NCBI RefSeq assembly: GCF_026343955.1
Contig: NZ_JAPKNI010000007.1
Coordinates: forward strand, 62,001 to 126,000
DNA length: 64,000 bases
Source: Kaistia defluvii
Lineage (GTDB): Bacteria; Pseudomonadota; Alphaproteobacteria; Rhizobiales; Kaistiaceae
Direction of reading: 5' to 3'
A program made the position numbers and the translations under genes. The notes under the pieces were generated by a model. It saw only the letters and a list, made by a program, of their open reading frames with translations, was not told the origin of the DNA and did not search any database. Of this stretch, positions 1 to 64,000 are shown piece by piece (position 1 is the first letter of the stretch; the number at the start of each line of letters is the position of its first letter).

Positions 1-75
1 GTCACCCTGCCCGAAAGTCCGGTCCGCCCCGCCAGTCTCTCCGAGGAAGATGCCGCGCTTCTACAAAAGGATTGA
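1..75 (+). CDS. 3' end of an unidentified gene (partial)
   Basis: Frame 1 is open from the left edge to a TGA at 73-75 and encodes 24 residues ending SEEDAALLQKD. The composition (Pro/Glu/Ala, alternating charged helix) looks like the tail of a real protein. Too little is visible to name it, and the same bases are also open in other frames, so the call rests on plausibility and position at the edge. Confidence 0.4.
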   Translation, partial: VTLPESPVRPASLSEEDAALLQKD

Positions 76-190
76 GTTTCGCGCGTTCCGTGCAGGCGGC
101 GTTAGCCATGCCAGCAAAGCGCGATGCAAAGCGGCGTCGGGCGTTCTATATTGCTCCGAACCCATTTTTCGGCTTCGGCGACAGGAGACC

Positions 191-541
191 ATGATGAGAC
201 GCTTTTCGTTGATCGCACTGGCAGCGTTGGGATTTTTTGCCGGCGCGACCGCCGCCAGCGCGCAGACCGAGGCCATCCAGCCGGTCGATTCGAGCCAGTT
301 CCGCAATCTCTCCTGCGACGAGATCGCCAGCCGGATCCAGGCGCTGAATGTGCCGATCTCCAGCAACAACAACAGCTGGGACGAGCTTCGCCGCAACCCG
401 ACGCTGCAGTTCATCCTGCTTGGCATCCGGACGCCGAACCCGACCTATGAAGAGTTCATGGCGCATGCGCGCGGCGAGCGCATTGCCCTGATCGAAGTTG
501 CCGTCGCCAAGAACTGCGCTGCCCAGCGCGGTATCCAGTAA
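191..541 (+). CDS. Small exported protein of unknown function
   Basis: Codes for 116 residues. I start it at the ATG at 191, preceded by a CAGGAGA ribosome-binding site; the open frame extends further upstream but without coding character. Residues 1-24 form a classical signal peptide (MMRR, a hydrophobic run, then ASA-Q cleavage), so the product is probably periplasmic. The mature part has two cysteines, one in LSCDEIA near its start and one in AKNCAAQ near the end, which could form a disulfide. I do not recognise the family. It stands alone, with about 118 bp to the next gene. Confidence 0.7.
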   Translation: MMRRFSLIALAALGFFAGATAASAQTEAIQPVDSSQFRNLSCDEIASRIQALNVPISSNNNSWDELRRNPTLQFILLGIRTPNPTYEEFMAHARGERIALIEVAVAKNCAAQRGIQ

Positions 542-658
542 GCGCACGCGACTATCCTGACTCCACGAGGCGGCGGGCTCCCCCGCCGCCCTGTCCCTTC
601 CCGGGATCGACGCTTCCCGCTCTTCGTCTTGCTCGCAGTCCAAACGGGGTTGGCATCA

Positions 659-1681
659 ATGTCGGGACGCGCCCGGATCGACTGGGTCGATTACGCCAAG
701 GGCTTCTGCATCATCATGGTGGTGATGATGCATTCGACGCTCGGCGTCGAAAAGGCCGCTGGCGCGGAGAGCTGGCTCGGCCATGTCGTCGCCTTCGCCC
801 GCCCCTTCCGGATGCCGGATTTCTTCCTGATCTCGGGATTGTTCCTGGCCAGGGTTATCGATCGCGACTGGCGCACCTATGCCGACCGCAAGATCGTACA
901 CTTCGCCTATTTCTACGTTCTGTGGCTGGTCATCCAGTTCGCCTTCAAGGCGCCAGGCATGGCGGCTGAAGATGGCGTCGCGGGGGCGCTCGGGCAGTTC
1001 CTGCTCGCCTTCATCGAGCCTTTCGGCACGCTCTGGTTCATCTATCTGCTGCCGATCTTCTTCGCCGTGACCAAGCTGCTGCGCGGCGTTCCGTCCTGGA
1101 TCGTGCTGCTCGCCGCTGCCGTTCTGGAAATCGCACCGATCCATACGGGCTGGACGATTCCCGACGAGTTCGCCTCCCGATTCGTCTATTTCTATGCCGG
1201 ATACCTGTTCGCGCCGCAGGTATTCCGTCTTGCCGCGACGGTCATCGCCCAACCGGCCCTGGCGGTGCTCGGGCTGGTCGCCTGGGGCCTCATCAACGGC
1301 CTCGCGGTGTTTGGCGGCGTCTCCGAAATGCCCTTTATCGGGCTGGGACTTGGCATCCTTGGCGCCTGTGCCGTCGTCGCCTTCTCGGCGCTGCTTTCCA
1401 AGGCCGATCTCATGGCGCCGCTGCGCTATTGCGGCGAGCATTCGATCGTCATCTATCTCGCTTTCTTCCTGCCGATGGCGGCGACCCGCGTGCTTCTGCT
1501 GCGCACTGGCGTCATTCCCGATCTCGGCACCGTATCGCTGATCGTCACGGCGGTCGGCGTGATCGCGCCGCTGCTGCTCTATTGGGCTGTGCGCGGCACG
1601 CGGCTGCGTTTCCTGTTTGAAAGGCCCGGCTGGGCGCGCATCGATCGGGTGAAGGCCCAAGAATTCGCACCGGCGGAGTGA
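659..1681 (+). CDS. Acyltransferase 3 family membrane protein
   Basis: About 340 residues from the ATG at 659, chosen because RIDWVDYAKGF, the typical N-terminal motif of acyltransferase 3 (OafA/YrhL-like) proteins, begins a few residues later. Some ten hydrophobic segments follow and a conserved-looking MMHSTLG lies in the first helix. The family transfers acyl groups to membrane-associated sugars or glycans; the substrate cannot be read from the sequence. It ends 1 nt before the photolyase start, so the two are probably co-transcribed. The open frame extends 30 bp upstream of the chosen start. Confidence 0.8.
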   Translation: MSGRARIDWVDYAKGFCIIMVVMMHSTLGVEKAAGAESWLGHVVAFARPFRMPDFFLISGLFLARVIDRDWRTYADRKIVHFAYFYVLWLVIQFAFKAPGMAAEDGVAGALGQFLLAFIEPFGTLWFIYLLPIFFAVTKLLRGVPSWIVLLAAAVLEIAPIHTGWTIPDEFASRFVYFYAGYLFAPQVFRLAATVIAQPALAVLGLVAWGLINGLAVFGGVSEMPFIGLGLGILGACAVVAFSALLSKADLMAPLRYCGEHSIVIYLAFFLPMAATRVLLLRTGVIPDLGTVSLIVTAVGVIAPLLLYWAVRGTRLRFLFERPGWARIDRVKAQEFAPAE

Positions 1682-1682
1682 C

Positions 1683-3143
1683 ATGGCCGATAGCACAAAG
1701 CCCACGCTGGTCTGGCTGCGCGATGATCTGCGCCTTGCCGACAACCCCGCCCTGACAGCAGGGGCAAGACTCGAGGCCCCGCTCGTCGTGGTCTACATTC
1801 TCGACGAAATGAGCGAGGGCATCCGCCCACTCGGCGGCGCGTCCAAATGGTGGCTGCACGGCTCGCTGGACGCGCTCGGCAAGGCTTTGGCGGAACAGGG
1901 GCAGACGCTCGTGCTGCGGCATGGCCCGGCGCAGGAAGTCCTGCTGGAACTGGCGGCCGAGATCGACGCGGGTCATGTTTTCTGGAACCGCCGCTATGGC
2001 GGCGGCGAGCGGGCCGTCGATGCCGCCATCAAGGCGGCGTTGAAGGAAAAGGGCGCCAAAGTCGAGAGCTTCCGGGCCAATCTGCTTTTCGAACCCTGGA
2101 CCGTGCGCACCAAGGCCGACCAGCCGTTTCGCGTCTTCACGCCGTTCTGGAATGCCTGCCGGGGGCAAACGCCGCGCGCGCCGCTTCCGGCCCCGAAGAC
2201 CCTGCCCGCGCCGATCGCGAATCCCCGATCTGACGACCTCGAAAGCTGGAAGCTTCTGCCGACCCGGCCGGATTGGGCGGGCGGCTTGCGGGCCAGCTGG
2301 ACGCCGGGCGAAGCCGGAGCGCAATCCCGGTTTCAGGCCTTTCGCGCGGAACGGCTGAAGAGCTATGCGGCCCATCGCGACGAGCCGGCCGCCGACGCGT
2401 CCTCGCGCCTGTCGCCGCATCTGCGCTTCGGCGAGATCAGCCCGTTCCAGCTTTGGCATGGCGTTTCGCCCGAGGCGCTCGGCGATGCAGCAAAGGTCGG
2501 CCAGGCCAATATCGACAAGTTCCTGGCCGAGATCGGCTGGCGCGAATTCTCCTGGCACCTGCTGTTCCACCAGCCCGATCTCGCCACGCGCAACTTCCAG
2601 CCGCGGTTCGACGCCTTTCCGTGGCCCGCCGTCAACGAGACAGCTCTGGTCGCCTGGCAGCAGGGCCGGACCGGCATTCCGATCGTGGACGCGGGCATGC
2701 GCGAGCTGTGGCAGACCGGCTTCATGCACAATCGCGTACGCATGATCACGGCCTCGTTCCTGATCAAGAACCTGATGGTAGACTGGCGCATCGGCGAGGT
2801 CTGGTTCTGGGATACGCTGGTCGATGCGGACGCCGCCAATAATCCCGCGAGCTGGCAATGGGTTGCTGGTTCCGGCGCCGATGCCGCGCCTTACTTCCGC
2901 GTCTTCAACCCCGTCCTGCAGGGCGAGAAATTCGACGCCAAAGGCGACTATGTACGCGCCCATGTCCCCGAACTCGCGGATGTCGCGGCCAAGCAGATTC
3001 ATGCCCCCTGGAAGTCGGGCGGCGTTGCCGGATACCCCGAGCCGATTGTCGATCTCGGTGCTACACGCGAGCGGGCTTTGCGCGCCTTTGCCCAAATGCG
3101 CGAGGATGATGTGGATTCGTCTTCCGGAATTGCCGAAGAATGA
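1683..3143 (+). CDS. phrB: Deoxyribodipyrimidine photolyase
   Basis: 486 residues, normal length for a class I CPD photolyase, a flavoenzyme that splits UV-induced pyrimidine dimers using light. The N-terminal photolyase alpha/beta domain starts TLVWLRDDLRLADNPAL. The C-terminal FAD-binding domain shows SRLSPHLRFGEIS, the GIPIVDAGMRELWQTG helix, HNRVRM, the WRIGEVWFWD segment and NPASWQWVAGSG, all characteristic. It follows the acyltransferase by one base. Whether it is a repair enzyme or a cryptochrome-like relative cannot be settled here, but the standard FAD-site motifs favour repair. Confidence 0.93.
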   Translation: MADSTKPTLVWLRDDLRLADNPALTAGARLEAPLVVVYILDEMSEGIRPLGGASKWWLHGSLDALGKALAEQGQTLVLRHGPAQEVLLELAAEIDAGHVFWNRRYGGGERAVDAAIKAALKEKGAKVESFRANLLFEPWTVRTKADQPFRVFTPFWNACRGQTPRAPLPAPKTLPAPIANPRSDDLESWKLLPTRPDWAGGLRASWTPGEAGAQSRFQAFRAERLKSYAAHRDEPAADASSRLSPHLRFGEISPFQLWHGVSPEALGDAAKVGQANIDKFLAEIGWREFSWHLLFHQPDLATRNFQPRFDAFPWPAVNETALVAWQQGRTGIPIVDAGMRELWQTGFMHNRVRMITASFLIKNLMVDWRIGEVWFWDTLVDADAANNPASWQWVAGSGADAAPYFRVFNPVLQGEKFDAKGDYVRAHVPELADVAAKQIHAPWKSGGVAGYPEPIVDLGATRERALRAFAQMREDDVDSSSGIAEE

Positions 3144-3260
3144 AGCATGATATTTCGCACGCGCGGAAGCTGCCGGGGAATGGTGCTTTGCCCGGCGGGT
3201 CCAGTTAAAGCCAGTCTGTGGGCCCGCTAGCCACCCTGCCTCCAGTTCAAGAAAGCGATC

Positions 3261-4301
3261 ATGGCCGTTCTTTCCTCCGTCATCGAAGCCATCGGCAACA
3301 CCCCCCTGATCCGCCTGCGTCGGGCGTCCGAGGAGACGGGCTGCGAGATCCTGGGCAAGGCCGAATTCATGAATCCCGGCCAGTCGGTCAAGGACCGCGC
3401 GGCCCTGTTCATCATCCAGGATGCGATCGCCAAGGGTCGGCTTCGTCCGGGCGGCACGATCGTCGAGGGTACCGCCGGCAATACTGGAATCGGCCTGACG
3501 CTCGTCGCTAGCGCGCTGGGCTTCAAGACGGTCATCGTCATTCCCGAAACCCAGTCGCAGGAAAAGAAGGACGCGCTCCGGCTCGCCGGCGCCGAACTCA
3601 TCGAGGTGCCGGCTGTCCCCTACAAGAACCTAAATAACTACGTGAAGCTCTCCGGCCGCCTTGCCGAGCAACTGGCGAAGACGGAGCCGAATGGCGCGAT
3701 CTGGGCCAACCAGTTCGACAATGTCGCCAACCGGCAGGCGCATATCGAAACGACCGGCCCTGAAATCTGGGCGCAGACGGACGGCAAGGTCGATGGCTTC
3801 GTGGCGGCGGTCGGCTCCGGCGGCACGCTGGCCGGCATCGGCATCGCGCTGAAGGAACGCAACCCCAGCATCCAGATCGCCCTGGCCGATCCGCTTGGCG
3901 CGGCGCTGTTCAGCTACTACACCACCGGCGTTCTGAAGGCCGAGGGATCGTCGATCACCGAGGGCATTGGCCAGGGCCGCATCACCGCCAATCTCGAAGG
4001 GGCCCCCGTCGACGCCGCGTACCAGATCACCGACGCGGAGGCGCTGGAAGTCGTCTTCGACCTCGCCGAGCATGAGGGGCTGGTGCTTGGCGGTTCGTCG
4101 GGCATCAACATTGCCGGCGCGATCCGCCTCGCCAAGGCGCTCGGACCCGGGCACACGATCGTGACGATCCTGTGCGACTATGGCACCCGCTATCAATCGA
4201 AGCTGTTCAATCCGGCGTTCCTGCGCGAAAAAGGACTGCCGGTCCCCGCGTGGCTGGAACGGCACACGGACATATCCGTCCCCTACGAAAAGGCGCTGTA
4301 A
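3261..4301 (+). CDS. cysK: Cysteine synthase A (PLP-dependent)
   Basis: 346 residues. Makes cysteine from O-acetylserine and sulfide. SVIEAIGNTPLIRL opens the protein, the PLP lysine is K44 in NPGQSVKDRAA, the phosphate/substrate loop is EGTAGNTGIG, and GGSSGIN binds the cofactor ring near the C terminus. The protein is longer than E. coli CysK. The stop overlaps the start of the AlaX gene (TAATG at 4299-4303), so the two are translationally coupled. About 117 bp separate it from the photolyase gene, so it probably has its own promoter. Confidence 0.9.
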   Translation: MAVLSSVIEAIGNTPLIRLRRASEETGCEILGKAEFMNPGQSVKDRAALFIIQDAIAKGRLRPGGTIVEGTAGNTGIGLTLVASALGFKTVIVIPETQSQEKKDALRLAGAELIEVPAVPYKNLNNYVKLSGRLAEQLAKTEPNGAIWANQFDNVANRQAHIETTGPEIWAQTDGKVDGFVAAVGSGGTLAGIGIALKERNPSIQIALADPLGAALFSYYTTGVLKAEGSSITEGIGQGRITANLEGAPVDAAYQITDAEALEVVFDLAEHEGLVLGGSSGINIAGAIRLAKALGPGHTIVTILCDYGTRYQSKLFNPAFLREKGLPVPAWLERHTDISVPYEKAL

Positions 4302-5017
4302 TGACCGAAACGACCCTGCTCTTCCGCGACGATGCCTATCTTTCGACCGCCGAAGCCAGGGTTGGCGGCATCAACGAGCGGGGCGGCATCCTGCTGGACC
4401 GCTCGATCTTCTACGCCACCGGCGGCGGCCAACCGGGCGATACGGGCACGCTGGAACGCGCCGACGGATCGATGATCAAGATCGCAACCACGGTGTATGG
4501 CGACAGCAAGAGCGAGATCGTGCACGTGCCGGAGGAGGGCTCCACCCTGCCCTCGCCCGGCGAAACGGTCGTCCAGCATCTGGACTGGGCGACGCGCCAT
4601 CGCCACATGCGCATCCACACCGGCCTGCATCTCCTGACGGTCGCGCTGCCCTTCCCGGTCTCGGGCGGCCGGATCGGCGCGGAGGAAGGGCATCTCGATT
4701 TCGACATTGACGGCGCGGTGCTGGCCAAGGAATCGATCGAGGAAAAGCTCAACGCCCTCATGGCCGCGGACCACGCCGTCTCGACCGAGTGGATCACCGA
4801 CGAGGAACTCCTCGCCAATCCCGGTCTGGTCAAGACGATGAGCGTGATGCCACCCATGGGCAGCGGCCGCGTCCGTCTCGTGCGCATCGGCGATATCGAC
4901 CTGCAGCCCTGCGGCGGCACGCATGTGCAGACGACGAGCGAGATCGGCGCCCTCGTCGTCGCCAAGATCGAGAACAAGGGCAAGCAGAACCGGCGCGTCC
5001 GCATCCGCTTCGCCTGA
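4301..5017 (+). CDS. Alanyl-tRNA editing protein, AlaX type
   Basis: 238 residues from the ATG overlapping the cysK stop by one base; the frame is open further upstream but inside cysK. It is a free-standing homologue of the AlaRS editing domain, which hydrolyses mischarged tRNA-Ala (Ser or Gly). The zinc-binding elements are visible: HMRIHTGLHLL and C204-GGTH208. YATGGGQPGDTG near the N terminus is also typical. Coupling to a cysteine synthase gene is notable because serine is the precursor of the cysK substrate. Confidence 0.88.
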   Translation: MTETTLLFRDDAYLSTAEARVGGINERGGILLDRSIFYATGGGQPGDTGTLERADGSMIKIATTVYGDSKSEIVHVPEEGSTLPSPGETVVQHLDWATRHRHMRIHTGLHLLTVALPFPVSGGRIGAEEGHLDFDIDGAVLAKESIEEKLNALMAADHAVSTEWITDEELLANPGLVKTMSVMPPMGSGRVRLVRIGDIDLQPCGGTHVQTTSEIGALVVAKIENKGKQNRRVRIRFA

Positions 5018-5053
5018 TTCTCTGCCAATGCATTCGATTTTCGGGAGACGGAA

Positions 5054-5914
5054 ATGATCGACCGCGCCACTACCTTCGTTTCGACCGAATGGCTTGCCGA
5101 CCGCCTCGACGACCCGTCGATCGCCATCGTCGACGCCTCCTGGTACCTGCCGAACGCCAACCGGGACGCGGCCGGCGAGTTCTTGGCGTCGCATATTCCG
5201 GGCGCGGTCTATTTCGATCTCGACGCGGTCGCGGACACCAGCTCGGGCCTGCCGCACATGTTGCCCTCGGCCGAGCACTTCGGGGCGACGGTCGGCCCAT
5301 TGGGCATTTCCGATACGCAGACGATCGTCGTCTATGATGGCGCCGGCCTGTTCTCGGCGCCGCGCGTCTGGTGGACGTTTCGCGTCATGGGCGCCAGGGA
5401 CGTACGGATCCTCGAGGGCGGCTTGCCGAAATGGGTGGCCGAAGGCCGACCGGTCGAGGCCGGCGAAGCCACACCGGCCGCCAGGTCCTTCCATGCCGAA
5501 CTCGACTCCGCGCAGGTGCGCTCGATCGGCGACATGCGGGGCCTGGTGGCAGACCGCAGCGCGACGATCGTCGACGCCCGGCCGGGCGAGCGCTTTCGCG
5601 CCGAACAGCCGGAGCCGCGCGCCGGCCTGCGTTCCGGACACATGCCGGGCAGCCGCAATGTTCCGGCCGGGTCCCTCATTGCCGACGGCAAGCTGAAGAG
5701 CACAGCCGATATCGAGGCGGCGTTTGCCGCGGCCGGCGTCGACGTTTCGCAGCCGATCGTCACGAGTTGCGGATCGGGCGTCACCGCCGCGATCCTGACC
5801 CTCGCTCTCGGCACGATCGGCGCCAAGGACGTCGCGCTCTATGATGGTTCCTGGGCCGAATGGGGCGGTGCCGCCGATACCCCGGTCGTCACTGGACCGG
5901 CGGACGTGACATAG
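5054..5914 (+). CDS. sseA: 3-mercaptopyruvate sulfurtransferase (two-rhodanese protein)
   Basis: 286 residues, two tandem rhodanese domains. The first, inactive one contains HIPGAVYFDLD; the second has HMPGSRNVPAG and the active-site loop TSCGSGVTA with C239 as catalytic cysteine. CGSG[VT]TA is the mercaptopyruvate-type loop rather than the CRKGVTA of thiosulfate sulfurtransferases. The start follows GGGAGACGGAA, a good ribosome-binding site. It sits 36 bp after the AlaX gene and 14 bp before the MOSC gene, forming a small sulfur-metabolism group. Confidence 0.9.
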   Translation: MIDRATTFVSTEWLADRLDDPSIAIVDASWYLPNANRDAAGEFLASHIPGAVYFDLDAVADTSSGLPHMLPSAEHFGATVGPLGISDTQTIVVYDGAGLFSAPRVWWTFRVMGARDVRILEGGLPKWVAEGRPVEAGEATPAARSFHAELDSAQVRSIGDMRGLVADRSATIVDARPGERFRAEQPEPRAGLRSGHMPGSRNVPAGSLIADGKLKSTADIEAAFAAAGVDVSQPIVTSCGSGVTAAILTLALGTIGAKDVALYDGSWAEWGGAADTPVVTGPADVT

Positions 5915-5928
5915 ATCGGGCGGCTTCC

Positions 5929-6471
5929 ATGAACGCCAGCGTCGTTGCCGTTTCGAAAAATGCGGTGCATGGCTTCAGCAAGGAGCCGCAGCCGAGCATC
6001 CGGCTCATCGCGGGTCTCGGCGTCGAGGGAGACGCCCATCTGGGCGAGACGGTCAAGCACCGCTCGCGCGTGGCCCAGGATCCGACGCAGCCCAATCTGC
6101 GCCAGGTTCATCTCGTCCATCAGGAACTCCTCGACGACCTGCAGGCGCAAGGTTTTGCCGTCTCGCCCGGTACGATCGGCGAGAACGTCACGACCCGGGG
6201 AATCGACCTGCTCGGCCTTCCGACCGGCGCGCGCTTGCGGATCGGGCCCGAAGTGGTCGTTGAAGTCACGGGCCTGCGCAATCCCTGCGTTCAGCTCGAT
6301 CGCTACCAGAAGGGCCTCATGGCTGCCACGCTTGACCGTGACAGCGAGGGCAATCTGGTGCGCAAGGCCGGCGTCATGAGCATCGTGCTTACCGGTGGCG
6401 CCATCGCCCCGGGCGACCCGATCCAGATCGAACTGCCGCCGCCGCCGCATGTCCGGCTGGTGCGCGTCTAG
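5929..6471 (+). CDS. MOSC domain-containing protein
   Basis: 180 residues starting at the ATG at 5929, 14 bp after sseA. MOSC domains bind sulfur carried on a cysteine or the molybdenum cofactor; stand-alone bacterial members include YiiM-like proteins. Visible motifs are GVEGDAHLG near the N terminus, GTIGENVTTRGIDL, and LRNPCVQLD with the conserved cysteine. Its position behind cysteine synthase and a sulfurtransferase fits a role in sulfur handling, which is inference. The exact substrate is unknown for most of the family. Confidence 0.85.
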   Translation: MNASVVAVSKNAVHGFSKEPQPSIRLIAGLGVEGDAHLGETVKHRSRVAQDPTQPNLRQVHLVHQELLDDLQAQGFAVSPGTIGENVTTRGIDLLGLPTGARLRIGPEVVVEVTGLRNPCVQLDRYQKGLMAATLDRDSEGNLVRKAGVMSIVLTGGAIAPGDPIQIELPPPPHVRLVRV

Positions 6472-6485
6472 GTACCTGCCCCTTC

Positions 6486-6514
6486 GCTGAACGGCGCATT
6501 CAGCCGCCGTTCAG
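6486..6514 (+). promoter_or_regulatory. Stem-loop with two mutually exclusive pairings
   Basis: A perfect 10-bp inverted repeat pairs 6487-6496 (CTGAACGGCG) with 6505-6514. The loop region also allows GCTGAA (6486-6491) to pair with TTCAGC (6499-6504), which excludes the longer stem. It lies 15 bp after the MOSC stop and about 125 bp before the OmpA-like gene. It is not followed by a T run, so it is not a standard terminator. It could be a transcript end structure or a leader switch. Confidence 0.4.
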
Positions 6515-6639
6515 GGGGCCTCCGGCTTTATCCCTCTCATGGTCGCCGCATTTTCGCGGCAAGCAGGCGCGAGATTGGAACGCAATTCCGTTCCGCGTGT
6601 TGCGTGATCGGCCGGCTGAGGCCTAGCTGTAGGAAGCCC

Positions 6640-7959
6640 ATGAAACCCTCTCATTTTCTTCTGCTTTCATCGGTAGCGATCTCGGTTCTGCTGGCGGGTC
6701 CATCGATGGCATTCGCCGAGCAGGTTCGCGCCATCAACGCTCCGATCGTCGTCGCTCAGGCGGAGGACCGGGTTTCCCGGGCCCGCGAACTGCTCGAGCA
6801 GGCCCAGAACTCGCTGAAGCAGGCCGAAGAGACAGGCGGCGACGTCCGCGCGGCACGTCGAGGCGTCTCGGAAGCCATGAAGGACCTGCGTTCGGCGGAG
6901 ACGGCGGGCGGCGGCGCGCCTGCGCCGGATTCCCGTGCCCCTGCTGAGAGCGAGCCTTCCCGCCCCGCGCCCCGGCAGGCGCAGCCCAATCCGCCCGCCG
7001 ACAAGGGCGAACAACCCAAGCCCTACCAGCCGCCGGCGCCGCCGGCCGGTGCCAAGAAGCCGGATGCCCCCGTGCCGAAGCCGGCACCGACGGCCAAGCC
7101 CGATGCCAAGCCCGCGCCCGAGAGCCGGCCGGCCCCGGACCGCAGGCCGACGCCCCCGGCTTCGAGCGGCGAAACGAGGAACAGATCCGAGCCGGATTCG
7201 GGCCGTCCTGCCCCCGGCCGCCGTCCCGATGACGCGACGGGTCGGCCGCCGCGCGGCGAACAGGCGCGCCCCGACAAGGATCGCCCTCGTCCGGACGCGC
7301 GTCCGCCGCGGCCGGGCGATGAGAGGCCCTATCGCGACGACTACCGCAACGGCCCGCCGCCGCGCGATATCTTCATCGAAGGTCGCCGCCCTGGCGATCG
7401 GGAAGTTCCCCCGCCTCCGGGCGCCTATCGCGATGATCCGCGTCCGTACCGTCCCAATGGCCGGTTCATCGATGGCGGTCGCGCCACCGAGAGGCAGATC
7501 GAGGATACGTTCCGAGCAGCTCCGGTGCAGCGCATTGATCGCGGCTATTCGGTCAATGAGATCCGTAGGGATCCCCGGGTACGCGACATGGTTCGGCGTG
7601 TGGATCTCGACTCGATCACCTTCGAGTTCGGTTCAGCCCGCGTTCCCGATGATCAGGTGCGCAAGCTCCGGTCCATCGGTCGCGCCATCGGCCGCGTCGT
7701 CGACCGCAATCCGAATGCGGTGTTCCTGATCGAGGGGCATACCGACGCCGTCGGCACCGACCTCGCCAATCTCGAACTTTCGGATCGGCGTGCGGCGTCG
7801 GTGGCGGGGATCCTGTCGGACTACTTTGATATTCCTCGCGATGCGTTGATCAGTCAGGGCTATGGCGAGCGCTATCTGAAGATCCCGACGGATGGACCGG
7901 AGCGTCAGAACCGCCGCGTGACCATCCGCAACATCACGCCCCTGCTGCAGGGCCGGTAG
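6640..7959 (+). CDS. OmpA-family protein with a long proline/arginine-rich linker
   Basis: 439 residues from the ATG at 6640, with AGGAAG just upstream; a GTG at 6604 is a poorer start. A signal peptide ends near AMAFA-E (about residue 27). A short coiled-coil-like helix follows, then roughly 220 residues dominated by Pro, Arg, Asp and Lys, then a C-terminal OmpA domain starting near ITFEFGSARV with EGHTDAVG and LSDRRAASVA, the peptidoglycan-binding signature, and RQNRRV near the end. It should be a periplasmic or outer-membrane-linked protein anchored to peptidoglycan. It has no obvious N-terminal beta-barrel or lipobox. Confidence 0.85.
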   Translation: MKPSHFLLLSSVAISVLLAGPSMAFAEQVRAINAPIVVAQAEDRVSRARELLEQAQNSLKQAEETGGDVRAARRGVSEAMKDLRSAETAGGGAPAPDSRAPAESEPSRPAPRQAQPNPPADKGEQPKPYQPPAPPAGAKKPDAPVPKPAPTAKPDAKPAPESRPAPDRRPTPPASSGETRNRSEPDSGRPAPGRRPDDATGRPPRGEQARPDKDRPRPDARPPRPGDERPYRDDYRNGPPPRDIFIEGRRPGDREVPPPPGAYRDDPRPYRPNGRFIDGGRATERQIEDTFRAAPVQRIDRGYSVNEIRRDPRVRDMVRRVDLDSITFEFGSARVPDDQVRKLRSIGRAIGRVVDRNPNAVFLIEGHTDAVGTDLANLELSDRRAASVAGILSDYFDIPRDALISQGYGERYLKIPTDGPERQNRRVTIRNITPLLQGR

Positions 7960-7973
7960 CCACCCCTAACAAC

Positions 7974-8006
7974 AAAAAGCCCGACAGTTTCGCTGCCGGG
8001 CTTTTT
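7974..8006. terminator. Bidirectional intrinsic terminator
   Basis: AAAAAGCCCG (7974-7983) pairs with CGGGCTTTTT (7997-8006) around a loop containing a further short CAG/CTG pairing. An A run on one side and a T run on the other let it stop both the OmpA-like transcript and the converging aap transcript. Confidence 0.9.
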
Positions 8007-8026
8007 CGTGTCTGGACGCCAGACGG

Positions 8027-8827
8027 TCAGTGCAGGATCTGGCTGAGGAACAGCTTGGTCCGCTCGTGCTGCGGATTGGTGAAGAAGCTGACCGGATCGT
8101 TCTGCTCGATGATCTGGCCGCCATCCATGAAGATGACGCGATTGGCCACCTGGCGGGCAAAGCCCATCTCGTGCGTGACGCAGATCATCGTCATGCCTTC
8201 GAGCGCGAGCCCGACCATCACGTCGAGCACTTCCTTGATCATTTCCGGATCGAGCGCCGAGGTGGGCTCGTCGAACAGCATCACGCGCGGGTTCATGCAG
8301 AGCGAGCGGGCGATCGCCACGCGCTGCTGCTGGCCGCCGGAAAGCTGGCCAGGATATTTGTTGGCCTGCTCCGGGATCTTGACCCGGTTCAGATAGTGCA
8401 TCGCGATGTCCTCGGCCTCGCGCTTCGGCATCTTGCGGACGTTGATCGGCGCCAGCGTGCAGTTCTCGAGGATCGTCAGATGCGGGAACAGGTTGAAGTG
8501 CTGGAACACCATGCCGACCTCGCGGCGCACCTCGTCGATCTTCCGGAGATCGTTGGTGAGTTCCTTGCCGTCGACGACGATCTTGCCCTTCTGGTGTTCC
8601 TCCAGCCGGTTGATGCAGCGGATCAGCGTGGACTTGCCGGAGCCAGAGGGCCCGCAGATCACGATCCGTTCGCCGCGCATGACCTTGAGGTTGATGTCGC
8701 GCAGAACATGGAACTCGCCATACCATTTGTTGACGTCGACCATTTCGACCGCGACGTCGGTGGAGGAGACCTTCAGGGCGGGCGCGACCGGCGGAAGCTC
8801 CTCGGTAGCGACGGAAAGATCCGACAT
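8027..8827 (-). CDS. aapP: General L-amino acid ABC transporter, ATP-binding protein
   Basis: 266 residues from the ATG at 8827, which has AAGGGGA at the right distance and lies 19 nt after aapM; an upstream in-frame start would run into aapM. Walker A is GPSGSGKST (about residues 59-67), the signature LSGGQQQR, Walker [13 protein letters not shown], and the switch histidine is in CVTHEMGFA. It powers uptake of many L-amino acids across the inner membrane as part of AapJQMP. It is the last gene of the leftward operon, followed by a strong terminator. Confidence 0.95.
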
Positions 8828-8846
8828 CTTCAGTTCCCCTTGCAAT

Positions 8847-10181
8847 TCATCTGCGGCCCCTGTCGAGCCGTCTTTCTGTAAAGGCAGCATAGCGCGACAT
8901 CGAGAAACAGAATGCCCAAAACACCATGGCCGCGAAAATATAGCCCGTCAGTCCGGTCACCGGAGAGGCCCATTTGGCGTCGTTCGCCGAGGCCTGGATC
9001 TGGCCCAAGAAGTCGTACAGCCCGATGATGATGACGAGCGTCGTGTCCTTGAACAGGGATATGAAGGAACCGACGATGCCGGGAATGACGATGCGGAGCG
9101 ATTGCGGCAGGATGATCATCCGCATCATCTGCCAGTAGCCGAGGCCAAGCGCCTTCGCGCCTTCATACTGGCCACGCGGAATCGCCTGCAATCCGCCGCG
9201 GATGGTCTCGGCCATATAGGCGGCGTTGAACAGCGCCACGCCGATCAGGGCGCGCAGGAGCTTGTCGAAGGTCACGCCGTCGGGAAGGAACAGCGGCAAC
9301 ATCACCGAGGCCATGAACAGCACGGTGATCAGCGGCACGCCGCGCCACACCTCGATGAAGATCGTTGATGCCAGCCGCACCACCGGCATTTCCGAGCGCC
9401 TTCCGAGCGCCAGCAATATGCCGAGCGGCAGGGACGCGATCATGCCGGTAATGGCGACGACGAGCGTCACGAGGAGGCCGCCCCAATTGGCGGTTTCGAC
9501 CGGTACCAACCCGAAATCGATGCTGCAAAGCGCCAGCACGGCCGCGATGCCGGCGAGGATCGTCCCCACGACATTGCCGGAACCGGCGATCGGCCTGCCG
9601 GACAGCCAGGCGAACAGCCCGACGAAGAACAGGATCACCGCCGAAACGATGCCGAATTCGATGGCGAACCGCAGCGGCGATGGCGGCATGATGCTATTCG
9701 GGATCAACCGGCCGGCGAACTGATAGTGGCCACCCGTCAGGAGGATGAAGGCCGCGACCGGGAAGATGCCGAGCAGGAAGATGGCGTTCAGCCGCTTGAA
9801 GGGCGCACGCGGGATCAACATGGGGACCATGCCGATAACCAGAATCCAGAAGACGAGGTCGACCCGCCAGCGTTCGCCGATCGGATAGCGGCCGTAGATG
9901 AACTGCGGAAGATAAGCCTTCACATACGCCCAGCAGGCACCGCTCGACTGCAGGCAGACCTGGCGATCCGCTCCCGACCAGGTCGCGTCGATCAGCGTGA
10001 AGCGGATGAACGGCGTCACGGCCCAGACGATGAACACCACCAGAATGACCGTCATGATGCTGTTCAGCGGCGTCGAGAACAGGTTCTTCCGCATCCAGCC
10101 GTTGATGCCGACCGAGTTGCGCGGGGGCGCCTGGGCCGGGATGATCACGTCGCTGACGAAGGTTTGGCTTGGAGCATTCAT
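8847..10181 (-). CDS. aapM: General L-amino acid ABC transporter permease AapM
   Basis: 444 residues with a long N-terminal part carrying extra membrane segments before the permease domain, as in rhizobial AapM. The permease domain contains the inner-membrane-component signature around [14 protein letters not shown] and the EAA loop [37 protein letters not shown] in the periplasmic loop is typical of this subunit. The start follows AAGGG, 10 nt after the aapQ stop. It forms the membrane channel with AapQ. Confidence 0.95.
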
Positions 10182-10191
10182 GGCGCGACCC

Positions 10192-11367
10192 TTACCGTTC
10201 GACCAGCGCGGCGCGCTTGTTGAAGTAGCCCATGACCGCGGAAGTCAGGAAGCTCAGGCCGAGATAGAACAGCATCCATATGCTGACGACCTCGACGGCC
10301 TGGCCCGTCTGGTTCAGCACGGTGCCGCCGACAGCGACGAGATCGGGATAGGCGACGGCGACGGCCAGCGACGAATTCTTGGTGAGATTGAGATACTGGT
10401 TGGTGAGCGGCGGTATGATCACCCGCATCGCCTGCGGCACCACCACCAGGCGCAGCGTCTGGCGCGGGCGAAGTCCCAGCGAAGCGGCGGCCTCGGTCTG
10501 CCCGCGGCTGACGGCCTGGATGCCTGAACGGACCACCTCGGCGATATAGGCCGCCGTGTAGAGCGACAGCGAAAGCAGCAGGCCGACGAACTCGGGAATG
10601 ACCGTCATGCCGGAATCGGCCTGGAATCCCCGCATCAGCAACGGCCCCGTCTCGTTGAATACCGGCACGTCGAAGTGCAGCGGCTGGCCGGCGACGAAGA
10701 AGGCTGCCACGGGAAGGCCGATCAGGACGGCGAGGTTGATCCATCCAACCGGCGGACGATAGCCCGTGGCGCTCTGCCGGGCGGCGCCCCATTTGGCGAC
10801 GAAGATCATGATCGCGATCGCGATCAGAATCGCGGCGCCGATCACCCACGCGGTTTCGCCCAGCACGAGCTTGGGCACATGCAGACCGCCGATATTGAGG
10901 TGAAAGACACCAAACAGCGTCCACTTCTCGCGCATGCCAGGAACGGCGCGCAAGACCATGAAATACCAGAAGAAAAGCTGCAGCAGCAGCGGGATATTGC
11001 GCAGGATCTCGACATAGGCGGCCGCGACGCGCGACACGAGCCAGTTGGACGAGAGTCGCGCCACGCCGACGATGAACCCAAGAACCGTCGCCAGGATGAT
11101 GCCGAGGCCCGAGACGAGGAGCGTGTTCAGAAGGCCGATCAGCAGCGCCCGCCCGTAGGACGACGATTCGGCATAGTCGACAAGTTTCTGAACGATGCCG
11201 AAGCCGGCGGTGCGGTCGAGAAAGCCATAGCCGGCGGCGATGTTGGCCTTTTGCAGGTTGCGCGCCGTGTTGTCGATGATGTCCCAGACGAGCCAGCCGA
11301 GGACAAGCACGAAGACGATCTGGAATGCGTAGCCGCGATACGTCGGATTGTTCAGAAGGGTTGCCAT
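10192..11367 (-). CDS. aapQ: General L-amino acid ABC transporter permease AapQ
   Basis: 391 residues. I start it at the ATG at 11367 because GGGGGA stands five bases upstream; the frame extends twelve codons further to 11403. NTARNLQKANIAAGYGFLDRTAGF and YVEILRNIPLLLQLFFWY (both shortened here from longer conserved stretches) are AapQ hallmarks, and the EAA loop is SLGLRPRQTLRLVVVPQAMR. It pairs with AapM in the membrane. A stem-loop sits in the gap to aapJ upstream. Confidence 0.94.
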   Translation of the reverse strand: MATLLNNPTYRGYAFQIVFVLVLGWLVWDIIDNTARNLQKANIAAGYGFLDRTAGFGIVQKLVDYAESSSYGRALLIGLLNTLLVSGLGIILATVLGFIVGVARLSSNWLVSRVAAAYVEILRNIPLLLQLFFWYFMVLRAVPGMREKWTLFGVFHLNIGGLHVPKLVLGETAWVIGAAILIAIAIMIFVAKWGAARQSATGYRPPVGWINLAVLIGLPVAAFFVAGQPLHFDVPVFNETGPLLMRGFQADSGMTVIPEFVGLLLSLSLYTAAYIAEVVRSGIQAVSRGQTEAAASLGLRPRQTLRLVVVPQAMRVIIPPLTNQYLNLTKNSSLAVAVAYPDLVAVGGTVLNQTGQAVEVVSIWMLFYLGLSFLTSAVMGYFNKRAALVER

Positions 11368-11488
11368 GCGTCCCCCTGCGGACGCCGCGCTTCTGTCAGC
11401 CAAAATGGTATCCCCTCATCGACCGGACGAACCGGTTTCTGTCGGTCCATGCGCACGGCTCGGGTCTTGGCGCCCGTCACCGCTGCGA

Positions 11489-11514
11489 ACCACGGACGGC
11501 AAGCCGCCCGTGGT
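11489..11514 (-). promoter_or_regulatory. Intercistronic stem-loop between aapJ and aapQ
   Basis: On the minus strand ACCACGGGCGGC pairs with GCCGTCCGTGGT over 12 bp (one G-U) closing a TT loop. It lies just after the aapJ stop (11528) and 120 bp before the aapQ start. There is no T run after it, so it is more like a 3' mRNA stabiliser or a partial attenuator than a full terminator. Such elements commonly keep the binding-protein mRNA more abundant than the permease mRNAs. Confidence 0.6.
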
Positions 11515-11527
11515 CGACTCGATCAAA

Positions 11528-12550
11528 TCAGCGGATCGGGGGCGCGTACTGGATGCCGCCCTTCGACCAGAGATTGTTCAGGCCGCGCGCAATGCCGAGC
11601 GGCGTGGAGGGGCCGATATTGGCGTCGAAGATCTCGCCGTAATTGCCGACGCCCTTGATGACGTTGTAGGCCCAGTCCGCGGGAAGGCCGATCGGCTCGC
11701 CGAAATTGCCCTCGATGCCGAGGAAGCGCTTGATCTCCGGATTGTCGGAGGTCTTCTTCTCATCGATGTTGGCCTTGGTCAGGCCGAGCTCTTCCGCGTT
11801 CAGCAGCGCGAACAGCGTCCACTTTGCGAGCGTGAACCACTTGTCGTCACCCTGGCGGACGGCCGGTCCGAGCGGCTCCTTGGAGATGATCTCCGGCAGG
11901 ATCATGTGCTCGTCGGGATTGGTCAGCTTGAGGCGCTCGGCATAGAGGCCGGAGGCGTCGGTGGTGTAGGCGTCGCAGCGGCCGGCCTCATAGGCCTGCA
12001 GCACTTCCTCGTTCTTCTCGAACGCCACGACCTCGTAGGGCATGTTGTGCGAGCGGAAATAGTCGGCGAGGTTGAGTTCAGTCGTGGTGCCGGTCTGCGT
12101 GCAGACCTTGGCGCCGGAGAGCTCGAGCGCCGACGAGACGCCCAGCGCCTTGCGGACCATGAAGCCCTGGCCGTCATAATAGGTGACGCCGACGAACTGC
12201 AGGCCGAGCGAGCTGTCGCGCGACATGGTCCAGGTCGTGTTGCGGGAGAGCACGTCCACTTCGCCGGACTGCAGCGCGGTGAAGCGCTCCTTGGCGTTGA
12301 GCGGCGTGAACTTCACCTTGGTCGGGTCGTTGAAGATGGCGGATGCCATCGCGCGGCAGAAATCGACGTCGATTCCGCTCCACTCGCCCTTTTCGTCCGT
12401 CGCGCCGAAGCCAATCAAATTGCCGCCATTGGCGCCGCATTGAAGAAAGCCCTTGGCCTTCACGTCTTCAAGCGTGCCAGCGCCGGCAGCCGTCGCGCCG
12501 GTCAGCGCCATGGTGGCGCCAATCAGAATAGAAGCAATTTTCCTGTTCAT
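11528..12550 (-). CDS. aapJ: General L-amino acid ABC transporter, periplasmic binding protein
   Basis: 340 residues. The signal peptide covers residues 1-23 (MNRKIASILIG...AGA-G). The mature protein has LEDVKAKGFLQCG, GIDVDFCRAMASAIF, SRNTTWTMSRD and QTGTTTELNLADYF, all characteristic of AapJ, a class-3 solute-binding protein. AGAAGG precedes the start. It is the first gene of the leftward aap operon and delivers L-amino acids to AapQM. Confidence 0.95.
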   Translation of the reverse strand: MNRKIASILIGATMALTGATAAGAGTLEDVKAKGFLQCGANGGNLIGFGATDEKGEWSGIDVDFCRAMASAIFNDPTKVKFTPLNAKERFTALQSGEVDVLSRNTTWTMSRDSSLGLQFVGVTYYDGQGFMVRKALGVSSALELSGAKVCTQTGTTTELNLADYFRSHNMPYEVVAFEKNEEVLQAYEAGRCDAYTTDASGLYAERLKLTNPDEHMILPEIISKEPLGPAVRQGDDKWFTLAKWTLFALLNAEELGLTKANIDEKKTSDNPEIKRFLGIEGNFGEPIGLPADWAYNVIKGVGNYGEIFDANIGPSTPLGIARGLNNLWSKGGIQYAPPIR

Positions 12551-12879
12551 CGTGCAGCCTTCTGTTCCCCTGGAATACCCGTCGTTTCAGGCCGATGCAG
12601 TATCGTCTCGTTACCGAGATCTTCGACCCAGCCATTCGACATGGATGAATCCTGCAATCTTCCCGATCCATCTAAGTCGGGCATAATCCTCTTATGATTT
12701 GATCCTCGTCCCGCGTGCCGGAACTTGAATTGACCCATGCATCACATGGCATTATGCCAAGCCGGTCAAGAGGGCGCGGTTCTGCCGACAGACCATTGTT
12801 TCAGCAAAGGTTTTAGAAAGAGGCACCAGCGTGGGAACGAAATCCCCGCCTCCGCCCGCCATTTTCTTCGGAGTCCAGC
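12551..12879. promoter_or_regulatory. Divergent promoter region between aapJ and the beta-lyase gene
   Basis: This 329-bp gap is visibly less GC-rich than its flanks and must hold both promoters. On the plus strand TTGACC (12730-12735), 17 bases, TATGCC (12753-12758) is a candidate sigma-70 promoter. Its -10 lies inside a 6-bp inverted repeat with one central base, TGGCAT-T-ATGCCA (12747-12759). A weaker repeat, CATAA-N5-TTATG, is at 12682-12696. No coding sequence is convincing here. Confidence 0.45.
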
Positions 12880-14058
12880 ATGTCCGGCAATGACAAGAAT
12901 ACGTCGATGGAAAAACCGCTGACGCGCCTGGTGCGCAGTGGCCGGGATCACGACCTGACCGGTCCATTCGTCAATCCGCCGGTCGTGCACGCCTCGACCG
13001 TTCTGTTCGAAAACTCCGACGATCTGCTCGGCGGGAAGCAGCGCTATACCTACGGCCGTCGCGGTACGCCGACGATCGAAGCGCTCGAAATGGCCATCAC
13101 GGAAATGGAGGGAGCCGAAGGAGCCGTGCTCTGTCCCTCGGGCCTCTCCGCCGTCTCGACCGCCCTGCTCTCCGTGCTGCGCTCCGGCGATCATCTGCTG
13201 ATGGCCGACAATGCCTACGATCCCGCCCGGAACTTCGCGCGCAACATGCTGCAGCGCCTTGGCATCGAGACGACCTTCTTCGATCCGAGGATCGGCGCCG
13301 GGATCGCCACGCTCTTCAGGCCCAACACCCGCGCCGTCTATCTGGAGAGCCCGGGATCGCTGACCTTCGAGATTTCCGATATCCCGGCGATCGCCGCCGT
13401 CGCGCATGCCCGCGACGCCTTCGTGCTGGCGGACAACACGTGGGCCACGCCCTATTTCTTCAAGCCGCTCGAGCACGGCGTCGATCTCGCGATCCTGGCC
13501 GGCACCAAGTATCTCTGCGGCCATTCCGACGTGATGATCGGAACCGTCGCCGCCAATGCACGCACCCTCAAGATGCTGCGGGATACGCATGGCGACATGG
13601 GTCTCTGCGTCGGGCCGGACGACATCTACCTGACGCTGCGCGGCATCCGGACCATGGGCGTGCGACTCGACCGCCAGATGCAATCCGGGCTGACGATCGC
13701 CGGCTGGCTGCAGGGCCGGGCCGAGGTCGGCCGGGTGCTGCATCCGGGGCTGCCGTCCGATCCCGGCCACGCGATCTGGAAGCGCGACATGAGGGGCTCC
13801 AGCGGCCTGTTCGGCATCGTGATGAACGACTGGAGCCTCGACAAGGTCAAGGCATTCCTGGACGGCCTGCGACTGTTCGGCCTCGGCTATTCCTGGGGCG
13901 GTTTCGAAAGCCTGGCGATCATCGGCCGCCCAAACCGTATGGCCGCGCCCTGGCCGGTCGAGGACCGGATCATCCGGCTCCAGATCGGACTGGAAGACAC
14001 CTCTGACCTGATCGCCGATCTGGAAGCGAGCTTCGCGCGCGTCAGCAACCTCAGCTGA
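12880..14058 (+). CDS. metC: Cystathionine beta-lyase (Cys/Met metabolism PLP enzyme)
   Basis: 392 residues, normal length. It cleaves cystathionine to homocysteine, pyruvate and ammonia in methionine synthesis. The PLP lysine is K210 in ILAGTKYLCGHSD; other family motifs are QRYTYGRRGTPT, CPSGLSAVSTALL and LADNTWATPYFFKPLEHG. CGGAGTC precedes the ATG. It overlaps the converging LAB_N gene by 8 nt. Some members act on other beta-substituted thiols, so the exact substrate preference is less certain than the fold. Confidence 0.9.
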   Translation: MSGNDKNTSMEKPLTRLVRSGRDHDLTGPFVNPPVVHASTVLFENSDDLLGGKQRYTYGRRGTPTIEALEMAITEMEGAEGAVLCPSGLSAVSTALLSVLRSGDHLLMADNAYDPARNFARNMLQRLGIETTFFDPRIGAGIATLFRPNTRAVYLESPGSLTFEISDIPAIAAVAHARDAFVLADNTWATPYFFKPLEHGVDLAILAGTKYLCGHSDVMIGTVAANARTLKMLRDTHGDMGLCVGPDDIYLTLRGIRTMGVRLDRQMQSGLTIAGWLQGRAEVGRVLHPGLPSDPGHAIWKRDMRGSSGLFGIVMNDWSLDKVKAFLDGLRLFGLGYSWGGFESLAIIGRPNRMAAPWPVEDRIIRLQIGLEDTSDLIADLEASFARVSNLS

Positions 14059-14392
14059 CGGCGCCGCTCTCACGCGCCAGCTTCCGCTCGTGCAGGATGA
14101 ACCAGACGTTGCGGAAATAGATGAACAGGCCGGCCGCCTGCCCGGCGATAAACACCGGATCCTTGCGGTAGATGGCATAGACGAGCAGAAGCGCGCCGCC
14201 GAGGATCGAGAAGGTCCAGAAGGCGGCGGGCACGACGCTCTTCTTGGCTCGCTCGCTGGCGATCCACTGCACGACGAAGCGCATGGTGAACAGCGCCTGC
14301 GCGACGAAGCCAAGCAGGATCCAGACGTCGAACTGCTCCACGAAGACGTGGTGCAGCCAGTTTCCAATTGCGCCGAAAAGATCACCGGCCAT
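14051..14392 (-). CDS. Lipid A biosynthesis N-terminal (LAB_N) domain protein
   Basis: 113 residues with three hydrophobic segments. WILLGFVAQALFTMRFVVQWI, ERAKKSVVP, FWTFSILGG and AAGLFIYFRNVWFI (shown in parts) are the LAB_N signature, a small membrane domain first noted at the N terminus of some LpxB proteins. It often stands next to a GT2 polyprenyl-phosphate sugar synthase, as here: its start overlaps the GT2 stop by 11 nt. It probably assists that enzyme. Last gene of the leftward operon. Confidence 0.88.
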   Translation of the reverse strand: MAGDLFGAIGNWLHHVFVEQFDVWILLGFVAQALFTMRFVVQWIASERAKKSVVPAAFWTFSILGGALLLVYAIYRKDPVFIAGQAAGLFIYFRNVWFILHERKLARESGAVS

Positions 14393-15179
14393 CGATCGTC
14401 ACCTCTGTCGGCGCGGGAATGTTCTTCCGCCGCCGGATCAACCACCACACACCGAACAGATCGAGAGCGCCGACAAGGCCGCGATCCAGGATGCCGTATT
14501 TGGACGTGCCGTGACGGCGGTTGCGGTCGACGACGTCGACATGCGCGACCTTGTAGCCTTCGCGGATCGTCAGGGCCGGCAGATAGCGGTGCCAGCCGTC
14601 GAAATAGGGAAACAGCAGGAAGACCTCGCGCCGGACCGCTTTGAGGCCGCAGCCGGAATCGCGCGTGCCGTCCTTGAGGATCGCGCCGCGCAGCCGGTTG
14701 GCGAAGCGCGAAGCCATCCGCTTGGCGCCGGAATCGGTGCGCTTCAGACGCTGGCCGGCGACAAGCGCCGTCTGCGGGCCACCCTGCTCCAGCGCGTCCA
14801 GCATTGCCGGCATGAAGTCGGGATTGTTCTGGCCGTCGCCGTCGATCGTCAGCACCACGTCACCGCGGGCGGCGAGCAGGCCGGTGCGGACGGCGGCGCT
14901 CTGGCCGCTCGACCGGGTGTCGCGCATCGAGCGCAGCCAGGGCCGGTCGCGCATCAGGTCGCGGATCACGGCCGGCGTCGCATCGGTCGACCCGTCGTCG
15001 ACGACGATGATCTCGAACCGGCGCCCTGCCAGCGCAGCCGCGATCTCACCGATCAGCTCCGGCAGGTTTTCCGCTTCGTTCTTGCACGGGATGACCACGG
15101 AAAAGTCCGGCCGCGTCGTCAACCGGGCGTCCGCGTCATGGTGGGTCAAGACGGTTTTGCCGGGAGCGGGCATCGTCAT
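14382..15179 (-). CDS. Family 2 glycosyltransferase, polyprenyl-phosphate sugar synthase type
   Basis: About 265 residues from the ATG at 15179, preceded by GGAGACGG; the frame is open to 15284 inside the PAP2 gene. FSVVIPCKNEAENLPELI, IIVVDDGSTDATP, IDGDGQNNPDFMPAML and the later RDSGCGLKAVRREVF, HRYLPAL are the DPM/ArnC-like GT2 pattern. It is expected to attach a nucleotide-activated sugar to a polyprenyl phosphate at the inner membrane face, giving the donor for a GT39 enzyme such as the one encoded two genes upstream. It lacks the two C-terminal membrane helices of ArnC, which the LAB_N partner may replace. Confidence 0.85.
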   Translation of the reverse strand: MTMPAPGKTVLTHHDADARLTTRPDFSVVIPCKNEAENLPELIGEIAAALAGRRFEIIVVDDGSTDATPAVIRDLMRDRPWLRSMRDTRSSGQSAAVRTGLLAARGDVVLTIDGDGQNNPDFMPAMLDALEQGGPQTALVAGQRLKRTDSGAKRMASRFANRLRGAILKDGTRDSGCGLKAVRREVFLLFPYFDGWHRYLPALTIREGYKVAHVDVVDRNRRHGTSKYGILDRGLVGALDLFGVWWLIRRRKNIPAPTEVTIDGR

Positions 15180-16089
15180 AGGAACCGTCTCCGATGGATT
15201 TGAGCGCCGCGATCCAGAGCCGCCGTCCCAGCAGCGCATCCAGAAGCCCGGCAAACAGGATCGCGACACGCGCCGGACTTCCAAAACTGATCCGGATCGC
15301 CGCAGTGCGCGCGGTTATAGAGCCGGTCGATCCGCGTGCAAAGCCCCAGCCTGCGGCGGCAAAACGTCCGGCCAGCCAAAGGCTGAATGCGTAGCCGAAA
15401 ATCAGTCCGGCCAGGATGTCGCTCGGATAGTGGGCGCCCACGACGACGCGGCTTGCTGCAATGGCAAGTCCGAGGATGAGGAGGCCAAGGCGCCAGCGCG
15501 GAATGACCAGGAAGCCGATGGCGATGAGCGCCCCAGCCGTGGTCGCGTGCCCCGAGGGAAAGCTCTGGAAACGATGAACGAACTCCAGCGGATGCAGGAC
15601 CAGGGCGCCATATTCGTCAAAGGTCGGCGGCCGACCGCGCCCGATGAACTGCTTGGCGATGTTGACCAATATGCCGGATCCTGCGATCGCCAGAAAGATA
15701 TAGGCCGCGAGCGCGCCGATCTCGGCCCAGGCAGCGCGGACCAGCGGCGGCACGATGTTCCAGCGGCCGGATAGCAGCATCAGGACCACGATCCCGGCCG
15801 GCACCAGTTCCCATTGCGATTTGCCGAAATAGGAAAGCCAATCGCCGAAGAAATAGACGGCGCGGGGCAAGGCACGGGCCCGCTCCACCGACAGGCCATC
15901 GAAAGCGAGGCCTACGATGGCAATCAGCGCAACGCTGATGACGACCAGGGCGAGGATGTCGGAGGTTTGGAAGACCGGTGCATGGATTGTCGGACGCAGT
16001 TGCACCCGGCGCGCCCGCTCGGCGATCGCCGCGAAGTTCTCGCGCGGCCAGGACAGCCGCTTCTTCAGACGGAAAAGCGCTACCTTCAC
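15136..16089 (-). CDS. PAP2-superfamily membrane phosphatase
   Basis: 317 residues, with five or six hydrophobic segments. All three PAP2 catalytic motifs are intact: KQFIGRGRP, FPSGH and SRVVVGAHYPSD. Members remove phosphate from lipids, including lipid A 1- or 4'-phosphate (LpxE/LpxF), undecaprenyl pyrophosphate or phosphatidic acid. Position between GT39 and GT2 genes favours a lipid A phosphatase, which is inference. It starts in an ATGA overlap with the GT39 stop. Its last 44 nt overlap the GT2 start, so the C-terminal tail is poorly constrained. Confidence 0.85.
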   Translation of the reverse strand: MKVALFRLKKRLSWPRENFAAIAERARRVQLRPTIHAPVFQTSDILALVVISVALIAIVGLAFDGLSVERARALPRAVYFFGDWLSYFGKSQWELVPAGIVVLMLLSGRWNIVPPLVRAAWAEIGALAAYIFLAIAGSGILVNIAKQFIGRGRPPTFDEYGALVLHPLEFVHRFQSFPSGHATTAGALIAIGFLVIPRWRLGLLILGLAIAASRVVVGAHYPSDILAGLIFGYAFSLWLAGRFAAAGWGFARGSTGSITARTAAIRISFGSPARVAILFAGLLDALLGRRLWIAALKSIGDGSYDDARSRQNRLDPP

Positions 16090-17801
16090 GGCGTGGCGCT
16101 CCGCGGGACGAAGACATGCAGGTCAAGCATGCGGCCGCCGTTCAGCGCATAGCCGCGCACCACGCTCGACTCGTCCACCATCATGCCGAGATCGTCGGCG
16201 CGTTCGTTGAAGCTCTGCAATTGCCGCTTCTCGACAAAGGCGGCACGGCAATCGCCGGCCGCGAGGAAATTGGCGGCGCCGCTGCCATCGGTCAACAACG
16301 TGTCCGTGCCGGCGAGCAGGACGAGGCTCGGCTCGGCAAAGCCTGCGCTGGCGAAGCGAGGGCTCTGGCACGTCAGGGCGGCTTGGCCGGCGCGGGCCAG
16401 GTTCTCGCTGATCCGGGTCTGCTGATAGCCCGGCAGCACCATGCCGAAAATGCCAAGGTAGGTGACGATCGCAGCCAGGACCGCGACAATGCTGCTCGCC
16501 ATCGGCGACAAAGTGAACAACCGGCCCGAGACGAGCCCGACCAACGTCGCGGCCAGCAGGACGAGGATTCCGAGGACCGGCACAGCCTCGCCGAGCAGGA
16601 ACGCGATCACGGCAGCGGCGATGGCGAGCGCGAAGGGAAACAGCGCGGCGCCGGACGCCGCAAAGCGGGCGAACCAGCCTCGGGTTCTGACACCGCCGCC
16701 ATCAAGCGCGGCGGCCGTGGCAATCGCCATCAGCGGATAGAGCGGCAGGACATAGTGCGGCAGCTTGGTCGGCGTCGCCTCGACGGCCAGCCAGAAGGGG
16801 ATCACCGATACGACGGCATAGAGGATCACGGGTTGGCGGAAGCGGTCCATGATCCAGGAAAGTCCGGCGGTGAAATAAGCCGCGACCGGCCAGAAGGTGA
16901 AGAACATCAGCAGAAGATAGGCACCGGGCGGCGCGCCATGCGATTCCTGGACGCTGACCACCTTGCCGATCAGGTCCTTGCCGACCGCCTCCTGGAAGAA
17001 GGCGCCCTTGCTGGCGATGCCGATGGCGACGAACCAAGGCGCCACGACGACGAGCATCCAGACGACGCCCGGCAGCGGCGCCAGTTGCTTGAACCAGCGG
17101 AAGGAGCCACTCACGACCGAGAGCAGGATGAGCGGACAGGCGATCGCCGCCAGCCCGACAGGCCCCTTGATCAGGATCGACGCGCCGAGCGCGGTCCAGA
17201 AGATCGCCGCAAGCTTGAGATTGCGCTCTATCGACGTGGAGAGCCACGCCCGCGCCAGCGCTCCATGCGCCACGAGGATCGTGGCCAGCAGTACCGCGTC
17301 GGTCTTGGCAAGGCGCGCCTCGACGCCGAGCAACACGGTCGAGGCCATGAGCAGCCCGGCCAGCAGGGCGACGCGCGGCCGCCCGAACGCCATGGCCAGC
17401 CACCAGGTCAGGCAGGCCGCCAGGATCGCGCCGATCATCGACGGCAGGCGATAGACGCCGATCGGCGCATCCGGCCCCGTTCCCGTCACCCAGACCGCGA
17501 CCGATTGCAGCCAGTAGATGCCGATCGGCTTCTTGTAGCGGGTCTGCTCTTGCAGCCGGATATCGAGATAATTGCCGGTCTCGACCATCTGGTGCGTCGC
17601 CTGCGCGAAGCGCGGCTCGTCCCGGTCGACCGGGGGCAGCGTCGCAAGGCCAGGCAGGAAGGAGAGCAGCGCCACGAGGGCGATCAGGATAAGGCTCGCG
17701 GAGGATGAACCGGCAATCCGGTCCACGGCGCTTTCGATTCTCGTGGCGAGGCGCGACCAGATCGCCTCTGTCCCGCCTGCGGTCGCCTCGGCTCTGCTCA
17801 C
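16086..17801 (-). CDS. ArnT-like glycosyltransferase, family 39/83
   Basis: About 571 residues from a GTG at 17801; the open frame continues to 17945 but the extra residues are Arg/Ala-rich and unlike coding sequence of the family, so the start is uncertain. LPPVDRDEPRFAQATHQMVETG and RYKKPIGIYWLQS (first periplasmic loop with the catalytic acid Asp-Glu) are diagnostic of ArnT/PMT-type enzymes, followed by about eleven more membrane segments and a C-terminal soluble domain. Such enzymes move a sugar from polyprenyl phosphate to lipid A or core. First gene of the leftward GT39-PAP2-GT2-LAB_N operon. Confidence 0.87.
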   Translation of the reverse strand: MSRAEATAGGTEAIWSRLATRIESAVDRIAGSSSASLILIALVALLSFLPGLATLPPVDRDEPRFAQATHQMVETGNYLDIRLQEQTRYKKPIGIYWLQSVAVWVTGTGPDAPIGVYRLPSMIGAILAACLTWWLAMAFGRPRVALLAGLLMASTVLLGVEARLAKTDAVLLATILVAHGALARAWLSTSIERNLKLAAIFWTALGASILIKGPVGLAAIACPLILLSVVSGSFRWFKQLAPLPGVVWMLVVVAPWFVAIGIASKGAFFQEAVGKDLIGKVVSVQESHGAPPGAYLLLMFFTFWPVAAYFTAGLSWIMDRFRQPVILYAVVSVIPFWLAVEATPTKLPHYVLPLYPLMAIATAAALDGGGVRTRGWFARFAASGAALFPFALAIAAAVIAFLLGEAVPVLGILVLLAATLVGLVSGRLFTLSPMASSIVAVLAAIVTYLGIFGMVLPGYQQTRISENLARAGQAALTCQSPRFASAGFAEPSLVLLAGTDTLLTDGSGAANFLAAGDCRAAFVEKRQLQSFNERADDLGMMVDESSVVRGYALNGGRMLDLHVFVPRSATP

Positions 17802-17972
17802 GCGCCTACCGTCCCATTCGTGTCCGTGCCCGAAGCGAGCGGGATATAGCGAAGTCCGCGCCGCAGCAACAGCGGCACGCTGCGCCGCGCGGATCCAGCG
17901 CATGTCGGCGCCCGGATCCGCCTTGAGAAATCGATCACAGCCCAAACCGATTTGTCATGCTAACAGACGGAC

Positions 17973-20696
17973 ATGGATGAATGGATCGCCCTTGGAATCA
18001 TCGCCCTGATCGCGCTGCCGATCATGGCCATTTCAGCCTTTGTCATGTCGCTCGGCGCGCGCCGGCGCATCCGGGCGCTCGAATCACGCCTGCTCCTGCT
18101 TGAGCAACGCCCTCCTGCCGCATTGGCGGCGGCTTCCGCCGAGAGCCCGCTACTTCCGATCGTCGACACCCTTTCACAATCGCCTGAGGCGGAGATGACA
18201 GCCGTCCCGGCGGAGGCGGAAGAGCCGCCACCGCCGGAATTGGCACCGACGCCCGCGGACGCCGCACCCAAGGCCCCGAAGCGGCCGAAGGAGAGCTTCG
18301 AGCAGAAGCTCGGCGCGCGCTGGGCCGTCTGGGTCGGCGGCCTGGCGCTCGCGCTGGGCGCGATCTTCCTCGTCCGCTTCTCGATCGAGGCCGGCCTGCT
18401 CGGGCCGGGTGTGCGCATCGCCTTCGGCGCGCTGTTCTCGCTCGTCCTGCTGGGCCTTGGCGAATGGCTGCGCCGGTCCGACCGGATCACGGCGATTTCG
18501 CGCATCCCGGCGGCCAATGTCCCGGGAGTTCTCACGGCAGCCGGCACGGTCGGCCTGTTCGCCACCGTCTATGCCGCCTATGCGCTCTATGGCCTGATCG
18601 GCCCCACGGCCGCCTTCATCCTGCTGGCGCTGATCGGCATGGCCACCATGGCCGCCGCCGGCCTGCACGGCGCCTGGCTCTCCGGCCTCGGCCTCGTCGG
18701 CTCCTATGTGACGCCGCTGTTGATCTCCAGCGACGCGCCCAGCATCCCGGCGTTGATGATCTACCTGGTCGTCGTGACGACGTTCGCCTTCGCGCTGGCG
18801 CGACTGCGCCTCTGGCGCTGGCTGGCGATCGCGGCCAGCATTGCCGCCATCCTGTGGGGCTTCGCCATGTTCGGCGCGCGCGCCGGCGCGATCGAAAGCG
18901 GCATCTACGCCATCCTCCTGCTCGCCCTCGCCTCGATCTTCCTGGTCGTAGACGTCCAGCGCGACACGACCACAGACCGGCCGGACGGTTTCGCCGTCGG
19001 CGTGCTGGCTGGCATCGCCGCCCTGCTCGTCGTCGGGGCGATCGCCCGCGACTATGCCTCGGCGGGCATTGCCGCCAGCCTCATCGGCGGCGCCATGTTG
19101 CTGTTGCTGGCACGTCGCTATGACGCGGTGGCGTTCGTTTCGCCGGTCGTCGCCATCGAACTGGTCGCGCTGCTGTTCTTCTGGCCGGCCGCGGCGCAGG
19201 CGGCGCTCGAGCCCGTCACCTATATCGTTGATGCGCTCTCGACCTACTTCCCCCTCCCCGACGCGATCCGCATGTTCGGCATCGTCGGCTTGCTGGGATC
19301 GGCGGCGCTGATCGCCAGCGCGCTGACGCGGTTGCAGGCGCGACCCGACGCCGGACCTTTCGCCGCCACGGCGCACGCCGCTGCGGCCAGCGCCGGGCCG
19401 GTGGTGGTCGCCATCGTCGCCTATCTTCGCATCACCGGCTTCGTCTCCAGCATCGCCTTCGCAGCCATCGCGCTGGCGCTTGCGGCGCTCTATGCCATGC
19501 TGACCGAACGCTTTGCCCGCCGCGAGCGGGACGGATCGTTGCTGGATCAAGTACCGACCGGGCTGTTCGCCGCCGGCGCCATCGCGGCCCTGGCCACGGC
19601 GCTGACGATGGCGCTCGAAGGCGGCATGCTGACCACGGCGCTGGCGCTTTCGGCGCTGGGCGCGGCCTGGGTGCAGTTGCGCCGTCCGATCGGCGTGCTG
19701 CGCTACGCGGTCGCCGTCCTGGCGCTGCTGGTGCTCGGCCGCATCGCCTGGGATCCCTACATCTTCGGCGTCCGGTCCGGCGGCGGCATCTATCTCTCGA
19801 TCCTGATCGGCTACGGCATCCCTGCCGCCGCCTTCGCCACTGCCTCGGTTCTGCTGCGGCGGGTGCGGGTCGACCGTGCCGTGTTCGCGGCGGAAGCGCT
19901 GGCGGTGATCATGACAGCGCTGCTCGTCGTGTTCGAAATCCGCGCCATCGTCTTCGGCGGCGATCTGCTGACGCCGGCAACCGCGCTCAGCGAACAGGGT
20001 CTGACGACCGCCGCGGCCTTCGCCTTCGCGCTGGGTCTCTCGCGTCTCGCGCAGAGTCGACCGAGCCCGGTCTTCCGGATCGGCGGCGTGTTGGCCCGCA
20101 TCTTCGGTTTGCTCAACGCGGTGATCGGGCTCGGACTCGTGGTCAATCCGCTATTCACCGGCGATCCCGTCGGTGGCGGACCGGTCTTCAACGAGATCTT
20201 GCTCGCCTATGGCCTGCCGGCCGTCCTCGCCGGTCTGGTTGCCTTCCGTACACCGCCGGCCAGTCTGCGCTGGCTGCAAGGCGCGACCGGCGCCGTCGCG
20301 CTGATCCTGGCCTTCGCCGCCGTCACGCTGGAAATCCGCTTCCTGTTCTCCGCCTCGCCGAACCTCTCGCGCGATCCGATCGGCTCTGCCGAGTCCTACG
20401 CCTATTCCGCGGCCTGGCTGGCGCTCGGCATCCTGCTGCTGGCCTTTGGCCTCGTCTTCCGGCAAAGGGCGGCCCGACTGGCCTCCGCGCTCCTCATCGT
20501 CATCACCGTGCTGAAAGTCTTCCTGGTCGACATGTCGAACCTGGAAGGCGTCTGGCGCGCCCTCTCCTTCATGGGGCTCGGCGCGGTGCTGATTGGCATC
20601 GGTCTCGTCTACCAGCGGCTGCTCTTCGGCGGGTCCAAGGCTGCCGGCCCGTCCGACGAGCCGCCGTCCGAAACCGAAACGCCGGCAGGGACATAA
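17973..20696 (+). CDS. DUF2339 multi-spanning membrane protein
   Basis: 907 residues. One N-terminal membrane helix (IALGIIALIALPIMAISAF) is followed by a charged helix with LESRLLLLEQR, a Pro/Ala/Glu-rich linker, then FEQKLGARWAVWVGGLALALGAIFLVR, the DUF2339 entry motif (given here only by its ends, FEQKLG and VGGLALALG). More than twenty further hydrophobic segments fill the rest, and LKVFLVDMSNLEGVWRALSFMGLG (its core VDMSNLEG) near the C terminus is highly typical. Function is unknown; it is divergent from the GT39 operon. Confidence 0.85.
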   Translation: MDEWIALGIIALIALPIMAISAFVMSLGARRRIRALESRLLLLEQRPPAALAAASAESPLLPIVDTLSQSPEAEMTAVPAEAEEPPPPELAPTPADAAPKAPKRPKESFEQKLGARWAVWVGGLALALGAIFLVRFSIEAGLLGPGVRIAFGALFSLVLLGLGEWLRRSDRITAISRIPAANVPGVLTAAGTVGLFATVYAAYALYGLIGPTAAFILLALIGMATMAAAGLHGAWLSGLGLVGSYVTPLLISSDAPSIPALMIYLVVVTTFAFALARLRLWRWLAIAASIAAILWGFAMFGARAGAIESGIYAILLLALASIFLVVDVQRDTTTDRPDGFAVGVLAGIAALLVVGAIARDYASAGIAASLIGGAMLLLLARRYDAVAFVSPVVAIELVALLFFWPAAAQAALEPVTYIVDALSTYFPLPDAIRMFGIVGLLGSAALIASALTRLQARPDAGPFAATAHAAAASAGPVVVAIVAYLRITGFVSSIAFAAIALALAALYAMLTERFARRERDGSLLDQVPTGLFAAGAIAALATALTMALEGGMLTTALALSALGAAWVQLRRPIGVLRYAVAVLALLVLGRIAWDPYIFGVRSGGGIYLSILIGYGIPAAAFATASVLLRRVRVDRAVFAAEALAVIMTALLVVFEIRAIVFGGDLLTPATALSEQGLTTAAAFAFALGLSRLAQSRPSPVFRIGGVLARIFGLLNAVIGLGLVVNPLFTGDPVGGGPVFNEILLAYGLPAVLAGLVAFRTPPASLRWLQGATGAVALILAFAAVTLEIRFLFSASPNLSRDPIGSAESYAYSAAWLALGILLLAFGLVFRQRAARLASALLIVITVLKVFLVDMSNLEGVWRALSFMGLGAVLIGIGLVYQRLLFGGSKAAGPSDEPPSETETPAGT

Positions 20697-20711
20697 GCCA
20701 TTTGGCAGGAA

Positions 20712-20748
20712 CTCCCTTCGCCCCCATCCGTTGGGGTAGCGAAGGGAG
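20712..20748 (+). promoter_or_regulatory. Hairpin that buries the ribosome-binding site of the next gene
   Basis: CTCCCTTCGC (20712-20721) pairs perfectly with GCGAAGGGAG (20739-20748), and inside it CCCC (20722-20725) pairs with GGGG (20733-20736). The 3' arm contains GAAGGGAG, the ribosome-binding site of the ATG at 20756. No T run follows, so it is not a good terminator for DUF2339. In the folded RNA, translation of the proline-rich protein should be blocked. Confidence 0.65.
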
Positions 20749-20755
20749 AATTTCC

Positions 20756-21082
20756 ATGTCCGATCTGAACCGCCCCGTCCTCGCCACGCCGGGACCCGAC
20801 GTGCCCGATCCGGGTCAGCACCAGCCGGCGCCCCCGGTGCATGACCCGAGCCCGCAGCCCGACCAGCCGCAGCCGGGACCGGATATTCCTCCGATCCCGC
20901 CGCAGGAGCTTCCGGGCAATCCCGATGTGCCGAATCCGGCGCCGCCGCAGCCCATGCCGCCGATGCATGATCCGCAGCCCCAGCCCCCGCCGAGCCCGAC
21001 GCCGCCCGACATCCAGCCGGTTCCGCAGGAATTACCCGGCAATTCGCCGCAGGAGATTCCGATGAACGCTCCGCGTGGCTGA
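20756..21082 (+). CDS. Proline-rich protein made of two tandem repeats
   Basis: 108 residues starting after GAAGGGAGAA. Close to 40 percent of residues are proline. Two copies of a roughly 40-residue unit follow each other, each with PP(V/M)HDP, a PQP stretch, PDI and PQELPGN. There is no signal peptide, membrane helix, cysteine or charged cluster, so it is probably an unstructured protein. I know no function for it. It is 60 bp downstream of DUF2339 and about 50 bp before waaF. Confidence 0.6.
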   Translation: MSDLNRPVLATPGPDVPDPGQHQPAPPVHDPSPQPDQPQPGPDIPPIPPQELPGNPDVPNPAPPQPMPPMHDPQPQPPPSPTPPDIQPVPQELPGNSPQEIPMNAPRG

Positions 21083-21132
21083 TCTATCTTGACGCCCGCA
21101 CGGCTCGGGGCCATGAAGGCCCCGAGCCACAC

Positions 21133-22191
21133 ATGCGCGCCACAGACACCCAATCCCCCATATTGCTAGTTGGTCCTTCGTGGGTCGGCGACATGGTCAT
21201 GGCCGCGAGCCTCGTCGCGGCCCTCCGCGCGCGATTTCCCGGTCGTCCGGTCGATGTCCTGGCCCCACCGGCGGCCCTCCCCATTGCGACTCTGATCGAA
21301 GGCGTCCGCAACGCGATCCCGCTTGGCTTCGGGCATGGTCAGTTCGGGCTGGCAGGCCGATGGAAGATCGGCCGAGCCCTGAAATCGGCAGGCTATGGCA
21401 CGGCGATCGTGCTGCCCCGCGCCTTCAAGGCGGCCATTCCGCCTTTTGCCGCGCGAATTCCGGAGCGGATCGGCTATGCCGCGGAAGGGCGCAGCATCCT
21501 TCTGTCCGATGCGCGCAACGACGCCCATCGCAAGACGGCGCGCACCATCGACCGCTTCGTCGCGCTGGCAGGACCGGCAGGCCAATCGCCGGCGTCTCCG
21601 CGTCCCCGCCTGCTGCAGCCGGATGTCGATCTCACCGCCCTCGCCAGCCGCTTTGGCCTGGCCGGTGACCGGCCCGTTCTCGGCCTTTGTCCCGGCGCGG
21701 AATATGGGCCGGCGAAGCAGTGGCCAGCGGCGAAATTCGCCGCCCTCGCCCAACTCGCCGATCAGGCCGGTTATCGGGTGCGCCTGTTCGGCGGGCCCAA
21801 GGACAAGACGATCTCCGCGGAAATCATGCGGCTCGCCGGCGTGCCGATTGACGATCTCTCCGGCAGAACCTCGCTGATCGAGGCGGCTGCCCTGCTCGGC
21901 CGTTGCGACGCGGTCGTCTCCAACGATTCGGGACTGATGCATGTCGCCGGTGCGCTCGACCGGCCGCTTGTCGTCGTCTACGGCTCCAGTTCCGAGGCGA
22001 TGACACCGCCGACCGCGCCGAATGCCGAGGTCGTCTCGATCGAGCTCTCCTGCCGGCCCTGCTTCAAGCGCGAATGTCCGCTCGGCACTCTGGCATGCCT
22101 CGAAGGCATCGACGCGCAGCGCGTCTTCGCGGCCGCACAACGTGTGATTGCAATCGCGCAGACCCAAGCCGCCGGTTCCATCCACCCCTGA
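21133..22191 (+). CDS. waaF: ADP-heptose:LPS heptosyltransferase II
   Basis: 352 residues, GT9 fold. Adds the second heptose of the LPS inner core. ILLVGPSWVGDMVMAASL is the N-terminal motif, GLCPGAEYGPAKQWP binds the ADP-heptose, SNDSGLMHVAGALDRPLVVVYGSS (core SNDSGLMHVA) is the donor-site motif, and CRPCFKRECPLG is the cysteine-rich C-terminal WaaF mark. First gene of the core-heptose cluster; hldD follows 56 bp later. Confidence 0.93.
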   Translation: MRATDTQSPILLVGPSWVGDMVMAASLVAALRARFPGRPVDVLAPPAALPIATLIEGVRNAIPLGFGHGQFGLAGRWKIGRALKSAGYGTAIVLPRAFKAAIPPFAARIPERIGYAAEGRSILLSDARNDAHRKTARTIDRFVALAGPAGQSPASPRPRLLQPDVDLTALASRFGLAGDRPVLGLCPGAEYGPAKQWPAAKFAALAQLADQAGYRVRLFGGPKDKTISAEIMRLAGVPIDDLSGRTSLIEAAALLGRCDAVVSNDSGLMHVAGALDRPLVVVYGSSSEAMTPPTAPNAEVVSIELSCRPCFKRECPLGTLACLEGIDAQRVFAAAQRVIAIAQTQAAGSIHP

Positions 22192-22247
22192 CTTGCGCTA
22201 TCCAACCGCCGACGCGCCGATCCGACGCGGGCTTGAGGGAAATGCCG

Positions 22248-23258
22248 ATGAGCGTGAATTCGAGAGACGGCCGCGACACGATCCTGGTCACCGGCGGCGC
22301 GGGCTTCATCGGATCCAACATGGCGCGCGCGCTCGCTGCCGACGGCTGGCGGATCGTCGTATCTGACTGGTTCGGCACCGGACGAAAATGGCTGAATGTC
22401 GCCGATATCCTGCTTGATGACGTCATTCGGCCCGAGGCAACGCTCGCCTGGCTGGAAGACAATCATCGCCGGGTCGAAGCAATCGTGCATATGGGCGCCA
22501 TTTCGGCGACCACGGAAGCCGATGTCGACCTAATCGTCGAACGCAACATCCGCGCGACGCTCGACCTCTGGGCGCTTTCCACGCGCCATGAAATCCGCCT
22601 GATCTACGCTTCGTCGGCCGCCACCTATGGCGACGGCAAGGAAGGCTTCGTCGATGACGAGACCCCGGAGCATCTGGCCAGGCTCCGGCCGCTCAACGCC
22701 TATGGCTGGAGCAAGCTCGCGGTCGACCGCCGCATCATGGACGATGTCCGCGCCGGTCGCGCCACCCCGCCGCAATGGGCGGGACTGAAGTTCTTCAACG
22801 TCTACGGCCCGTTCGAGGCACACAAGGACGACATGCGCTCGGTGATCCACAAGATCTATCCGACCGCCGCCGCCGGCGAGGCGGTGACGCTGTTCCGCTC
22901 GCATGACCCGAACTATGTCGATGGCGGCCAGCTGCGCGATTTCGTCCATGTGGCGGATTGCGTCGATGTCGCCCGCTGGCTGATCGGCAGCCCCGCCGTC
23001 AGCGGCATCTTCAATGTCGGCACCGGCAAGGCCCGCAGCTTCGCGGATCTCGCGCGCGCCGTGTTCAAGGCGGCCGGCCGCGAACCGGTGATCGACTATG
23101 TCGACATGCCGGAGCGCATCCGCAACGCCTACCAGTATTTCACGGAAGCCGACATGACCAAGCTGCGCCGGGCCGGCTACAATGCCGACTTCCGCTCGCT
23201 GGAAGACGGCATCCAGAGCTATGTCGGCGATTACCTCGCCAGGGGCGTCGCACTTTGA
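22248..23258 (+). CDS. hldD: ADP-L-glycero-D-manno-heptose 6-epimerase
   Basis: 336 residues from the second of two ATGs (22242 and 22248); GAGGGA ends at 22240, which gives correct spacing only for 22248. Extended SDR fold: TGGAGFIGSNM binds NADP, SSAATYG and Y-x3-K in YGWSKLAVD hold the catalytic Ser/Tyr/Lys, and FNVYGPFEAHKDDMRSV (core NVYGPFE-HK) is specific to this epimerase. It converts the D-glycero to the L-glycero ADP-heptose used by WaaC and WaaF. Its stop overlaps the gmhB start. Confidence 0.93.
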   Translation: MSVNSRDGRDTILVTGGAGFIGSNMARALAADGWRIVVSDWFGTGRKWLNVADILLDDVIRPEATLAWLEDNHRRVEAIVHMGAISATTEADVDLIVERNIRATLDLWALSTRHEIRLIYASSAATYGDGKEGFVDDETPEHLARLRPLNAYGWSKLAVDRRIMDDVRAGRATPPQWAGLKFFNVYGPFEAHKDDMRSVIHKIYPTAAAGEAVTLFRSHDPNYVDGGQLRDFVHVADCVDVARWLIGSPAVSGIFNVGTGKARSFADLARAVFKAAGREPVIDYVDMPERIRNAYQYFTEADMTKLRRAGYNADFRSLEDGIQSYVGDYLARGVAL

Positions 23259-23791
23259 GCGAGGCCCTCCGTCCGGCGGCGTTTCTCGACCGCGACGGCG
23301 TCATCAATGTGGATCACGGCTACACCTACAAGCCGGAGGACCTCGTTTTCATCGACGGAGCGCCGGGCGCCATCCGCCGGCTGAACGAGGCGGGCTATCT
23401 GGTCGTCGTCGTCACCAACCAGTCGGGCGTCGCGCGCGGCTATTATTCCGAAGCGGATGTGGCGCGTTTCCACGATCATATGCTGGCCGAGCTGGCTGCA
23501 GCCGGGGCGCGGATCGATGCTGTCTATAGTTGCCCCTATCACCCGAAGGGCATCGTCACCGAATACCGGGTCGATCACCCCGATCGCAAGCCGAAGCCCG
23601 GCATGATTCTGCGCGCGGTGCAGGATCTGCCGATCGACATCGCCCGCTCGTTCCTGATCGGCGACAAGCCGAGCGACATCGCGGCTGCCACCGCGGCCAA
23701 TGTTTCGGGACATCGCTTCACCGGCGGAGATCTTGACGATTTCGTCGCCGGGGTGCTCCTACAGGCGGATGCGCCCATCCGGGCCAAATAG
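23255..23791 (+). CDS. gmhB: Heptose 1,7-bisphosphate 7-phosphatase (HAD-IIIA family)
   Basis: 178 residues from a TTG at 23255 that overlaps the hldD stop and has AGGGGCG seven bases upstream; no ATG or GTG fits. HAD motifs: FLDRDGVIN with nucleophile D12 and acid D14, TNQSG, and GDKPSDI. In the zinc loop only C93 is clearly kept: the equivalents of E. coli H94, C107 and C109 are Y95, H108 and D110. It is the third gene of the waaF-hldD-gmhB-hldE series and removes the 7-phosphate during ADP-heptose synthesis. Confidence 0.88.
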   Translation: MSEALRPAAFLDRDGVINVDHGYTYKPEDLVFIDGAPGAIRRLNEAGYLVVVVTNQSGVARGYYSEADVARFHDHMLAELAAAGARIDAVYSCPYHPKGIVTEYRVDHPDRKPKPGMILRAVQDLPIDIARSFLIGDKPSDIAAATAANVSGHRFTGGDLDDFVAGVLLQADAPIRAK

Positions 23792-23800
23792 GATCTTTCG

Positions 23801-25240
23801 ATGCTGGACGAACTGCATTCCGGACGCGTAGCCGTCATCGGCGATGTCATGGTGGATCGCTATATCACCGGCTCCGTCAGCCGGATCTCGCCGGAAGCGC
23901 CCGTGCCGGTGCTGCTGCACGGCAATATCCGCATCGTCGCCGGCGGCGCCGCCAATGTCGCCGCCAACGCCGCGGGGCTGGGCGCGGCCGTGACGCTGGT
24001 CGGCTATGTCGGCGCGGACGTCGAAGCCGATGAGCTTCGGACCGTGCTCGCCGAATACCCCGCCATCCGCCTGAACCACTTGGTCGTCGACAAGACCCGC
24101 CCGACCGTGACCAAGACCCGCGTCATGAGCGGCCGCCAGCAGATTGTCCGCATCGACGCCGAGAGCCCCGGCTCGCCGGGCCCCGAGGCAGAGGCCAACC
24201 TGATCGCGGCCGGCAAGGCGGCCATCGCCGAAGCCGATATCGTCGTGCTCTCCGACTATGCCAAGGGGGTGCTCTCCGACTGGGTCATCACGTCGCTGAT
24301 CGCCGAAGCGCGGGCACGCAAGGTGCCGGTGATCGTCGATCCGAAGCGCCGGACCTTCGACATCTATCGCGGCGCGACGCTGGTGACACCCAATCGCAAG
24401 GAACTGTTCGAGGCGACCGGCCTCAACGATGATACCGACGAGGAAGCGGTGCGCGCCGCCGCCGCCGCCGGCCAGCAATTCGATGGCGACGTGCTGGTGA
24501 CCCGCGCCGAGAAGGGCATGACGCTCTGGCGCCAGACCGGCGCGGTGACGCATGTTCCGACCGAGGCGCGCGAGGTGTTCGACGTCTCCGGCGCCGGCGA
24601 TACGGTGGTTGCCGCGCTCGCCGTGGCGCTCGCCTCCGGCCTGCCGCTCGAAACCAGCGTCGTCACGGCCAACGCCGCCGCCGCGATCGCCGTCAGCAAG
24701 CTCGGCACGGCTGTCGTGACGCGGGCCGAGCTGGTCGCAGCCCTCGATCGCACCAGCCATGCCGAGGATCGCGCCGGGGCTCTCGTCTCGCGCGCCGATG
24801 CGGCCAAGATCGTCGCCCGCTGGCAGGCCCGAGGCTCCCGCGTCGTTTTCACCAATGGCTGCTTCGACCTGCTGCATCCCGGTCATATCGCGCTGATCGA
24901 AGCGGCGGCGAAGGAGGGGGACCGGCTGGTCGTCGCCCTCAACACCGATGCGTCGGTCAAGCGCCTCAAGGGCCCGTCGCGGCCCCTGCAGGACGAGCAG
25001 GCGCGCGCCCGCGTCATGGGTGCGCTGCGGGCCGTCGATCTCGTGGTGCTGTTCGACGAGGATACGCCGCTCGAGGCCATCCAGGCGATCCAGCCGGATG
25101 TTCTGGTCAAGGGCGCGGACTATCGCGAGGATCAGGTCGTCGGCGGCGACTTCGTCAAGGCGCGCGGCGGCAAGGTCGTGCTGGCCAATCTGATCGCCGG
25201 CCGCTCCACGAGCGCGCTGGTGGCGGCGGCCAAGTCATGA
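23801..25240 (+). CDS. hldE: Bifunctional heptose 7-phosphate kinase / heptose 1-phosphate adenylyltransferase
   Basis: 479 residues, full-length. The N-terminal ribokinase-like domain begins VIGDVMVDRYITG and has the catalytic DVSGAGDTVVA near residue 263. The C-terminal nucleotidyltransferase domain starts near residue 348 with FTNGCFDLLHPGHI. The enzyme phosphorylates sedoheptulose-derived heptose 7-phosphate and later forms ADP-heptose. It is 9 bp after gmhB, and its stop overlaps the next start as ATGA. Confidence 0.95.
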   Translation: MLDELHSGRVAVIGDVMVDRYITGSVSRISPEAPVPVLLHGNIRIVAGGAANVAANAAGLGAAVTLVGYVGADVEADELRTVLAEYPAIRLNHLVVDKTRPTVTKTRVMSGRQQIVRIDAESPGSPGPEAEANLIAAGKAAIAEADIVVLSDYAKGVLSDWVITSLIAEARARKVPVIVDPKRRTFDIYRGATLVTPNRKELFEATGLNDDTDEEAVRAAAAAGQQFDGDVLVTRAEKGMTLWRQTGAVTHVPTEAREVFDVSGAGDTVVAALAVALASGLPLETSVVTANAAAAIAVSKLGTAVVTRAELVAALDRTSHAEDRAGALVSRADAAKIVARWQARGSRVVFTNGCFDLLHPGHIALIEAAAKEGDRLVVALNTDASVKRLKGPSRPLQDEQARARVMGALRAVDLVVLFDEDTPLEAIQAIQPDVLVKGADYREDQVVGGDFVKARGGKVVLANLIAGRSTSALVAAAKS

Positions 25241-26379
25241 AGAGCCTCGACTACGCCAGGGCCTGGGCGACCGAGGCCGCCCTTCCGCTCTGGGCCGAGA
25301 CCGGATTCGACCGGCAGCGCGGCCTGTTTCATGAGCGTCTCGATTTCGAGCGTCGGCCGATCATCCTGCCGGCCAGCCGGCTGATGGTGCAGGCCCGCCA
25401 GATCGCCACCTTTTCGCGCGCCAGCCTCAAGGGCTGGCACAAGGGCGCGGACGAGGCCGTGGTCACCTGCCTTGCCAATGTCGAGCGGCTCTATCACCGT
25501 GGCGACGGGCACCCCGGCTGGATCTTTTCGATCGATGCCGACGGCAAACCGGCGAGCCGGGTTCGTGATCTCTATGCGCATGCCTTCATCGTCTACGCGC
25601 TCGCCTGGAGCCATCGCCTGACGGGCGACCCGCATGCGATCCGCCTGGCGGACGAAACGCTCGCCGAGATCGACGTCGTGCTGGCCGCGCCGCATGGCGG
25701 ATTTCTCGATGCGACGCCCTCGGCCGACCCGACGCGCCGCCAGAACCCGCACATGCACCTGCTGGAAGCCGTGCTGGCGCTCTACGAGACGACGGGCCGG
25801 GCGCGCGATTTCGCCCGTGCCGATGCCCTGGTAAAACTGGCCCTGGACCGGATGATCGATCCCGAGAGCGGGGCCCTGCTCGAGGACTTCTCGCCCGACT
25901 GGAAGCCTCTGCTGCCGCGCGGCGAAAACCGCGTCGAACCGGGCCACCAGTTCGAATGGTACTGGCTGCTCGGCGAGTATCGCCGCCTTGGTGGCATCGT
26001 GCCGGAATCGGTGACGGACCGGGTGCTGATGTTCGGCCTCGACCATGGTCTCGACCAGGAGACCGGCCTGATCGTCGATGCGGTGACCGACACCGGCAGC
26101 GTGATGATCCCGAGCTTCCGGTCCTGGCCGCACGCCGAGGGCGTCAAGGCGCTGGTGACCGCCACGCGCGAAGGCCAGCCCGGCGCTGCGGAGATGGCCG
26201 ATCATCTGATGGCGAGCCTGTTGACCTTTGCGCCGGATTCGCTCGAAGGCGGCTGGATGGACCGGATCGAGGCCGACGGCACGCCCCTCGTCGACCACAT
26301 GCCGGCCTCGACGCTCTATCACGTGATGGGCGCGCTGTTCGAAGCCGAGGATGCGGCTAACTCAAAGACCGCCGGCTGA
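25237..26379 (+). CDS. AGE-family (N-acylglucosamine 2-epimerase-like) sugar isomerase
   Basis: 380 residues, alpha/alpha-barrel family. ARAWATEAALPLWAETGFD opens the protein; RQNPHMHLLEA and EPGHQFEWYWLL hold the two histidines usually assigned to catalysis, and RSWPHAEGVKA is another conserved segment. Members interconvert aldoses and ketoses or epimerise C2, on mannose, glucose or N-acylated sugars. The start codon overlaps the hldE stop (ATGA), so it is tightly tied to heptose synthesis. The substrate is unknown. It overlaps waaC (converging) by 18 bp. Confidence 0.85.
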   Translation: MKSLDYARAWATEAALPLWAETGFDRQRGLFHERLDFERRPIILPASRLMVQARQIATFSRASLKGWHKGADEAVVTCLANVERLYHRGDGHPGWIFSIDADGKPASRVRDLYAHAFIVYALAWSHRLTGDPHAIRLADETLAEIDVVLAAPHGGFLDATPSADPTRRQNPHMHLLEAVLALYETTGRARDFARADALVKLALDRMIDPESGALLEDFSPDWKPLLPRGENRVEPGHQFEWYWLLGEYRRLGGIVPESVTDRVLMFGLDHGLDQETGLIVDAVTDTGSVMIPSFRSWPHAEGVKALVTATREGQPGAAEMADHLMASLLTFAPDSLEGGWMDRIEADGTPLVDHMPASTLYHVMGALFEAEDAANSKTAG

Positions 26380-27405
26380 GGCGAGGCGCAGCCGCCGCGC
26401 CAGGGCCTGCCAGACCCGATCGGCGGTCTGGTCGGCCATGCAGGGCGGGCCTTCGCCAAAGTCCGGCTTGATCCGGCATTGCGTCTGTTCGCAGGGAGCG
26501 CAATCCCGCTTCGACACGAACTCCTCGACGTCGGGACCGACCAGCCCGGTCAGGCCGGGATTGGTCGGGCCATAGAGCCCGATCGTCGGGATGCCGAAGG
26601 CGGCGGCGAGATGGCCGAGCCCCGTATCGACCGTGACGACGCCGGCTGCGTTGGCGATTACCGGAATGAGGCTCTCCAGCCCACCAGCGGGCACCTGCTC
26701 GACATTGGGCAGGCCGGCCGCGATCTTGGCCGCCCGCTCGGTCTCGGTGGCACCATGCGCGAACAGCTTCACGCCGAGGCCGGCCGCGCCGCATCGCTCG
26801 GCGACGCCGCGCCAGCCTTCGACCGTCCAGGTCTTGGTGGCCCAACTGGTGCCGTGGATCAGCACGATGCCGTCGCCGCTGCGCGTGCGGATGCCGCTAT
26901 TGGCGAAATCCGGCACCAGCCTCGCATCCGCCGGGCCTGTCGGCATGGGATAGCCGAGCGACTGCGCGAACAGCTTGCGAATCCGTGTGACCATGTGCTC
27001 GGTCTCGGGGATGTCGTGGCCCACCTGGTAGAACCAGGTCGCCATGCTCTCTCGCGCGCTGCCCCTGGCGAAGCCGTGGCGCGGCGTGACGCCGGAAAAC
27101 ATGCCCACGAGGGCGCTCTTCATCAGCCCCTGCGCGTCGATCAGCAGGTCGTAACCGCCGCCCCGGAGCATGCCGACGGCGTCCTTCATCTCGGCGAAGG
27201 TCTCGCGCGGCTTCTTCTTCATCCGGCGGATCGGCAGGGCGATGACGTTGCGCACGGCCGGATGCAGCCTTGCCAGCGGCGCGAACGCCTCGTCGACGAC
27301 CCAGTCCAGCTCAAGGCCGGGAATGGCGCGCATGGCGTCCGTCACCGCAGGATAGGTGTGGACGACGTCGCCGAGCGACGAGAGTTTGACGAGAAGGACG
27401 CGCAT
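26362..27405 (-). CDS. waaC: LPS heptosyltransferase I
   Basis: 347 residues. Of two adjacent ATGs (27408, 27405) the second is favoured because AAGG is only two bases from the first. MRVLLVKLSSLGDVVHTYPA is the N-terminal WaaC motif, shown here at its 20-residue limit; LIHGTSWATKTW and TVDTGLGHLAAAFG form the donor site. It transfers the first heptose to Kdo. It faces the rest of the heptose cluster, converging on the AGE gene. CAPCEQTQCRIKPDFGEGPPC (core CAPCEQTQC) near the C terminus is a cysteine cluster of the family. Confidence 0.92.
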   Translation of the reverse strand: MRVLLVKLSSLGDVVHTYPAVTDAMRAIPGLELDWVVDEAFAPLARLHPAVRNVIALPIRRMKKKPRETFAEMKDAVGMLRGGGYDLLIDAQGLMKSALVGMFSGVTPRHGFARGSARESMATWFYQVGHDIPETEHMVTRIRKLFAQSLGYPMPTGPADARLVPDFANSGIRTRSGDGIVLIHGTSWATKTWTVEGWRGVAERCGAAGLGVKLFAHGATETERAAKIAAGLPNVEQVPAGGLESLIPVIANAAGVVTVDTGLGHLAAAFGIPTIGLYGPTNPGLTGLVGPDVEEFVSKRDCAPCEQTQCRIKPDFGEGPPCMADQTADRVWQALARRLRLASAGGL

Positions 27406-27482
27406 CATCACCTTGCGGCCGGATCGGCCTTTCCTAGGCAATGCCGCAATCGCGCCGGCTTCGCAAGCGCGGCGATCGTCGG

Positions 27483-27511
27483 TTGACCGAGCCCCGCATA
27501 ATTTTTACCAA
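27483..27511 (+). promoter_or_regulatory. Candidate promoter of the M24 peptidase gene
   Basis: TTGACC at 27483-27488, 17 bases, then TACCAA at 27506-27511, in an A/T-rich patch of an otherwise GC-rich divergent gap. The -35 is good, the -10 is weak. Confidence 0.3.
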
Positions 27512-27538
27512 TAGTGAAACTTCATGCGGGAGACGACG

Positions 27539-28630
27539 ATGACACGGCTTGCCACCCTCCAATCCATGCTCCGCCAGAATGGCGTCGACGCGGTGGCGCT
27601 CGGGCCGGGGCCGCACATGGCCTATATCGCCGATGTGCATCCGCATGCCGACGAACGCCCCTGCCTGCTGATCGCGACGCCCGCAGGGGCGGCCATCCTG
27701 ATGCCGGAGCTCAACGCCGACGAAATGCGCCGGCAGACCGACCTGCCCTTCTTCACCTGGTCCGACGCGACCGGCCCACAGGCCGCCCTCGCAGCCCTGA
27801 TCCATTCGCTCGGCATCGAGAAGGGAACCAAGCTGGTTCAGGTGGACGAGACGATGCGCGCCGATTTCGCGCTTCTCGTCCTCGAGGCGCTCGGTCAGCC
27901 CAAGGCCGCCTTCGCCGCCGAGAGCGTCGGGCGCATGCGCCTTTCCAAGGATGAGGCCGAAAAGGCCGAGATCCTTCGCAATGCCGAGATCGACGATCGT
28001 GCCATGGAGGCGGCTTTCGCGGCCATCCGGCCTGGCGTCACCGAGCGCGAGATCGCCGACGCGGCCCGCGCCGTGTTCGAGGAAGCGGGCGCCACGCCGC
28101 TCTTCACCATCGTCGGCGCCGGCGGCAATGGCGCTTTCCCGCACTACGCCACCGGCGACCAGCCGGTGGCGGTCGGCGATGCCATCGTCATGGACATCGG
28201 CGCACGCTCCGGCTCGTTTTCCAGCGACCTCACCCGCATGGCTTTCGTCGGCCAGCCGAGCGAGGAATATCTCAGGGTTCACGCCGTCGTCGAAGCCGCG
28301 GTGCAGGCCGCCTGCGAAGCCGCACGCCCCGGCGTCGCCGCACGCGAGGTCGATGCGGCAGCGCGCGGCGTGATCACCGCGGCGGGCTATGGCCCCTATT
28401 TCACCCATCGCACGGGCCATGGCCTGGGTCTTGAAGGCCACGAGCCGCCTTATTTGACCTCGACCAGCGATACGATCCTCGAAGAGGGCATGGTGTTCTC
28501 GATCGAGCCCGGCATCTACCTGCAGGGCAAGTTCGGCATCCGCTTGGAGGAGATCGTGATCCTCGAAGCCGACGGCCCACGCATCGTCAGCCGGCTGCCG
28601 CGCGACGTCTTCGTGGCTCCGGCTGAATGA
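27539..28630 (+). CDS. M24-family Xaa-Pro aminopeptidase
   Basis: 363 residues from the ATG at 27539, preceded by GGGAG; an in-frame ATG at 27524 lacks a ribosome-binding site. The N-terminal creatinase-type domain is followed by the pita-bread domain, whose metal ligands appear in order: MDIGARSGSFSSDLTR (two Asp), THRTGHGLGLEGHE (His), FSIEPGIY (Glu) and RLEEIV (Glu). It should release N-terminal residues ahead of proline in the cytoplasm. Divergent from waaC. Confidence 0.9.
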   Translation: MTRLATLQSMLRQNGVDAVALGPGPHMAYIADVHPHADERPCLLIATPAGAAILMPELNADEMRRQTDLPFFTWSDATGPQAALAALIHSLGIEKGTKLVQVDETMRADFALLVLEALGQPKAAFAAESVGRMRLSKDEAEKAEILRNAEIDDRAMEAAFAAIRPGVTEREIADAARAVFEEAGATPLFTIVGAGGNGAFPHYATGDQPVAVGDAIVMDIGARSGSFSSDLTRMAFVGQPSEEYLRVHAVVEAAVQAACEAARPGVAAREVDAAARGVITAAGYGPYFTHRTGHGLGLEGHEPPYLTSTSDTILEEGMVFSIEPGIYLQGKFGIRLEEIVILEADGPRIVSRLPRDVFVAPAE

Positions 28631-28658
28631 ACGGGAGCGTTCGAAATCCGGCATAACG

Positions 28659-28697
28659 AAAAGCGGCCAGCGTCTGGAAAGGCGCTGGCCGCTTTTT
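28659..28697. terminator. Bidirectional intrinsic terminator
   Basis: AAAAGCGGCCAGCG (28659-28672) pairs with CGCTGGCCGCTTTT (from 28683) and is flanked by A and T runs, so it serves both the peptidase gene and the converging heme A synthase gene. Confidence 0.92.
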
Positions 28698-28713
28698 TGT
28701 TCGATTGGGAAGA

Positions 28714-29805
28714 TTACGCCGTGATCGGCGTCGGCTCATTGAGCGCGCGGCGGTGGGCGACGGCGGCCCACAGCACGACGGCAGCGCCGAACTGGTGCAG
28801 CAGCGCCAGGTCCAGCGGCACGACGGCGATCAGGGTCGCGATGCCGATGCCGGCCTGCGCGGTCACCAGCAGGGCCAGATGCCGCGCCCGGCGCGCGGCG
28901 GGCGTGCGGGGCACCAGCTTCCAGGCCTGGAAGGCATGGATCATGGCGGCGATGAACAGCAGATAGGCGACGACGCGGTGATCGAACTGCACCGTCATCA
29001 CGTCCTCGAATATGCTCCGCCAGGCAGGATCATAGTCGAACACGCCGCTTGGGATGATATTGCCGGCCATCAGTGGCCAGGTGTTGTAGGTCAGGCCGGC
29101 CTTGAGGCCCGCGACGAGACCGCCGAGGAAGATCTGGAGGAAGACCACCACGACAAGAAACGTCGCCATGCCCTTGAGCGGCGCCGAGTTCTTGCGATTC
29201 TCGCCTCGATCCGGCACCAGTCCGCGGCTGATCCAGACGGCGGCGCCGAGGATGAAACAGGCGATGATGAGATGGATCGCGAGGCGATACTGGCTGACGC
29301 TGATGCGGTTCACGAGACCACTGGTGACCATCCACCAGCCGATCGCACCCTGAAGTCCGCCCAGCGCGAACAGGCCGAGCAGGCGGGGGACCAGCCGACG
29401 CTCGATCCGACCGGTCATCCAGAGCAGCACGAACGGGACGAAGAAGACCACGCCGATCAGACGGCCGAGCAGGCGGTGGCCCCACTCCCACCAGAAGATC
29501 TGCTTGAACTCGCTGACCGTCATGCCCTTGTTGACGATCTCGTATTGCGGAATCTGCTGGTACTTGGCGAACTCTTCCTGCCACTCGACATCGCCAATCG
29601 GCGGGATCACGCCGTGAATGGGCTTCCATTCCGTGATGGAGAGGCCGGAGCCGGTCAGGCGGGTCGCGCCGCCGACGACGATCATGGCGATGATCATCAG
29701 GATCACGGCGCCTAGCCAGAGGCGGATCAGCGCACGATCGCGCTGCCGGTCCCGCACCGGTGCCTGCCCTGCCGTCGTCTTCGCCGCCAAACCGTCCATC
29801 GCCAT
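28714..29805 (-). CDS. ctaA: Heme A synthase (Cox15/CtaA)
   Basis: 363 residues from the ATG at 29805, which has GAGG six bases upstream; the frame runs on to 29982 with an Arg-rich non-coding-like extension. Eight membrane helices. VVGGATRLTGSGLSITEWKP (cut at 20), WWEWGHRLLGRLIG and later VQFDHRVVAYLLF and LHQFGAAVVLW supply the heme-binding histidines. It oxidises heme O to heme A for cytochrome oxidase. It stands alone, away from the cox genes. Confidence 0.92.
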   Translation of the reverse strand: MAMDGLAAKTTAGQAPVRDRQRDRALIRLWLGAVILMIIAMIVVGGATRLTGSGLSITEWKPIHGVIPPIGDVEWQEEFAKYQQIPQYEIVNKGMTVSEFKQIFWWEWGHRLLGRLIGVVFFVPFVLLWMTGRIERRLVPRLLGLFALGGLQGAIGWWMVTSGLVNRISVSQYRLAIHLIIACFILGAAVWISRGLVPDRGENRKNSAPLKGMATFLVVVVFLQIFLGGLVAGLKAGLTYNTWPLMAGNIIPSGVFDYDPAWRSIFEDVMTVQFDHRVVAYLLFIAAMIHAFQAWKLVPRTPAARRARHLALLVTAQAGIGIATLIAVVPLDLALLHQFGAAVVLWAAVAHRRALNEPTPITA

Positions 29806-30011
29806 CGCGCACCTCAAGAGCTCTCGACGGCTGGGCTTAGCGGCTCGGCGCGGCGGCGACAACAGAGGCCGCCGCCGCCGCACCAATCGGCCGCGCGACA
29901 TCCGGTCGCGCAGCGTCAGGACAGGCCATCCGTCGTCACGGCCTTTGCGGTTCGCCGGCGAACGCGCTATTGCCACGACCACCGCTTCCGAACCTGCATG
30001 AAAGGCCCGAC

Positions 30012-30227
30012 ATGCCCATCCGGCTCCGCAAATTCATCGGCATGATCGCGCTTGTCGTCCTCGTGATCGTCTATGCCTTCGTCGCCATGGTGATCGCCCA
30101 GTTGAAGCTGCCGGAAGCCCCGCGCTGGGTCCAGATGCTCTACTACGTCGTCGTCGGCCTCGCCTGGATCTTCCCGGCCGGCGCCATCATCGCCTGGATG
30201 CAGAAGCCTATCGCGCCGAAGAACTAG
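30012..30227 (+). CDS. DUF2842 small membrane protein
   Basis: 71 residues starting at 30012. Two hydrophobic segments (FIGMIALVVLVIVYAFVAMV, cut at 20, and YYVVVGLAWIFPAGAIIAWM) with WVQML between them and a short basic tail, the usual layout of DUF2842, a family common in alphaproteobacteria. Function unknown. It is divergent from ctaA and overlaps the converging deacetylase gene by 20 bp. Confidence 0.8.
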   Translation: MPIRLRKFIGMIALVVLVIVYAFVAMVIAQLKLPEAPRWVQMLYYVVVGLAWIFPAGAIIAWMQKPIAPKN

Positions 30228-31275
30228 CCGGCCTTCCGACCCAGCCGCGAATCCGGCGCTCGAGAGCGATCGGCACGCCGGAGAGAAGCAGGTCCAGATA
30301 GCGCATGGACTGGTAGTGGCCGTTCATCGAGATGCGCGGCAAGGCGGTGAGCCGGCTCTTGGGCCCGAGCACGCCGCGTCGGGTCGTCACGGCGGTGGCG
30401 AACCCCAACGCCGAGGCCAGGTCGAATTCCCGCTCGCCGGCCGTCCGGTCCGAGCCATAGGGATAGGCGAAATGACGCGGGCGGAGGCCGGTCATCGCCT
30501 CGATCCGATCGCGGCTATCGTCCATTTCCCGCAGGGCGCGTCCGCGCTCCAGCCGGGCCAGCGCATAATGGCCCACCGTATGGGCGCCGATCGTGACGAG
30601 CGGATCGGCGGCAAGGGCACTCACCTCGTCCCAGTCCATCATCTCGCGGGACAGCATATGCCGGGTGTCGATGCCATAGGCGGCCGCTGCACGATCGATG
30701 GCGTCGCGCTGGGCGTCTTCCGCGACGCTGCAAAGCTCCAGCGCCAGCGTCCGTGCAGCGAGCCTCTTCTCCGAAAGCGATGCGGTCGGCAGGTCGAAAT
30801 CCCCATCGCCAATGCGCATGGTCAGCCGTGGCGTCTGCTCGACCAGCGAGACCATGACCTCCCACCAGGGAACGGCGGTGCGATCGATCAACCCTGTCGC
30901 GACATAGACCGTGAAAGGCGCCCGGAGCGCCTTCAGGACGGGATAGGCCTCGGTGAAATTGTCGCGATAGCCGTCGTCGAAGGTGAGCACGACGAAGCGC
31001 CTGGCGCCCGGATCCGCCATGCGCCGGCTGGCCTCGTCGAGATCGACGATGTCCAGTCCGCGCGCCGTGATGCGCTCCACCACCCGCTTGAGAAAGCCGG
31101 GCGTCACTTCGAGATGGGCGTTGGGCTGGAAGCGCGAACTGCCCGGGGTCCGCACATGATGAAACATCAGGATGGCGCCGGCGCCACGGACATACGGCGC
31201 AAAAAGCCGATGCGCGCCGCTCCAGTAGAGTGCGTTCAGGCCCGCCTTGTAGCCGGTAGTCTTCAGACCATGCAT
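30208..31275 (-). CDS. Polysaccharide deacetylase (NodB homology domain)
   Basis: 355 residues. The NodB fold shows the catalytic motif VLTFDDGYRDN and the metal-binding histidines in TIGAHTVGHYALA, then the RPRHFAYPYG motif. AILMFHHV near residue 36 is typical of exopolysaccharide-linked deacetylases. There is no signal peptide, so it may act on a lipid-linked precursor in the cytoplasm. It is the left border of the EPS genes and is divergent from the CelD-type gene. Confidence 0.88.
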   Translation of the reverse strand: MHGLKTTGYKAGLNALYWSGAHRLFAPYVRGAGAILMFHHVRTPGSSRFQPNAHLEVTPGFLKRVVERITARGLDIVDLDEASRRMADPGARRFVVLTFDDGYRDNFTEAYPVLKALRAPFTVYVATGLIDRTAVPWWEVMVSLVEQTPRLTMRIGDGDFDLPTASLSEKRLAARTLALELCSVAEDAQRDAIDRAAAAYGIDTRHMLSREMMDWDEVSALAADPLVTIGAHTVGHYALARLERGRALREMDDSRDRIEAMTGLRPRHFAYPYGSDRTAGEREFDLASALGFATAVTTRRGVLGPKSRLTALPRISMNGHYQSMRYLDLLLSGVPIALERRIRGWVGRPASSSAR

Positions 31276-31300
31276 CAGAGATCCCAGCCGTCCGGGCTAC

Positions 31301-32602
31301 ATGCAACCATCCCATGCCTCATACGAACCCGATATTTACGATAGGTTGATACCGTCACGAGAACTTATGGGAAGCATTGGAATCCTACGCATGGACGGGG
31401 CAGACGCGCAGGCGCCGGCAAGCAGCATCGCTGTTGCGGATCTCGACATCGCTGTCCACGCCTCGCCGCGAGAAATCGCCGGGGACTGGCGCGCGCTGGA
31501 ACACGCCCTGCCCGTTTCCGTTTACCAGAGTTTCGACTGGATCGACTGCTGGATCGAGACAGCGACGGCGCCGCAAAGGATCCGGCCGGTTATCGTCTCG
31601 ATCCGCCATGGGACGCGCCTCGTCGCGGTCCTTCCGCTCGGCATCGAGCGTGTCGGCCCGTTGCGGGTCGCGCGGTTCCTAGGCGGCGACCATGCCAACA
31701 TCCGCATGGGCCTGTTCGACCCCGACTTCGCCGCTGCGCTCGACGGGCGATCGACACCGGATCTGTTGCGCGCTGTGGCGGGACGAATTCGAAGCATCGA
31801 CCTTTTCGACCTGGACGCCCAGCCGATCGCATGGGCCGGTATTCCGAACCCGCTCGCTGTTCACACGCATGCGACCCAGGCCCGTTGCGACGTTGGCATG
31901 ATGCGGCTGGAAACGGATTTCGCCTCGGTGCTCAAGGCGCACAGGGGCGCCAAGAAGGGCAAGAAGCACCGGTGGCAGGCCAACACGCTGGAGCCGGTCG
32001 GGGGCTTCACCCTACGCCGCGCCGGATCGCAGGCAGAAGCGCTGGCGATCCTGGACAGCTATTTCGCGCAGAAGGCGGCCTGGTTCCGCAGCCAGGGAAT
32101 CGCCGACAGCTTTGCCGAGCCCGGTGTGGCGGACTTCTTCCGCGCGCTTGTCAGGCGACGCTGGAGCGGCGGCGAAAGCGCGCTGATCGAGCTCGACGCG
32201 TTGGAATTCGATGGCGGCATCCGTGCGATCCTTGGCAGCGGGACGCAGTCCGGACGGTTGAGCGGCTATTTCATGTCGGTCTCGGACGATGATTGGCGTC
32301 GTGTCAGCCCCGGCGAACTGATGCTCTACGAAGTGATCGCCGCGAGCTGCGCACGCGGCCTCCAGGCGCTCGATCTCGGCCGCGGCGACGAGCGCTACAA
32401 GGCCTCCTGGCTCGACATCAACGAGCCGCATGTCCGCGCCATCATCCCCGTCACGCCGGCTGGCCGTGCCGCCGCAGCCTTGCTGCGCCTTGCCGACAGG
32501 ACCGAGCGCGCGGTTCGCGGCAATCCGAGGTTGTGGAAGCTGGCCAAGACGATCCGGCGCTGGCGCGGCCGAGACGAGAAGACACCCGCCGACGCCGAGT
32601 GA
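31301..32602 (+). CDS. CelD/BcsL-type GNAT acetyltransferase
   Basis: Up to 433 residues. The start is uncertain: 31301 leaves only 25 bp to the divergent deacetylase gene and none of the three candidate starts (31301, 31367, 31391) has a good ribosome-binding site. The base composition before 31391 is unlike coding sequence, so the real protein is probably about 400 residues. It has the duplicated GNAT/FemAB-like fold of EPS and cellulose acetyltransferases, with VYQSFDWIDCW near the N terminus and ALDLGRGDERYKASW near the C terminus. Its stop abuts the converging Wzz gene stop. Confidence 0.82.
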   Translation: MQPSHASYEPDIYDRLIPSRELMGSIGILRMDGADAQAPASSIAVADLDIAVHASPREIAGDWRALEHALPVSVYQSFDWIDCWIETATAPQRIRPVIVSIRHGTRLVAVLPLGIERVGPLRVARFLGGDHANIRMGLFDPDFAAALDGRSTPDLLRAVAGRIRSIDLFDLDAQPIAWAGIPNPLAVHTHATQARCDVGMMRLETDFASVLKAHRGAKKGKKHRWQANTLEPVGGFTLRRAGSQAEALAILDSYFAQKAAWFRSQGIADSFAEPGVADFFRALVRRRWSGGESALIELDALEFDGGIRAILGSGTQSGRLSGYFMSVSDDDWRRVSPGELMLYEVIAASCARGLQALDLGRGDERYKASWLDINEPHVRAIIPVTPAGRAAAALLRLADRTERAVRGNPRLWKLAKTIRRWRGRDEKTPADAE

Positions 32603-34744
32603 TCAGGCGACAGCGGCCTCGGGCGTCGCATCCTCCTCGTCGGCGGACGGCGCCGTGGCGATCAGGACCATCACCTCGGCGGAGGTTGCGGCCTTCATCG
32701 CTTCCACGGCGCTTGTCGCGCCTGCATCGTCGGCGTTGCCTTCGGTGACGAGGATCACCGCGCCGGCCTGCGGCGCCATCTGCAACGCCATGTCGGCATC
32801 GGCATCGAGCAGGATCTGGTCATAGGTCTGATCGAGCGCTTCGAGGATGCTGACGAAACGCTCGCCCTTGGCGGCCTCGGGCTCGAACTCCAGCAATCCG
32901 TGCGGAATGAGATGGGCGCGGGAACGGCGGTCGCGGAAGATGACCTGCGCGAACGAGGCAATTCCCGCGAAAAGGTCAGTCAGTCCCGGCAGACGCTCGC
33001 CCGCCGCCATCGCCTTGCTGTCCGCGCCATCGGCATGGAGATCGATCAGCAGCACGCGGTTGCCCCGGCGCGACAAAGCGCGGGCAAGGGCCACGGCTGC
33101 CAGAGGCCGCCCTGACGCATCCGGCTCCGGCATCGAGACCAGGACCCGGCGGGCTTTCGAGTCGACGATATGGTCGACGATCGAGTTCAGCGCGTCCTGA
33201 GTTTCGGCGCTCAAAACGCGTCCAAGCGCCGGTCCGGCCGTAACCAGGGTCGGCACGACCTCCGGGGTCGCTTTGTTCCAGCGCTTCCGGTCCTCGACCG
33301 GATCGGCGGCGAGCGCGGGCGGCGGCGGCGGCTCCACGGAAATCCGGCGCAGCGCCCTGCCCGAGGTCAGTTCGCGGATCAGGATGATGGCGATGGCGAG
33401 AAGAAGAAGCGCGATGGTCGCCGCCGCCGTGATCGGCAGCTTCTTCGGGAAGGCCGGCTCCAGCGGCACGGCGGCGCGCGAAATGATGCGGGCGTCGGCC
33501 GGCAGATAGTTGCCATCCTGGCGGGACGACGCTTCGCGGTAGCGCTTGAGATAGCTTTCCAAGAGATCGCGCTGCGCCGTGGCTTCCCGCTCCAGTGCGC
33601 GCAGTTCCACCTCATCATTGTTGGTCTGGCCGGTCGCAGCCTTGGCGCGCGTCAGATCCTGGCCGATATCCGCCTCACGGGCCCGCGCCGTCGCCGCCTC
33701 GCCTTCCAGGCTCTGCAGGATCCGCGTTACCTCGCGGCGCACCTGTGCGTCGAGGTCGGCAAGCTGAGCGTTCAGTTCCCGGAGGCGGGGATGCGCCGGC
33801 AGCAGCGTCGCCGACATCTGCGCGATCTGCGCGCGGAGCGCGACCTGCTGTTCGCGCAGGCGCTGGATCAGCTGGGAGTCACGGACATCGGGGACGTCCG
33901 GAGTCGTGCCGCTGCTGAGGCTCTTGCGGACTGTCGCCGCCTTCGCTTCGGCCGCGGAACGGGCCGCGACCAGCCGCGCCAGCTCGGCGTTGAGGTCGTT
34001 CAGCTTCTGCTGTGCCAGCGAGGTGTTGTTCTGCCCGCCGGAAAACAGGCCGTGCTCGGTACGGAACGCCTCGACCTTGCCCTCGGCCGTCGTAACCTTG
34101 GTGCGCAGATCCGCGATCTGCGATTCGAGCCAGCGGGTGGCGTCGGCATTGGTCGACCGGCGCGCCTCGCGTTCCAGCGCGAGATACTCATCCGCGACCG
34201 CGTTGGCGACCCGGGCCGCGAGCTGCGGATCGGTCGACGAGAATCCCACCGTGATGACTCGGGTCTTGTCGATCGAGAACACGTCCAGCTTGTCCGCGAA
34301 GCGCTGCAAGACGCGCTCTTCGAGCGGTCCTTCTGCTACGGGCCTGCCCAGGCCCATTCGCACCAGCATCTGGTCGAAGGACGGCAGGAAACGTGGCTTG
34401 TTGAATTCCTTGAGCGAAGCAAGCCCAAGCGAATCGACCACCGTTGTCGCGAGGTCGCGCGAACCGATGAGCTGGACCTGGCTGGCGACGCCCTCCGAAT
34501 CGAGCAGCGCCCTTACCTCGTCCGCCCCGGCGCCGGCACGGGTGATCTCCGATTCACCGCTTTCGATCAGGATCTTCGTTTCAGCCGTATAGCGCGGCGT
34601 CACGAAATTCAGGCCGATATAGAGTGCGCCCGCAAACAGAACCGAACTGAGCAGCAGCCAGGGCAAAGCGCGAAGCAGCGCGCCAAATAGCGCGCGCATG
34701 TCGAGCTCGACATCATCGATCTGCCCCGAGCGGCCATCCGTCAT
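32603..34744 (-). CDS. Wzz/GumC-type chain-length protein with a degenerate BY-kinase domain
   Basis: 713 residues. The N-terminal Wzz domain has a membrane helix near residue 30 and YTAETKILIESG; a long coiled-coil region follows, with LPAHPRLRELNAQLADLD, and a second helix lies near residue 440. The C-terminal part (about 530-700) has the BY-kinase fold, with LLIDLHADG in the Walker A' position and QILLDADADM as Walker B. The Walker A loop is replaced by MPEPDASGRPLAA and has no lysine, and no C-terminal tyrosine cluster is present. It should control EPS polymerisation and export but not phosphorylate. Confidence 0.88.
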   Translation of the reverse strand: MTDGRSGQIDDVELDMRALFGALLRALPWLLLSSVLFAGALYIGLNFVTPRYTAETKILIESGESEITRAGAGADEVRALLDSEGVASQVQLIGSRDLATTVVDSLGLASLKEFNKPRFLPSFDQMLVRMGLGRPVAEGPLEERVLQRFADKLDVFSIDKTRVITVGFSSTDPQLAARVANAVADEYLALEREARRSTNADATRWLESQIADLRTKVTTAEGKVEAFRTEHGLFSGGQNNTSLAQQKLNDLNAELARLVAARSAAEAKAATVRKSLSSGTTPDVPDVRDSQLIQRLREQQVALRAQIAQMSATLLPAHPRLRELNAQLADLDAQVRREVTRILQSLEGEAATARAREADIGQDLTRAKAATGQTNNDEVELRALEREATAQRDLLESYLKRYREASSRQDGNYLPADARIISRAAVPLEPAFPKKLPITAAATIALLLLAIAIILIRELTSGRALRRISVEPPPPPALAADPVEDRKRWNKATPEVVPTLVTAGPALGRVLSAETQDALNSIVDHIVDSKARRVLVSMPEPDASGRPLAAVALARALSRRGNRVLLIDLHADGADSKAMAAGERLPGLTDLFAGIASFAQVIFRDRRSRAHLIPHGLLEFEPEAAKGERFVSILEALDQTYDQILLDADADMALQMAPQAGAVILVTEGNADDAGATSAVEAMKAATSAEVMVLIATAPSADEEDATPEAAVA

Positions 34745-34931
34745 AATCGCGTCAATTCCCCTGCCGACGCGCCATCATCGAAAATCAGGGTAACCACCGC
34801 GTTAACTCCGGCCGCGATGCAGTTAAGACACCGGAGGAGGATGGCTCGATTGGCGCCAGACTTTACGTGGCATTAACCATGACCGACGACAGTCCGGTTA
34901 CAGATTCTCTTGCCAGCCGGACGCCATACAG
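34745..34931. promoter_or_regulatory. Divergent promoter region between the Wzz and Wza genes
   Basis: 187 bp relatively rich in A and T. It contains TTAACCAT at 34873-34880, which equals the CtrA half-site known from Caulobacter, and two more TTAA-containing patches at 34801-34826. No clear -35/-10 pair can be picked. It presumably drives both EPS export genes. Confidence 0.35.
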
Positions 34932-35495
34932 ATGCGATTCTTTCTTTTCGTAGCGACCCTTATTGGCGCTGCCTTGCTCGGCGGCTGCGCCAGCCCCTAC
35001 CCGCCCCAGGATCCTGCGACCTACAAGGCGCTGATTGCTCCCTATCGCCTCGACAGCGGCGATCGCCTGCGTGTCGTCGTCTTCGGCCAGGCAGATCTTA
35101 CCAACAGCTACACGATCGATCAGGCCGGCTACATTTCGATGCCGCTGATCGGCGCGGTGGCGGCCCGCGGCCGCAGCACGCAGGAAATGGAAGGCGACAT
35201 CGCCGCCAAGCTGCGCAAGGGCTTCGTCCGAAATCCGGATGTATCCGTTGAAGTCGATCGCTATCGGCCTTTCTTCATCATGGGCGAGGTCACCAGCGCC
35301 GGCCAGTATCCCTATGTGAATGGCATGACGGCCCAGACGGCGGTCGCGATCGCCGGTGGCTTCACGCCACGCGCCCAGCGCGCAGACGTCGATGTAACGC
35401 GCCAGGTCAACGGAAAAGTCACCACTATCCGGCTATTGCCGACGCAGCCGATCTTCCCCGGCGACACCGTCAACGTGCGCGAGCGCTTCTTCTGA
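34932..35495 (+). CDS. Wza/ExoF-type polysaccharide export lipoprotein
   Basis: 187 residues with a lipoprotein signal peptide and lipobox LLGGC19. YRLDSGDRLRVVVFGQADLTN starts the Poly_export domain (core SGDRLRVVVFG), IDQAGYISMPLIG follows, and a SLBB-like domain begins at FFIMGEVTSAGQYPYVNG. It is much shorter than E. coli Wza, as is common in alphaproteobacteria. It should form the outer-membrane/periplasmic export channel acting with the Wzz protein encoded divergently. The GT4 gene follows after 5 bp. Confidence 0.9.
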   Translation: MRFFLFVATLIGAALLGGCASPYPPQDPATYKALIAPYRLDSGDRLRVVVFGQADLTNSYTIDQAGYISMPLIGAVAARGRSTQEMEGDIAAKLRKGFVRNPDVSVEVDRYRPFFIMGEVTSAGQYPYVNGMTAQTAVAIAGGFTPRAQRADVDVTRQVNGKVTTIRLLPTQPIFPGDTVNVRERFF

Positions 35496-35500
35496 ACCAA

Positions 35501-36706
35501 ATGACCGAGCAGCCGGACGATTCTCATGCGCGCGGGGGCGCCAAGCTCAGGATCGTCCACTGCTTCCGATCGCCGGTCGGCGGCATCTTCCGACACGTCC
35601 GCGACCTCGCCGAGGCCCAGGCCGCCGAGGGGCACAGCGTCGGCATCGTCTGCGACTCCTCCACGGGTGGCGCGCGCGAGGAAGAACTGATCCAGGCCTT
35701 GCTGCCGCACCTCGAACTCGGGCTGCACCGGACGCCGATGAAGCGTCACGTTTCGCCTTCCGATCTCCTCGCCTTCCTGCGGCTGTTCCGCCGCATCAAG
35801 GCGCTCAATCCCGATATCCTGCATACGCATGGCGCCAAGGGCGGCGTGTATGGGCGCGGTATCGGCACGCTCTTGCGGGTCTTTGGTTCCAGCGTGGCTC
35901 GCATCTACTGTCCGCATGGCGGAAGCCTGCACTACGACGCGGCGACGCGCTCGGGCCGGCTGTTCTTCCGCATCGAGCGCCTGCTCGAGACGATGACCGA
36001 CGCGCTCATCTTCGTCAGCGATTACGAGGCGCGCGCCTATGGCGAGAAGGTCGGCCCTCCCCGCAAGCCCTGGCGGATCGTCCCCAACGGCATCCGCGAG
36101 GAGGAGTTCGAACCCGTCGTGACCCGGCCAGAGGCGGTCGATTTTCTCTATATCGGCATGATGCGCGACCTGAAGGGGACCGACGTTTTCATTGACGCCC
36201 TGGCACGGCTGCGCGATTGGCGCGGCATCGCGCCGACAGCCGAGATCGTCGGCGATGGGCCTGAGAAGGCGCGTTACCAGGCGCGCGTCCAACGCCTTGG
36301 CCTGGCGGCGACGACCCGCTTCCATCCGGCCATGGCGACGCGTACCGCCTTCGGCATGGCGAGGATCGTCGTCGTGCCGTCGCGGGCAGAATCGATGCCC
36401 TATGTCGTGCTGGAGGCCGCCGCGGCGGCCTGCCCCCTCGTCGCGACGCGGGTCGGCGGCATTCCGGAGATCTTTGCCGCCGAGCAGCATCGCCTGGTCG
36501 CTCCCGGCGACATTGCCGCGCTCGCCGAAGCCATGGGGGCGCTTCTCGAGGAGCCGTCCCGTGCGAAGGCGGAGGCGGAAAGGTTGCGCGAGATCGTCCA
36601 CCCCCGCTTTTCAATCCAGCATATGACCGCAGTCGTCGGTGCGCTCTATGGCGATTGCCGCCCCCGGCACCCGGAGGCATCCGGCAGCCGGAGGCCACGG
36701 CTCTAG
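35501..36706 (+). CDS. Family 4 glycosyltransferase
   Basis: 401 residues, GT-B fold. SPVGGIFRHVRDLA is the acceptor-side glycine-rich loop, ILHTHGAKGG is typical of GT4, and the donor site includes VPNGIREEEFEP, LYIGMMRDLKGTDVF and VPSRAESMPYVVLEAAAAACP (core SRAESMPYVVLEA). It probably adds a sugar to the lipid-linked EPS repeat unit. It is co-transcribed with the export lipoprotein. The last about 15 residues are Arg/Pro-rich and probably disordered. Confidence 0.88.
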   Translation: MTEQPDDSHARGGAKLRIVHCFRSPVGGIFRHVRDLAEAQAAEGHSVGIVCDSSTGGAREEELIQALLPHLELGLHRTPMKRHVSPSDLLAFLRLFRRIKALNPDILHTHGAKGGVYGRGIGTLLRVFGSSVARIYCPHGGSLHYDAATRSGRLFFRIERLLETMTDALIFVSDYEARAYGEKVGPPRKPWRIVPNGIREEEFEPVVTRPEAVDFLYIGMMRDLKGTDVFIDALARLRDWRGIAPTAEIVGDGPEKARYQARVQRLGLAATTRFHPAMATRTAFGMARIVVVPSRAESMPYVVLEAAAAACPLVATRVGGIPEIFAAEQHRLVAPGDIAALAEAMGALLEEPSRAKAEAERLREIVHPRFSIQHMTAVVGALYGDCRPRHPEASGSRRPRL

Positions 36707-36767
36707 TTCGCGCGCGACGCCTGAAGCCGTTGCGACGGCGGCTTGGTTTCGTGCGAAGCGACTCGCT

Positions 36768-37118
36768 TTAGCGCTCGGTCCACACGGCCAGTTCGTAGCC
36801 ATCCAGATCGGTGAAGTGGAATCGGCTGCCACCGGGAAAATCGAATGTCGGCGTGGTGATGCGCGCCCCTCCGGCTTCGATGCGCCTCTGCGTCTCCGCA
36901 AGATCGTCGGCGTAGAGGATGATCAGCGGCCCACCCGGCCGGGGCGTTCCGGGCGTGAAGCCGCCTGTCAGCCGGCCATCTGTGAATTCGCAATAGGCCG
37001 GACCGAACTCGGTGAAGGTCCAGCCGAAAACCTCGCCGTAGAAGGCCCTGGAGCGAGCGATGTCACCCACGGCGAATTCGATGTTGTCGATCTGTCGATC
37101 CTTGCCGCGTATTCCCAT
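36768..37118 (-). CDS. VOC-family (glyoxalase-like) protein
   Basis: 116 residues with one vicinal-oxygen-chelate module: IEFAVGDIARSRAFYGEVFGW at the start (core DIARSRAFYGEVFGW), then the second beta-alpha-beta unit ending FHFTDLDGYELAVW. Members are metal-dependent dioxygenases, isomerases or antibiotic-binding proteins; nothing here specifies which. It lies 76 bp downstream of the AraC gene on the same strand and may be its target. Confidence 0.85.
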   Translation of the reverse strand: MGIRGKDRQIDNIEFAVGDIARSRAFYGEVFGWTFTEFGPAYCEFTDGRLTGGFTPGTPRPGGPLIILYADDLAETQRRIEAGGARITTPTFDFPGGSRFHFTDLDGYELAVWTER

Positions 37119-37194
37119 GTTTCATTCTCCCGTGCTTGGAACGTGAATCCTTCTGACCGACGGGACGGCGCCGCGTCTTGGACAAAACCGCCAA

Positions 37195-37980
37195 TCACCG
37201 GGAAAGCTGGCGCAGGAACGCCCCGGCCGACATGCCGCAAAGGGACTGGACCTCACGGCTGAGGTGGGCCTGATCGGCAAATCCCGCCTCGACCGCCAGC
37301 GCGGCAAGGCTCGCGGGCGGCGATCGGCGGGCCATCGCCTGGAAGCGCTGGAACCGAAGAATCCGGTCGAGCATCTTCGGGCCGTAGCCAAAGTGCTCGC
37401 GGCTACGCCGCAGGAGGGTTCGCTCGCTGATGTCGAGGCGCTCGCGCAGCACCGCGATCGGTTCCGCAGTACCCAGCCCCTCGCCCAGCCAAGCGAACAT
37501 CCGCTCCGCGACGGGGTCCGGGGCCGCGACCGAAGGCGACAAGGCACGCAGTCCGGCCAGCAAGGCCCGAGCCGTCTGGCCGGTCGATACGGCATCGGCC
37601 ATCGGCTCGACAATTTCACCCAAGCGGCGGACGCTCCAGATGTCGGCGAGATCGACCGAGCGCCCAACCAGTTCCGACATGGGCAGGCCGAGCCAGCGCG
37701 CCGCCGCGCCCGCGCGAAAGCGGGCTCCCAGGACGATGGAGCCCGCCGCCAGGACGGGCCTGGCAACGGTGATGTCCGGACCGGCGACGAGCAGCCGCCC
37801 GTCCCGCCAGACGAGGTCGATGCAGCCATCCGGAACAACATCGACGGGGCCGTCCGAGGTGGTGGCCGCGCGATGGATCCAGACGCATCGGAAATGATCC
37901 CTCAGGGCTATCGGCGGCGCCACCTCGCGATAGAAGCCGGCGCCGTCGGCGAGCTGGTTGGTGTCCGGATAGTCCTTCAT
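37195..37980 (-). CDS. AraC-family transcriptional regulator (DUF6597 N-terminal domain)
   Basis: 261 residues from the ATG at 37980; the frame continues upstream to 38142 without coding character. The N-terminal half has DHFRCVWIHR and VVPDGCIDLVW, typical of the DUF6597 sensing domain. The C-terminal AraC domain contains DISERTLLRRSREHFGYGPK and AVEAGFADQAHLSREVQSLCG (core GFADQAHLSRE). Divergent from the polyprenyl glycosylphosphotransferase gene. With the VOC gene it forms a pair unrelated to polysaccharide synthesis. Confidence 0.87.
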   Translation of the reverse strand: MKDYPDTNQLADGAGFYREVAPPIALRDHFRCVWIHRAATTSDGPVDVVPDGCIDLVWRDGRLLVAGPDITVARPVLAAGSIVLGARFRAGAAARWLGLPMSELVGRSVDLADIWSVRRLGEIVEPMADAVSTGQTARALLAGLRALSPSVAAPDPVAERMFAWLGEGLGTAEPIAVLRERLDISERTLLRRSREHFGYGPKMLDRILRFQRFQAMARRSPPASLAALAVEAGFADQAHLSREVQSLCGMSAGAFLRQLSR

Positions 37981-38140
37981 CGCCGCATCCCGTTTCGCTG
38001 ACGCCGTCGAGCGGCATGTCTCTCCAGCCCCCTTAGCCCGAAGCTCAGCCTTCGTCGATTGGCGATGCGGCACTTCGCGGCAAAGGTTTGTTAGCGCTCG
38101 ACCGCTACTCTGCTGGCAGCATAGATAATTTGGCCAGGTC

Positions 38141-39640
38141 ATGACGTTCGATCCTCAACTGCGCCTCGCCCGGAATGCGATGCGCGGTTCCTTGAACGAC
38201 CACGCACTCGCGGTCGCCGACAGTCTCTCCACAGAGGCGATATCGCCACGCCTTCTGGCCGGCGCGATCCAGGTCATCGAGGCCGTTGCCCTGCTCGTCA
38301 TCGGCGTGCTGTCGTGGTTCCTGTCCTCTCCGGGCATCGCTTCGCTTGGCTGGGGCGAGACCATGCTGGTTATCGCCGCGCCGGCGATCGCCATCCTCGG
38401 CATTCGCTGGATCGGCGGCTATGCCGTGGCGGCGCTTCGCGATTACCTGCCGATTCTCTCGCGTATCCTGATTGGCTGGGGCCTCACCATCGCCATCGTC
38501 GCGGCCGGCAGCTTCTTCTTCCAGTTGGAGACCGATGGCCGGCGAGCCTGGCTCGGCATCCTGTTCCTGACCGGTGCTGCGTTCTTCATCCTGGAGCGGG
38601 TCACGGTTTCCGCCCTGGTCGAGCGCTGGACCAAGGAAGGGCGATTGGAACGCCGTGCCGTCATCGTCGGTGGTGGCGAACTGGCGGCGGAACTGCTGGC
38701 GGCACTTGGCGACCCGAGTTCCACCGATGTCCGCATCTGCGGCCTGTTCGACGACCGGAGCGACGATCGCTCGCCGGAAGAGGTTGCGGGAGTGCCCAAG
38801 CTCGGCACGGTCTCGGAACTTGTGGAGTTCGCCCGCCTCGCCCGCATCGACCTGCTGATCGTGACCTTGCCGATGAGCGCGGAAGGTCGCGTCCTGCAAC
38901 TGCTGAAGCAGCTCTGGGTTCTTCCGGTCGACATCCGCATCTCGGCCCTGGGCACCAAGCTGCGCTTCACGCCGAGGTCCTACTCCTATCTTGGCCCAGT
39001 CCCGCTGATCGACCTGTTCGATCGACCGATCGCCGGCTGGAACTCGCTGCTCAAGCGCATCTTCGACATCGTCTTCGCGACCATCGCGCTGATCCTCCTG
39101 TCGCCCGTCATGCTGATCACGGCCATCCTGATCCGCCTGGGCAGCCCCGGACCGGTGCTGTTCCGTCAGCAGCGCTACGGCTTCAACAACGAGGTCATCG
39201 ATGTTCTCAAGTTCCGTTCGATGTACCATCACATGCGCGACCCTTCGGCCAAGATCGCCGTCACCAAGGGCGACCCGCGCGTGACGCCGATCGGACGCTT
39301 CATCCGCCGCACCTCGATCGACGAGCTGCCGCAGTTGGTGAACGTGCTCCGCGGCGAACTCTCGCTGGTCGGCCCCCGACCGCACGCGGTCAACGCGCAT
39401 ACCGAGAACCGGCTCTGGGACCAGGTGGTCGATGGCTACTTCGCCCGTCACAAGGTCAAGCCCGGCGTCACCGGCTGGGCGCAGATCAATGGCTGGCGCG
39501 GCGAAGTCGATACGCCGGAGAAGATCCGTCGCCGCGTCGAATTCGACCTGCAGTATATCGAACGCTGGTCGGTCCCGTTCGATCTCTACATCCTGATGAT
39601 GACGCCCTTCTCGCTGATCAACGCCGAGAACGCCTATTGA
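38141..39640 (+). CDS. Undecaprenyl-phosphate glycosyl-1-phosphate transferase (WcaJ-like)
   Basis: 499 residues. About four N-terminal membrane helices, a Rossmann-like domain with RRAVIVGGGELAAEL, a further helix, and the C-terminal bacterial sugar transferase domain: LKRIFDIVFATIALI, GPVLFRQQRYGFN, VLKFRSMY, RRTSIDELPQL, VGPRPHAV and VKPGVTGWAQING. It starts EPS synthesis by moving a hexose 1-phosphate, often glucose, to undecaprenyl phosphate. Its stop overlaps the start of the ligase/polymerase gene (TGATG). Confidence 0.92.
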   Translation: MTFDPQLRLARNAMRGSLNDHALAVADSLSTEAISPRLLAGAIQVIEAVALLVIGVLSWFLSSPGIASLGWGETMLVIAAPAIAILGIRWIGGYAVAALRDYLPILSRILIGWGLTIAIVAAGSFFFQLETDGRRAWLGILFLTGAAFFILERVTVSALVERWTKEGRLERRAVIVGGGELAAELLAALGDPSSTDVRICGLFDDRSDDRSPEEVAGVPKLGTVSELVEFARLARIDLLIVTLPMSAEGRVLQLLKQLWVLPVDIRISALGTKLRFTPRSYSYLGPVPLIDLFDRPIAGWNSLLKRIFDIVFATIALILLSPVMLITAILIRLGSPGPVLFRQQRYGFNNEVIDVLKFRSMYHHMRDPSAKIAVTKGDPRVTPIGRFIRRTSIDELPQLVNVLRGELSLVGPRPHAVNAHTENRLWDQVVDGYFARHKVKPGVTGWAQINGWRGEVDTPEKIRRRVEFDLQYIERWSVPFDLYILMMTPFSLINAENAY

Positions 39641-40908
39641 TGCGCGTCGTGACGAGGCCGAGCGCGATTCCGGCGGGCATGGTCGCCAATGCGACCATCG
39701 GCAGCCTCGTCTTCCTGAGCGGCTTCGTCCTCTATGAGCCGGCCCCGTCCGACCTGCTGCTTTGCATCGTCGTCGTGATCTGGGCCTTTCTCGGGCTGAA
39801 GCTCAGCCGGCCGATGCTGCCGATGATCACGCTGATGCTCGCCTACCAGGCCGGCGGCCTGCTCTCCTTCACCCAGCTCAAGGTGTTCGTGAACCCGTCG
39901 ATCTACATGGCGACGACGGCGTTTCTGATCATCTCGTCGATCTTCTTCGCCGCAGTCATCCAGGTCGATACCGAAAGGCGATTGCGCACGATCGAGAAGA
40001 GCTACATCGCGGCCGCGATCCTGTGCTCGCTGATCGGCATCCTCGCCTATTTCGGCCTGATCCCCTATGCGCACCTGTTCACGCTCTATGATCGCGCCAA
40101 GGGGGTGTTCAAGGATCCGAACGTTTTCGGGCCCTATCTCGTCCTGCCCCTGGTCGTGCTGACCCGGGCGGTCCTGACCGACCGGCTGAAGAACTCCTTC
40201 TGGCGCATGGCCGGCATCTTGATCCTGCTGGCCGGCATCTTCCTGTCCTTCTCGCGCGCCGCCTGGGGCCTGGCGATCTTTGCGCTATTGCTGGTGACGC
40301 TGCTCGCCTTCCTGACCGAGCCGCGCCAGGGCCATCGCCTGCGCATGCTCGCCTATATCGCCGGCGGCATCCTGGTCGTGGCGCTGCTGCTCGCGCTGCT
40401 CCTGTCGATCCCGGTGGTGCAGGACCTATTCGCCCAGCGGTTCAAGCTGGTGCAGGAATATGACGGCGGCCGGCTCGGCCGCTTCGAGCGGCACATCATC
40501 GGCTTCTTCATGATCCAGGAGAAACCACTCGGCCTCGGCCCGTTCGAATTCGGCAAGATGATGGGCGAGGACGAGCACAATATGTGGCTGAAGGGCTTCA
40601 CCGCCTATGGCTGGCTCGGCGGCTTCTCCTACATCGCTCTCGTGATCTGGACGCTGGCGATCGCGACGCCGCTGGTGTTCCGGAACCGGCCCTGGACGCC
40701 ATTCATCCAGGGCGTCTATGCCGTCTATCTGGGCCATCTGATGATCCACAACGTCATCGACAACGACCACTGGCGGCACGTCTTCCTGATCTATGGCCTG
40801 CTCTGGGGCATCTATGCGCTGGAATGGAAGACGCGGCGCATGGAGCGGCTGCGGCCACAACCGCCGCCGCTCATTTTCGGCCCGGTTGCACTGCCGCGCG
40901 CCACCTGA
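39640..40908 (+). CDS. O-antigen ligase/polymerase family membrane protein
   Basis: 422 residues starting at the ATG that overlaps the upstream stop by one base. About ten or eleven membrane helices, FKDPNVFGPYLVLPLV, LSFSRAAWGLAIF and a large periplasmic loop ending in ERHIIGFFMIQEKPLGLGP, then DEHNMWLKGFTAYGW, which is the Wzy_C pattern of O-antigen ligases and EPS polymerases. It is coupled to the initiating transferase, so I favour an EPS polymerase (Wzy) role over LPS ligation. The C-terminal tail is rich in Arg and Pro. Confidence 0.85.
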   Translation: MRVVTRPSAIPAGMVANATIGSLVFLSGFVLYEPAPSDLLLCIVVVIWAFLGLKLSRPMLPMITLMLAYQAGGLLSFTQLKVFVNPSIYMATTAFLIISSIFFAAVIQVDTERRLRTIEKSYIAAAILCSLIGILAYFGLIPYAHLFTLYDRAKGVFKDPNVFGPYLVLPLVVLTRAVLTDRLKNSFWRMAGILILLAGIFLSFSRAAWGLAIFALLLVTLLAFLTEPRQGHRLRMLAYIAGGILVVALLLALLLSIPVVQDLFAQRFKLVQEYDGGRLGRFERHIIGFFMIQEKPLGLGPFEFGKMMGEDEHNMWLKGFTAYGWLGGFSYIALVIWTLAIATPLVFRNRPWTPFIQGVYAVYLGHLMIHNVIDNDHWRHVFLIYGLLWGIYALEWKTRRMERLRPQPPPLIFGPVALPRAT

Positions 40909-40927
40909 GCCACGTCACGCCAGTCCG

Positions 40928-41962
40928 CTAGAGCGTGACCACCTGGTGGGTCTGGATCGACTCGTCGGCGGCCAGCACGATCTTCAGGCTTTTCACGCCA
41001 TCGTTCATGTGATCCGTCAGGTCGAGGTCCTCCTCGATCGCCTTCAACAGATAAAGCTGCTCGCGCTCGCACAAGGCATTGTGATCCGGCTCGTCGGAGA
41101 CGTCGATGCGCTCGTCCGGCCTGCTCATGTCGGCATAGTGGCGAAGGATCTGGCTGGTCTTGGTGTGGGCGTTGATGTCGTCCGACTTCACGCCCGCATT
41201 GTTCTCGGCCATGACGATCGAGGCCGAGCCCTTCGGGCCGAACACGTCCTTCACGAAGAAGGCCTGCTCCGAAACCATCGGCCCCCAGCCGGCCTCGTAC
41301 CAGCCGACCGAGCCATCCTCGAACATCACCTGCAACTGGCCGTAATTGTTGATCGGCACTTCGTCCGTCAGCCGTGCGCCAATGGCGTGCACGCGCACCG
41401 GCTTGGCCGAGGTCATCTGGCACATCACGTCGACATAGTGCACGCCGCAATCGACGATCGGCGGGAAGCTCTGCATCAGCCGCTTGTGCCACTCCCAGGT
41501 CTCGCCATTCGACTGCTGGTTCAGATTCATGCGGAACACCAGCGGCGTGCCGAGTTCGCGCGCGATCTCGATGAACTTGATCCAGCTCGGGTGCTGGCGA
41601 AGGATATAGCCGATCACCAGCTTGCGATTGGTCCGCTTGGCGACTTCGACGACGCGCTCGGCGTCGGCGGCCGAGATCGCCATCGGTTTCTCCACGAAGA
41701 CATGCGCGCCCGCTTCCTCGACCGTCGAGGCGATCGGCTTCTCCAGGAAGACGTGCTTACCCGCCTTCAGCGCCGCGACGGCGGGGCCGACATGCTGGTC
41801 CCACATCGTGCAGATCGACACTGCGTCGATCTCGGGATCGGCAAGCAGGTAGTTGTAGTCGGCATAGGTCTTGGCGACGCCGAACTTGGCGCCCATCGCG
41901 GCAAGGCGATCCGGCTGGAGCTTGCAGAGCGCATCCGGCCCGACGAGTAGCTGCCGGCCCTC
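40928..41962 (-). pseudogene. Gfo/Idh/MocA oxidoreductase lacking its NAD-binding N terminus
   Basis: The first usable start (41896) gives 322 residues beginning MGAKFGV. Upstream, in the same frame, family-like residues (LVGPDALCKLQPDRLAA) continue to a TGA at 41965-41963 that is also the stop of the Nudix gene. The GxGxxG strand-helix that opens every Gfo/Idh/MocA protein is therefore missing. The rest is well kept: DAVSICT, an EKP motif, DCGVHYVDVM and a full C-terminal domain. The EKP block occurs twice in tandem. I call it a truncated, probably inactive gene; a functional short form cannot be excluded. Confidence 0.7.
41660..41761 (-). repeat. Tandem 51-bp in-frame duplication covering the EKP motif
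   Basis: Two adjacent 17-codon units, 41761-41711 and 41710-41660, encode GKHVFLEKPIASTVEEA and GAHVFVEKPMAISAADA. They put the catalytic-type lysine at residues 53 and 70 of the short oxidoreductase. Many third positions differ, so the duplication is not recent. Confidence 0.7.
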
Positions 41963-42469
41963 TCAGCGCCTGGGCTGTCCGTCGGCATGGCCGAGCAGCC
42001 GGCCATCCGCCTGGACCTCGCGCAGCAATCGGCCGAGTCCCTCATCCGAAACCAGGTCGATCGCTTCGCTGAGATTGCACCACCGGCGCTTGCGTTCGCC
42101 GCGCTCGCGCCATTGCAGCAGCGTGCCGCGGACGCGCAGCGCGAACATCGTGACGATGCAGTCGACGGTCGACTGGTCGCGAAGGATCTTTTCGTAATTG
42201 TAGGACCCCAGCACACGTTCATCGACGTCGCCGATCACGCCGGCCTCCTCGAAGGCTTCCGTGGCAGCGCTCTCGGGCGCCGTTCGTCCTTCGGCAAGCC
42301 AGCCCTTGGGGAACAGCCAGCGGCCGCGCTCACGCGACGTGACGAGCAGCACGCGGATGTCGCCATGCTTGTTGCGGCGCCACGGCAGCGCGCCGAACTG
42401 CTGGAAGGAATCGCCGTCTTCGATCGGGGTCCGGCGCCGGGAGGGCCGCTCCAGGATCAGCTCATCCAT
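41963..42469 (-). CDS. Nudix hydrolase with a non-standard Nudix box
   Basis: 168 residues from the ATG at 42469, preceded by GGAGG. FGALPWRRNKHGDIRVLLVTSR opens the Nudix fold (core GALPWR), then RWLFPKGWLAEGRTAPESAA and TEAFEEAGV form the box. Compared with the consensus G-x5-E-x7-REUxEExGU, the first Glu is Arg and the Arg of REU is Thr, while the metal-binding EE pair is kept. This variant occurs in alphaproteobacterial relatives of diphosphoinositol-type hydrolases. Its stop is the in-frame boundary to the decayed oxidoreductase. Confidence 0.83.
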   Translation of the reverse strand: MDELILERPSRRRTPIEDGDSFQQFGALPWRRNKHGDIRVLLVTSRERGRWLFPKGWLAEGRTAPESAATEAFEEAGVIGDVDERVLGSYNYEKILRDQSTVDCIVTMFALRVRGTLLQWRERGERKRRWCNLSEAIDLVSDEGLGRLLREVQADGRLLGHADGQPRR

Positions 42470-43156
42470 CAGGACAGACCTCCGGGACGCGCCTGTACCG
42501 GCGAGGAAGCCCCCGAGTTGGCGCGCATGATCAGGTGCCGCCAAGACGTCGCGGTCGCATGGGAGGTCAGGAAGAACGAAAACTCGAACATGAAAGGCTC
42601 CGGCTACGTGCACTGCACGAGACATTGGCCGCAAATCGACGATCTGGGGTCCCGGAGTGGAAGAACTGCGCGGTATTCAGCTCGACAAAATGCCACTCCG
42701 GGAGAAATCGCGCGTTTTCCCGGACAGCCTGGCAACAAAAAAACGAATCATCATAGACATGATGAAACTCATAATCCGCGATTCTGACTCAATTATGATT
42801 CACTCTAGGAAGAAGCAGCCGCCGCCACAAGGAATATGTCGAGTCCGCTGTTCTGCGCCAGCGACGGATGCCGACCCAAGGTCGATCCGATGTAGATGTG
42901 ATGCCGTCATAAGGTGCATCTGAATAGAAGCCGGGCCCAATATTTGCTCATCCGGCCCCTGCCTGTCATTCACCTTGGACCGCGTATCCGTTGCGAGGCA
43001 AGGTCGGTCGGGGCCGCTGCAGAGTGCGGAAACACCGCTGTGAGGTGGCCAGCTCGATCGTCTGTCAGGATGCGGACGCATTGCGCGGCGTGGCGGCTCC
43101 GGTACCTGCGCCGGTACCAAACTGCCGAGCGACCGGTGGTGCGCGCCGCGCCGGGC
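42470..43156. other. Gene-poor, lower-GC stretch between the Nudix and LysE genes
   Basis: 687 bp without a convincing gene; the small open frames here have no ribosome-binding site and no protein-like composition. The part from about 42690 to 42800 is strikingly A/T-rich for this chromosome and contains a perfect 7-bp inverted repeat with a 4-base spacer, TCATCAT-AGAC-ATGATGA (42748-42765). This is the likely promoter region of the leftward Nudix gene, and the rest may be gene remnants. Confidence 0.5.
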
Positions 43157-43777
43157 TTACGACTTGAATGCGAGCACGCCGCCCGCCGCGATCATCGCGC
43201 CGCCGGCCACGCGTCGGGCTGCATGGCGGAAGCGCCATTCCTTCGAAGCGAGTGCGATCCGTCCAGCGGCCATGGCGTAGGCAATCTTCACGCCCGCGAC
43301 AGCGACCACTGTGATCGCCGAGATCGCAGCGATGTCGACAATCGTCACGGCGGATAGATCGACCAGGACTGGAAACAGTGCTGCGTAGAACAGGATGGCC
43401 TTCACATCCCCGAGCGTCAGTCCAATGCCCGCCGCGAAACTGATCCACATGTCTCCGGCAGTTTCGTCCGGCTGCGGTCGGTACAATGCGGGCGAGGCAC
43501 TGCGGATCAGGCTCAGCCCGAACCAGACGAGATAGGCTGCCGCTGCGTAGCGGAGGATCGCAAAGAATGCGCCCATCGCCTCGGCTATGGCGGCCAGCCC
43601 GACAACCGCCAGGGCGACGAAGATCAGATCCCCCACGGCAATGCCGATGGCGGCGGCGATTCCCTGTCGTGTTCCATGGGTGGCCGACCTGATCACGACC
43701 AGAGCGACGCTCGAACTGGGCAGGGCGGCAAGAGCCACCATGACAAGAAAAAGCGATACCGAGCTCAGGAGGGTCAT
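43157..43777 (-). CDS. LysE/RhtB-family amino acid exporter
   Basis: 206 residues from the ATG at 43777; the frame continues upstream to 44065 over the divergent TetR gene and is not coding there. Six membrane helices. IRSATHGTRQGIAAAIGIAVGD (core HGTRQGIAAAIGIAVGD) is the LysE signature, followed by YLVWFGLSLIR and TLGDVKAILFY. It should export an amino acid or derivative. Divergent from a TetR gene, which is its probable repressor. Confidence 0.85.
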   Translation of the reverse strand: MTLLSSVSLFLVMVALAALPSSSVALVVIRSATHGTRQGIAAAIGIAVGDLIFVALAVVGLAAIAEAMGAFFAILRYAAAAYLVWFGLSLIRSASPALYRPQPDETAGDMWISFAAGIGLTLGDVKAILFYAALFPVLVDLSAVTIVDIAAISAITVVAVAGVKIAYAMAAGRIALASKEWRFRHAARRVAGGAMIAAGGVLAFKS

Positions 43778-43933
43778 GATGGTCCAGACTCCGGGAAATG
43801 CTCTCAGCCCGCACAAAATACTGGCTCTGCCGGCCGCGGCTGACAAGAGCCGTATCGTTTGCCGGTCGAAGCGAATGGATGATTGCGTATGATGGGCCGT
43901 GGACTTGCAACACCTGGGAAGCCGATATCCTGA

Positions 43934-44557
43934 ATGACACAAGAGACACGCACCAGAATTGTTGAGGCAGCTGAGACACTGTTCTACGAACACGGGCTGC
44001 GCAGCGTCAGCGTCGATGCGATTGCCGAACGCGCGGGCGTGACGAAGCGCACGCTCTACTACCACTTCTACAGCAAGGATGCGCTGATCGCCGCGTATCT
44101 TGAGATGCGGGACAGGTCAACGGTCGAGCGCTATCGCGGCTGGTTGGGAAGGCCTGCCCTGTCCATGCCGGAGCGCATCGTGATGATGTTCGCCGCCCTG
44201 GCCGACCATGCCGGAAAACCGAGATGGCGGGGCTGCGGCTTCACCCGTGCAGCGGTCGAACTGGCGGGACAGCCGGGCCATCCGGCCGTGCAGATGGCGG
44301 CGAAACACAAGCGTCGGTTCGAAGCGTGGTTGGAACAGGAGTTCCGAAGCGGCGGGATGGCCGAGCCGCAGAGGCTGGCGCGACAGGTCGCGCTCCTGAT
44401 CGAAGGCGCCATCGCGCAGATGTTGATTCATGGGGACGTGTCTTATGCAGTAGCCGCAGGCGAGGCCGCGGCCACACTCGCTTCCGGAGATGCCGGGCAT
44501 CTGAGGCGGGCTTCACAGCCTACAGGGCCAGCCGGGGAACCCATGTATACCGACTAG
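43934..44557 (+). CDS. TetR/AcrR-family transcriptional regulator
   Basis: 207 residues. The N-terminal helix-turn-helix is classical: TRIVEAAETLFYEHGLRSVSV, then IAERAGVTKRTLYYHFYSKDAL (cores EAAETLFYEHG and AGVTKRTLYYHF). The C-terminal ligand domain has RWRGCGFTRAAVEL, common in a TetR subgroup linked to transporters. It lies between the divergent LysE gene and the downstream MFS gene (60 bp away) and probably controls both. I could not find a clear operator in the 156-bp gap to LysE. Confidence 0.88.
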   Translation: MTQETRTRIVEAAETLFYEHGLRSVSVDAIAERAGVTKRTLYYHFYSKDALIAAYLEMRDRSTVERYRGWLGRPALSMPERIVMMFAALADHAGKPRWRGCGFTRAAVELAGQPGHPAVQMAAKHKRRFEAWLEQEFRSGGMAEPQRLARQVALLIEGAIAQMLIHGDVSYAVAAGEAAATLASGDAGHLRRASQPTGPAGEPMYTD

Positions 44558-44617
44558 TGAGTACCCATTCTTCGATACGACCTTAACGTCGGCGGCCTCT
44601 CAAGGAGGAGCGCGTCG

Positions 44618-45835
44618 ATGTCGAAGTCAGCCACCGGGCCCTGGACACCAACCCTTTTGATATCGCTTGGGGCAGCAGGTCTGATCCTGTCGCTTTCCAT
44701 GGGGCTCCGGCAGAGTCTCGGCCTGTTCATGGAACCGATGGTGCGTGGCACCGGCATCACGGTAGCGACGTTCGGGTTCGCCATGGCGGTACAGAACCTC
44801 GCATGGGGCATCGGTCAGCCCTTCATTGGGGCGATATGCGACCGATTCGGCGGACGTCTCGTTGTTGCCGCTGCCGCTGTCCTCTATGGCGCAGGCCTTT
44901 ACATAACCTCTTCGGGCGGCCCGGTCGGGCTCTATCTCGGCGGCGGTCTCTTGATCGGATTTGCGGTGGCAGCAACCTCCCACGGTGTTCTGGTCGGCAT
45001 CATATCCCGCCTTGCCGCACCGTCGGTTCGAGCGACCGCCATATCCATCGTCGCGGCGGTCGGTTCGCTCGGGACATTCATCGTCGCACCGACGGCACAG
45101 GCTATGATCGACAACTGGACGTGGCAGGCCGCGCTCGGCGGCATGGCGCTTCTCGCGGCATCGATGGTCGGAATCGCCATGCTGTTTCGGCGTGGTGAGA
45201 TCCAGGCAACGGGAAGGGAAGGCGCGCCCCAGCCCGACGCGCGCCGCGCTATCGCCGAGGCTCTTGCCAATCGCAGCTTCATCATCACGACGCTGGCTTT
45301 CTTCGCCTGCGGATTCCAGTTGATCTTTATCGCGACGCACCTGCCAAACTACATCGCGCTCTGCGGACTGCCGCCTTCGGTCGGGGCGAACGCGCTGGCC
45401 CTGATCGGTCTTTGCAACGCGGGGGGCACGCTCGTCGCAGGCTATCTGTGCCGGCGTTGGGGAAATGGCCCGGTGCTCGCGTTGATATACTCGTTGCGCA
45501 CGATCGCCATTGCCGCGTTTCTCATTGTTCCCGTCAGCGTCGAGACGACCCTGCTCTTCGCTGCCGCCATGGGCTTCTTGTGGTTGAGCGTCGTTCCTCC
45601 CGTCAGCGGGCTCATCAACGGCCTGTTCGGCCCGGCCAACTTCGGGGCCTTGTTCGGCGTGATGTTTCTCAGTCATCAGGTAGGGGCATTTCTTGGCGCC
45701 TGGCTCGGCGGGCTGAGCTACCAGTTCAGCGGCGGCTACTCGGTCGGCTGGCTATCCCTGATCGTTGTCGGAACGACGGCGGCAGCGCTGCAGCTCTCGG
45801 TCCGAAACGATGCGCCCAGGCTATCGGAGAGGTGA
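44618..45835 (+). CDS. MFS transporter
   Basis: 405 residues, twelve membrane helices. The strong ribosome-binding site AAGGAGGAG precedes the ATG. The MFS loop-2/3 motif appears as GAICDRFGGRLVV, and GLRQSLGLFMEPM in helix 1 resembles the oxalate/formate-like and CynX-like groups. The substrate is unknown. It is 60 bp after the TetR gene on the same strand, so the two probably form an operon. Confidence 0.88.
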   Translation: MSKSATGPWTPTLLISLGAAGLILSLSMGLRQSLGLFMEPMVRGTGITVATFGFAMAVQNLAWGIGQPFIGAICDRFGGRLVVAAAAVLYGAGLYITSSGGPVGLYLGGGLLIGFAVAATSHGVLVGIISRLAAPSVRATAISIVAAVGSLGTFIVAPTAQAMIDNWTWQAALGGMALLAASMVGIAMLFRRGEIQATGREGAPQPDARRAIAEALANRSFIITTLAFFACGFQLIFIATHLPNYIALCGLPPSVGANALALIGLCNAGGTLVAGYLCRRWGNGPVLALIYSLRTIAIAAFLIVPVSVETTLLFAAAMGFLWLSVVPPVSGLINGLFGPANFGALFGVMFLSHQVGAFLGAWLGGLSYQFSGGYSVGWLSLIVVGTTAAALQLSVRNDAPRLSER

Positions 45836-46002
45836 TGGCAGACAACACTTGCAACGTTGAAGACTTCGCGATGCAGCCAGATGACACATCATCCCAGGCT
45901 TCCCGCTCACAGCCGGGCATGAGCACCGGACTATCGCGAACCATCTCACGAGCGCTGTTGATGCACCGCAGTCGCGGATCGCTGAACTGCAGAGGTCGCT
46001 AA
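45835..46002 (+). CDS. Possible 55-residue ORF after the MFS gene (doubtful)
   Basis: Its ATG overlaps the MFS stop (TGATG) and GAGAGG stands just upstream, so translation is possible. The peptide is polar, Ser/Arg-rich and matches nothing I recognise, and base composition does not speak for coding. The 218 bp between the MFS stop and the tRNA hold nothing else that I can identify. Confidence 0.15.
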   Translation: MADNTCNVEDFAMQPDDTSSQASRSQPGMSTGLSRTISRALLMHRSRGSLNCRGR

Positions 46003-46053
46003 CCGGTCCCGAAACAGTACGTCAGAGGCATCCGAAAAATTGGACTAAGTGGT

Positions 46054-46130
46054 TGGTCGGAACGGCAGGATTTGAACCTGCGACCCCTTGTCCCCCAGAC
46101 AAGTGCGCTACCAGGCTGCGCTACGCTCCG
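46054..46130 (-). tRNA. tRNA-Pro (anticodon GGG)
   Basis: The minus strand folds into a full cloverleaf of 77 nt with the CCA end encoded. The acceptor stem is CGGAGCG with CGTTCCG, the anticodon stem is CTTGT/ACAAG around loop CTGGGGG (anticodon GGG), and the T arm is GCAGG-TTCAAAT-CCTGC. It reads proline CCC/CCU codons. A T5 run follows about 12 nt past its 3' end. It marks the right side of the accessory-looking 41-46 kb stretch. Confidence 0.95.
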
Positions 46131-46358
46131 TAACCATCGGATCCGAAAATCCGCTTATCCTTCAAGGGCCTTGGCCCTCGCAGCGGCGTGAACCGCGCCG
46201 GTCAGTCTCTGGTCGACTGCCGATGCGCCGCTGTTAGCACGGTTCGCGCGGACTTGTCACCGGCTATTCGCCCCGGGCGCTCTGTCCAGGTGCATTTCCA
46301 GTGGATGGATTGCATCGGGGCCAAAAAAGCGAGTGGCCTCCTGCCCAGCGAGCCCTGC

Positions 46359-47288
46359 CTAGCGCACGTTGTCGAGAATGCGCTTGCACTCCAGCAGTTC
46401 CATCAGCGTCGCCTTCAGCCGCTCGCGATCGCCATGGCCGAGACCGGCGGGTGCGGACGGGGATACGGCGTGCCGTTCGACCGTGCCGGCTGACGGGGCC
46501 GCCGTGGCGACCTTCATCTCGGATTCCGGCTCCGGATAGTCGTCGCGGCCGCCATGCGGCCGATGCTGGGCAAGCTGCGGCTCGCGCCGGCTCGATGCCT
46601 GCGGCGGCGCATAGGGCGACTCCGCCCGCGCGGAACCTGACCCGCGTTCGGGCGGCGACGGCAGGTCGGCGACCAAGGGCGGCAAATAATCCTCGGCCGA
46701 GGACGGCAGATCGGGCGGCGCGGCCGGAATGCGGGAATGCTGAGGTGGCGCGGGCTCTGAATGCGACCTGGCGTGGAAGGATGGCTCCTGCGGCAGCGGC
46801 CTTTCGCCGGCGATGCGGATGGCGGGGGCGGCATGGTGGCGTTCGGGCGCCGAATCGGGCCGCGCACCGAACATCGGCTCGCGCCGGCCGTGGTCGCCGG
46901 GTTCCGGAGCGTCGTCGAAATCGTCGAGATCGGCGGCGGGCTCGTAGTCGGGTTCCTGGGCGTTGTCGGCGCCGAAATCGTCGGGCGCGTCGCCATCAGG
47001 CGCGGGATCGAGACCCATGCCCTGCCCGGCCGCGATCACGTGGCGCGGCCCCTGTTCCTTCAGGATCCGCTGCACACCCTTGATGGTATAGCCCTCGCCA
47101 TAGAGCAGCCGCCGGATGCCACGCAGCAGGTCGATATCGTCGGGGCGATAGTAGCGACGGCCACCACCGCGCTTCATCGGCTTGATCTGCGTGAACCGGG
47201 TCTCCCAAAACCGCAGGACATGCTGCGGCAGGTCGAGTTCCTCGGCCACCTCACTGATCGTCCGGAACGCGTCAGGACCCTTGGACAT
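46359..47288 (-). CDS. MerR-family transcriptional regulator with a long disordered tail
   Basis: 309 residues from the ATG at 47288 (a TTG lies one codon upstream). The N-terminal MerR DNA-binding domain, [22 protein letters not shown] and [20 protein letters not shown] (cores VLRFWETRF and [10 protein letters not shown]), covers residues 10-80. About 200 residues rich in Pro, Asp, Ala and Arg follow, and a short basic/leucine helix ([11 protein letters not shown]) ends the protein. The tail contains no metal- or drug-binding motif. The neighbour ihfA is upstream in the conserved order plsX-fabH-ihfA-MerR. Confidence 0.87.
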
Positions 47289-47329
47289 CAACTCTCACGC
47301 TTCGGCGCCCGCTTCGTCCGACTGCGGGA

Positions 47330-47659
47330 TCACTCATCCTCGGATGTGTCATGCCCGTTCGGGACGAGTGAGCCGTTGATCCTCTGCTTGAGGACATTGC
47401 TGGGCTTGAAGACCATCACGCGGCGCGGCGCGATTGGAACTTCTTCGCCCGTCTTCGGATTGCGCCCGACCCGCTCCCCCTTGGAGCGGACCAGAAAAGA
47501 CCCGAATGACGACAGTTTGACAGATTCGCCACGGACAATACACGCGCTGATCTCGTCCAGAACCGACTCGACCAGATCGGCGGATTCCGTTCGCGACAAT
47601 CCCAGCTTCTGATACACCGCCTCACAAAGGTCGGCGCGCGTGACAGTCTTGCCTGACAT
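47330..47659 (-). CDS. ihfA: Integration host factor subunit alpha
   Basis: 109 residues. [24 protein letters not shown] begins the HU/IHF fold (core [17 protein letters not shown]), [30 protein letters not shown] (core FGSFLVR and RNPKTGEE) forms the DNA-bending arm with the conserved proline, and [13 protein letters not shown] follows. It bends DNA as a heterodimer with IhfB in recombination and transcription. A short acidic tail (DTSEDE) is extra compared with E. coli. Confidence 0.94.
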
Positions 47660-47781
47660 GGTCTCGTTTCCCGATGTTATGCTTGGCGACCCAACGTCAC
47701 TTCCCCGCAGGCAAGCCTATTGCCAGAGCAGGGACCGGTCAACGTCCTTGATCCTAAGGTGCGGGCATCTCTGGCAGATTC

Positions 47782-48759
47782 CTACCAACGAAGCAGGGCG
47801 GAACCCCAGGTGAAGCCGCCACCCATGGCTTCGAGCAGGATCAGGTCGCCGCGTTTGATGCGGCCATCGTCGCGCGCGACCGAAAGGGCGAGCGGGATGG
47901 AGGCGGCGGAGGTGTTGCCGTGCAGCGAAACCGTGCGCACGACCTTTTCGCTCTCGATGCCGAGCTTCTTGGCACTGCCGTCGATGATGCGCAGGTTGGC
48001 CTGGTGGGGCACGAACCAGTCGATATCCTCGGCGCCATAGCCGGTGGCCCGGAACGCATCCTCGATCACGTCGGTGATCATGCCGACGGCATGCTTGAAG
48101 ACCTCGCGGCCCTCCATGCGCAGATGACCGACCGTGCCCGTCGAGGACGGGCCGCCGTCGACATAGAGCTTCTCGCGATGGCGGCCGTCGGAGCGCAGAT
48201 GCGTCGTCAGCACACCGCGATCCTCACGCGTGCCATCCTGGACGGAAGCCCCGAGAATGACCGCGCCGGCGCCGTCGCCGAACAGGACGCAGGTGGTGCG
48301 GTCGGTCCAGTCGAGGATGCGCGAGAAGGTTTCGGCGCCGATCACGAGGATGCGCTTGGCCTGGCTGGCGCGGATGAACGCGTCGGCCGTCGAGAGCGCA
48401 AAGACGAAGCCGGAGCAGACCGCCTGCATGTCGAATGCGGCGCCATGCTCCATGCCCAGCTTGCGCTGGACGGTGACAGCGGTCGCGGGAAAGGTGTCGT
48501 CCGGCGTGGCGGTGGCGACGATGATCATGTCGATCTCGCCGATCGTCAGGCCGGCGTCGGCAAGCGCCAGCGTGGCCGCGGCCGTCGCCAGATCCGACGT
48601 CAGCTCCCCTTCCGCAGCGATGTGGCGTTCGCGGATGCCGGTGCGCTGGACGATCCAGTCATCCGACGTTTCCACCATTTCCGACAGCTGGGCGTTGGTC
48701 AGGGTCTTCTCGGGCAAATAGCTGCCGCAGCCGAGGACGACCGAACGGATGAAACTCAC
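47782..48759 (-). CDS. fabH: Beta-ketoacyl-ACP synthase III
   Basis: 325 residues from a GTG at 48759 that overlaps the plsX stop (GTGA). [17 protein letters not shown] opens the protein; the catalytic cysteine is in [13 protein letters not shown], with the histidine and asparagine in [11 protein letters not shown] and [14 protein letters not shown]. It condenses acetyl-CoA with malonyl-ACP to start fatty acid synthesis. Coupled to plsX, which links fatty acid and phospholipid synthesis. Confidence 0.95.
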
Positions 48760-49826
48760 ATCACACCTTCATCGACGATCGCTGCCACACCCCGCGCGAA
48801 ACCGGCGCGATGGTAGTCGGAGAGATCCTGATTGATTTTGGACAGGAAGTCGTTCTTGGCCATGCTGTAGCCGACTTCGATCGCGTTGGCGAAACCGACG
48901 CCGTCAGTGCCGCCATGGCTCTTGATGACGATGCCGTTCAGGCCGAGCAGGACGGCGCCGTTCGAGGCACGCGGATCGAGCTTCTGGCGAAGCTGCTGGA
49001 ACGCCCCCTTGGCGAACAGGTAGCCGATCTTGCCCATGAGGGTTCGGCTCATCGCGTCGCGCAGATGCGTCGAGATCTGGCGCGCCGTGCCTTCCGCCGT
49101 CTTCAGCGCGATGTTGCCGGCGAAAGCCTCGGTGACGACGACGTCGACCGTGCCCTTGCCAATATCATCGCCCTCGACGAAGCCCATGTAGCGCAGGTGC
49201 TTGAGGTCGGCCTCGCGCAGGAGCTGTCCGGCGACTCGGACCTCCTCGAGGCCCTTCATTTCTTCGACGCCGATATTGAGCAGGCCGACGGTCGGCTTCT
49301 CGACATCGAGAAGCGCCCGCGCCATCGCGCCGCCCATCATGGCGAAATCGATCAGCTGCTGCGCATCGGCATTGATGGTCGCGCCCACGTCGAGCACGAC
49401 GCTTTCGCCGCGCAGGGTCGGCCAGATGGCCGCGAGCGCAGGGCGCTCGATTCCGGCCATGGTGCGCAGGCAGAATTTCGACATCGCCATCAGCGCGCCG
49501 GTATTGCCGGCGGAGAGCGCGGCGTCGGCCTCGCCCTTCTTCACGGCTTCCAGCGCCCGCCACATGGACGATTTCCAGCGGCCCTTGCGCAGGGCCTGGC
49601 TGGGCTTGTCATCCATCTGAACGGTGACGTCGCAATGGGTGAAGGTCGAGGCGGCCTTCACACGTGGGTAGGATTCGAGAAGCGGAAGGACCGCCTTCTC
49701 CTCACCGAAGAGCTGATAGCGCAGCTCGGGACGACGAACGAGGGCAATGTCGGCGCCCGCGAGCACTGTCGCGGGGCCGTTGTCGCCGCCCATCGCGTCG
49801 ATCGCTATTCTAATCGCTTGAACCAT
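48756..49826 (-). CDS. plsX: Phosphate acyltransferase PlsX
   Basis: 356 residues. [20 protein letters not shown] is the PlsX start motif, [14 protein letters not shown] and [21 protein letters not shown] (core DVGAT-NADAQQL) follow, and [12 protein letters not shown] is near residue 235. It converts acyl-ACP to acyl phosphate, the first step of phospholipid synthesis through PlsY. First gene of plsX-fabH-ihfA-MerR; the DUF177 gene upstream on the same strand is 127 bp away. Confidence 0.95.
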
Positions 49827-49953
49827 TCCGCCCCTGTTCGACGCGGCCGCTCAGAGCGAAGGCCCGGCGACGACGGCGCTGGAAAATAACTGTTTCGGCC
49901 GGTGAGACAACAGCCTTTCAATCACGGTGTGGCCGATTCATGGCCCTTTGCTA

Positions 49954-50493
49954 TCATTTGTCGCGCAGCTTCGACAGGGCGGCGAAGGGCGACGCGGCGT
50001 TTTCCGCGCCCTCTTCCACCGGATCCTGCAGGCTCGCACCGGGAGCCCGCGGATAGGGATCGAGCGCCAGCGCCAGTTGCTCGGCCAGGATCGGCCCGAA
50101 ATCGATGGAGTGGCCTTCCAGCGGCTCCGGCGGATCTTCCTCATCGTAGATGACGATGACTTCGGCCTCGGCGACCGTCCTGGGATCCTCGGCAATGGCG
50201 TCTGGCGGAAGGAAGCTCAGGGAGAATCGATGATCGATATGCGCCGGCACCGGCTGCAGCGTCACGACGCAGGCCTGAACCACCTCGGCGCGCAGGCGCC
50301 CATCCACCTTGACGCCTTTCGGCCCCCAGGGCTTCAGCTCGACGTCGGCTTCCAGCGACACCAGTCCGAGCAGGTCGAACGCCGTCTGCAGGCTTTGGCG
50401 CTCGGCCGCGCTGGCCACGATGTGCTGCTTCACCCCGGCATTGCCGAGATGCGAGACGTCGATGTTTCGGGTCAGGGAAAGCTCAGTCATCAT
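49954..50493 (-). CDS. DUF177 (YceD-type) protein
   Basis: 179 residues; two adjacent ATGs (50493, 50490) are possible starts. The alphaproteobacterial DUF177 pattern is present: RLRAEVVQACVVTLQPVPAHID (core VVQACVVTLQPV) in the centre and an acidic stretch VIVIYDEEDPPEPLEGHSIDFG (core DPPEPLEG) followed by AEQLALALDPYPR. Homologues are linked to 23S rRNA accumulation and often precede rpmF; rpmF is not seen here. It overlaps the stop of the upstream chaperone gene (ATGATGA). Confidence 0.88.
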   Translation of the reverse strand: MMTELSLTRNIDVSHLGNAGVKQHIVASAAERQSLQTAFDLLGLVSLEADVELKPWGPKGVKVDGRLRAEVVQACVVTLQPVPAHIDHRFSLSFLPPDAIAEDPRTVAEAEVIVIYDEEDPPEPLEGHSIDFGPILAEQLALALDPYPRAPGASLQDPVEEGAENAASPFAALSKLRDK

Positions 50494-51041
50494 GCCGCCG
50501 CGGAGGGTTTGGGAAGGGGGGAATAGTCGAGTTTGCCCGAAAGAATCACCGGCAGCGGCTGCGCCGCGAGCGCGACGACGGCTGCTTCGACATAACCGGC
50601 GATGCGCTCGCCCACGCCAGCCGGGGCACCGTCCGGAAACACGTTGCGCTCGATCGCATCGACGAGCTTGGCCCGCTCGCCGGAGAGCAGCGCCTCGTCA
50701 TAGGCGCGAATCCGGCCGAAGAAGGCTTCGGCCATCTTCTTCAGCTTCTTCGGCACGGAAATATCGCCGACGCCCATCTCGCGCAGCGTACCGTCCATGT
50801 CCTTGAGGAAGATGTCGAACACATCCTGGCCGACCTGCCGGTCCTCGGCGCTCTCGTCCTTGAGGCGATGGAACAGCAGGAACCCATGCAGGACGATCAT
50901 GTCGAAACGGCCATCCAGCGTATCCGGCACGGCGAATTCGGTATAGAGCGCAGGTTGCCGTGCCTGCGCCACGATGGCGCCGTAAAGCGAATATGCTATG
51001 GCCTCGTTCCTGCGATTGCGAGTGAACAGGCGGCGGAACAT
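50490..51041 (-). CDS. Ubiquinol-cytochrome c chaperone (CBP3 family)
   Basis: 183 residues from the ATG at 51041 with TTTGGAG upstream; the open frame extends to 51128. Motifs: YSLYGAIVAQARQPALYTEF, DTLDGRFDMIVLHGFLLFHRL (core DGRFDMIVLHGFLL), and SVPKKLKKMAEAFFGRI. The family assists assembly of the cytochrome bc1 complex. Translationally coupled to DUF177, a pairing typical of alphaproteobacteria, and divergent from bamE. Confidence 0.87.
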   Translation of the reverse strand: MFRRLFTRNRRNEAIAYSLYGAIVAQARQPALYTEFAVPDTLDGRFDMIVLHGFLLFHRLKDESAEDRQVGQDVFDIFLKDMDGTLREMGVGDISVPKKLKKMAEAFFGRIRAYDEALLSGERAKLVDAIERNVFPDGAPAGVGERIAGYVEAAVVALAAQPLPVILSGKLDYSPLPKPSAAA

Positions 51042-51198
51042 TCGACCGATCTCCAAATCTGGTTGGTCAGCTTGGGCATGGGGACAGCGCTCTCCTGCCA
51101 GAGATGGTGCTGCCCGTTGCCCTTGCAAGGATGATTGCCACGAGCCCTAGCGCAGGCTAGGGAGAATGCCAACCCAGTGACTGGGCGAGGAGAATGGA

Positions 51199-51726
51199 AT
51201 GGAGTTCAGCATGAGAGATCGGCGCTTGGCAGTCAGCCCCATCGTGCGGCGCGCCAGCGTTGGCATGCTGGCGGCGGTTGCGATCGTTTCGCTGGGCGCG
51301 TGCACGAAGATTGCAAGCGGCGCCGGCGGGCTTGGCGGCCTGAACGAGACGTACCAGTCCGGCTACGTCCCGCCGCGCAACGCAATCGAGCAGGTGCCGG
51401 TTGGCGCCAGTCGCGAACAGGTCCAGATCGTGCTCGGATCGCCGTCGACTTCCGCGGAATATGACGGCGAGGTCTATTATTACATCAGCCAGACCCGCAA
51501 GCGTCCGGTCGCCTTCATGAACCGCAAGGTCGTCGACCAGAAGATCCTGGCTATCTATTTCAACAAGAAGAACGAAGTCGAAAAGGTCGCCAATTACGGC
51601 ATCCAGGACGGCAAGATCTTCGATTACGTCAGCCAGACGACGCCGACCGGCGGCAAGGACCAGGGCTTCCTCGAGCAGGTCCTCACCGGAACCGTCGGCA
51701 TGGGCGCCAATCCGTTCGGCGGCTAA
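51199..51726 (+). CDS. bamE: Outer membrane protein assembly factor BamE
   Basis: 175 residues. Lipoprotein signal with lipobox SLGAC35. The SmpA/OmlA domain shows GYVPPRNAIEQVPVGASREQV (core VPVGASREQV), VLGSPST, YYYISQTRKRPVAF and a long C-terminal part ending GMGANPFGG that alphaproteobacterial BamE proteins carry. It belongs to the complex that inserts beta-barrels in the outer membrane. ATG at 51199 follows GGCGAGGAGAATGG. Confidence 0.92.
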   Translation: MEFSMRDRRLAVSPIVRRASVGMLAAVAIVSLGACTKIASGAGGLGGLNETYQSGYVPPRNAIEQVPVGASREQVQIVLGSPSTSAEYDGEVYYYISQTRKRPVAFMNRKVVDQKILAIYFNKKNEVEKVANYGIQDGKIFDYVSQTTPTGGKDQGFLEQVLTGTVGMGANPFGG

Positions 51727-51756
51727 CACCGAGCCGCTCCGGCGAAACGAATCAAG

Positions 51757-51792
51757 AGGCCCTCCCCGCATCGCGGAGAGGGCCTTTTCTTT
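51757..51792. terminator. Bidirectional intrinsic terminator
   Basis: AGGCCCTC (51757-51764) pairs with GAGGGCCT (51778-51785), with CCGC/GCGG pairing inside, followed by TTTTCTTT. It separates bamE from the converging hppA. Confidence 0.88.
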
Positions 51793-51809
51793 GGGTAGGC
51801 GAGCCCGCC

Positions 51810-53957
51810 CTATTGCGCGAGGACCGCCAGCAGCAGCAAGGCCACGATGTTCGTGATCTTGATCGCAGGGTTGACGGCCGGACCGGCCGTGTCCTTGTAG
51901 GGGTCGCCGACGGTGTCGCCCGTCACCGAGGCCTTGTGCGCGTCCGACCCCTTGTAGTGGGTCTGCCCGTTCGCATCGACGAAGCCGTCCTCGAACGATT
52001 TCTTGGCATTGTCCCAGGCGCCGCCGCCGGAGGTCATCGAGATGGCAACGAACAGGCCCGTCACGATGACGCCGAGCAGCATGGCGCCGACGGTCGAGAA
52101 GGCCTCGCTCTTTCCGGCGATCCAGTAGATCAGGAAATAGACGACGATCGGCGCCAGCACCGGCAACAGCGAGGGAACAACCATTTCCTTGATCGCTGCC
52201 TTGGTCAGGATATCGACGGCGCGGCCGTAGTCCGGCTTCTCCGTACCGGCCATGATGCCGGGCTTGTCGCGGAACTGGCGGCGCACCTCCTCGACGATGG
52301 CGCCGGCGGCGCGTCCCACGGCGGTCATGGTGATGCCGCCGAAGATGTAGGGAATCAGGCCGCCCAGCAGCAATCCGACCACGACATAGGGGTTGGAGAG
52401 GGTGAAGTCCGGAATGACGCCCTTGAAGTACTGGAAGGCGGTCGACCCCTCCTTGTTCGCCTCGGTGATGAAATAGGTGAGGTCGTAGTTGTAGGCGGCG
52501 AACAGGACGAGCGCGCCGAGGCCGGCCGAACCGATGGCATAGCCCTTGGTAACCGCCTTGGTGGTGTTACCGACCGCGTCGAGCGCATCGGTGGACTTGC
52601 GGACTTCCTTGGGCAGGCCCGCCATTTCCGCGATGCCGCCGGCATTGTCGGTGACGGGGCCGAAGGCATCGAGCGCCACTACCATGCCGGCCAGCCCCAG
52701 CATGGTCGAGACCGCGACGGCGGTGCCGAACAGGCCCGCCAGCGAATAGGTCGAGATAATGCCGGCGACGATGACGAGCGTCGGAAGCGCCGTCGATTCG
52801 AGCGAGACGGCGAGACCCTGGATCACATTGGTGCCGTGGCCGGTCACCGAGGCCTGGGAGATCGACCGGACCGGACGATAGCCGATGCCGGTATAGTATT
52901 CGGTGATCCAGACGATCAGTCCGGTGACCGCGAGGCCGACGAGACCGCACAGGAACAGGCGGGTGCCGGTGATGGTGAAGCCCGCCGCGGTGCCGATCTC
53001 GCCCCAGCCGATCAGCAGCTGGGTCGCGATCGCCAGGCCGATGATCGACAACAGCGCCGAGGCGATGAATCCCTTGTAGAGCGCGCCCATGATCGACTGG
53101 TTGGCGCCGAGCTTGACGAAGAAGGTGCCGGCGATCGAGGTTAGGATGCACACGGCTCCGATCCCGAGCGGATAGAGCATGATGTTGCCGAAGATCGGCG
53201 AGGCCGCGAAGAAGATCGCCGCCAGCACCATCGTCGCCACCACGGTCACGACGTAGGTTTCGAACAGGTCGGCCGCCATGCCGGCGCAATCGCCGACATT
53301 GTCGCCGACATTGTCGGCGATGGTGGCCGGGTTGCGCGGATCGTCCTCCGGGATGCCGGCCTCCACCTTGCCGACCAGATCGCCGCCGACATCCGCGCCC
53401 TTCGTGAAGATGCCGCCGCCGAGGCGGGCGAAGATCGAGATCAGCGAGGCGCCGAAGCCGAGCGAGACGAGCGCATTGATGACGATACGGTCATCCGGCG
53501 CATGGCCGATGATGCGGGTGAGGATGAAGTAGTAGCCAGCGACGCCCAGCAGCGCGAGGCCCGCCACCAGCATGCCGGTGATGGCGCCGGACTTGAAGGC
53601 GATCTCGAGCCCCTCGGCCAGGCTCTTGGTCGCCGCCTGCGCGGTGCGGACATTGGCGCGAACGGACACGTTCATGCCGATGAAGCCGGCGAGGCCGGAA
53701 AGAACGGCGCCGATCGCGAAACCGATCGCGACGGTCAGCGACAGCAGCCAGGCGACGATGACGAAGATCACCACGCCGACGATGGCGATGGTCATGTATT
53801 GCCGCCGCAGATAGGCGCTGGCGCCCTCACGCACCGCAGCGGCGATTTCCTGCATTCTGGCAGAGCCGGCATCGGCCGCGAGGACCGAACGGGTCGCCCA
53901 CACGCCATAGGCGAGCGCAAGCAACGCACATAGAATTATGAGATAGATCACGTCCAC
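51810..53957 (-). CDS. hppA: Membrane-bound proton-translocating pyrophosphatase, K+-independent type
   Basis: 715 residues, 15-16 membrane helices. The PPi-binding core is intact: [20 protein letters not shown] (20 residues) with [20 protein letters not shown] following, and late [10 protein letters not shown]. The motif GNTTKA near residue 466 has Lys where K+-dependent enzymes have Ala, which marks the K+-independent class. It pumps protons using pyrophosphate. The start is a GTG with GAGGAGGA close upstream. Confidence 0.95.
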
Positions 53958-54092
53958 ATTCCTCCTCTGGCCGGCCCGTTTCTTACGGCCGTCCGAGGAC
54001 GCCGCGCCGGCTGAACCGTGCGGCGGGAAAGAGCAGCGTTCCTCCCAGCTTTTCCCCCCGTAAAGCGAGTTGAGAACGGCTTTACGACGCGG

Positions 54093-55325
54093 TCAAGCTT
54101 TCTCCCTGCCGGCCGCTTTACGCTGCCAGAACGACCAGGCGAGGGCAGCGAGGCTCAACATCACAACCGGGAAGACGATCATGTTGATGAAGGCCCAGCC
54201 GGGTCCGCCGATCAGCTTGCCGGAGAGCAGCGATGCCGTAGCCGCCGAACCTAAGACAAGGAAATCATTCAGACCCTGTACCTTGCCCCGCTCCTCGGGA
54301 CGATAGGTTTCCGCCAGCATTGCCGTGGCGCCGATGAAGCCGAAGTTCCAGCCGAAGCCGAGCAGGATCAGCGTGATCCAGAAATGCGCCAGCGTGATCC
54401 CGGAGATGCCGACGACAGCGCAGGCGACCAGTAGCGCCATGCCGGCGATGACGATTCGGTCCTTGCCGAATCGAACAATCAGCTTGCCGGTGAAAAAGCT
54501 CGGTCCGTACATGGCCAGAACATGCCACTGGATGCCCAATGCGGCGTCGCTCTGGGTCAGGCCGCAACCGATCATGGCGAGCGGCGCCGCCGTCATGACG
54601 AGGCTCATCAGCGCGTAGGACGAGATCGCGCAAAGAACTGCCGCGATGAAGCGAGGCTGGCGCGCAATCACGGCAAGCGGCCGTCCTCCCGATGCATTCA
54701 GCAGCCTTGCCGCATGCGCCGGCGGCGGCGCGACATCCCGCAACAGGCTCGCGATCAGCAGGCCGATACAGCCCAGGATCGCCGCCGCGAGGAAGCTGCC
54801 GGCAAACATAATCGGGCTCAGCCAGTCATTGGTGAAGATCACCGTCTGCGGGCCGATGATGCCGGAGAACATGCCGCCGGCCATCACCAGTGACATCGCC
54901 TTGGTGCGCACCGCCGGGCTGCCGGCGTCGATCGCGGCGAAACGATATTGCTGGTTGAAGGCGCCCGACATGCCGACCAGGAAGAGCGAGGCGACGAAAA
55001 GCCAGAACGAGCCCTGCATCAGCGCGAACACCGCCAGCAGGCCGCCCAGAATGGCGGGCGCGGCGCCCAGCACGAACCCCTTGCGTCGGCCGATCCGGGT
55101 CATCAGGATGGCGGCGGGAATGGTCGTCAGCGCCGCGCCCACGGTGGAGGCGGTGACCGGCAACGTCGCCAGCGACTTGTCGGCCCCGAGCAGGTAGAAG
55201 CCGGCAAGGCCGCCCAGCGTCACCGCGATGGGAAGGATGGACGCGTTGACCGCATTGGCCGCCATCAGCACGACGGCGTTGCGGCGGACCTGACGATCCA
55301 GTTCGATGGAATTCTGGGTATCCAC
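54093..55325 (-). CDS. MFS transporter
   Basis: 410 residues from a GTG at 55325 with AGGAGA eight bases upstream. Twelve membrane helices; the loop-2/3 motif is modified to TRIGRRKGFVLG. NQQYRFAAIDAG in helix 4-5 and ETYRPEERGKVQGLND in loop 8-9 are conserved in a group of uncharacterised bacterial MFS proteins. The substrate is unknown. It lies 77 bp downstream of thiL on the same strand. Confidence 0.88.
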   Translation of the reverse strand: MDTQNSIELDRQVRRNAVVLMAANAVNASILPIAVTLGGLAGFYLLGADKSLATLPVTASTVGAALTTIPAAILMTRIGRRKGFVLGAAPAILGGLLAVFALMQGSFWLFVASLFLVGMSGAFNQQYRFAAIDAGSPAVRTKAMSLVMAGGMFSGIIGPQTVIFTNDWLSPIMFAGSFLAAAILGCIGLLIASLLRDVAPPPAHAARLLNASGGRPLAVIARQPRFIAAVLCAISSYALMSLVMTAAPLAMIGCGLTQSDAALGIQWHVLAMYGPSFFTGKLIVRFGKDRIVIAGMALLVACAVVGISGITLAHFWITLILLGFGWNFGFIGATAMLAETYRPEERGKVQGLNDFLVLGSAATASLLSGKLIGGPGWAFINMIVFPVVMLSLAALAWSFWQRKAAGREKA

Positions 55326-55402
55326 GAGCGCTCTCCTGCGCCCGTCCGGAATCGGCAGCGCTGTGTCGAGGCAAAATCGTCTAGCAGAAAAGTGGATGGC
55401 GA

Positions 55403-56398
55403 TCAGAAATGATCGTGCGAAGACCGTCCGAGCGAAATGATGTTCCCTTGCGCGTCGGTCAGGACCGGCGGCCCCTGCCCCTCGATCACGCGACCGATCA
55501 CCGCCACCGGAATGCCGGCGCGGTCGGCGGCAGCCTGGTAGGCGGCAAACCGCGCTTCCGGCATGGTGGTCAGGATTTCATAGTCGTCGCCGCCGGTGAC
55601 GACGCTGGCGAACGCCGTCGGATCGGTCGCGATCAGCGCCCGCGCGGCATCGGAAAGCGGCACGCGCGCCGCCTCGACCACGGCCGAGACGCCCGAGGTG
55701 CGGGTGATATGGCCGAGGTCGCCGATCAGCCCGTCCGAAATATCCAGCGAAGCAGAAGCGAAGCTGCGGACGGCTTCCGCGAGCCCGAGGCGGGGTTGGG
55801 GATGCAGGTAGCGGTCGAGCAGGTGGGAAGCCCCCTCGCCCGCCGCGCTGCCATCGAGCGTGCCCAGCCGCAGCCGCAGGCCGAGCGCCGCGTCGCCAAT
55901 CGTGCCGGACACGACGATGACATCGCCAGGCGCCGCCCCGGCACGACGGACGATGCTGCCTGCCGGCACCTGGCCAAGCGCGGTGACGGAGAGCATCAAC
56001 CCGTCCGGGGATTTGACCGTGTCGCCGCCGAGCAGCGGAACGCCGTAGCGCAGCTGGTCTTCGGCGAGACCCGCCGAAAAGCCGGCCATCCAGTCTTCCG
56101 TCCAGTCGGCGGGCAGCGCCAGCCCGAGCAGATAGCCGATCGGCGTCGCGCCCTTGGCGGCAAGGTCGGAAAAATTGACCCGAAGCGCCTTGCGGGCGAT
56201 CGATCCGGGCGGATCGTCGGGAAAGAAGTGAACCCCTGCCGCGACCATGTCCTTGGTCAGGACGAGGTCAAAACCGGGCTCCGGACGCAGCAGCGCCGCG
56301 TCATCGGTCAGGCCGAAAGCACCGGGATCATCCGCCAGCGGGCGGAGATAGCGGGCTATCATGCCGAACTCGCCGGGACGTCCCCCCCGCTCCGGCAT
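55403..56398 (-). CDS. thiL: Thiamine-monophosphate kinase
   Basis: 331 residues. GEFGMIARYLRPLA, LTDDAALLRPEPG, TKDMVAAGVHFFPD, RKALRVNFSDLAAKGATPIG (20), LLGGDTVKSPDGLMLSVTALG (core GGDTVKSPDG) and LDISDGLIGDLGHI are the AIR-synthase-like ThiL motifs. It makes thiamine diphosphate. It starts 2 bp after nusB, in the conserved order ribH-nusB-thiL. Confidence 0.94.
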   Translation of the reverse strand: MPERGGRPGEFGMIARYLRPLADDPGAFGLTDDAALLRPEPGFDLVLTKDMVAAGVHFFPDDPPGSIARKALRVNFSDLAAKGATPIGYLLGLALPADWTEDWMAGFSAGLAEDQLRYGVPLLGGDTVKSPDGLMLSVTALGQVPAGSIVRRAGAAPGDVIVVSGTIGDAALGLRLRLGTLDGSAAGEGASHLLDRYLHPQPRLGLAEAVRSFASASLDISDGLIGDLGHITRTSGVSAVVEAARVPLSDAARALIATDPTAFASVVTGGDDYEILTTMPEARFAAYQAAADRAGIPVAVIGRVIEGQGPPVLTDAQGNIISLGRSSHDHF

Positions 56399-56400
56399 GC

Positions 56401-56922
56401 TCAGCCCTTGTCGTCTTGCGGCTCGTCGCTGAACTCGTCGGCACGCAACCTGCGGGCCACCGTGTCGAGGACGCCATTGACCATGCGCGGCTCGTCACCG
56501 ACGCCGAAAAAGGCGCGGGCGATGTCGACATATTCGGTGATGACGACGCGCGCCGGCACGTCCTTGCGGCCCATCAGTTCGTACGCGCCGCAGCGCAGGA
56601 TGGCGCGGAGCGTCACGTCGATGCGCTTCAGCGGCCAGTCCGAGGTCAGCGAGACATGAATCGCCGGGTCGAGGTTGCGCTGCTCGCGCACGACGCCGGC
56701 GATGACGTCACGGAAGAAAGCGGCGTCGGCATCGCGATACTGGTCGCCATCGACTTCCTTGCCGAGGCGATAATTCTCGAATTCGGCAACGACTTCCGTC
56801 AGGGCCGCGCCGCCGACATCAAGCTGGTAGAGCGCCTGTACGGCCGCGAGCCGGGCCGCCCCCCGCTGGTTGGCCGGACGGAACATCCGCGGCGTCGGCG
56901 GGGCTTTGTCAGCGGTGGTCAT
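56401..56922 (-). CDS. nusB: Transcription antitermination factor NusB
   Basis: 173 residues. [19 protein letters not shown] near residue 20 is the typical start of the NusB helical domain, and [21 protein letters not shown] with [11 protein letters not shown] closes it (cores LRCGAYEL and EYVDIA). It binds boxA RNA with NusE during rRNA transcription. Two bases separate it from ribH upstream and from thiL downstream. Confidence 0.94.
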
Positions 56923-56924
56923 GA

Positions 56925-57377
56925 TCAGAGGCCGAATTTGCTGCGAAGGGCGACCATGGCGAGCGCGGCCTCGGCGGCGGCGCCGCCCTTGTTCTTCTCG
57001 CTGACGCGGGCGCGGGCATAGGCCTGCGCATCATTCTCGACGGTCAGGATGCCATTGCCGATCGCCAGCGACTCGATCACGGCCATGTCCATGATGGCGC
57101 GGGCCGACTCGTTGGCGACGATGTCGTAATGCGAGGTCTCGCCGCGGATCACGCAGCCGAGCACCACGAAGCCGTCATAGCTGACCTCGTCCTCATCCAT
57201 CGCGGCAAGCGCCATCGAAAGGGCCGCCGGGATCTCGAGCACGCCGGGCACCGAAACGCGATCGAAAGTCGCGCCGGCAGCCTCGATGGCGATCTTGGCG
57301 CCATTGAAAAGCTCGTCCGAGATCTCGTCATAGAAACGGGCGTCGATGACGAGGAGATGGGGGGCCGATTCGCTCAT
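56925..57377 (-). CDS. ribH: 6,7-dimethyl-8-ribityllumazine synthase
   Basis: 150 residues from the ATG at 57377. Motifs: [30 protein letters not shown] (substrate loop), [19 protein letters not shown] with the conserved GETSHYD and catalytic histidine, and [16 protein letters not shown]. It condenses the ribitylaminopyrimidine with dihydroxybutanone phosphate. It is separated from ribE by about 180 bp in which I see no FMN riboswitch. Confidence 0.94.
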
Positions 57378-57556
57378 GTTGAGGCTCTCACTTTGACCGG
57401 TCACCCGGATAGGAACGGGCGGCAGGTGAACCACGCGGGTCCATGCTGTGTAAAGGGAAAAGACGCCGCAGCCGCTGCCCTCGCCGCCTTGCCGAGAACT
57501 TGGCGCGCCGCTTTGGCGTGGCGTGGCCGCGTGACCCTGCCGTTTGAACTTCCAGC

Positions 57557-58168
57557 TTACGCGGCTTCCGTCAGCCGTGCCACATAGCGCGCCATCTGGT
57601 CGACTTCGAGATGCACCCGGTCGCCGATCTTGCGCGCGCCCCAGGTCGTGACATCCGGGCTCAGCGTATGCGGGATCAGCAGAACCGAAAACTGATTGCC
57701 CTCGACCCAGTTGACCGTCAGCGAGGTCCCGTCGAGCGCGACCGACCCCTTGGTGGCGATGAAGCGGGCCAGGCTTGGCGGCGCCTCGAAGACGAAGCGG
57801 GTCGTTTCCCCCAGATCCTCGCGGTTGACGATGTTCGCGAGGCCGTCGACATGGCCGGAGACCATATGGCCGCCGAGTTCGTCACCAATCTTCAGCGCCC
57901 GTTCCAGGTTGATCATCTCGCCCGCCTGCCAGTTGCCGACCTCGGTCAGCGCCAGGGTTTCCGGCGCAGCCTCGACGTCAAAGAAGGTGCGCCCGTTCGG
58001 CTGCGGATCGATCGAGATCACCGTCAGGCAGACGCCGGCGCAGGCGATCGACGCACCGATGGCGATCGAGGCCGCGTCATAGCGGCTGTCGATGGTGATC
58101 TTGTTGACGTCGTTGCGCCGCTCGACCGCCGCGACCTTGCCGACGTCGGTGATGATGCCCGTGAACAT
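57557..58168 (-). CDS. ribE: Riboflavin synthase, alpha subunit
   Basis: 203 residues with two lumazine-binding domains. MFTGIITDVGKVAAVE is the diagnostic start, GASIACAGVCLTVISID and LGGHMVSGHVDGLANI close domain 1, and KGSVALDGTSLTVNWVEG and IPHTLSPDVT belong to domain 2. It converts two lumazine molecules into riboflavin. It begins 2 bp after ribD. Confidence 0.94.
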   Translation of the reverse strand: MFTGIITDVGKVAAVERRNDVNKITIDSRYDAASIAIGASIACAGVCLTVISIDPQPNGRTFFDVEAAPETLALTEVGNWQAGEMINLERALKIGDELGGHMVSGHVDGLANIVNREDLGETTRFVFEAPPSLARFIATKGSVALDGTSLTVNWVEGNQFSVLLIPHTLSPDVTTWGARKIGDRVHLEVDQMARYVARLTEAA

Positions 58169-58170
58169 GC

Positions 58171-59310
58171 TCAGACTGCCCTTTCGTAGCGAACCATTCG
58201 GTCTTCGCCGAGGCGCGCCTCCTCGACGCGGCGGAAGCGCGGACTGCGCTCGATCGCCGAGAGCGCGCCTCCGGCCAGCGCCCGGACGCCATCCGGCCCG
58301 ACCACCACCGGCGCGTGAAACAGGACCACCTCGTCGAGCAGGCCGCGCCCCAGCAGCGAGGCCGCAACCTTGGCGCCGCCCTCGGCGAGCAGGCGCGTGA
58401 CGCCGCGCTCGGCCAGCAGGCGCATGGCGGCCTCGATATCGATGCCGCCCGAACCCGTGCCGACCGGCAGGACCTCGACGCCGGCATCCAGCAAAGCCTG
58501 GCGATGGGCAAGCGGCGCCTCGGAACTGCAGACGACCCACAGCGCCGTGTCGGACGCGCTCTTCACCAAAGACGATTTTGGTGAGAGCCGTGCCTGGGTA
58601 TCGAGAACGACGCGGATCGGCGAGTGCGCCCGCAATCCGGGGACGCGGACGATAAGGCTCGGATCGTCAACCATGGCGGTTCCGATGCCGATCAGCGTCG
58701 CGTCCGCCTCGATGCGCATCGTCTGCAGGCGGGCAAAAGCCTCGCGGCCCGACACCAGCATCCGCTCTCCCGTCAAGCGGCCGATCATGCCATCGGCGGA
58801 AACCGCGAGTTTCAGCGTAATGTGCGGCCGGCCATGGCTGAGCACGGAAATCGGCCCGGCCACCAGCCGTCGCGCGTCGTCGCCGAGGATGCCAGTGGTC
58901 ACCGCGATGCCGGCATCGCGCAATTGCGCATGGCCTCGTCCCGCTATGCGTGGATCGGGGCTCTCCAGGGCGCTGACGACCCGCGCCACGCCCGCCTCGA
59001 TCAGGGCGGCGACATCGGAAGGGCCATTGCTGGAATCCGGCGACGGCTCGAGCGTGGTGTAGACCGTCGCGCCGCGCGCGGATTCGCCCGCCATGGCGAG
59101 CGCCTCGATCTCGGCGTGGGTCACCCCGCCGGCCGAGGTGGTGCCCCGGCCCAGGATGACGGGCTCATCGCCCAGATGGCCGATGACGAGCGCGCCGACC
59201 GGTGGCGCGGGCGCCGTCGTGCCCAGATTGCGCCGGCCGAAACGGAGCGCCACGGCCATGAGCCGGCGGTCCATCTCGGCATCCGCGTTGGCTGCCCGCT
59301 CTGTCGCCAT
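58171..59310 (-). CDS. ribD: RibD-like protein: intact reductase domain, deaminase domain without zinc cysteines
   Basis: 379 residues from the ATG at 59310. The C-terminal reductase domain looks complete (TLKLAVSADGMIG, ADATLIGIGTAMVDDPSL, IRVVLDT, LLAEGGAKVAASLL). In the N-terminal deaminase domain H65 and E67 (THAE) remain, but PCSHHGRTPPC of E. coli RibD is replaced by PSPDSSNGPSD, leaving S90 and D99 where the zinc cysteines should be. PNPNVG is also changed to PAPPVG. The deaminase half is therefore predicted inactive. It sits in the normal nrdR-ribD-ribE context. Confidence 0.88.
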   Translation of the reverse strand: MATERAANADAEMDRRLMAVALRFGRRNLGTTAPAPPVGALVIGHLGDEPVILGRGTTSAGGVTHAEIEALAMAGESARGATVYTTLEPSPDSSNGPSDVAALIEAGVARVVSALESPDPRIAGRGHAQLRDAGIAVTTGILGDDARRLVAGPISVLSHGRPHITLKLAVSADGMIGRLTGERMLVSGREAFARLQTMRIEADATLIGIGTAMVDDPSLIVRVPGLRAHSPIRVVLDTQARLSPKSSLVKSASDTALWVVCSSEAPLAHRQALLDAGVEVLPVGTGSGGIDIEAAMRLLAERGVTRLLAEGGAKVAASLLGRGLLDEVVLFHAPVVVGPDGVRALAGGALSAIERSPRFRRVEEARLGEDRMVRYERAV

Positions 59311-59353
59311 ACGATACCCCGCAGATCGTTCCAGCGACGCCGCGCGCGGCGTC

Positions 59354-59833
59354 CTAATCCCGTTCGTCGTCTTCCGGCAGATCCTGAGACGAAAGCTCGT
59401 CCAGCACGGCGGAGAAGTCCTTGGCCTCGCGGAAATTGCGATAGACCGAGGCAAAGCGGACATAGGCGACGTCATCAAGGCCCTTCAGCGCCTCCATGAC
59501 ATAGACGCCGATCTGCTCGGCATTGATCTCGCTCTCGCCGCTGCTTTCGAGCTGGCGAACGACGCCGTTGATCATCCGCTCGACACGATCGGGATCGACC
59601 GGCCGCTTGCGCAGCGCGACCTGGACCGAACGCATCAGCTTGTCGCGATCGAAGGGAACGCGCCGGCCGCTCTTCTTCAGAACGATCAGCTCCCGCAGCT
59701 GAATCCGCTCGAAGGTCGTGAAACGACCGCCGCAATCCGCGCAGACCCGCCGCCGCCGGATGGACGTATTGTCCTCCGACGGGCGGGAGTCCTTCACCTG
59801 CGTGTCGTCGCTACCGCAATAGGGACAACGCAT
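59354..59833 (-). CDS. nrdR: Transcriptional repressor NrdR
   Basis: 159 residues. The zinc ribbon has MRCPYCG (C3, C6) and CADCGGRF (C31, C34) with RRRVC between. The ATP-cone follows: [21 protein letters not shown] and [21 protein letters not shown] (cores [14 protein letters not shown] and [12 protein letters not shown]). It represses ribonucleotide reductase genes according to nucleotide state. It lies 12 bp after glyA. Confidence 0.95.
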
Positions 59834-59845
59834 GGGTATCCCCGA

Positions 59846-61153
<1,308 letters not shown>

Positions 61154-61245
61154 GGGCGGTCCATCCTGTTGGCGGTACCGGATATGTGCCAATGACGGCA
61201 CGGCCGGAACCCGGGCGGCGTACCATATGTAGGGGTAGACGCCAA

Positions 61246-61268
61246 GAAAAAGGGCCTCATCGGCCCTT
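61246..61268 (-). terminator. Terminator of the L,D-transpeptidase transcript
   Basis: On the minus strand AAGGGCC, a five-base loop, GGCCCTT then TTTCTT. It lies between the L,D-transpeptidase stop (61333) and glyA (61153), so it should end the former transcript. Confidence 0.75.
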
Positions 61269-61280
61269 CAATTCACGAGG

Positions 61281-61309
61281 GTCGTTTCGCCCTGACGGCG
61301 CGAAACGAC
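61281..61309 (-). promoter_or_regulatory. Perfect 10-bp inverted repeat upstream of the terminator
   Basis: GTCGTTTCGC (61281-61290) and GCGAAACGAC (61300-61309) are exact inverse complements around nine bases. It lies 24 bp after the L,D-transpeptidase stop and about 130 bp before glyA. No T run follows on either strand. It may be an operator or the first stem of a double terminator. Confidence 0.5.
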
Positions 61310-61332
61310 GGGTTTTCCGGCGTGCCAGCGAC

Positions 61333-62625
61333 CTATTGTAGCGCCAGTTGGCCGATGCCATCGCGATTGTAGATGTCATCGCGGAAATGGGTCACGCCAT
61401 CGGCCATCGCCCAGGCGCTGATATATTGCAGGTAAAGCGGCATTTCCGGCTTCGGATTGACGTTCACCTGCTCGCCGGACTTGAAGATCGCGTCGATTCG
61501 CTCGCGCGGGAATTCCGGCGTGTCGCGCAGCAGCCAGCCGATGACCTGGCGGATGTTCTGCACGCGGATGCAGCCCGACGAATCGAAGCGCTGCTCGCGG
61601 CCGAAGATGTCCTTCTGCGGCGTGTCGTGCATGTAGACCTGCTCGTCATTGTGGAACGAGATGCGCACGCTGCCGAGCGAGTTGAAGTCGCCCGGATCCT
61701 GCCGGAACATGTAGCCCTTGGTGGCCTGGTCGGTGTTCCAGTCGATCGACTCGGGCGGCACTTCGACGCCGGCCGAATCGAAGATGCGGATGTGCTTCTT
61801 CGTCAGGTAATCCGGCGACTTCTGCATCAGCGGAATCAGGTCCTTGCGAATGATCGACGCCGGCACGGTCCAGTTCGGATTGAAGCTGATGCGGTAAATC
61901 TTCGTCGCGAGCACCGGCGTGGGCCGATCGACCTTGCCGACGACGGCGGTATGACGCGAGATGACGCGGCCGTTCTCGACCACCTCGATCGCGGCGGCCG
62001 GGATGTTGATCATCACATAGCGATCGCCGAGGAAGCCCGACATGGAACGCAGCCGGACCAGATTGGTCTGCAGCTGACCGAGGCGGACATCGGCCGGGAC
62101 GTTCATCATGTTGATGGTCGACTGGCCGGCGACGCCGTCGGCCGGCAGGCCGTGACGGGCCTGGAAGCGGCGGAGCCCGGCGTCGACATAGGAATCGAAG
62201 GTCTGCGAATTGCCGGCGCCCGCGGCGAGATCGCCGGAAACGGTCAGGCGCTGGCGCAGGATGACGACGTTCGGGTCCTTGAGGCCGAGGCTGAGCTTCT
62301 TGTCGGCCGGAACCATCGGCCAACCGCCGCGGGCGACGATGTCGGTGTAATTCTGGATCGCATATTCCACGGCCTGCGCCGTGTCGGGCGACAGGATTGG
62401 CGCCGAGGTGCGGACCGAGGCGGCTCCGTTCGAGGCGGCATCAAATCCGTCCGACCAGTCGCCGCGGCCACTCTGCAGCACCTGGTTGATCGGATCGACA
62501 TCCTGCGCGAACGCGGCGAGCGGCATCGCGACCGATGCGGCGAGCGCGCCGGCGATCGAGCGCAAGGCGCCCCGGCGCGTCATGGCGGTGGCAGGAAGGA
62601 GAGTGGTGTTCTTTGATCCGGTCAT
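61333..62625 (-). CDS. L,D-transpeptidase (YcbB-like, YkuD catalytic domain)
   Basis: 430 residues from the ATG at 62625; an ATG at 62583 would start directly at the signal peptide MTRRGALRSIAGALAASVAM (20), which has a twin arginine. A peptidoglycan-binding-like domain with FDSYVDAGLRRFQARHGLPADG (core LRRFQARHGL) follows, then the YkuD domain with HTAVVGK, NPNWTVPASII, FHNDEQVYMHDTP and the active-site SSGCIRV. It makes 3-3 crosslinks in peptidoglycan or attaches proteins to it. The MarR gene upstream on the same strand resembles LdtR, a known regulator of such enzymes. Confidence 0.9.
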   Translation of the reverse strand: MTGSKNTTLLPATAMTRRGALRSIAGALAASVAMPLAAFAQDVDPINQVLQSGRGDWSDGFDAASNGAASVRTSAPILSPDTAQAVEYAIQNYTDIVARGGWPMVPADKKLSLGLKDPNVVILRQRLTVSGDLAAGAGNSQTFDSYVDAGLRRFQARHGLPADGVAGQSTINMMNVPADVRLGQLQTNLVRLRSMSGFLGDRYVMINIPAAAIEVVENGRVISRHTAVVGKVDRPTPVLATKIYRISFNPNWTVPASIIRKDLIPLMQKSPDYLTKKHIRIFDSAGVEVPPESIDWNTDQATKGYMFRQDPGDFNSLGSVRISFHNDEQVYMHDTPQKDIFGREQRFDSSGCIRVQNIRQVIGWLLRDTPEFPRERIDAIFKSGEQVNVNPKPEMPLYLQYISAWAMADGVTHFRDDIYNRDGIGQLALQ

Positions 62626-62978
62626 GTCGATACTTCTGGAAGCTCGCTGGTACAGGGAGCCCGCGACCTTCGTCGCCCGCTCCCGATCTTCGACTGCGGC
62701 TCGTACGCGCCGCGAACCCTGAAACACATCTGCTACAACCGGCCTGATGAACCACGCCGCAGGCCGTCTCCATACAGCCGATCCCGGCACAGGACACGGC
62801 CCGATCCGTATGTCTTTGGGTTTCATGGCAGTATGGCGCTTTCATGTCACAGCGCTGCATTGCAGCACCGCTCCACCATGTTGCATCGCGATGGTTACCG
62901 CCGCGTTCATAACCCCCGAACGTGCAAAAGCCCCGGCAGGGGCGGCCGGGGCTTTTGGAAGGTCAGGACAGTCCGTTC
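62626..62978 (-). promoter_or_regulatory. Promoter region of the L,D-transpeptidase gene
   Basis: 353 bp. Next to the ldtR stop is the terminator at 62926-62956. The middle part contains GCTGCA-T-TGCAGC (62854-62866), an inverted repeat of 6 bp with one central base, a reasonable operator candidate. I find no gene in it and no strong -35/-10 pair. Confidence 0.4.
62926..62956 (-). terminator. Intrinsic terminator after the LdtR-type gene
   Basis: AAAAGCCCCGGC pairs with GCCGGGGCTTTT around seven bases; the minus-strand stem ends in TTTT. It should separate the regulator transcript from the L,D-transpeptidase gene. Confidence 0.85.
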
Positions 62979-63491
62979 TCAGAGGCGATACAGGATCTGG
63001 TCGGTCCAGAAGCGCTCGAGGCGCTGCAGCGACCGGTTGAGCTGCTGGAAGTCGTCGACCGCGATGCCGCCGACCTGCTCGATCGACTTCATGTGGCGCT
63101 CATAGACGCCGCCGACGATCGCGGCGACTTGCTGGCCCTTCTCGGTCAGGCTGACGCGGACCGAACGGCGATCCATCCGCGAACGCTGGTGATGGATGTA
63201 GCCCATCTCGACCAGCTTCTTGAGATTGTAGGAGACGTTGGAACCAAGATAGTAGCCGCGGGTGCGCAGTTCGCCGGCGGTCAGTTCGGCGTCGCCGATG
63301 TTGAACAGCAGCAGCGCCTGGACGCTATTGATGTCGGAGCGACCTTCGCGGTCGAACTCGTCCTTGACGACATCGAGAAGGCGGCGATGCAGGCGCTCGA
63401 CGAGCGTTACAGCCTCCATGTAAAGCGGCTTGAGTTCCGAAGTAGACTGGGGCTTGGCGACCGTTTCGACTGCCCGCATTGCGCTGATCAT
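62979..63491 (-). CDS. ldtR: MarR-family regulator, LdtR type
   Basis: 170 residues from the ATG at 63491, which has AGAGG upstream; a TTG at 63518 is possible but less likely. The winged helix covers NSVQALLLFNIGDAELTAGELR, GYYLGSNVSYNLKKLVEMGY and RSRMDRRSVRVSLTEKGQQV (cores given). The long N-terminal helix with YMEAVTLVERLHRRLLDVVK and GYYLGSNVSYNLKKLVE are typical of LdtR, described in Liberibacter as activator of the L,D-transpeptidase gene ldtP. The transpeptidase gene lies directly downstream here. Confidence 0.87.
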   Translation of the reverse strand: MISAMRAVETVAKPQSTSELKPLYMEAVTLVERLHRRLLDVVKDEFDREGRSDINSVQALLLFNIGDAELTAGELRTRGYYLGSNVSYNLKKLVEMGYIHHQRSRMDRRSVRVSLTEKGQQVAAIVGGVYERHMKSIEQVGGIAVDDFQQLNRSLQRLERFWTDQILYRL

Positions 63492-63660
63492 CTTCTCTGC
63501 CTCTTGGTTCCGCGGCAAGTATTGTTCTCACCTCATGACAACGGAACTTATAGGCGGCATTTGAAAATCATCTTAAGGATCAGGCTTAACGTCTGCTTAC
63601 CTCGCAAGTTGGCATTCGAAACGGTTCTTATCGTTAAAAACTTACTATCCGGCCCGTGCG

Positions 63661-63681
63661 AAGCCAGGCGACGCCTGGCTT
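63661..63681 (-). other. Stem-loop after the DUF6163 gene
   Basis: AAGCCAGG (63661-63668) pairs with CCTGGCTT (63674-63681) around CGACG, directly next to the stop of the DUF6163 gene. There is no T run, so it is at best a weak terminator or a 3' stabiliser. The 190 bp from here to the LdtR start are A/T-rich and must contain its promoter, though I cannot fix the boxes. Confidence 0.4.
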
Positions 63682-64000
63682 TCAGCCGGCGGCCGCTTCG
63701 TGCCGCCGGCTCATGACCAGCAGTCCAACGAACACCAGCAGTGACACGACATGGAAGGAAACGATCAGCCAGTCGAAGCCGAACGTGTCGGCGAACACCG
63801 TGTGCATCGCCACTTCGAACATCGCGATATAGACCCAGATCACATTGCCCCAGGCGACCCGCATCCACAGGCCCACGGCCGCGACGAGGTCGACGACGGC
63901 GAGGTTGATGGTGACGAACCTCCACTGGTTCGACATCGTCTCCAGGCTCCAGCCATCATCCTGGAACACGCCGGCGATATAGAGCCAGTGCCGCAGCCCG
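63682..64000 (-). CDS. DUF6163-type membrane protein (partial, 5' end outside the window)
   Basis: The reading frame is open to the right edge and still coding there (LRHWLYIAGVFQDDGWSLETM), so the protein begins beyond 64000; 105 codons plus stop are visible. Three hydrophobic segments: FVTINLAVVDLVAAVGLWM, VIWVYIAMFEVAMHTVF and LIVSFHVVSLLVFVGLLVM. This matches a small alphaproteobacterial membrane family (DUF6163) of unknown function, often near ldtR. Confidence 0.8.
   Translation of the reverse strand, partial: GLRHWLYIAGVFQDDGWSLETMSNQWRFVTINLAVVDLVAAVGLWMRVAWGNVIWVYIAMFEVAMHTVFADTFGFDWLIVSFHVVSLLVFVGLLVMSRRHEAAAG

What the first reader, a model, noticed from the sequence alone, without database searches (positions are those of the whole stretch)
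59014..59118. RibD whose deaminase domain has lost its zinc cysteines
Seen directly: the zinc/active-site motif PCxxxxxxxPC is PSPDSSNGPSD (S90 and D99 replace the cysteines), and PNPNVG is PAPPVG. Known: RibD deaminases need His and two Cys to hold zinc. The reductase half and the gene context are normal. Inference: this RibD performs only the reduction, and the pyrimidine deamination must come from another enzyme, or riboflavin synthesis differs here. The loss spans several active-site residues, so it is not a single sequencing error.
Basis: partly seen in the sequence, partly recalled or inferred. Interest (0 to 1): 0.72.

Follow-up and report, generated by a model that had tools for sequence, protein, structure and literature searches.

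The report
Riboflavin enzyme missing its deaminase half
In the bacterial genus Kaistia, the two-step vitamin B2 enzyme RibD has lost the active site for one step but kept the other under strong selection, so another, still unidentified enzyme probably carries out the lost step.

Summary
The window comes from a Kaistia-type genome. Its RibD (window 58174-59310, minus strand) has Ser90 and Asp99 where the zinc cysteines belong. All 14 genomes held for the genus lack both cysteines; the 14 other family members held keep them, as do 100 of 100 RibDs fetched from elsewhere in the order. Other pocket positions fixed in the relatives (N35, H65, E67, H92) are lost or scattered. The domain's scaffold and the reductase half stay under purifying selection, as do RibE and RibB. 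So this looks like a live, reductase-only RibD with a pseudo-deaminase domain, a bacterial parallel to plant PyrR. No second RibD deaminase was found. Two amidohydrolase deaminases, encoded beside a gene that may be the riboflavin formamidase BrbF, are candidate replacements: a Kaistia-specific 8-oxoguanine/isocytosine-deaminase paralogue (13 of 14 Kaistia, 0 of 14 relatives) and a cytosine-deaminase homologue (14 of 14, but also 11 of 14 relatives). Kaistia terrae lacks the first, and the BrbF identity is uncertain, so the replacement is not shown. New variant of a known kind.

The parts
58174..59310 (-). ribD coding sequence (379 aa; stop codon 58171-58173)
   Evidence: NCBIfam TIGR00326 225 bits against cut-off 156
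58861..59274 (-). degenerate deaminase domain, about residues 13-150 (pseudo-deaminase scaffold)
   Evidence: 30 of 55 positions fixed in the 14 relatives change in at least one Kaistia; AF2 model keeps the fold
59206..59208 (-). residue 35, Ala in place of the Asn of PNPxVG (14 of 14 Kaistia)
59110..59118 (-). residues 65-67, HAE motif: still present here; His lost in 4 of 14 and Glu in 7 of 14 Kaistia
59041..59043 (-). residue 90, Ser in place of the first zinc Cys
59014..59016 (-). residue 99, Asp in place of the second zinc Cys
58183..58833 (-). reductase domain, about residues 160-376, conserved
   Evidence: NCBIfam TIGR00227 134 bits (below its 150 cut-off), TIGR01508 116 bits (below 186)
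57557..58168 (-). ribE (riboflavin synthase), start codon 2 bases after the ribD stop
   Evidence: NCBIfam PRK09289 220 bits against 155
56925..57434 (-). ribH (lumazine synthase)
   Evidence: NCBIfam TIGR00114 98 bits against 84.6
59354..59833 (-). nrdR-like upstream neighbour
   Evidence: ORF; named from recall of the family, no search

Best explanation
Kaistia RibD is a monofunctional reductase. Its N-terminal domain has become a pseudo-deaminase that still folds and is kept as a structural part, while zinc binding and the deaminase chemistry are lost. The riboflavin pathway is alive, so 2,5-diamino-6-ribosylamino-4(3H)-pyrimidinone 5'-phosphate (or its reduced, ribitylamino form, if reduction comes first) is deaminated by a separate enzyme. 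The loss of the deaminase site and the conservation of the reductase are shown at sequence level; the inactivity, the scaffold role, the running pathway and the separate enzyme are inferred. The best lead for that enzyme is an amidohydrolase-superfamily deaminase of the cluster around a brbF-like gene: the Kaistia-specific 8-oxoguanine/isocytosine-deaminase paralogue or the cytosine-deaminase homologue of the same cluster. The substrate is a 2-amino-4-oxopyrimidine, the ring of isocytosine.
For: Both zinc cysteines are absent in 14 of 14 Kaistia and present in 14 of 14 other family members and 100 of 100 fetched order members. The balance of constraint is reversed: within Kaistia mean identity is 65% for the deaminase and 75% for the reductase domain; in the relatives it is 70% and 64%. 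Deaminase dN/dS exceeds reductase dN/dS in 7 of 9 Kaistia pairs but 2 of 6 pairs of relatives. Reductase dN/dS is 0.05-0.18 in the nine Kaistia pairs. RibE (0.05-0.12) and the RibB part (at most 0.05) are constrained in six Kaistia pairs, one with K. terrae. The AF2 model (pLDDT 90, pTM 0.87) matches B. subtilis RibG at TM 0.83-0.84. No other RibD deaminase was found. Plant PyrR, per PMC9678776 (passages read), is a reductase with a deaminase-like domain lacking catalytic residues. For the candidates: a paralogue of the 8-oxoguanine deaminase family (590 bits against cut-off 532) sits in 13 of 14 Kaistia and 0 of 14 relatives, within 500 bases of the brbF-like gene in 12 of those 13 (in G012 both lie near the ends of different contigs). 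Enzymes of this family deaminate isocytosine (PMC6186785, passages read).
Against: No activity was measured. The deaminase domain still has dN/dS of 0.07-0.24 in Kaistia, no higher than in the six pairs of relatives (0.17-0.42); only its ratio to the reductase domain has changed. I read that as a retained scaffold, but some unknown function is not excluded. K. terrae (G013) has no match to the 8-oxoguanine-deaminase paralogue at E up to 1e-60, although its RibD is degenerate too. The cytosine-deaminase homologue is in 14 of 14 Kaistia but also in 11 of 14 relatives, so its presence does not track the loss. The brbF-like gene is only 42-45% identical to three rhizobial BrbF proteins, against 40-44% for two other rhizobial creatininases, and with more sequences its grouping with them has support of only 0.62 (0.89), so the link of the cluster to riboflavin is uncertain. 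An FMN riboswitch, before a DMT-type transporter in the loci read (13 of 14 Kaistia, 1 of 14 others), would also suit an importer.
Confidence: 0.73

Rival explanations
1. Kaistia no longer makes riboflavin: the genus imports it through the FMN-riboswitch transporter, and RibD is on its way out.
For: FMN riboswitch in 13 of 14 Kaistia and 1 of 14 other family members (at most 78 candidates scored per genome); the gene downstream in the three loci read is a DMT/EamA-type transporter (NCBIfam TIGR00950 below its cut-off). The RibA half of RibBA has no zinc cysteines either.
Against: Reductase domain, RibE and RibB remain under strong purifying selection in the Kaistia pairs tested, K. terrae included; the decay is concentrated in the deaminase pocket. 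The zinc-free RibA half is shared by the relatives with intact RibD.
Confidence: 0.14
2. A resident enzyme of the cytidine-deaminase fold (TadA, cytidine deaminase, or a guanine-deaminase-like protein) does the step by moonlighting.
For: A TadA-like and a CDA-like protein are the only PF00383 members found in the 100%-complete genome G009 (classed by motif).
Against: Both kinds occur in relatives that kept the RibD deaminase; the 191-aa deaminase of the own genome has no look-alike in several Kaistia, for example G009. TadA acts on tRNA and CDA on the 4-amino group (recalled).
Confidence: 0.1
3. The RibD domain still deaminates by a zinc-free or altered-zinc site, with Asp or Glu at position 99.
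For: Position 99 is Asp or Glu in 11 of 14 Kaistia; purifying selection on the domain persists and is no weaker than in relatives.
Against: Position 90 is S, T, A, M, V or P; His65 is lost in 4 of 14, Glu67 in 7 of 14, His92 and Asn35 in 14 of 14. The only identical Cys/His/Asp/Glu residues in all 14 are D10, E12, D14 and E88, and acids at 116, 132, 144 and 145; none is at the lost positions. Position 99 begins a helix in the model, so an acid there can be a helix cap.
Confidence: 0.03
4. The pathway starts from a xanthine nucleotide: opening the imidazole ring of XTP or XMP gives the pyrimidinedione directly, so no deaminase is needed.
For: Chemistry only. The first ring-opening enzyme of BrbF-type bacteria is unidentified (PMC9478397, parts 1-3 of 6 read).
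Against: No sequence evidence; it would require a changed substrate for the front enzymes.
Confidence: 0.04

Closest known systems
Bifunctional bacterial RibD/RibG (TIGR00326; B. subtilis RibG 2b3z/4g3m, E. coli RibD 2g6v)
   Same: Full-length two-domain architecture, overall fold (TM 0.83-0.84 to RibG), conserved reductase domain, rib operon context
   Different: Zinc cysteines, the Asn of PNPxVG and other deaminase-pocket residues lost
Plant PyrR (pyrimidine reductase with a deaminase-like domain)
   Same: Reductase that keeps an N-terminal deaminase-like domain lacking catalytic residues (PMC9678776, passages)
   Different: Plants have a separate PyrD, a RibD homologue with working deaminase; no such partner was found in Kaistia. 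The genus-restricted loss points to an independent origin
8-oxoguanine/isocytosine deaminase (NCBIfam PRK08203; PDB 3hpa, 7ww2)
   Same: Candidate replacement P0002 belongs to this family by score and its histidine and aspartate motifs are the same as in P0003
   Different: The Kaistia paralogue has its own substitutions (for example W80, absent from the 30 other copies in the tree) and a longer loop; a nucleotide substrate is untested
BrbF formamidase branch of riboflavin synthesis (Sinorhizobium, Brucella; PMC9478397)
   Same: A creatininase-family gene in 27 of 28 family genomes and a RibBA whose RibA half has lost its zinc cysteines
   Different: Orthology to BrbF is unsettled; the paper says that all known pathway proteins were found in S. 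meliloti, whereas Kaistia lacks the RibD deaminase site

Membership tests
Bifunctional RibD (TIGR00326) | Score above the curated family cut-off over the full length | tested here: met
   225.4 bits against 156.35, residues 18-372
Bifunctional RibD (TIGR00326) | Zinc-binding deaminase site (His-x-Glu plus two Cys) | tested here: not met
   C90S and C99D here; 0 of 14 Kaistia keep either Cys
Bifunctional RibD (TIGR00326) | Intact reductase domain | tested here: met
   46 of 59 positions fixed in the 14 relatives unchanged in all 14 Kaistia; dN/dS 0.05-0.18
Bifunctional RibD (TIGR00326) | Deaminase and reductase activity | not testable with these tools
   needs purified protein
PyrR-type reductase with pseudo-deaminase domain | Deaminase-like domain retained but lacking catalytic residues | tested here: met
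PyrR-type reductase with pseudo-deaminase domain | Separate cytidine-deaminase-fold PyrD partner | tested here: not met
   No second RibD deaminase in 14 of 14 genomes; G009 left with TadA-like and CDA-like only
PyrR-type reductase with pseudo-deaminase domain | Common descent with plant PyrR | not tested
   no plant sequences used; the genus-restricted loss argues for independent origin
8-oxoguanine deaminase (candidate partner P0002) | Score above curated cut-off | tested here: met
   590.3 bits against 532
8-oxoguanine deaminase (candidate partner P0002) | Acts on the riboflavin pyrimidine intermediate | not testable with these tools
   needs assay
BrbF formamidase (Kaistia creatininase-family gene) | Orthology to Sinorhizobium BrbF | tested here: inconclusive
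   support for a group with three rhizobial BrbF (flanked by MarR-like and CobW-like genes) 0.89 in a first tree, 0.62 with eight more sequences; identity 42-45%

The most novel reading that the evidence does not exclude
In Kaistia the riboflavin pyrimidine deaminase step has been taken over by an enzyme of an unrelated fold: an amidohydrolase (TIM-barrel) of the 8-oxoguanine/isocytosine or cytosine deaminase family, encoded beside the brbF-like gene. One line of it duplicated at the base of the genus, freeing the RibD deaminase domain to decay into a scaffold.
Probability: 0.26. Interest if true: 0.8.

Novelty: new variant of a known kind. Interest (0 to 1): 0.62.

Why it matters
Family models call this protein bifunctional RibD, yet one of the two activities cannot work as described in a whole genus. 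It exposes a missing enzyme in a central vitamin pathway, gives a bacterial counterpart of plant PyrR, and offers a clean comparative system (14 genomes without the site, their sister genera with it) for finding the replacement and for asking why dead domains are kept in flavin enzymes.

Tried and rejected
Second RibD or stand-alone RibD-type deaminase: not found. The weak PF00383 hits of about 330-360 aa in five Kaistia genomes are absent from the own genome and were not followed.

Second GTP-cyclohydrolase-II homologue (13 of 14 Kaistia and G027): in the three loci read it is followed by a DUF1688-like gene and looks like URC1/URC4 uracil catabolism (names recalled), so it was set aside as the replacement. 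FMN riboswitch target: a DMT/EamA-type transporter in the three loci read, RibN-like by recall, not a deaminase. The RibBA neighbourhood showed no deaminase-like gene by eye, from the first 130 residues of the called ORFs of three of the six loci fetched (L342, L344, L345).

BrbF: a first tree held only 11 of the 14 Kaistia brbF-like genes and looked firmer than it is. On checking I added G001, G003 and G006 (72-89% identical to the own gene), three more relatives (57-61%), G022 (46%) and one rhizobial paralogue; support for the group with rhizobial BrbF fell to 0.62. For that reason the best explanation was lowered from 0.75 to 0.73 and the novel case from 0.30 to 0.26, and the auxotroph rival raised from 0.13 to 0.14.

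Literature: the listings of searches in the held open-access library (each shows only its best rows) gave no paper on Kaistia RibD or on a bacterial RibD without deaminase site. One search was too loose to be informative. Subscription papers are not covered.

Searches were turned back for wrong coordinates; 65 was repeated as 69, 70 was not repeated. The report itself was handed back once for checking and once for its format.

Full report
The observation. The ribD gene lies on the minus strand at window 58174-59310, 379 residues. Residues 88-100 read EPSPDSSNGPSDV. Aligned to B. subtilis RibG and a Klebsiella RibD, Ser90 and Asp99 stand where the two zinc cysteines belong. The Asn of PNPxVG is Ala35. 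His65 and Glu67 are still present in this protein. ribE begins two bases after the ribD stop, and ribE and ribH follow as named by NCBIfam.

How far it goes. The window's assembly has 14 genomes in its genus group and 28 in its family group. In 14 of 14 Kaistia both cysteines are gone. In 14 of 14 other family members held (Bauldia, Prosthecomicrobium pneumaticum and others) both are present. In the named collection the 80 best matches hold 9 Kaistia loci and 71 others; 71 of 71 keep them (some are the same genomes). From the order, 111 genomes were searched and 107 had a RibD match, 103 of them outside the family. I fetched 100 of these 103 (G036, G084 and G087 dropped) and all 100 keep both cysteines: 99 by the motif search, one (L413) by reading it. 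The loss therefore maps to the base of one genus, as far as sampled. Within the genus the pocket decays in different ways: position 90 is S, T, A, M, V or P; position 99 is D, E, V, A or S; His65 is kept in 10 of 14, Glu67 in 7 of 14, Asn35 and His92 in none.

The protein is not dying. Of the positions fixed in the 14 relatives, 30 of 55 in the deaminase domain change in at least one Kaistia, against 13 of 59 in the reductase domain. Mean identity within Kaistia is 65% for the deaminase and 75% for the reductase domain; in the relatives the order is reversed, 70% and 64%. Reductase dN/dS in nine Kaistia pairs is 0.05-0.18 and deaminase dN/dS 0.07-0.24; in six pairs of relatives the values are 0.08-0.67 and 0.17-0.42. 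So the deaminase domain of Kaistia is not looser than that of relatives in absolute terms; what changed is the balance, the deaminase value being the larger in 7 of 9 Kaistia pairs and 2 of 6 pairs of relatives. I read the remaining constraint as a scaffold role (inference). In six Kaistia pairs, one with K. terrae, RibE has 0.05-0.12, the RibB part at most 0.05, and the brbF-like gene 0.04-0.17. The AlphaFold2 model (28-row alignment, pLDDT 90, pTM 0.87) keeps the RibD fold, with TM 0.83-0.84 to B. subtilis RibG. A model cannot show a metal.

Is there another deaminase of the same fold? P0001 finds one RibD per genome at E up to 0.001, apart from reductase-only fragments in G007, G012 and G027. 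The PF00383 family finds four places in the own genome at E up to 0.001: a TadA-like, a 191-aa deaminase, a CDA-like protein and RibD itself, and one weak place at E 0.34. In G009 (100% complete) it finds two even at E up to 10, TadA-like and CDA-like by motif. The class names rest on motifs, not on curated cut-offs, and a deaminase of another family would be missed.

The front of the pathway. In the 26 family genomes with a GTP-cyclohydrolase-II match, the RibA half of the RibBA protein lacks the zinc cysteines, whether RibD is intact or not (the cysteine motif is recalled). This fits the BrbF branch described in Sinorhizobium and Brucella (PMC9478397, parts 1-3 of 6 read), where RibBA is dispensable, a creatininase-like formamidase is essential and the ring-opening enzyme is unknown. 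A creatininase-family gene occurs in 27 of 28 family genomes. One group of it, present in 14 of 14 Kaistia, is the nearest I found to three rhizobial BrbF proteins flanked by MarR-like and CobW-like genes. The evidence is weak: identity to those is 42-45% for Kaistia, against 40-44% for two other rhizobial creatininases, and support for the group is 0.89 in a first tree but 0.62 with more sequences. I therefore call it brbF-like, not BrbF.

Candidates for the missing step. Beside this gene lie amidohydrolases. P0002 and P0003 score as 8-oxoguanine deaminases (590 and 622 bits, cut-off 532). P0002-type genes (81-100% identity) occur in 13 of 14 Kaistia and 0 of 14 relatives. They form a clade with support 0.997 among 43 of the 45 matches; two distant ones were dropped. 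They lie within 500 bases of the brbF-like gene in 12 of 13; in G012 both lie near the ends of different contigs. Some of their positions differ from all 30 other copies in the tree (W80, I83, A253, an inserted residue 158); S78 is shared with one other copy. The older copy, P0003-type, is in 10 of 14 Kaistia, and 9 of 14 relatives have one relative of it. Enzymes of this family deaminate isocytosine (PMC6186785, passages), the ring present in the riboflavin intermediate. Against it: K. terrae (G013) has no match at E up to 1e-60, its brbF-like gene sitting directly next to a RidA-like gene, although its RibD is degenerate. A second candidate, P0004 (cytosine deaminase PRK07583, 647 bits against 403), is in 14 of 14 Kaistia including K. 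terrae, but also in 11 of 14 relatives. Either could be the replacement; neither is shown. The cluster also holds transporter, RidA-like and oxidase genes, so it may be a nucleobase-uptake and breakdown cluster with no part in riboflavin synthesis.

Rivals. Auxotrophy with import: an FMN riboswitch occurs in 13 of 14 Kaistia and 1 of 14 relatives (which scored at most 78 candidates per genome) and precedes a transporter gene in the three loci read; the intact constraint on RibD reductase, RibE and RibB argues against it. A moonlighting TadA or CDA, a zinc-free RibD deaminase, and a xanthine-nucleotide start of the pathway remain possible with lower weight.

Relation to the known. Plants split RibD into PyrD and PyrR, and PyrR keeps a deaminase-like domain without catalytic residues (PMC9678776, passages). 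Kaistia RibD works like PyrR by its anatomy, but arose inside bacterial RibD and has no PyrD partner that I could find. It is a member of the RibD family by score and descent and fails that family's deaminase site. Hence: new variant of a known kind.

Noticed in passing
L163 and 25 further family loci (L145-L170): The RibA half of RibBA has no zinc cysteines in any of the 26 family genomes with a match, yet in six Kaistia pairs it is strongly conserved (dN/dS 0.01-0.09): a second zinc-free domain in the same pathway, of unknown function.
   Followed up: partly
L179, L181, L186 (FMN riboswitch loci): An FMN riboswitch precedes a DMT/EamA-type transporter gene in the three loci read; the riboswitch was found in 13 of 14 Kaistia but in only 1 of 14 other family members.
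   Followed up: partly
L171, L173, L174: 13 of 14 Kaistia carry a second GTP-cyclohydrolase-II homologue; in the three read it keeps cysteines and is followed by a DUF1688-like gene, resembling the URC uracil-catabolism pair (names recalled).
   Followed up: no
L238 1887-4865 and homologous loci: 8-oxoguanine-deaminase-like genes fall into four lineages in Kaistia; K. terrae (G013) has no match at E up to 1e-60.
   Followed up: yes
   Followed up: no
G021, G023: Two family members with intact RibD have no GTP-cyclohydrolase-II match at E up to 0.001, although both have creatininase-family genes.
   Followed up: no
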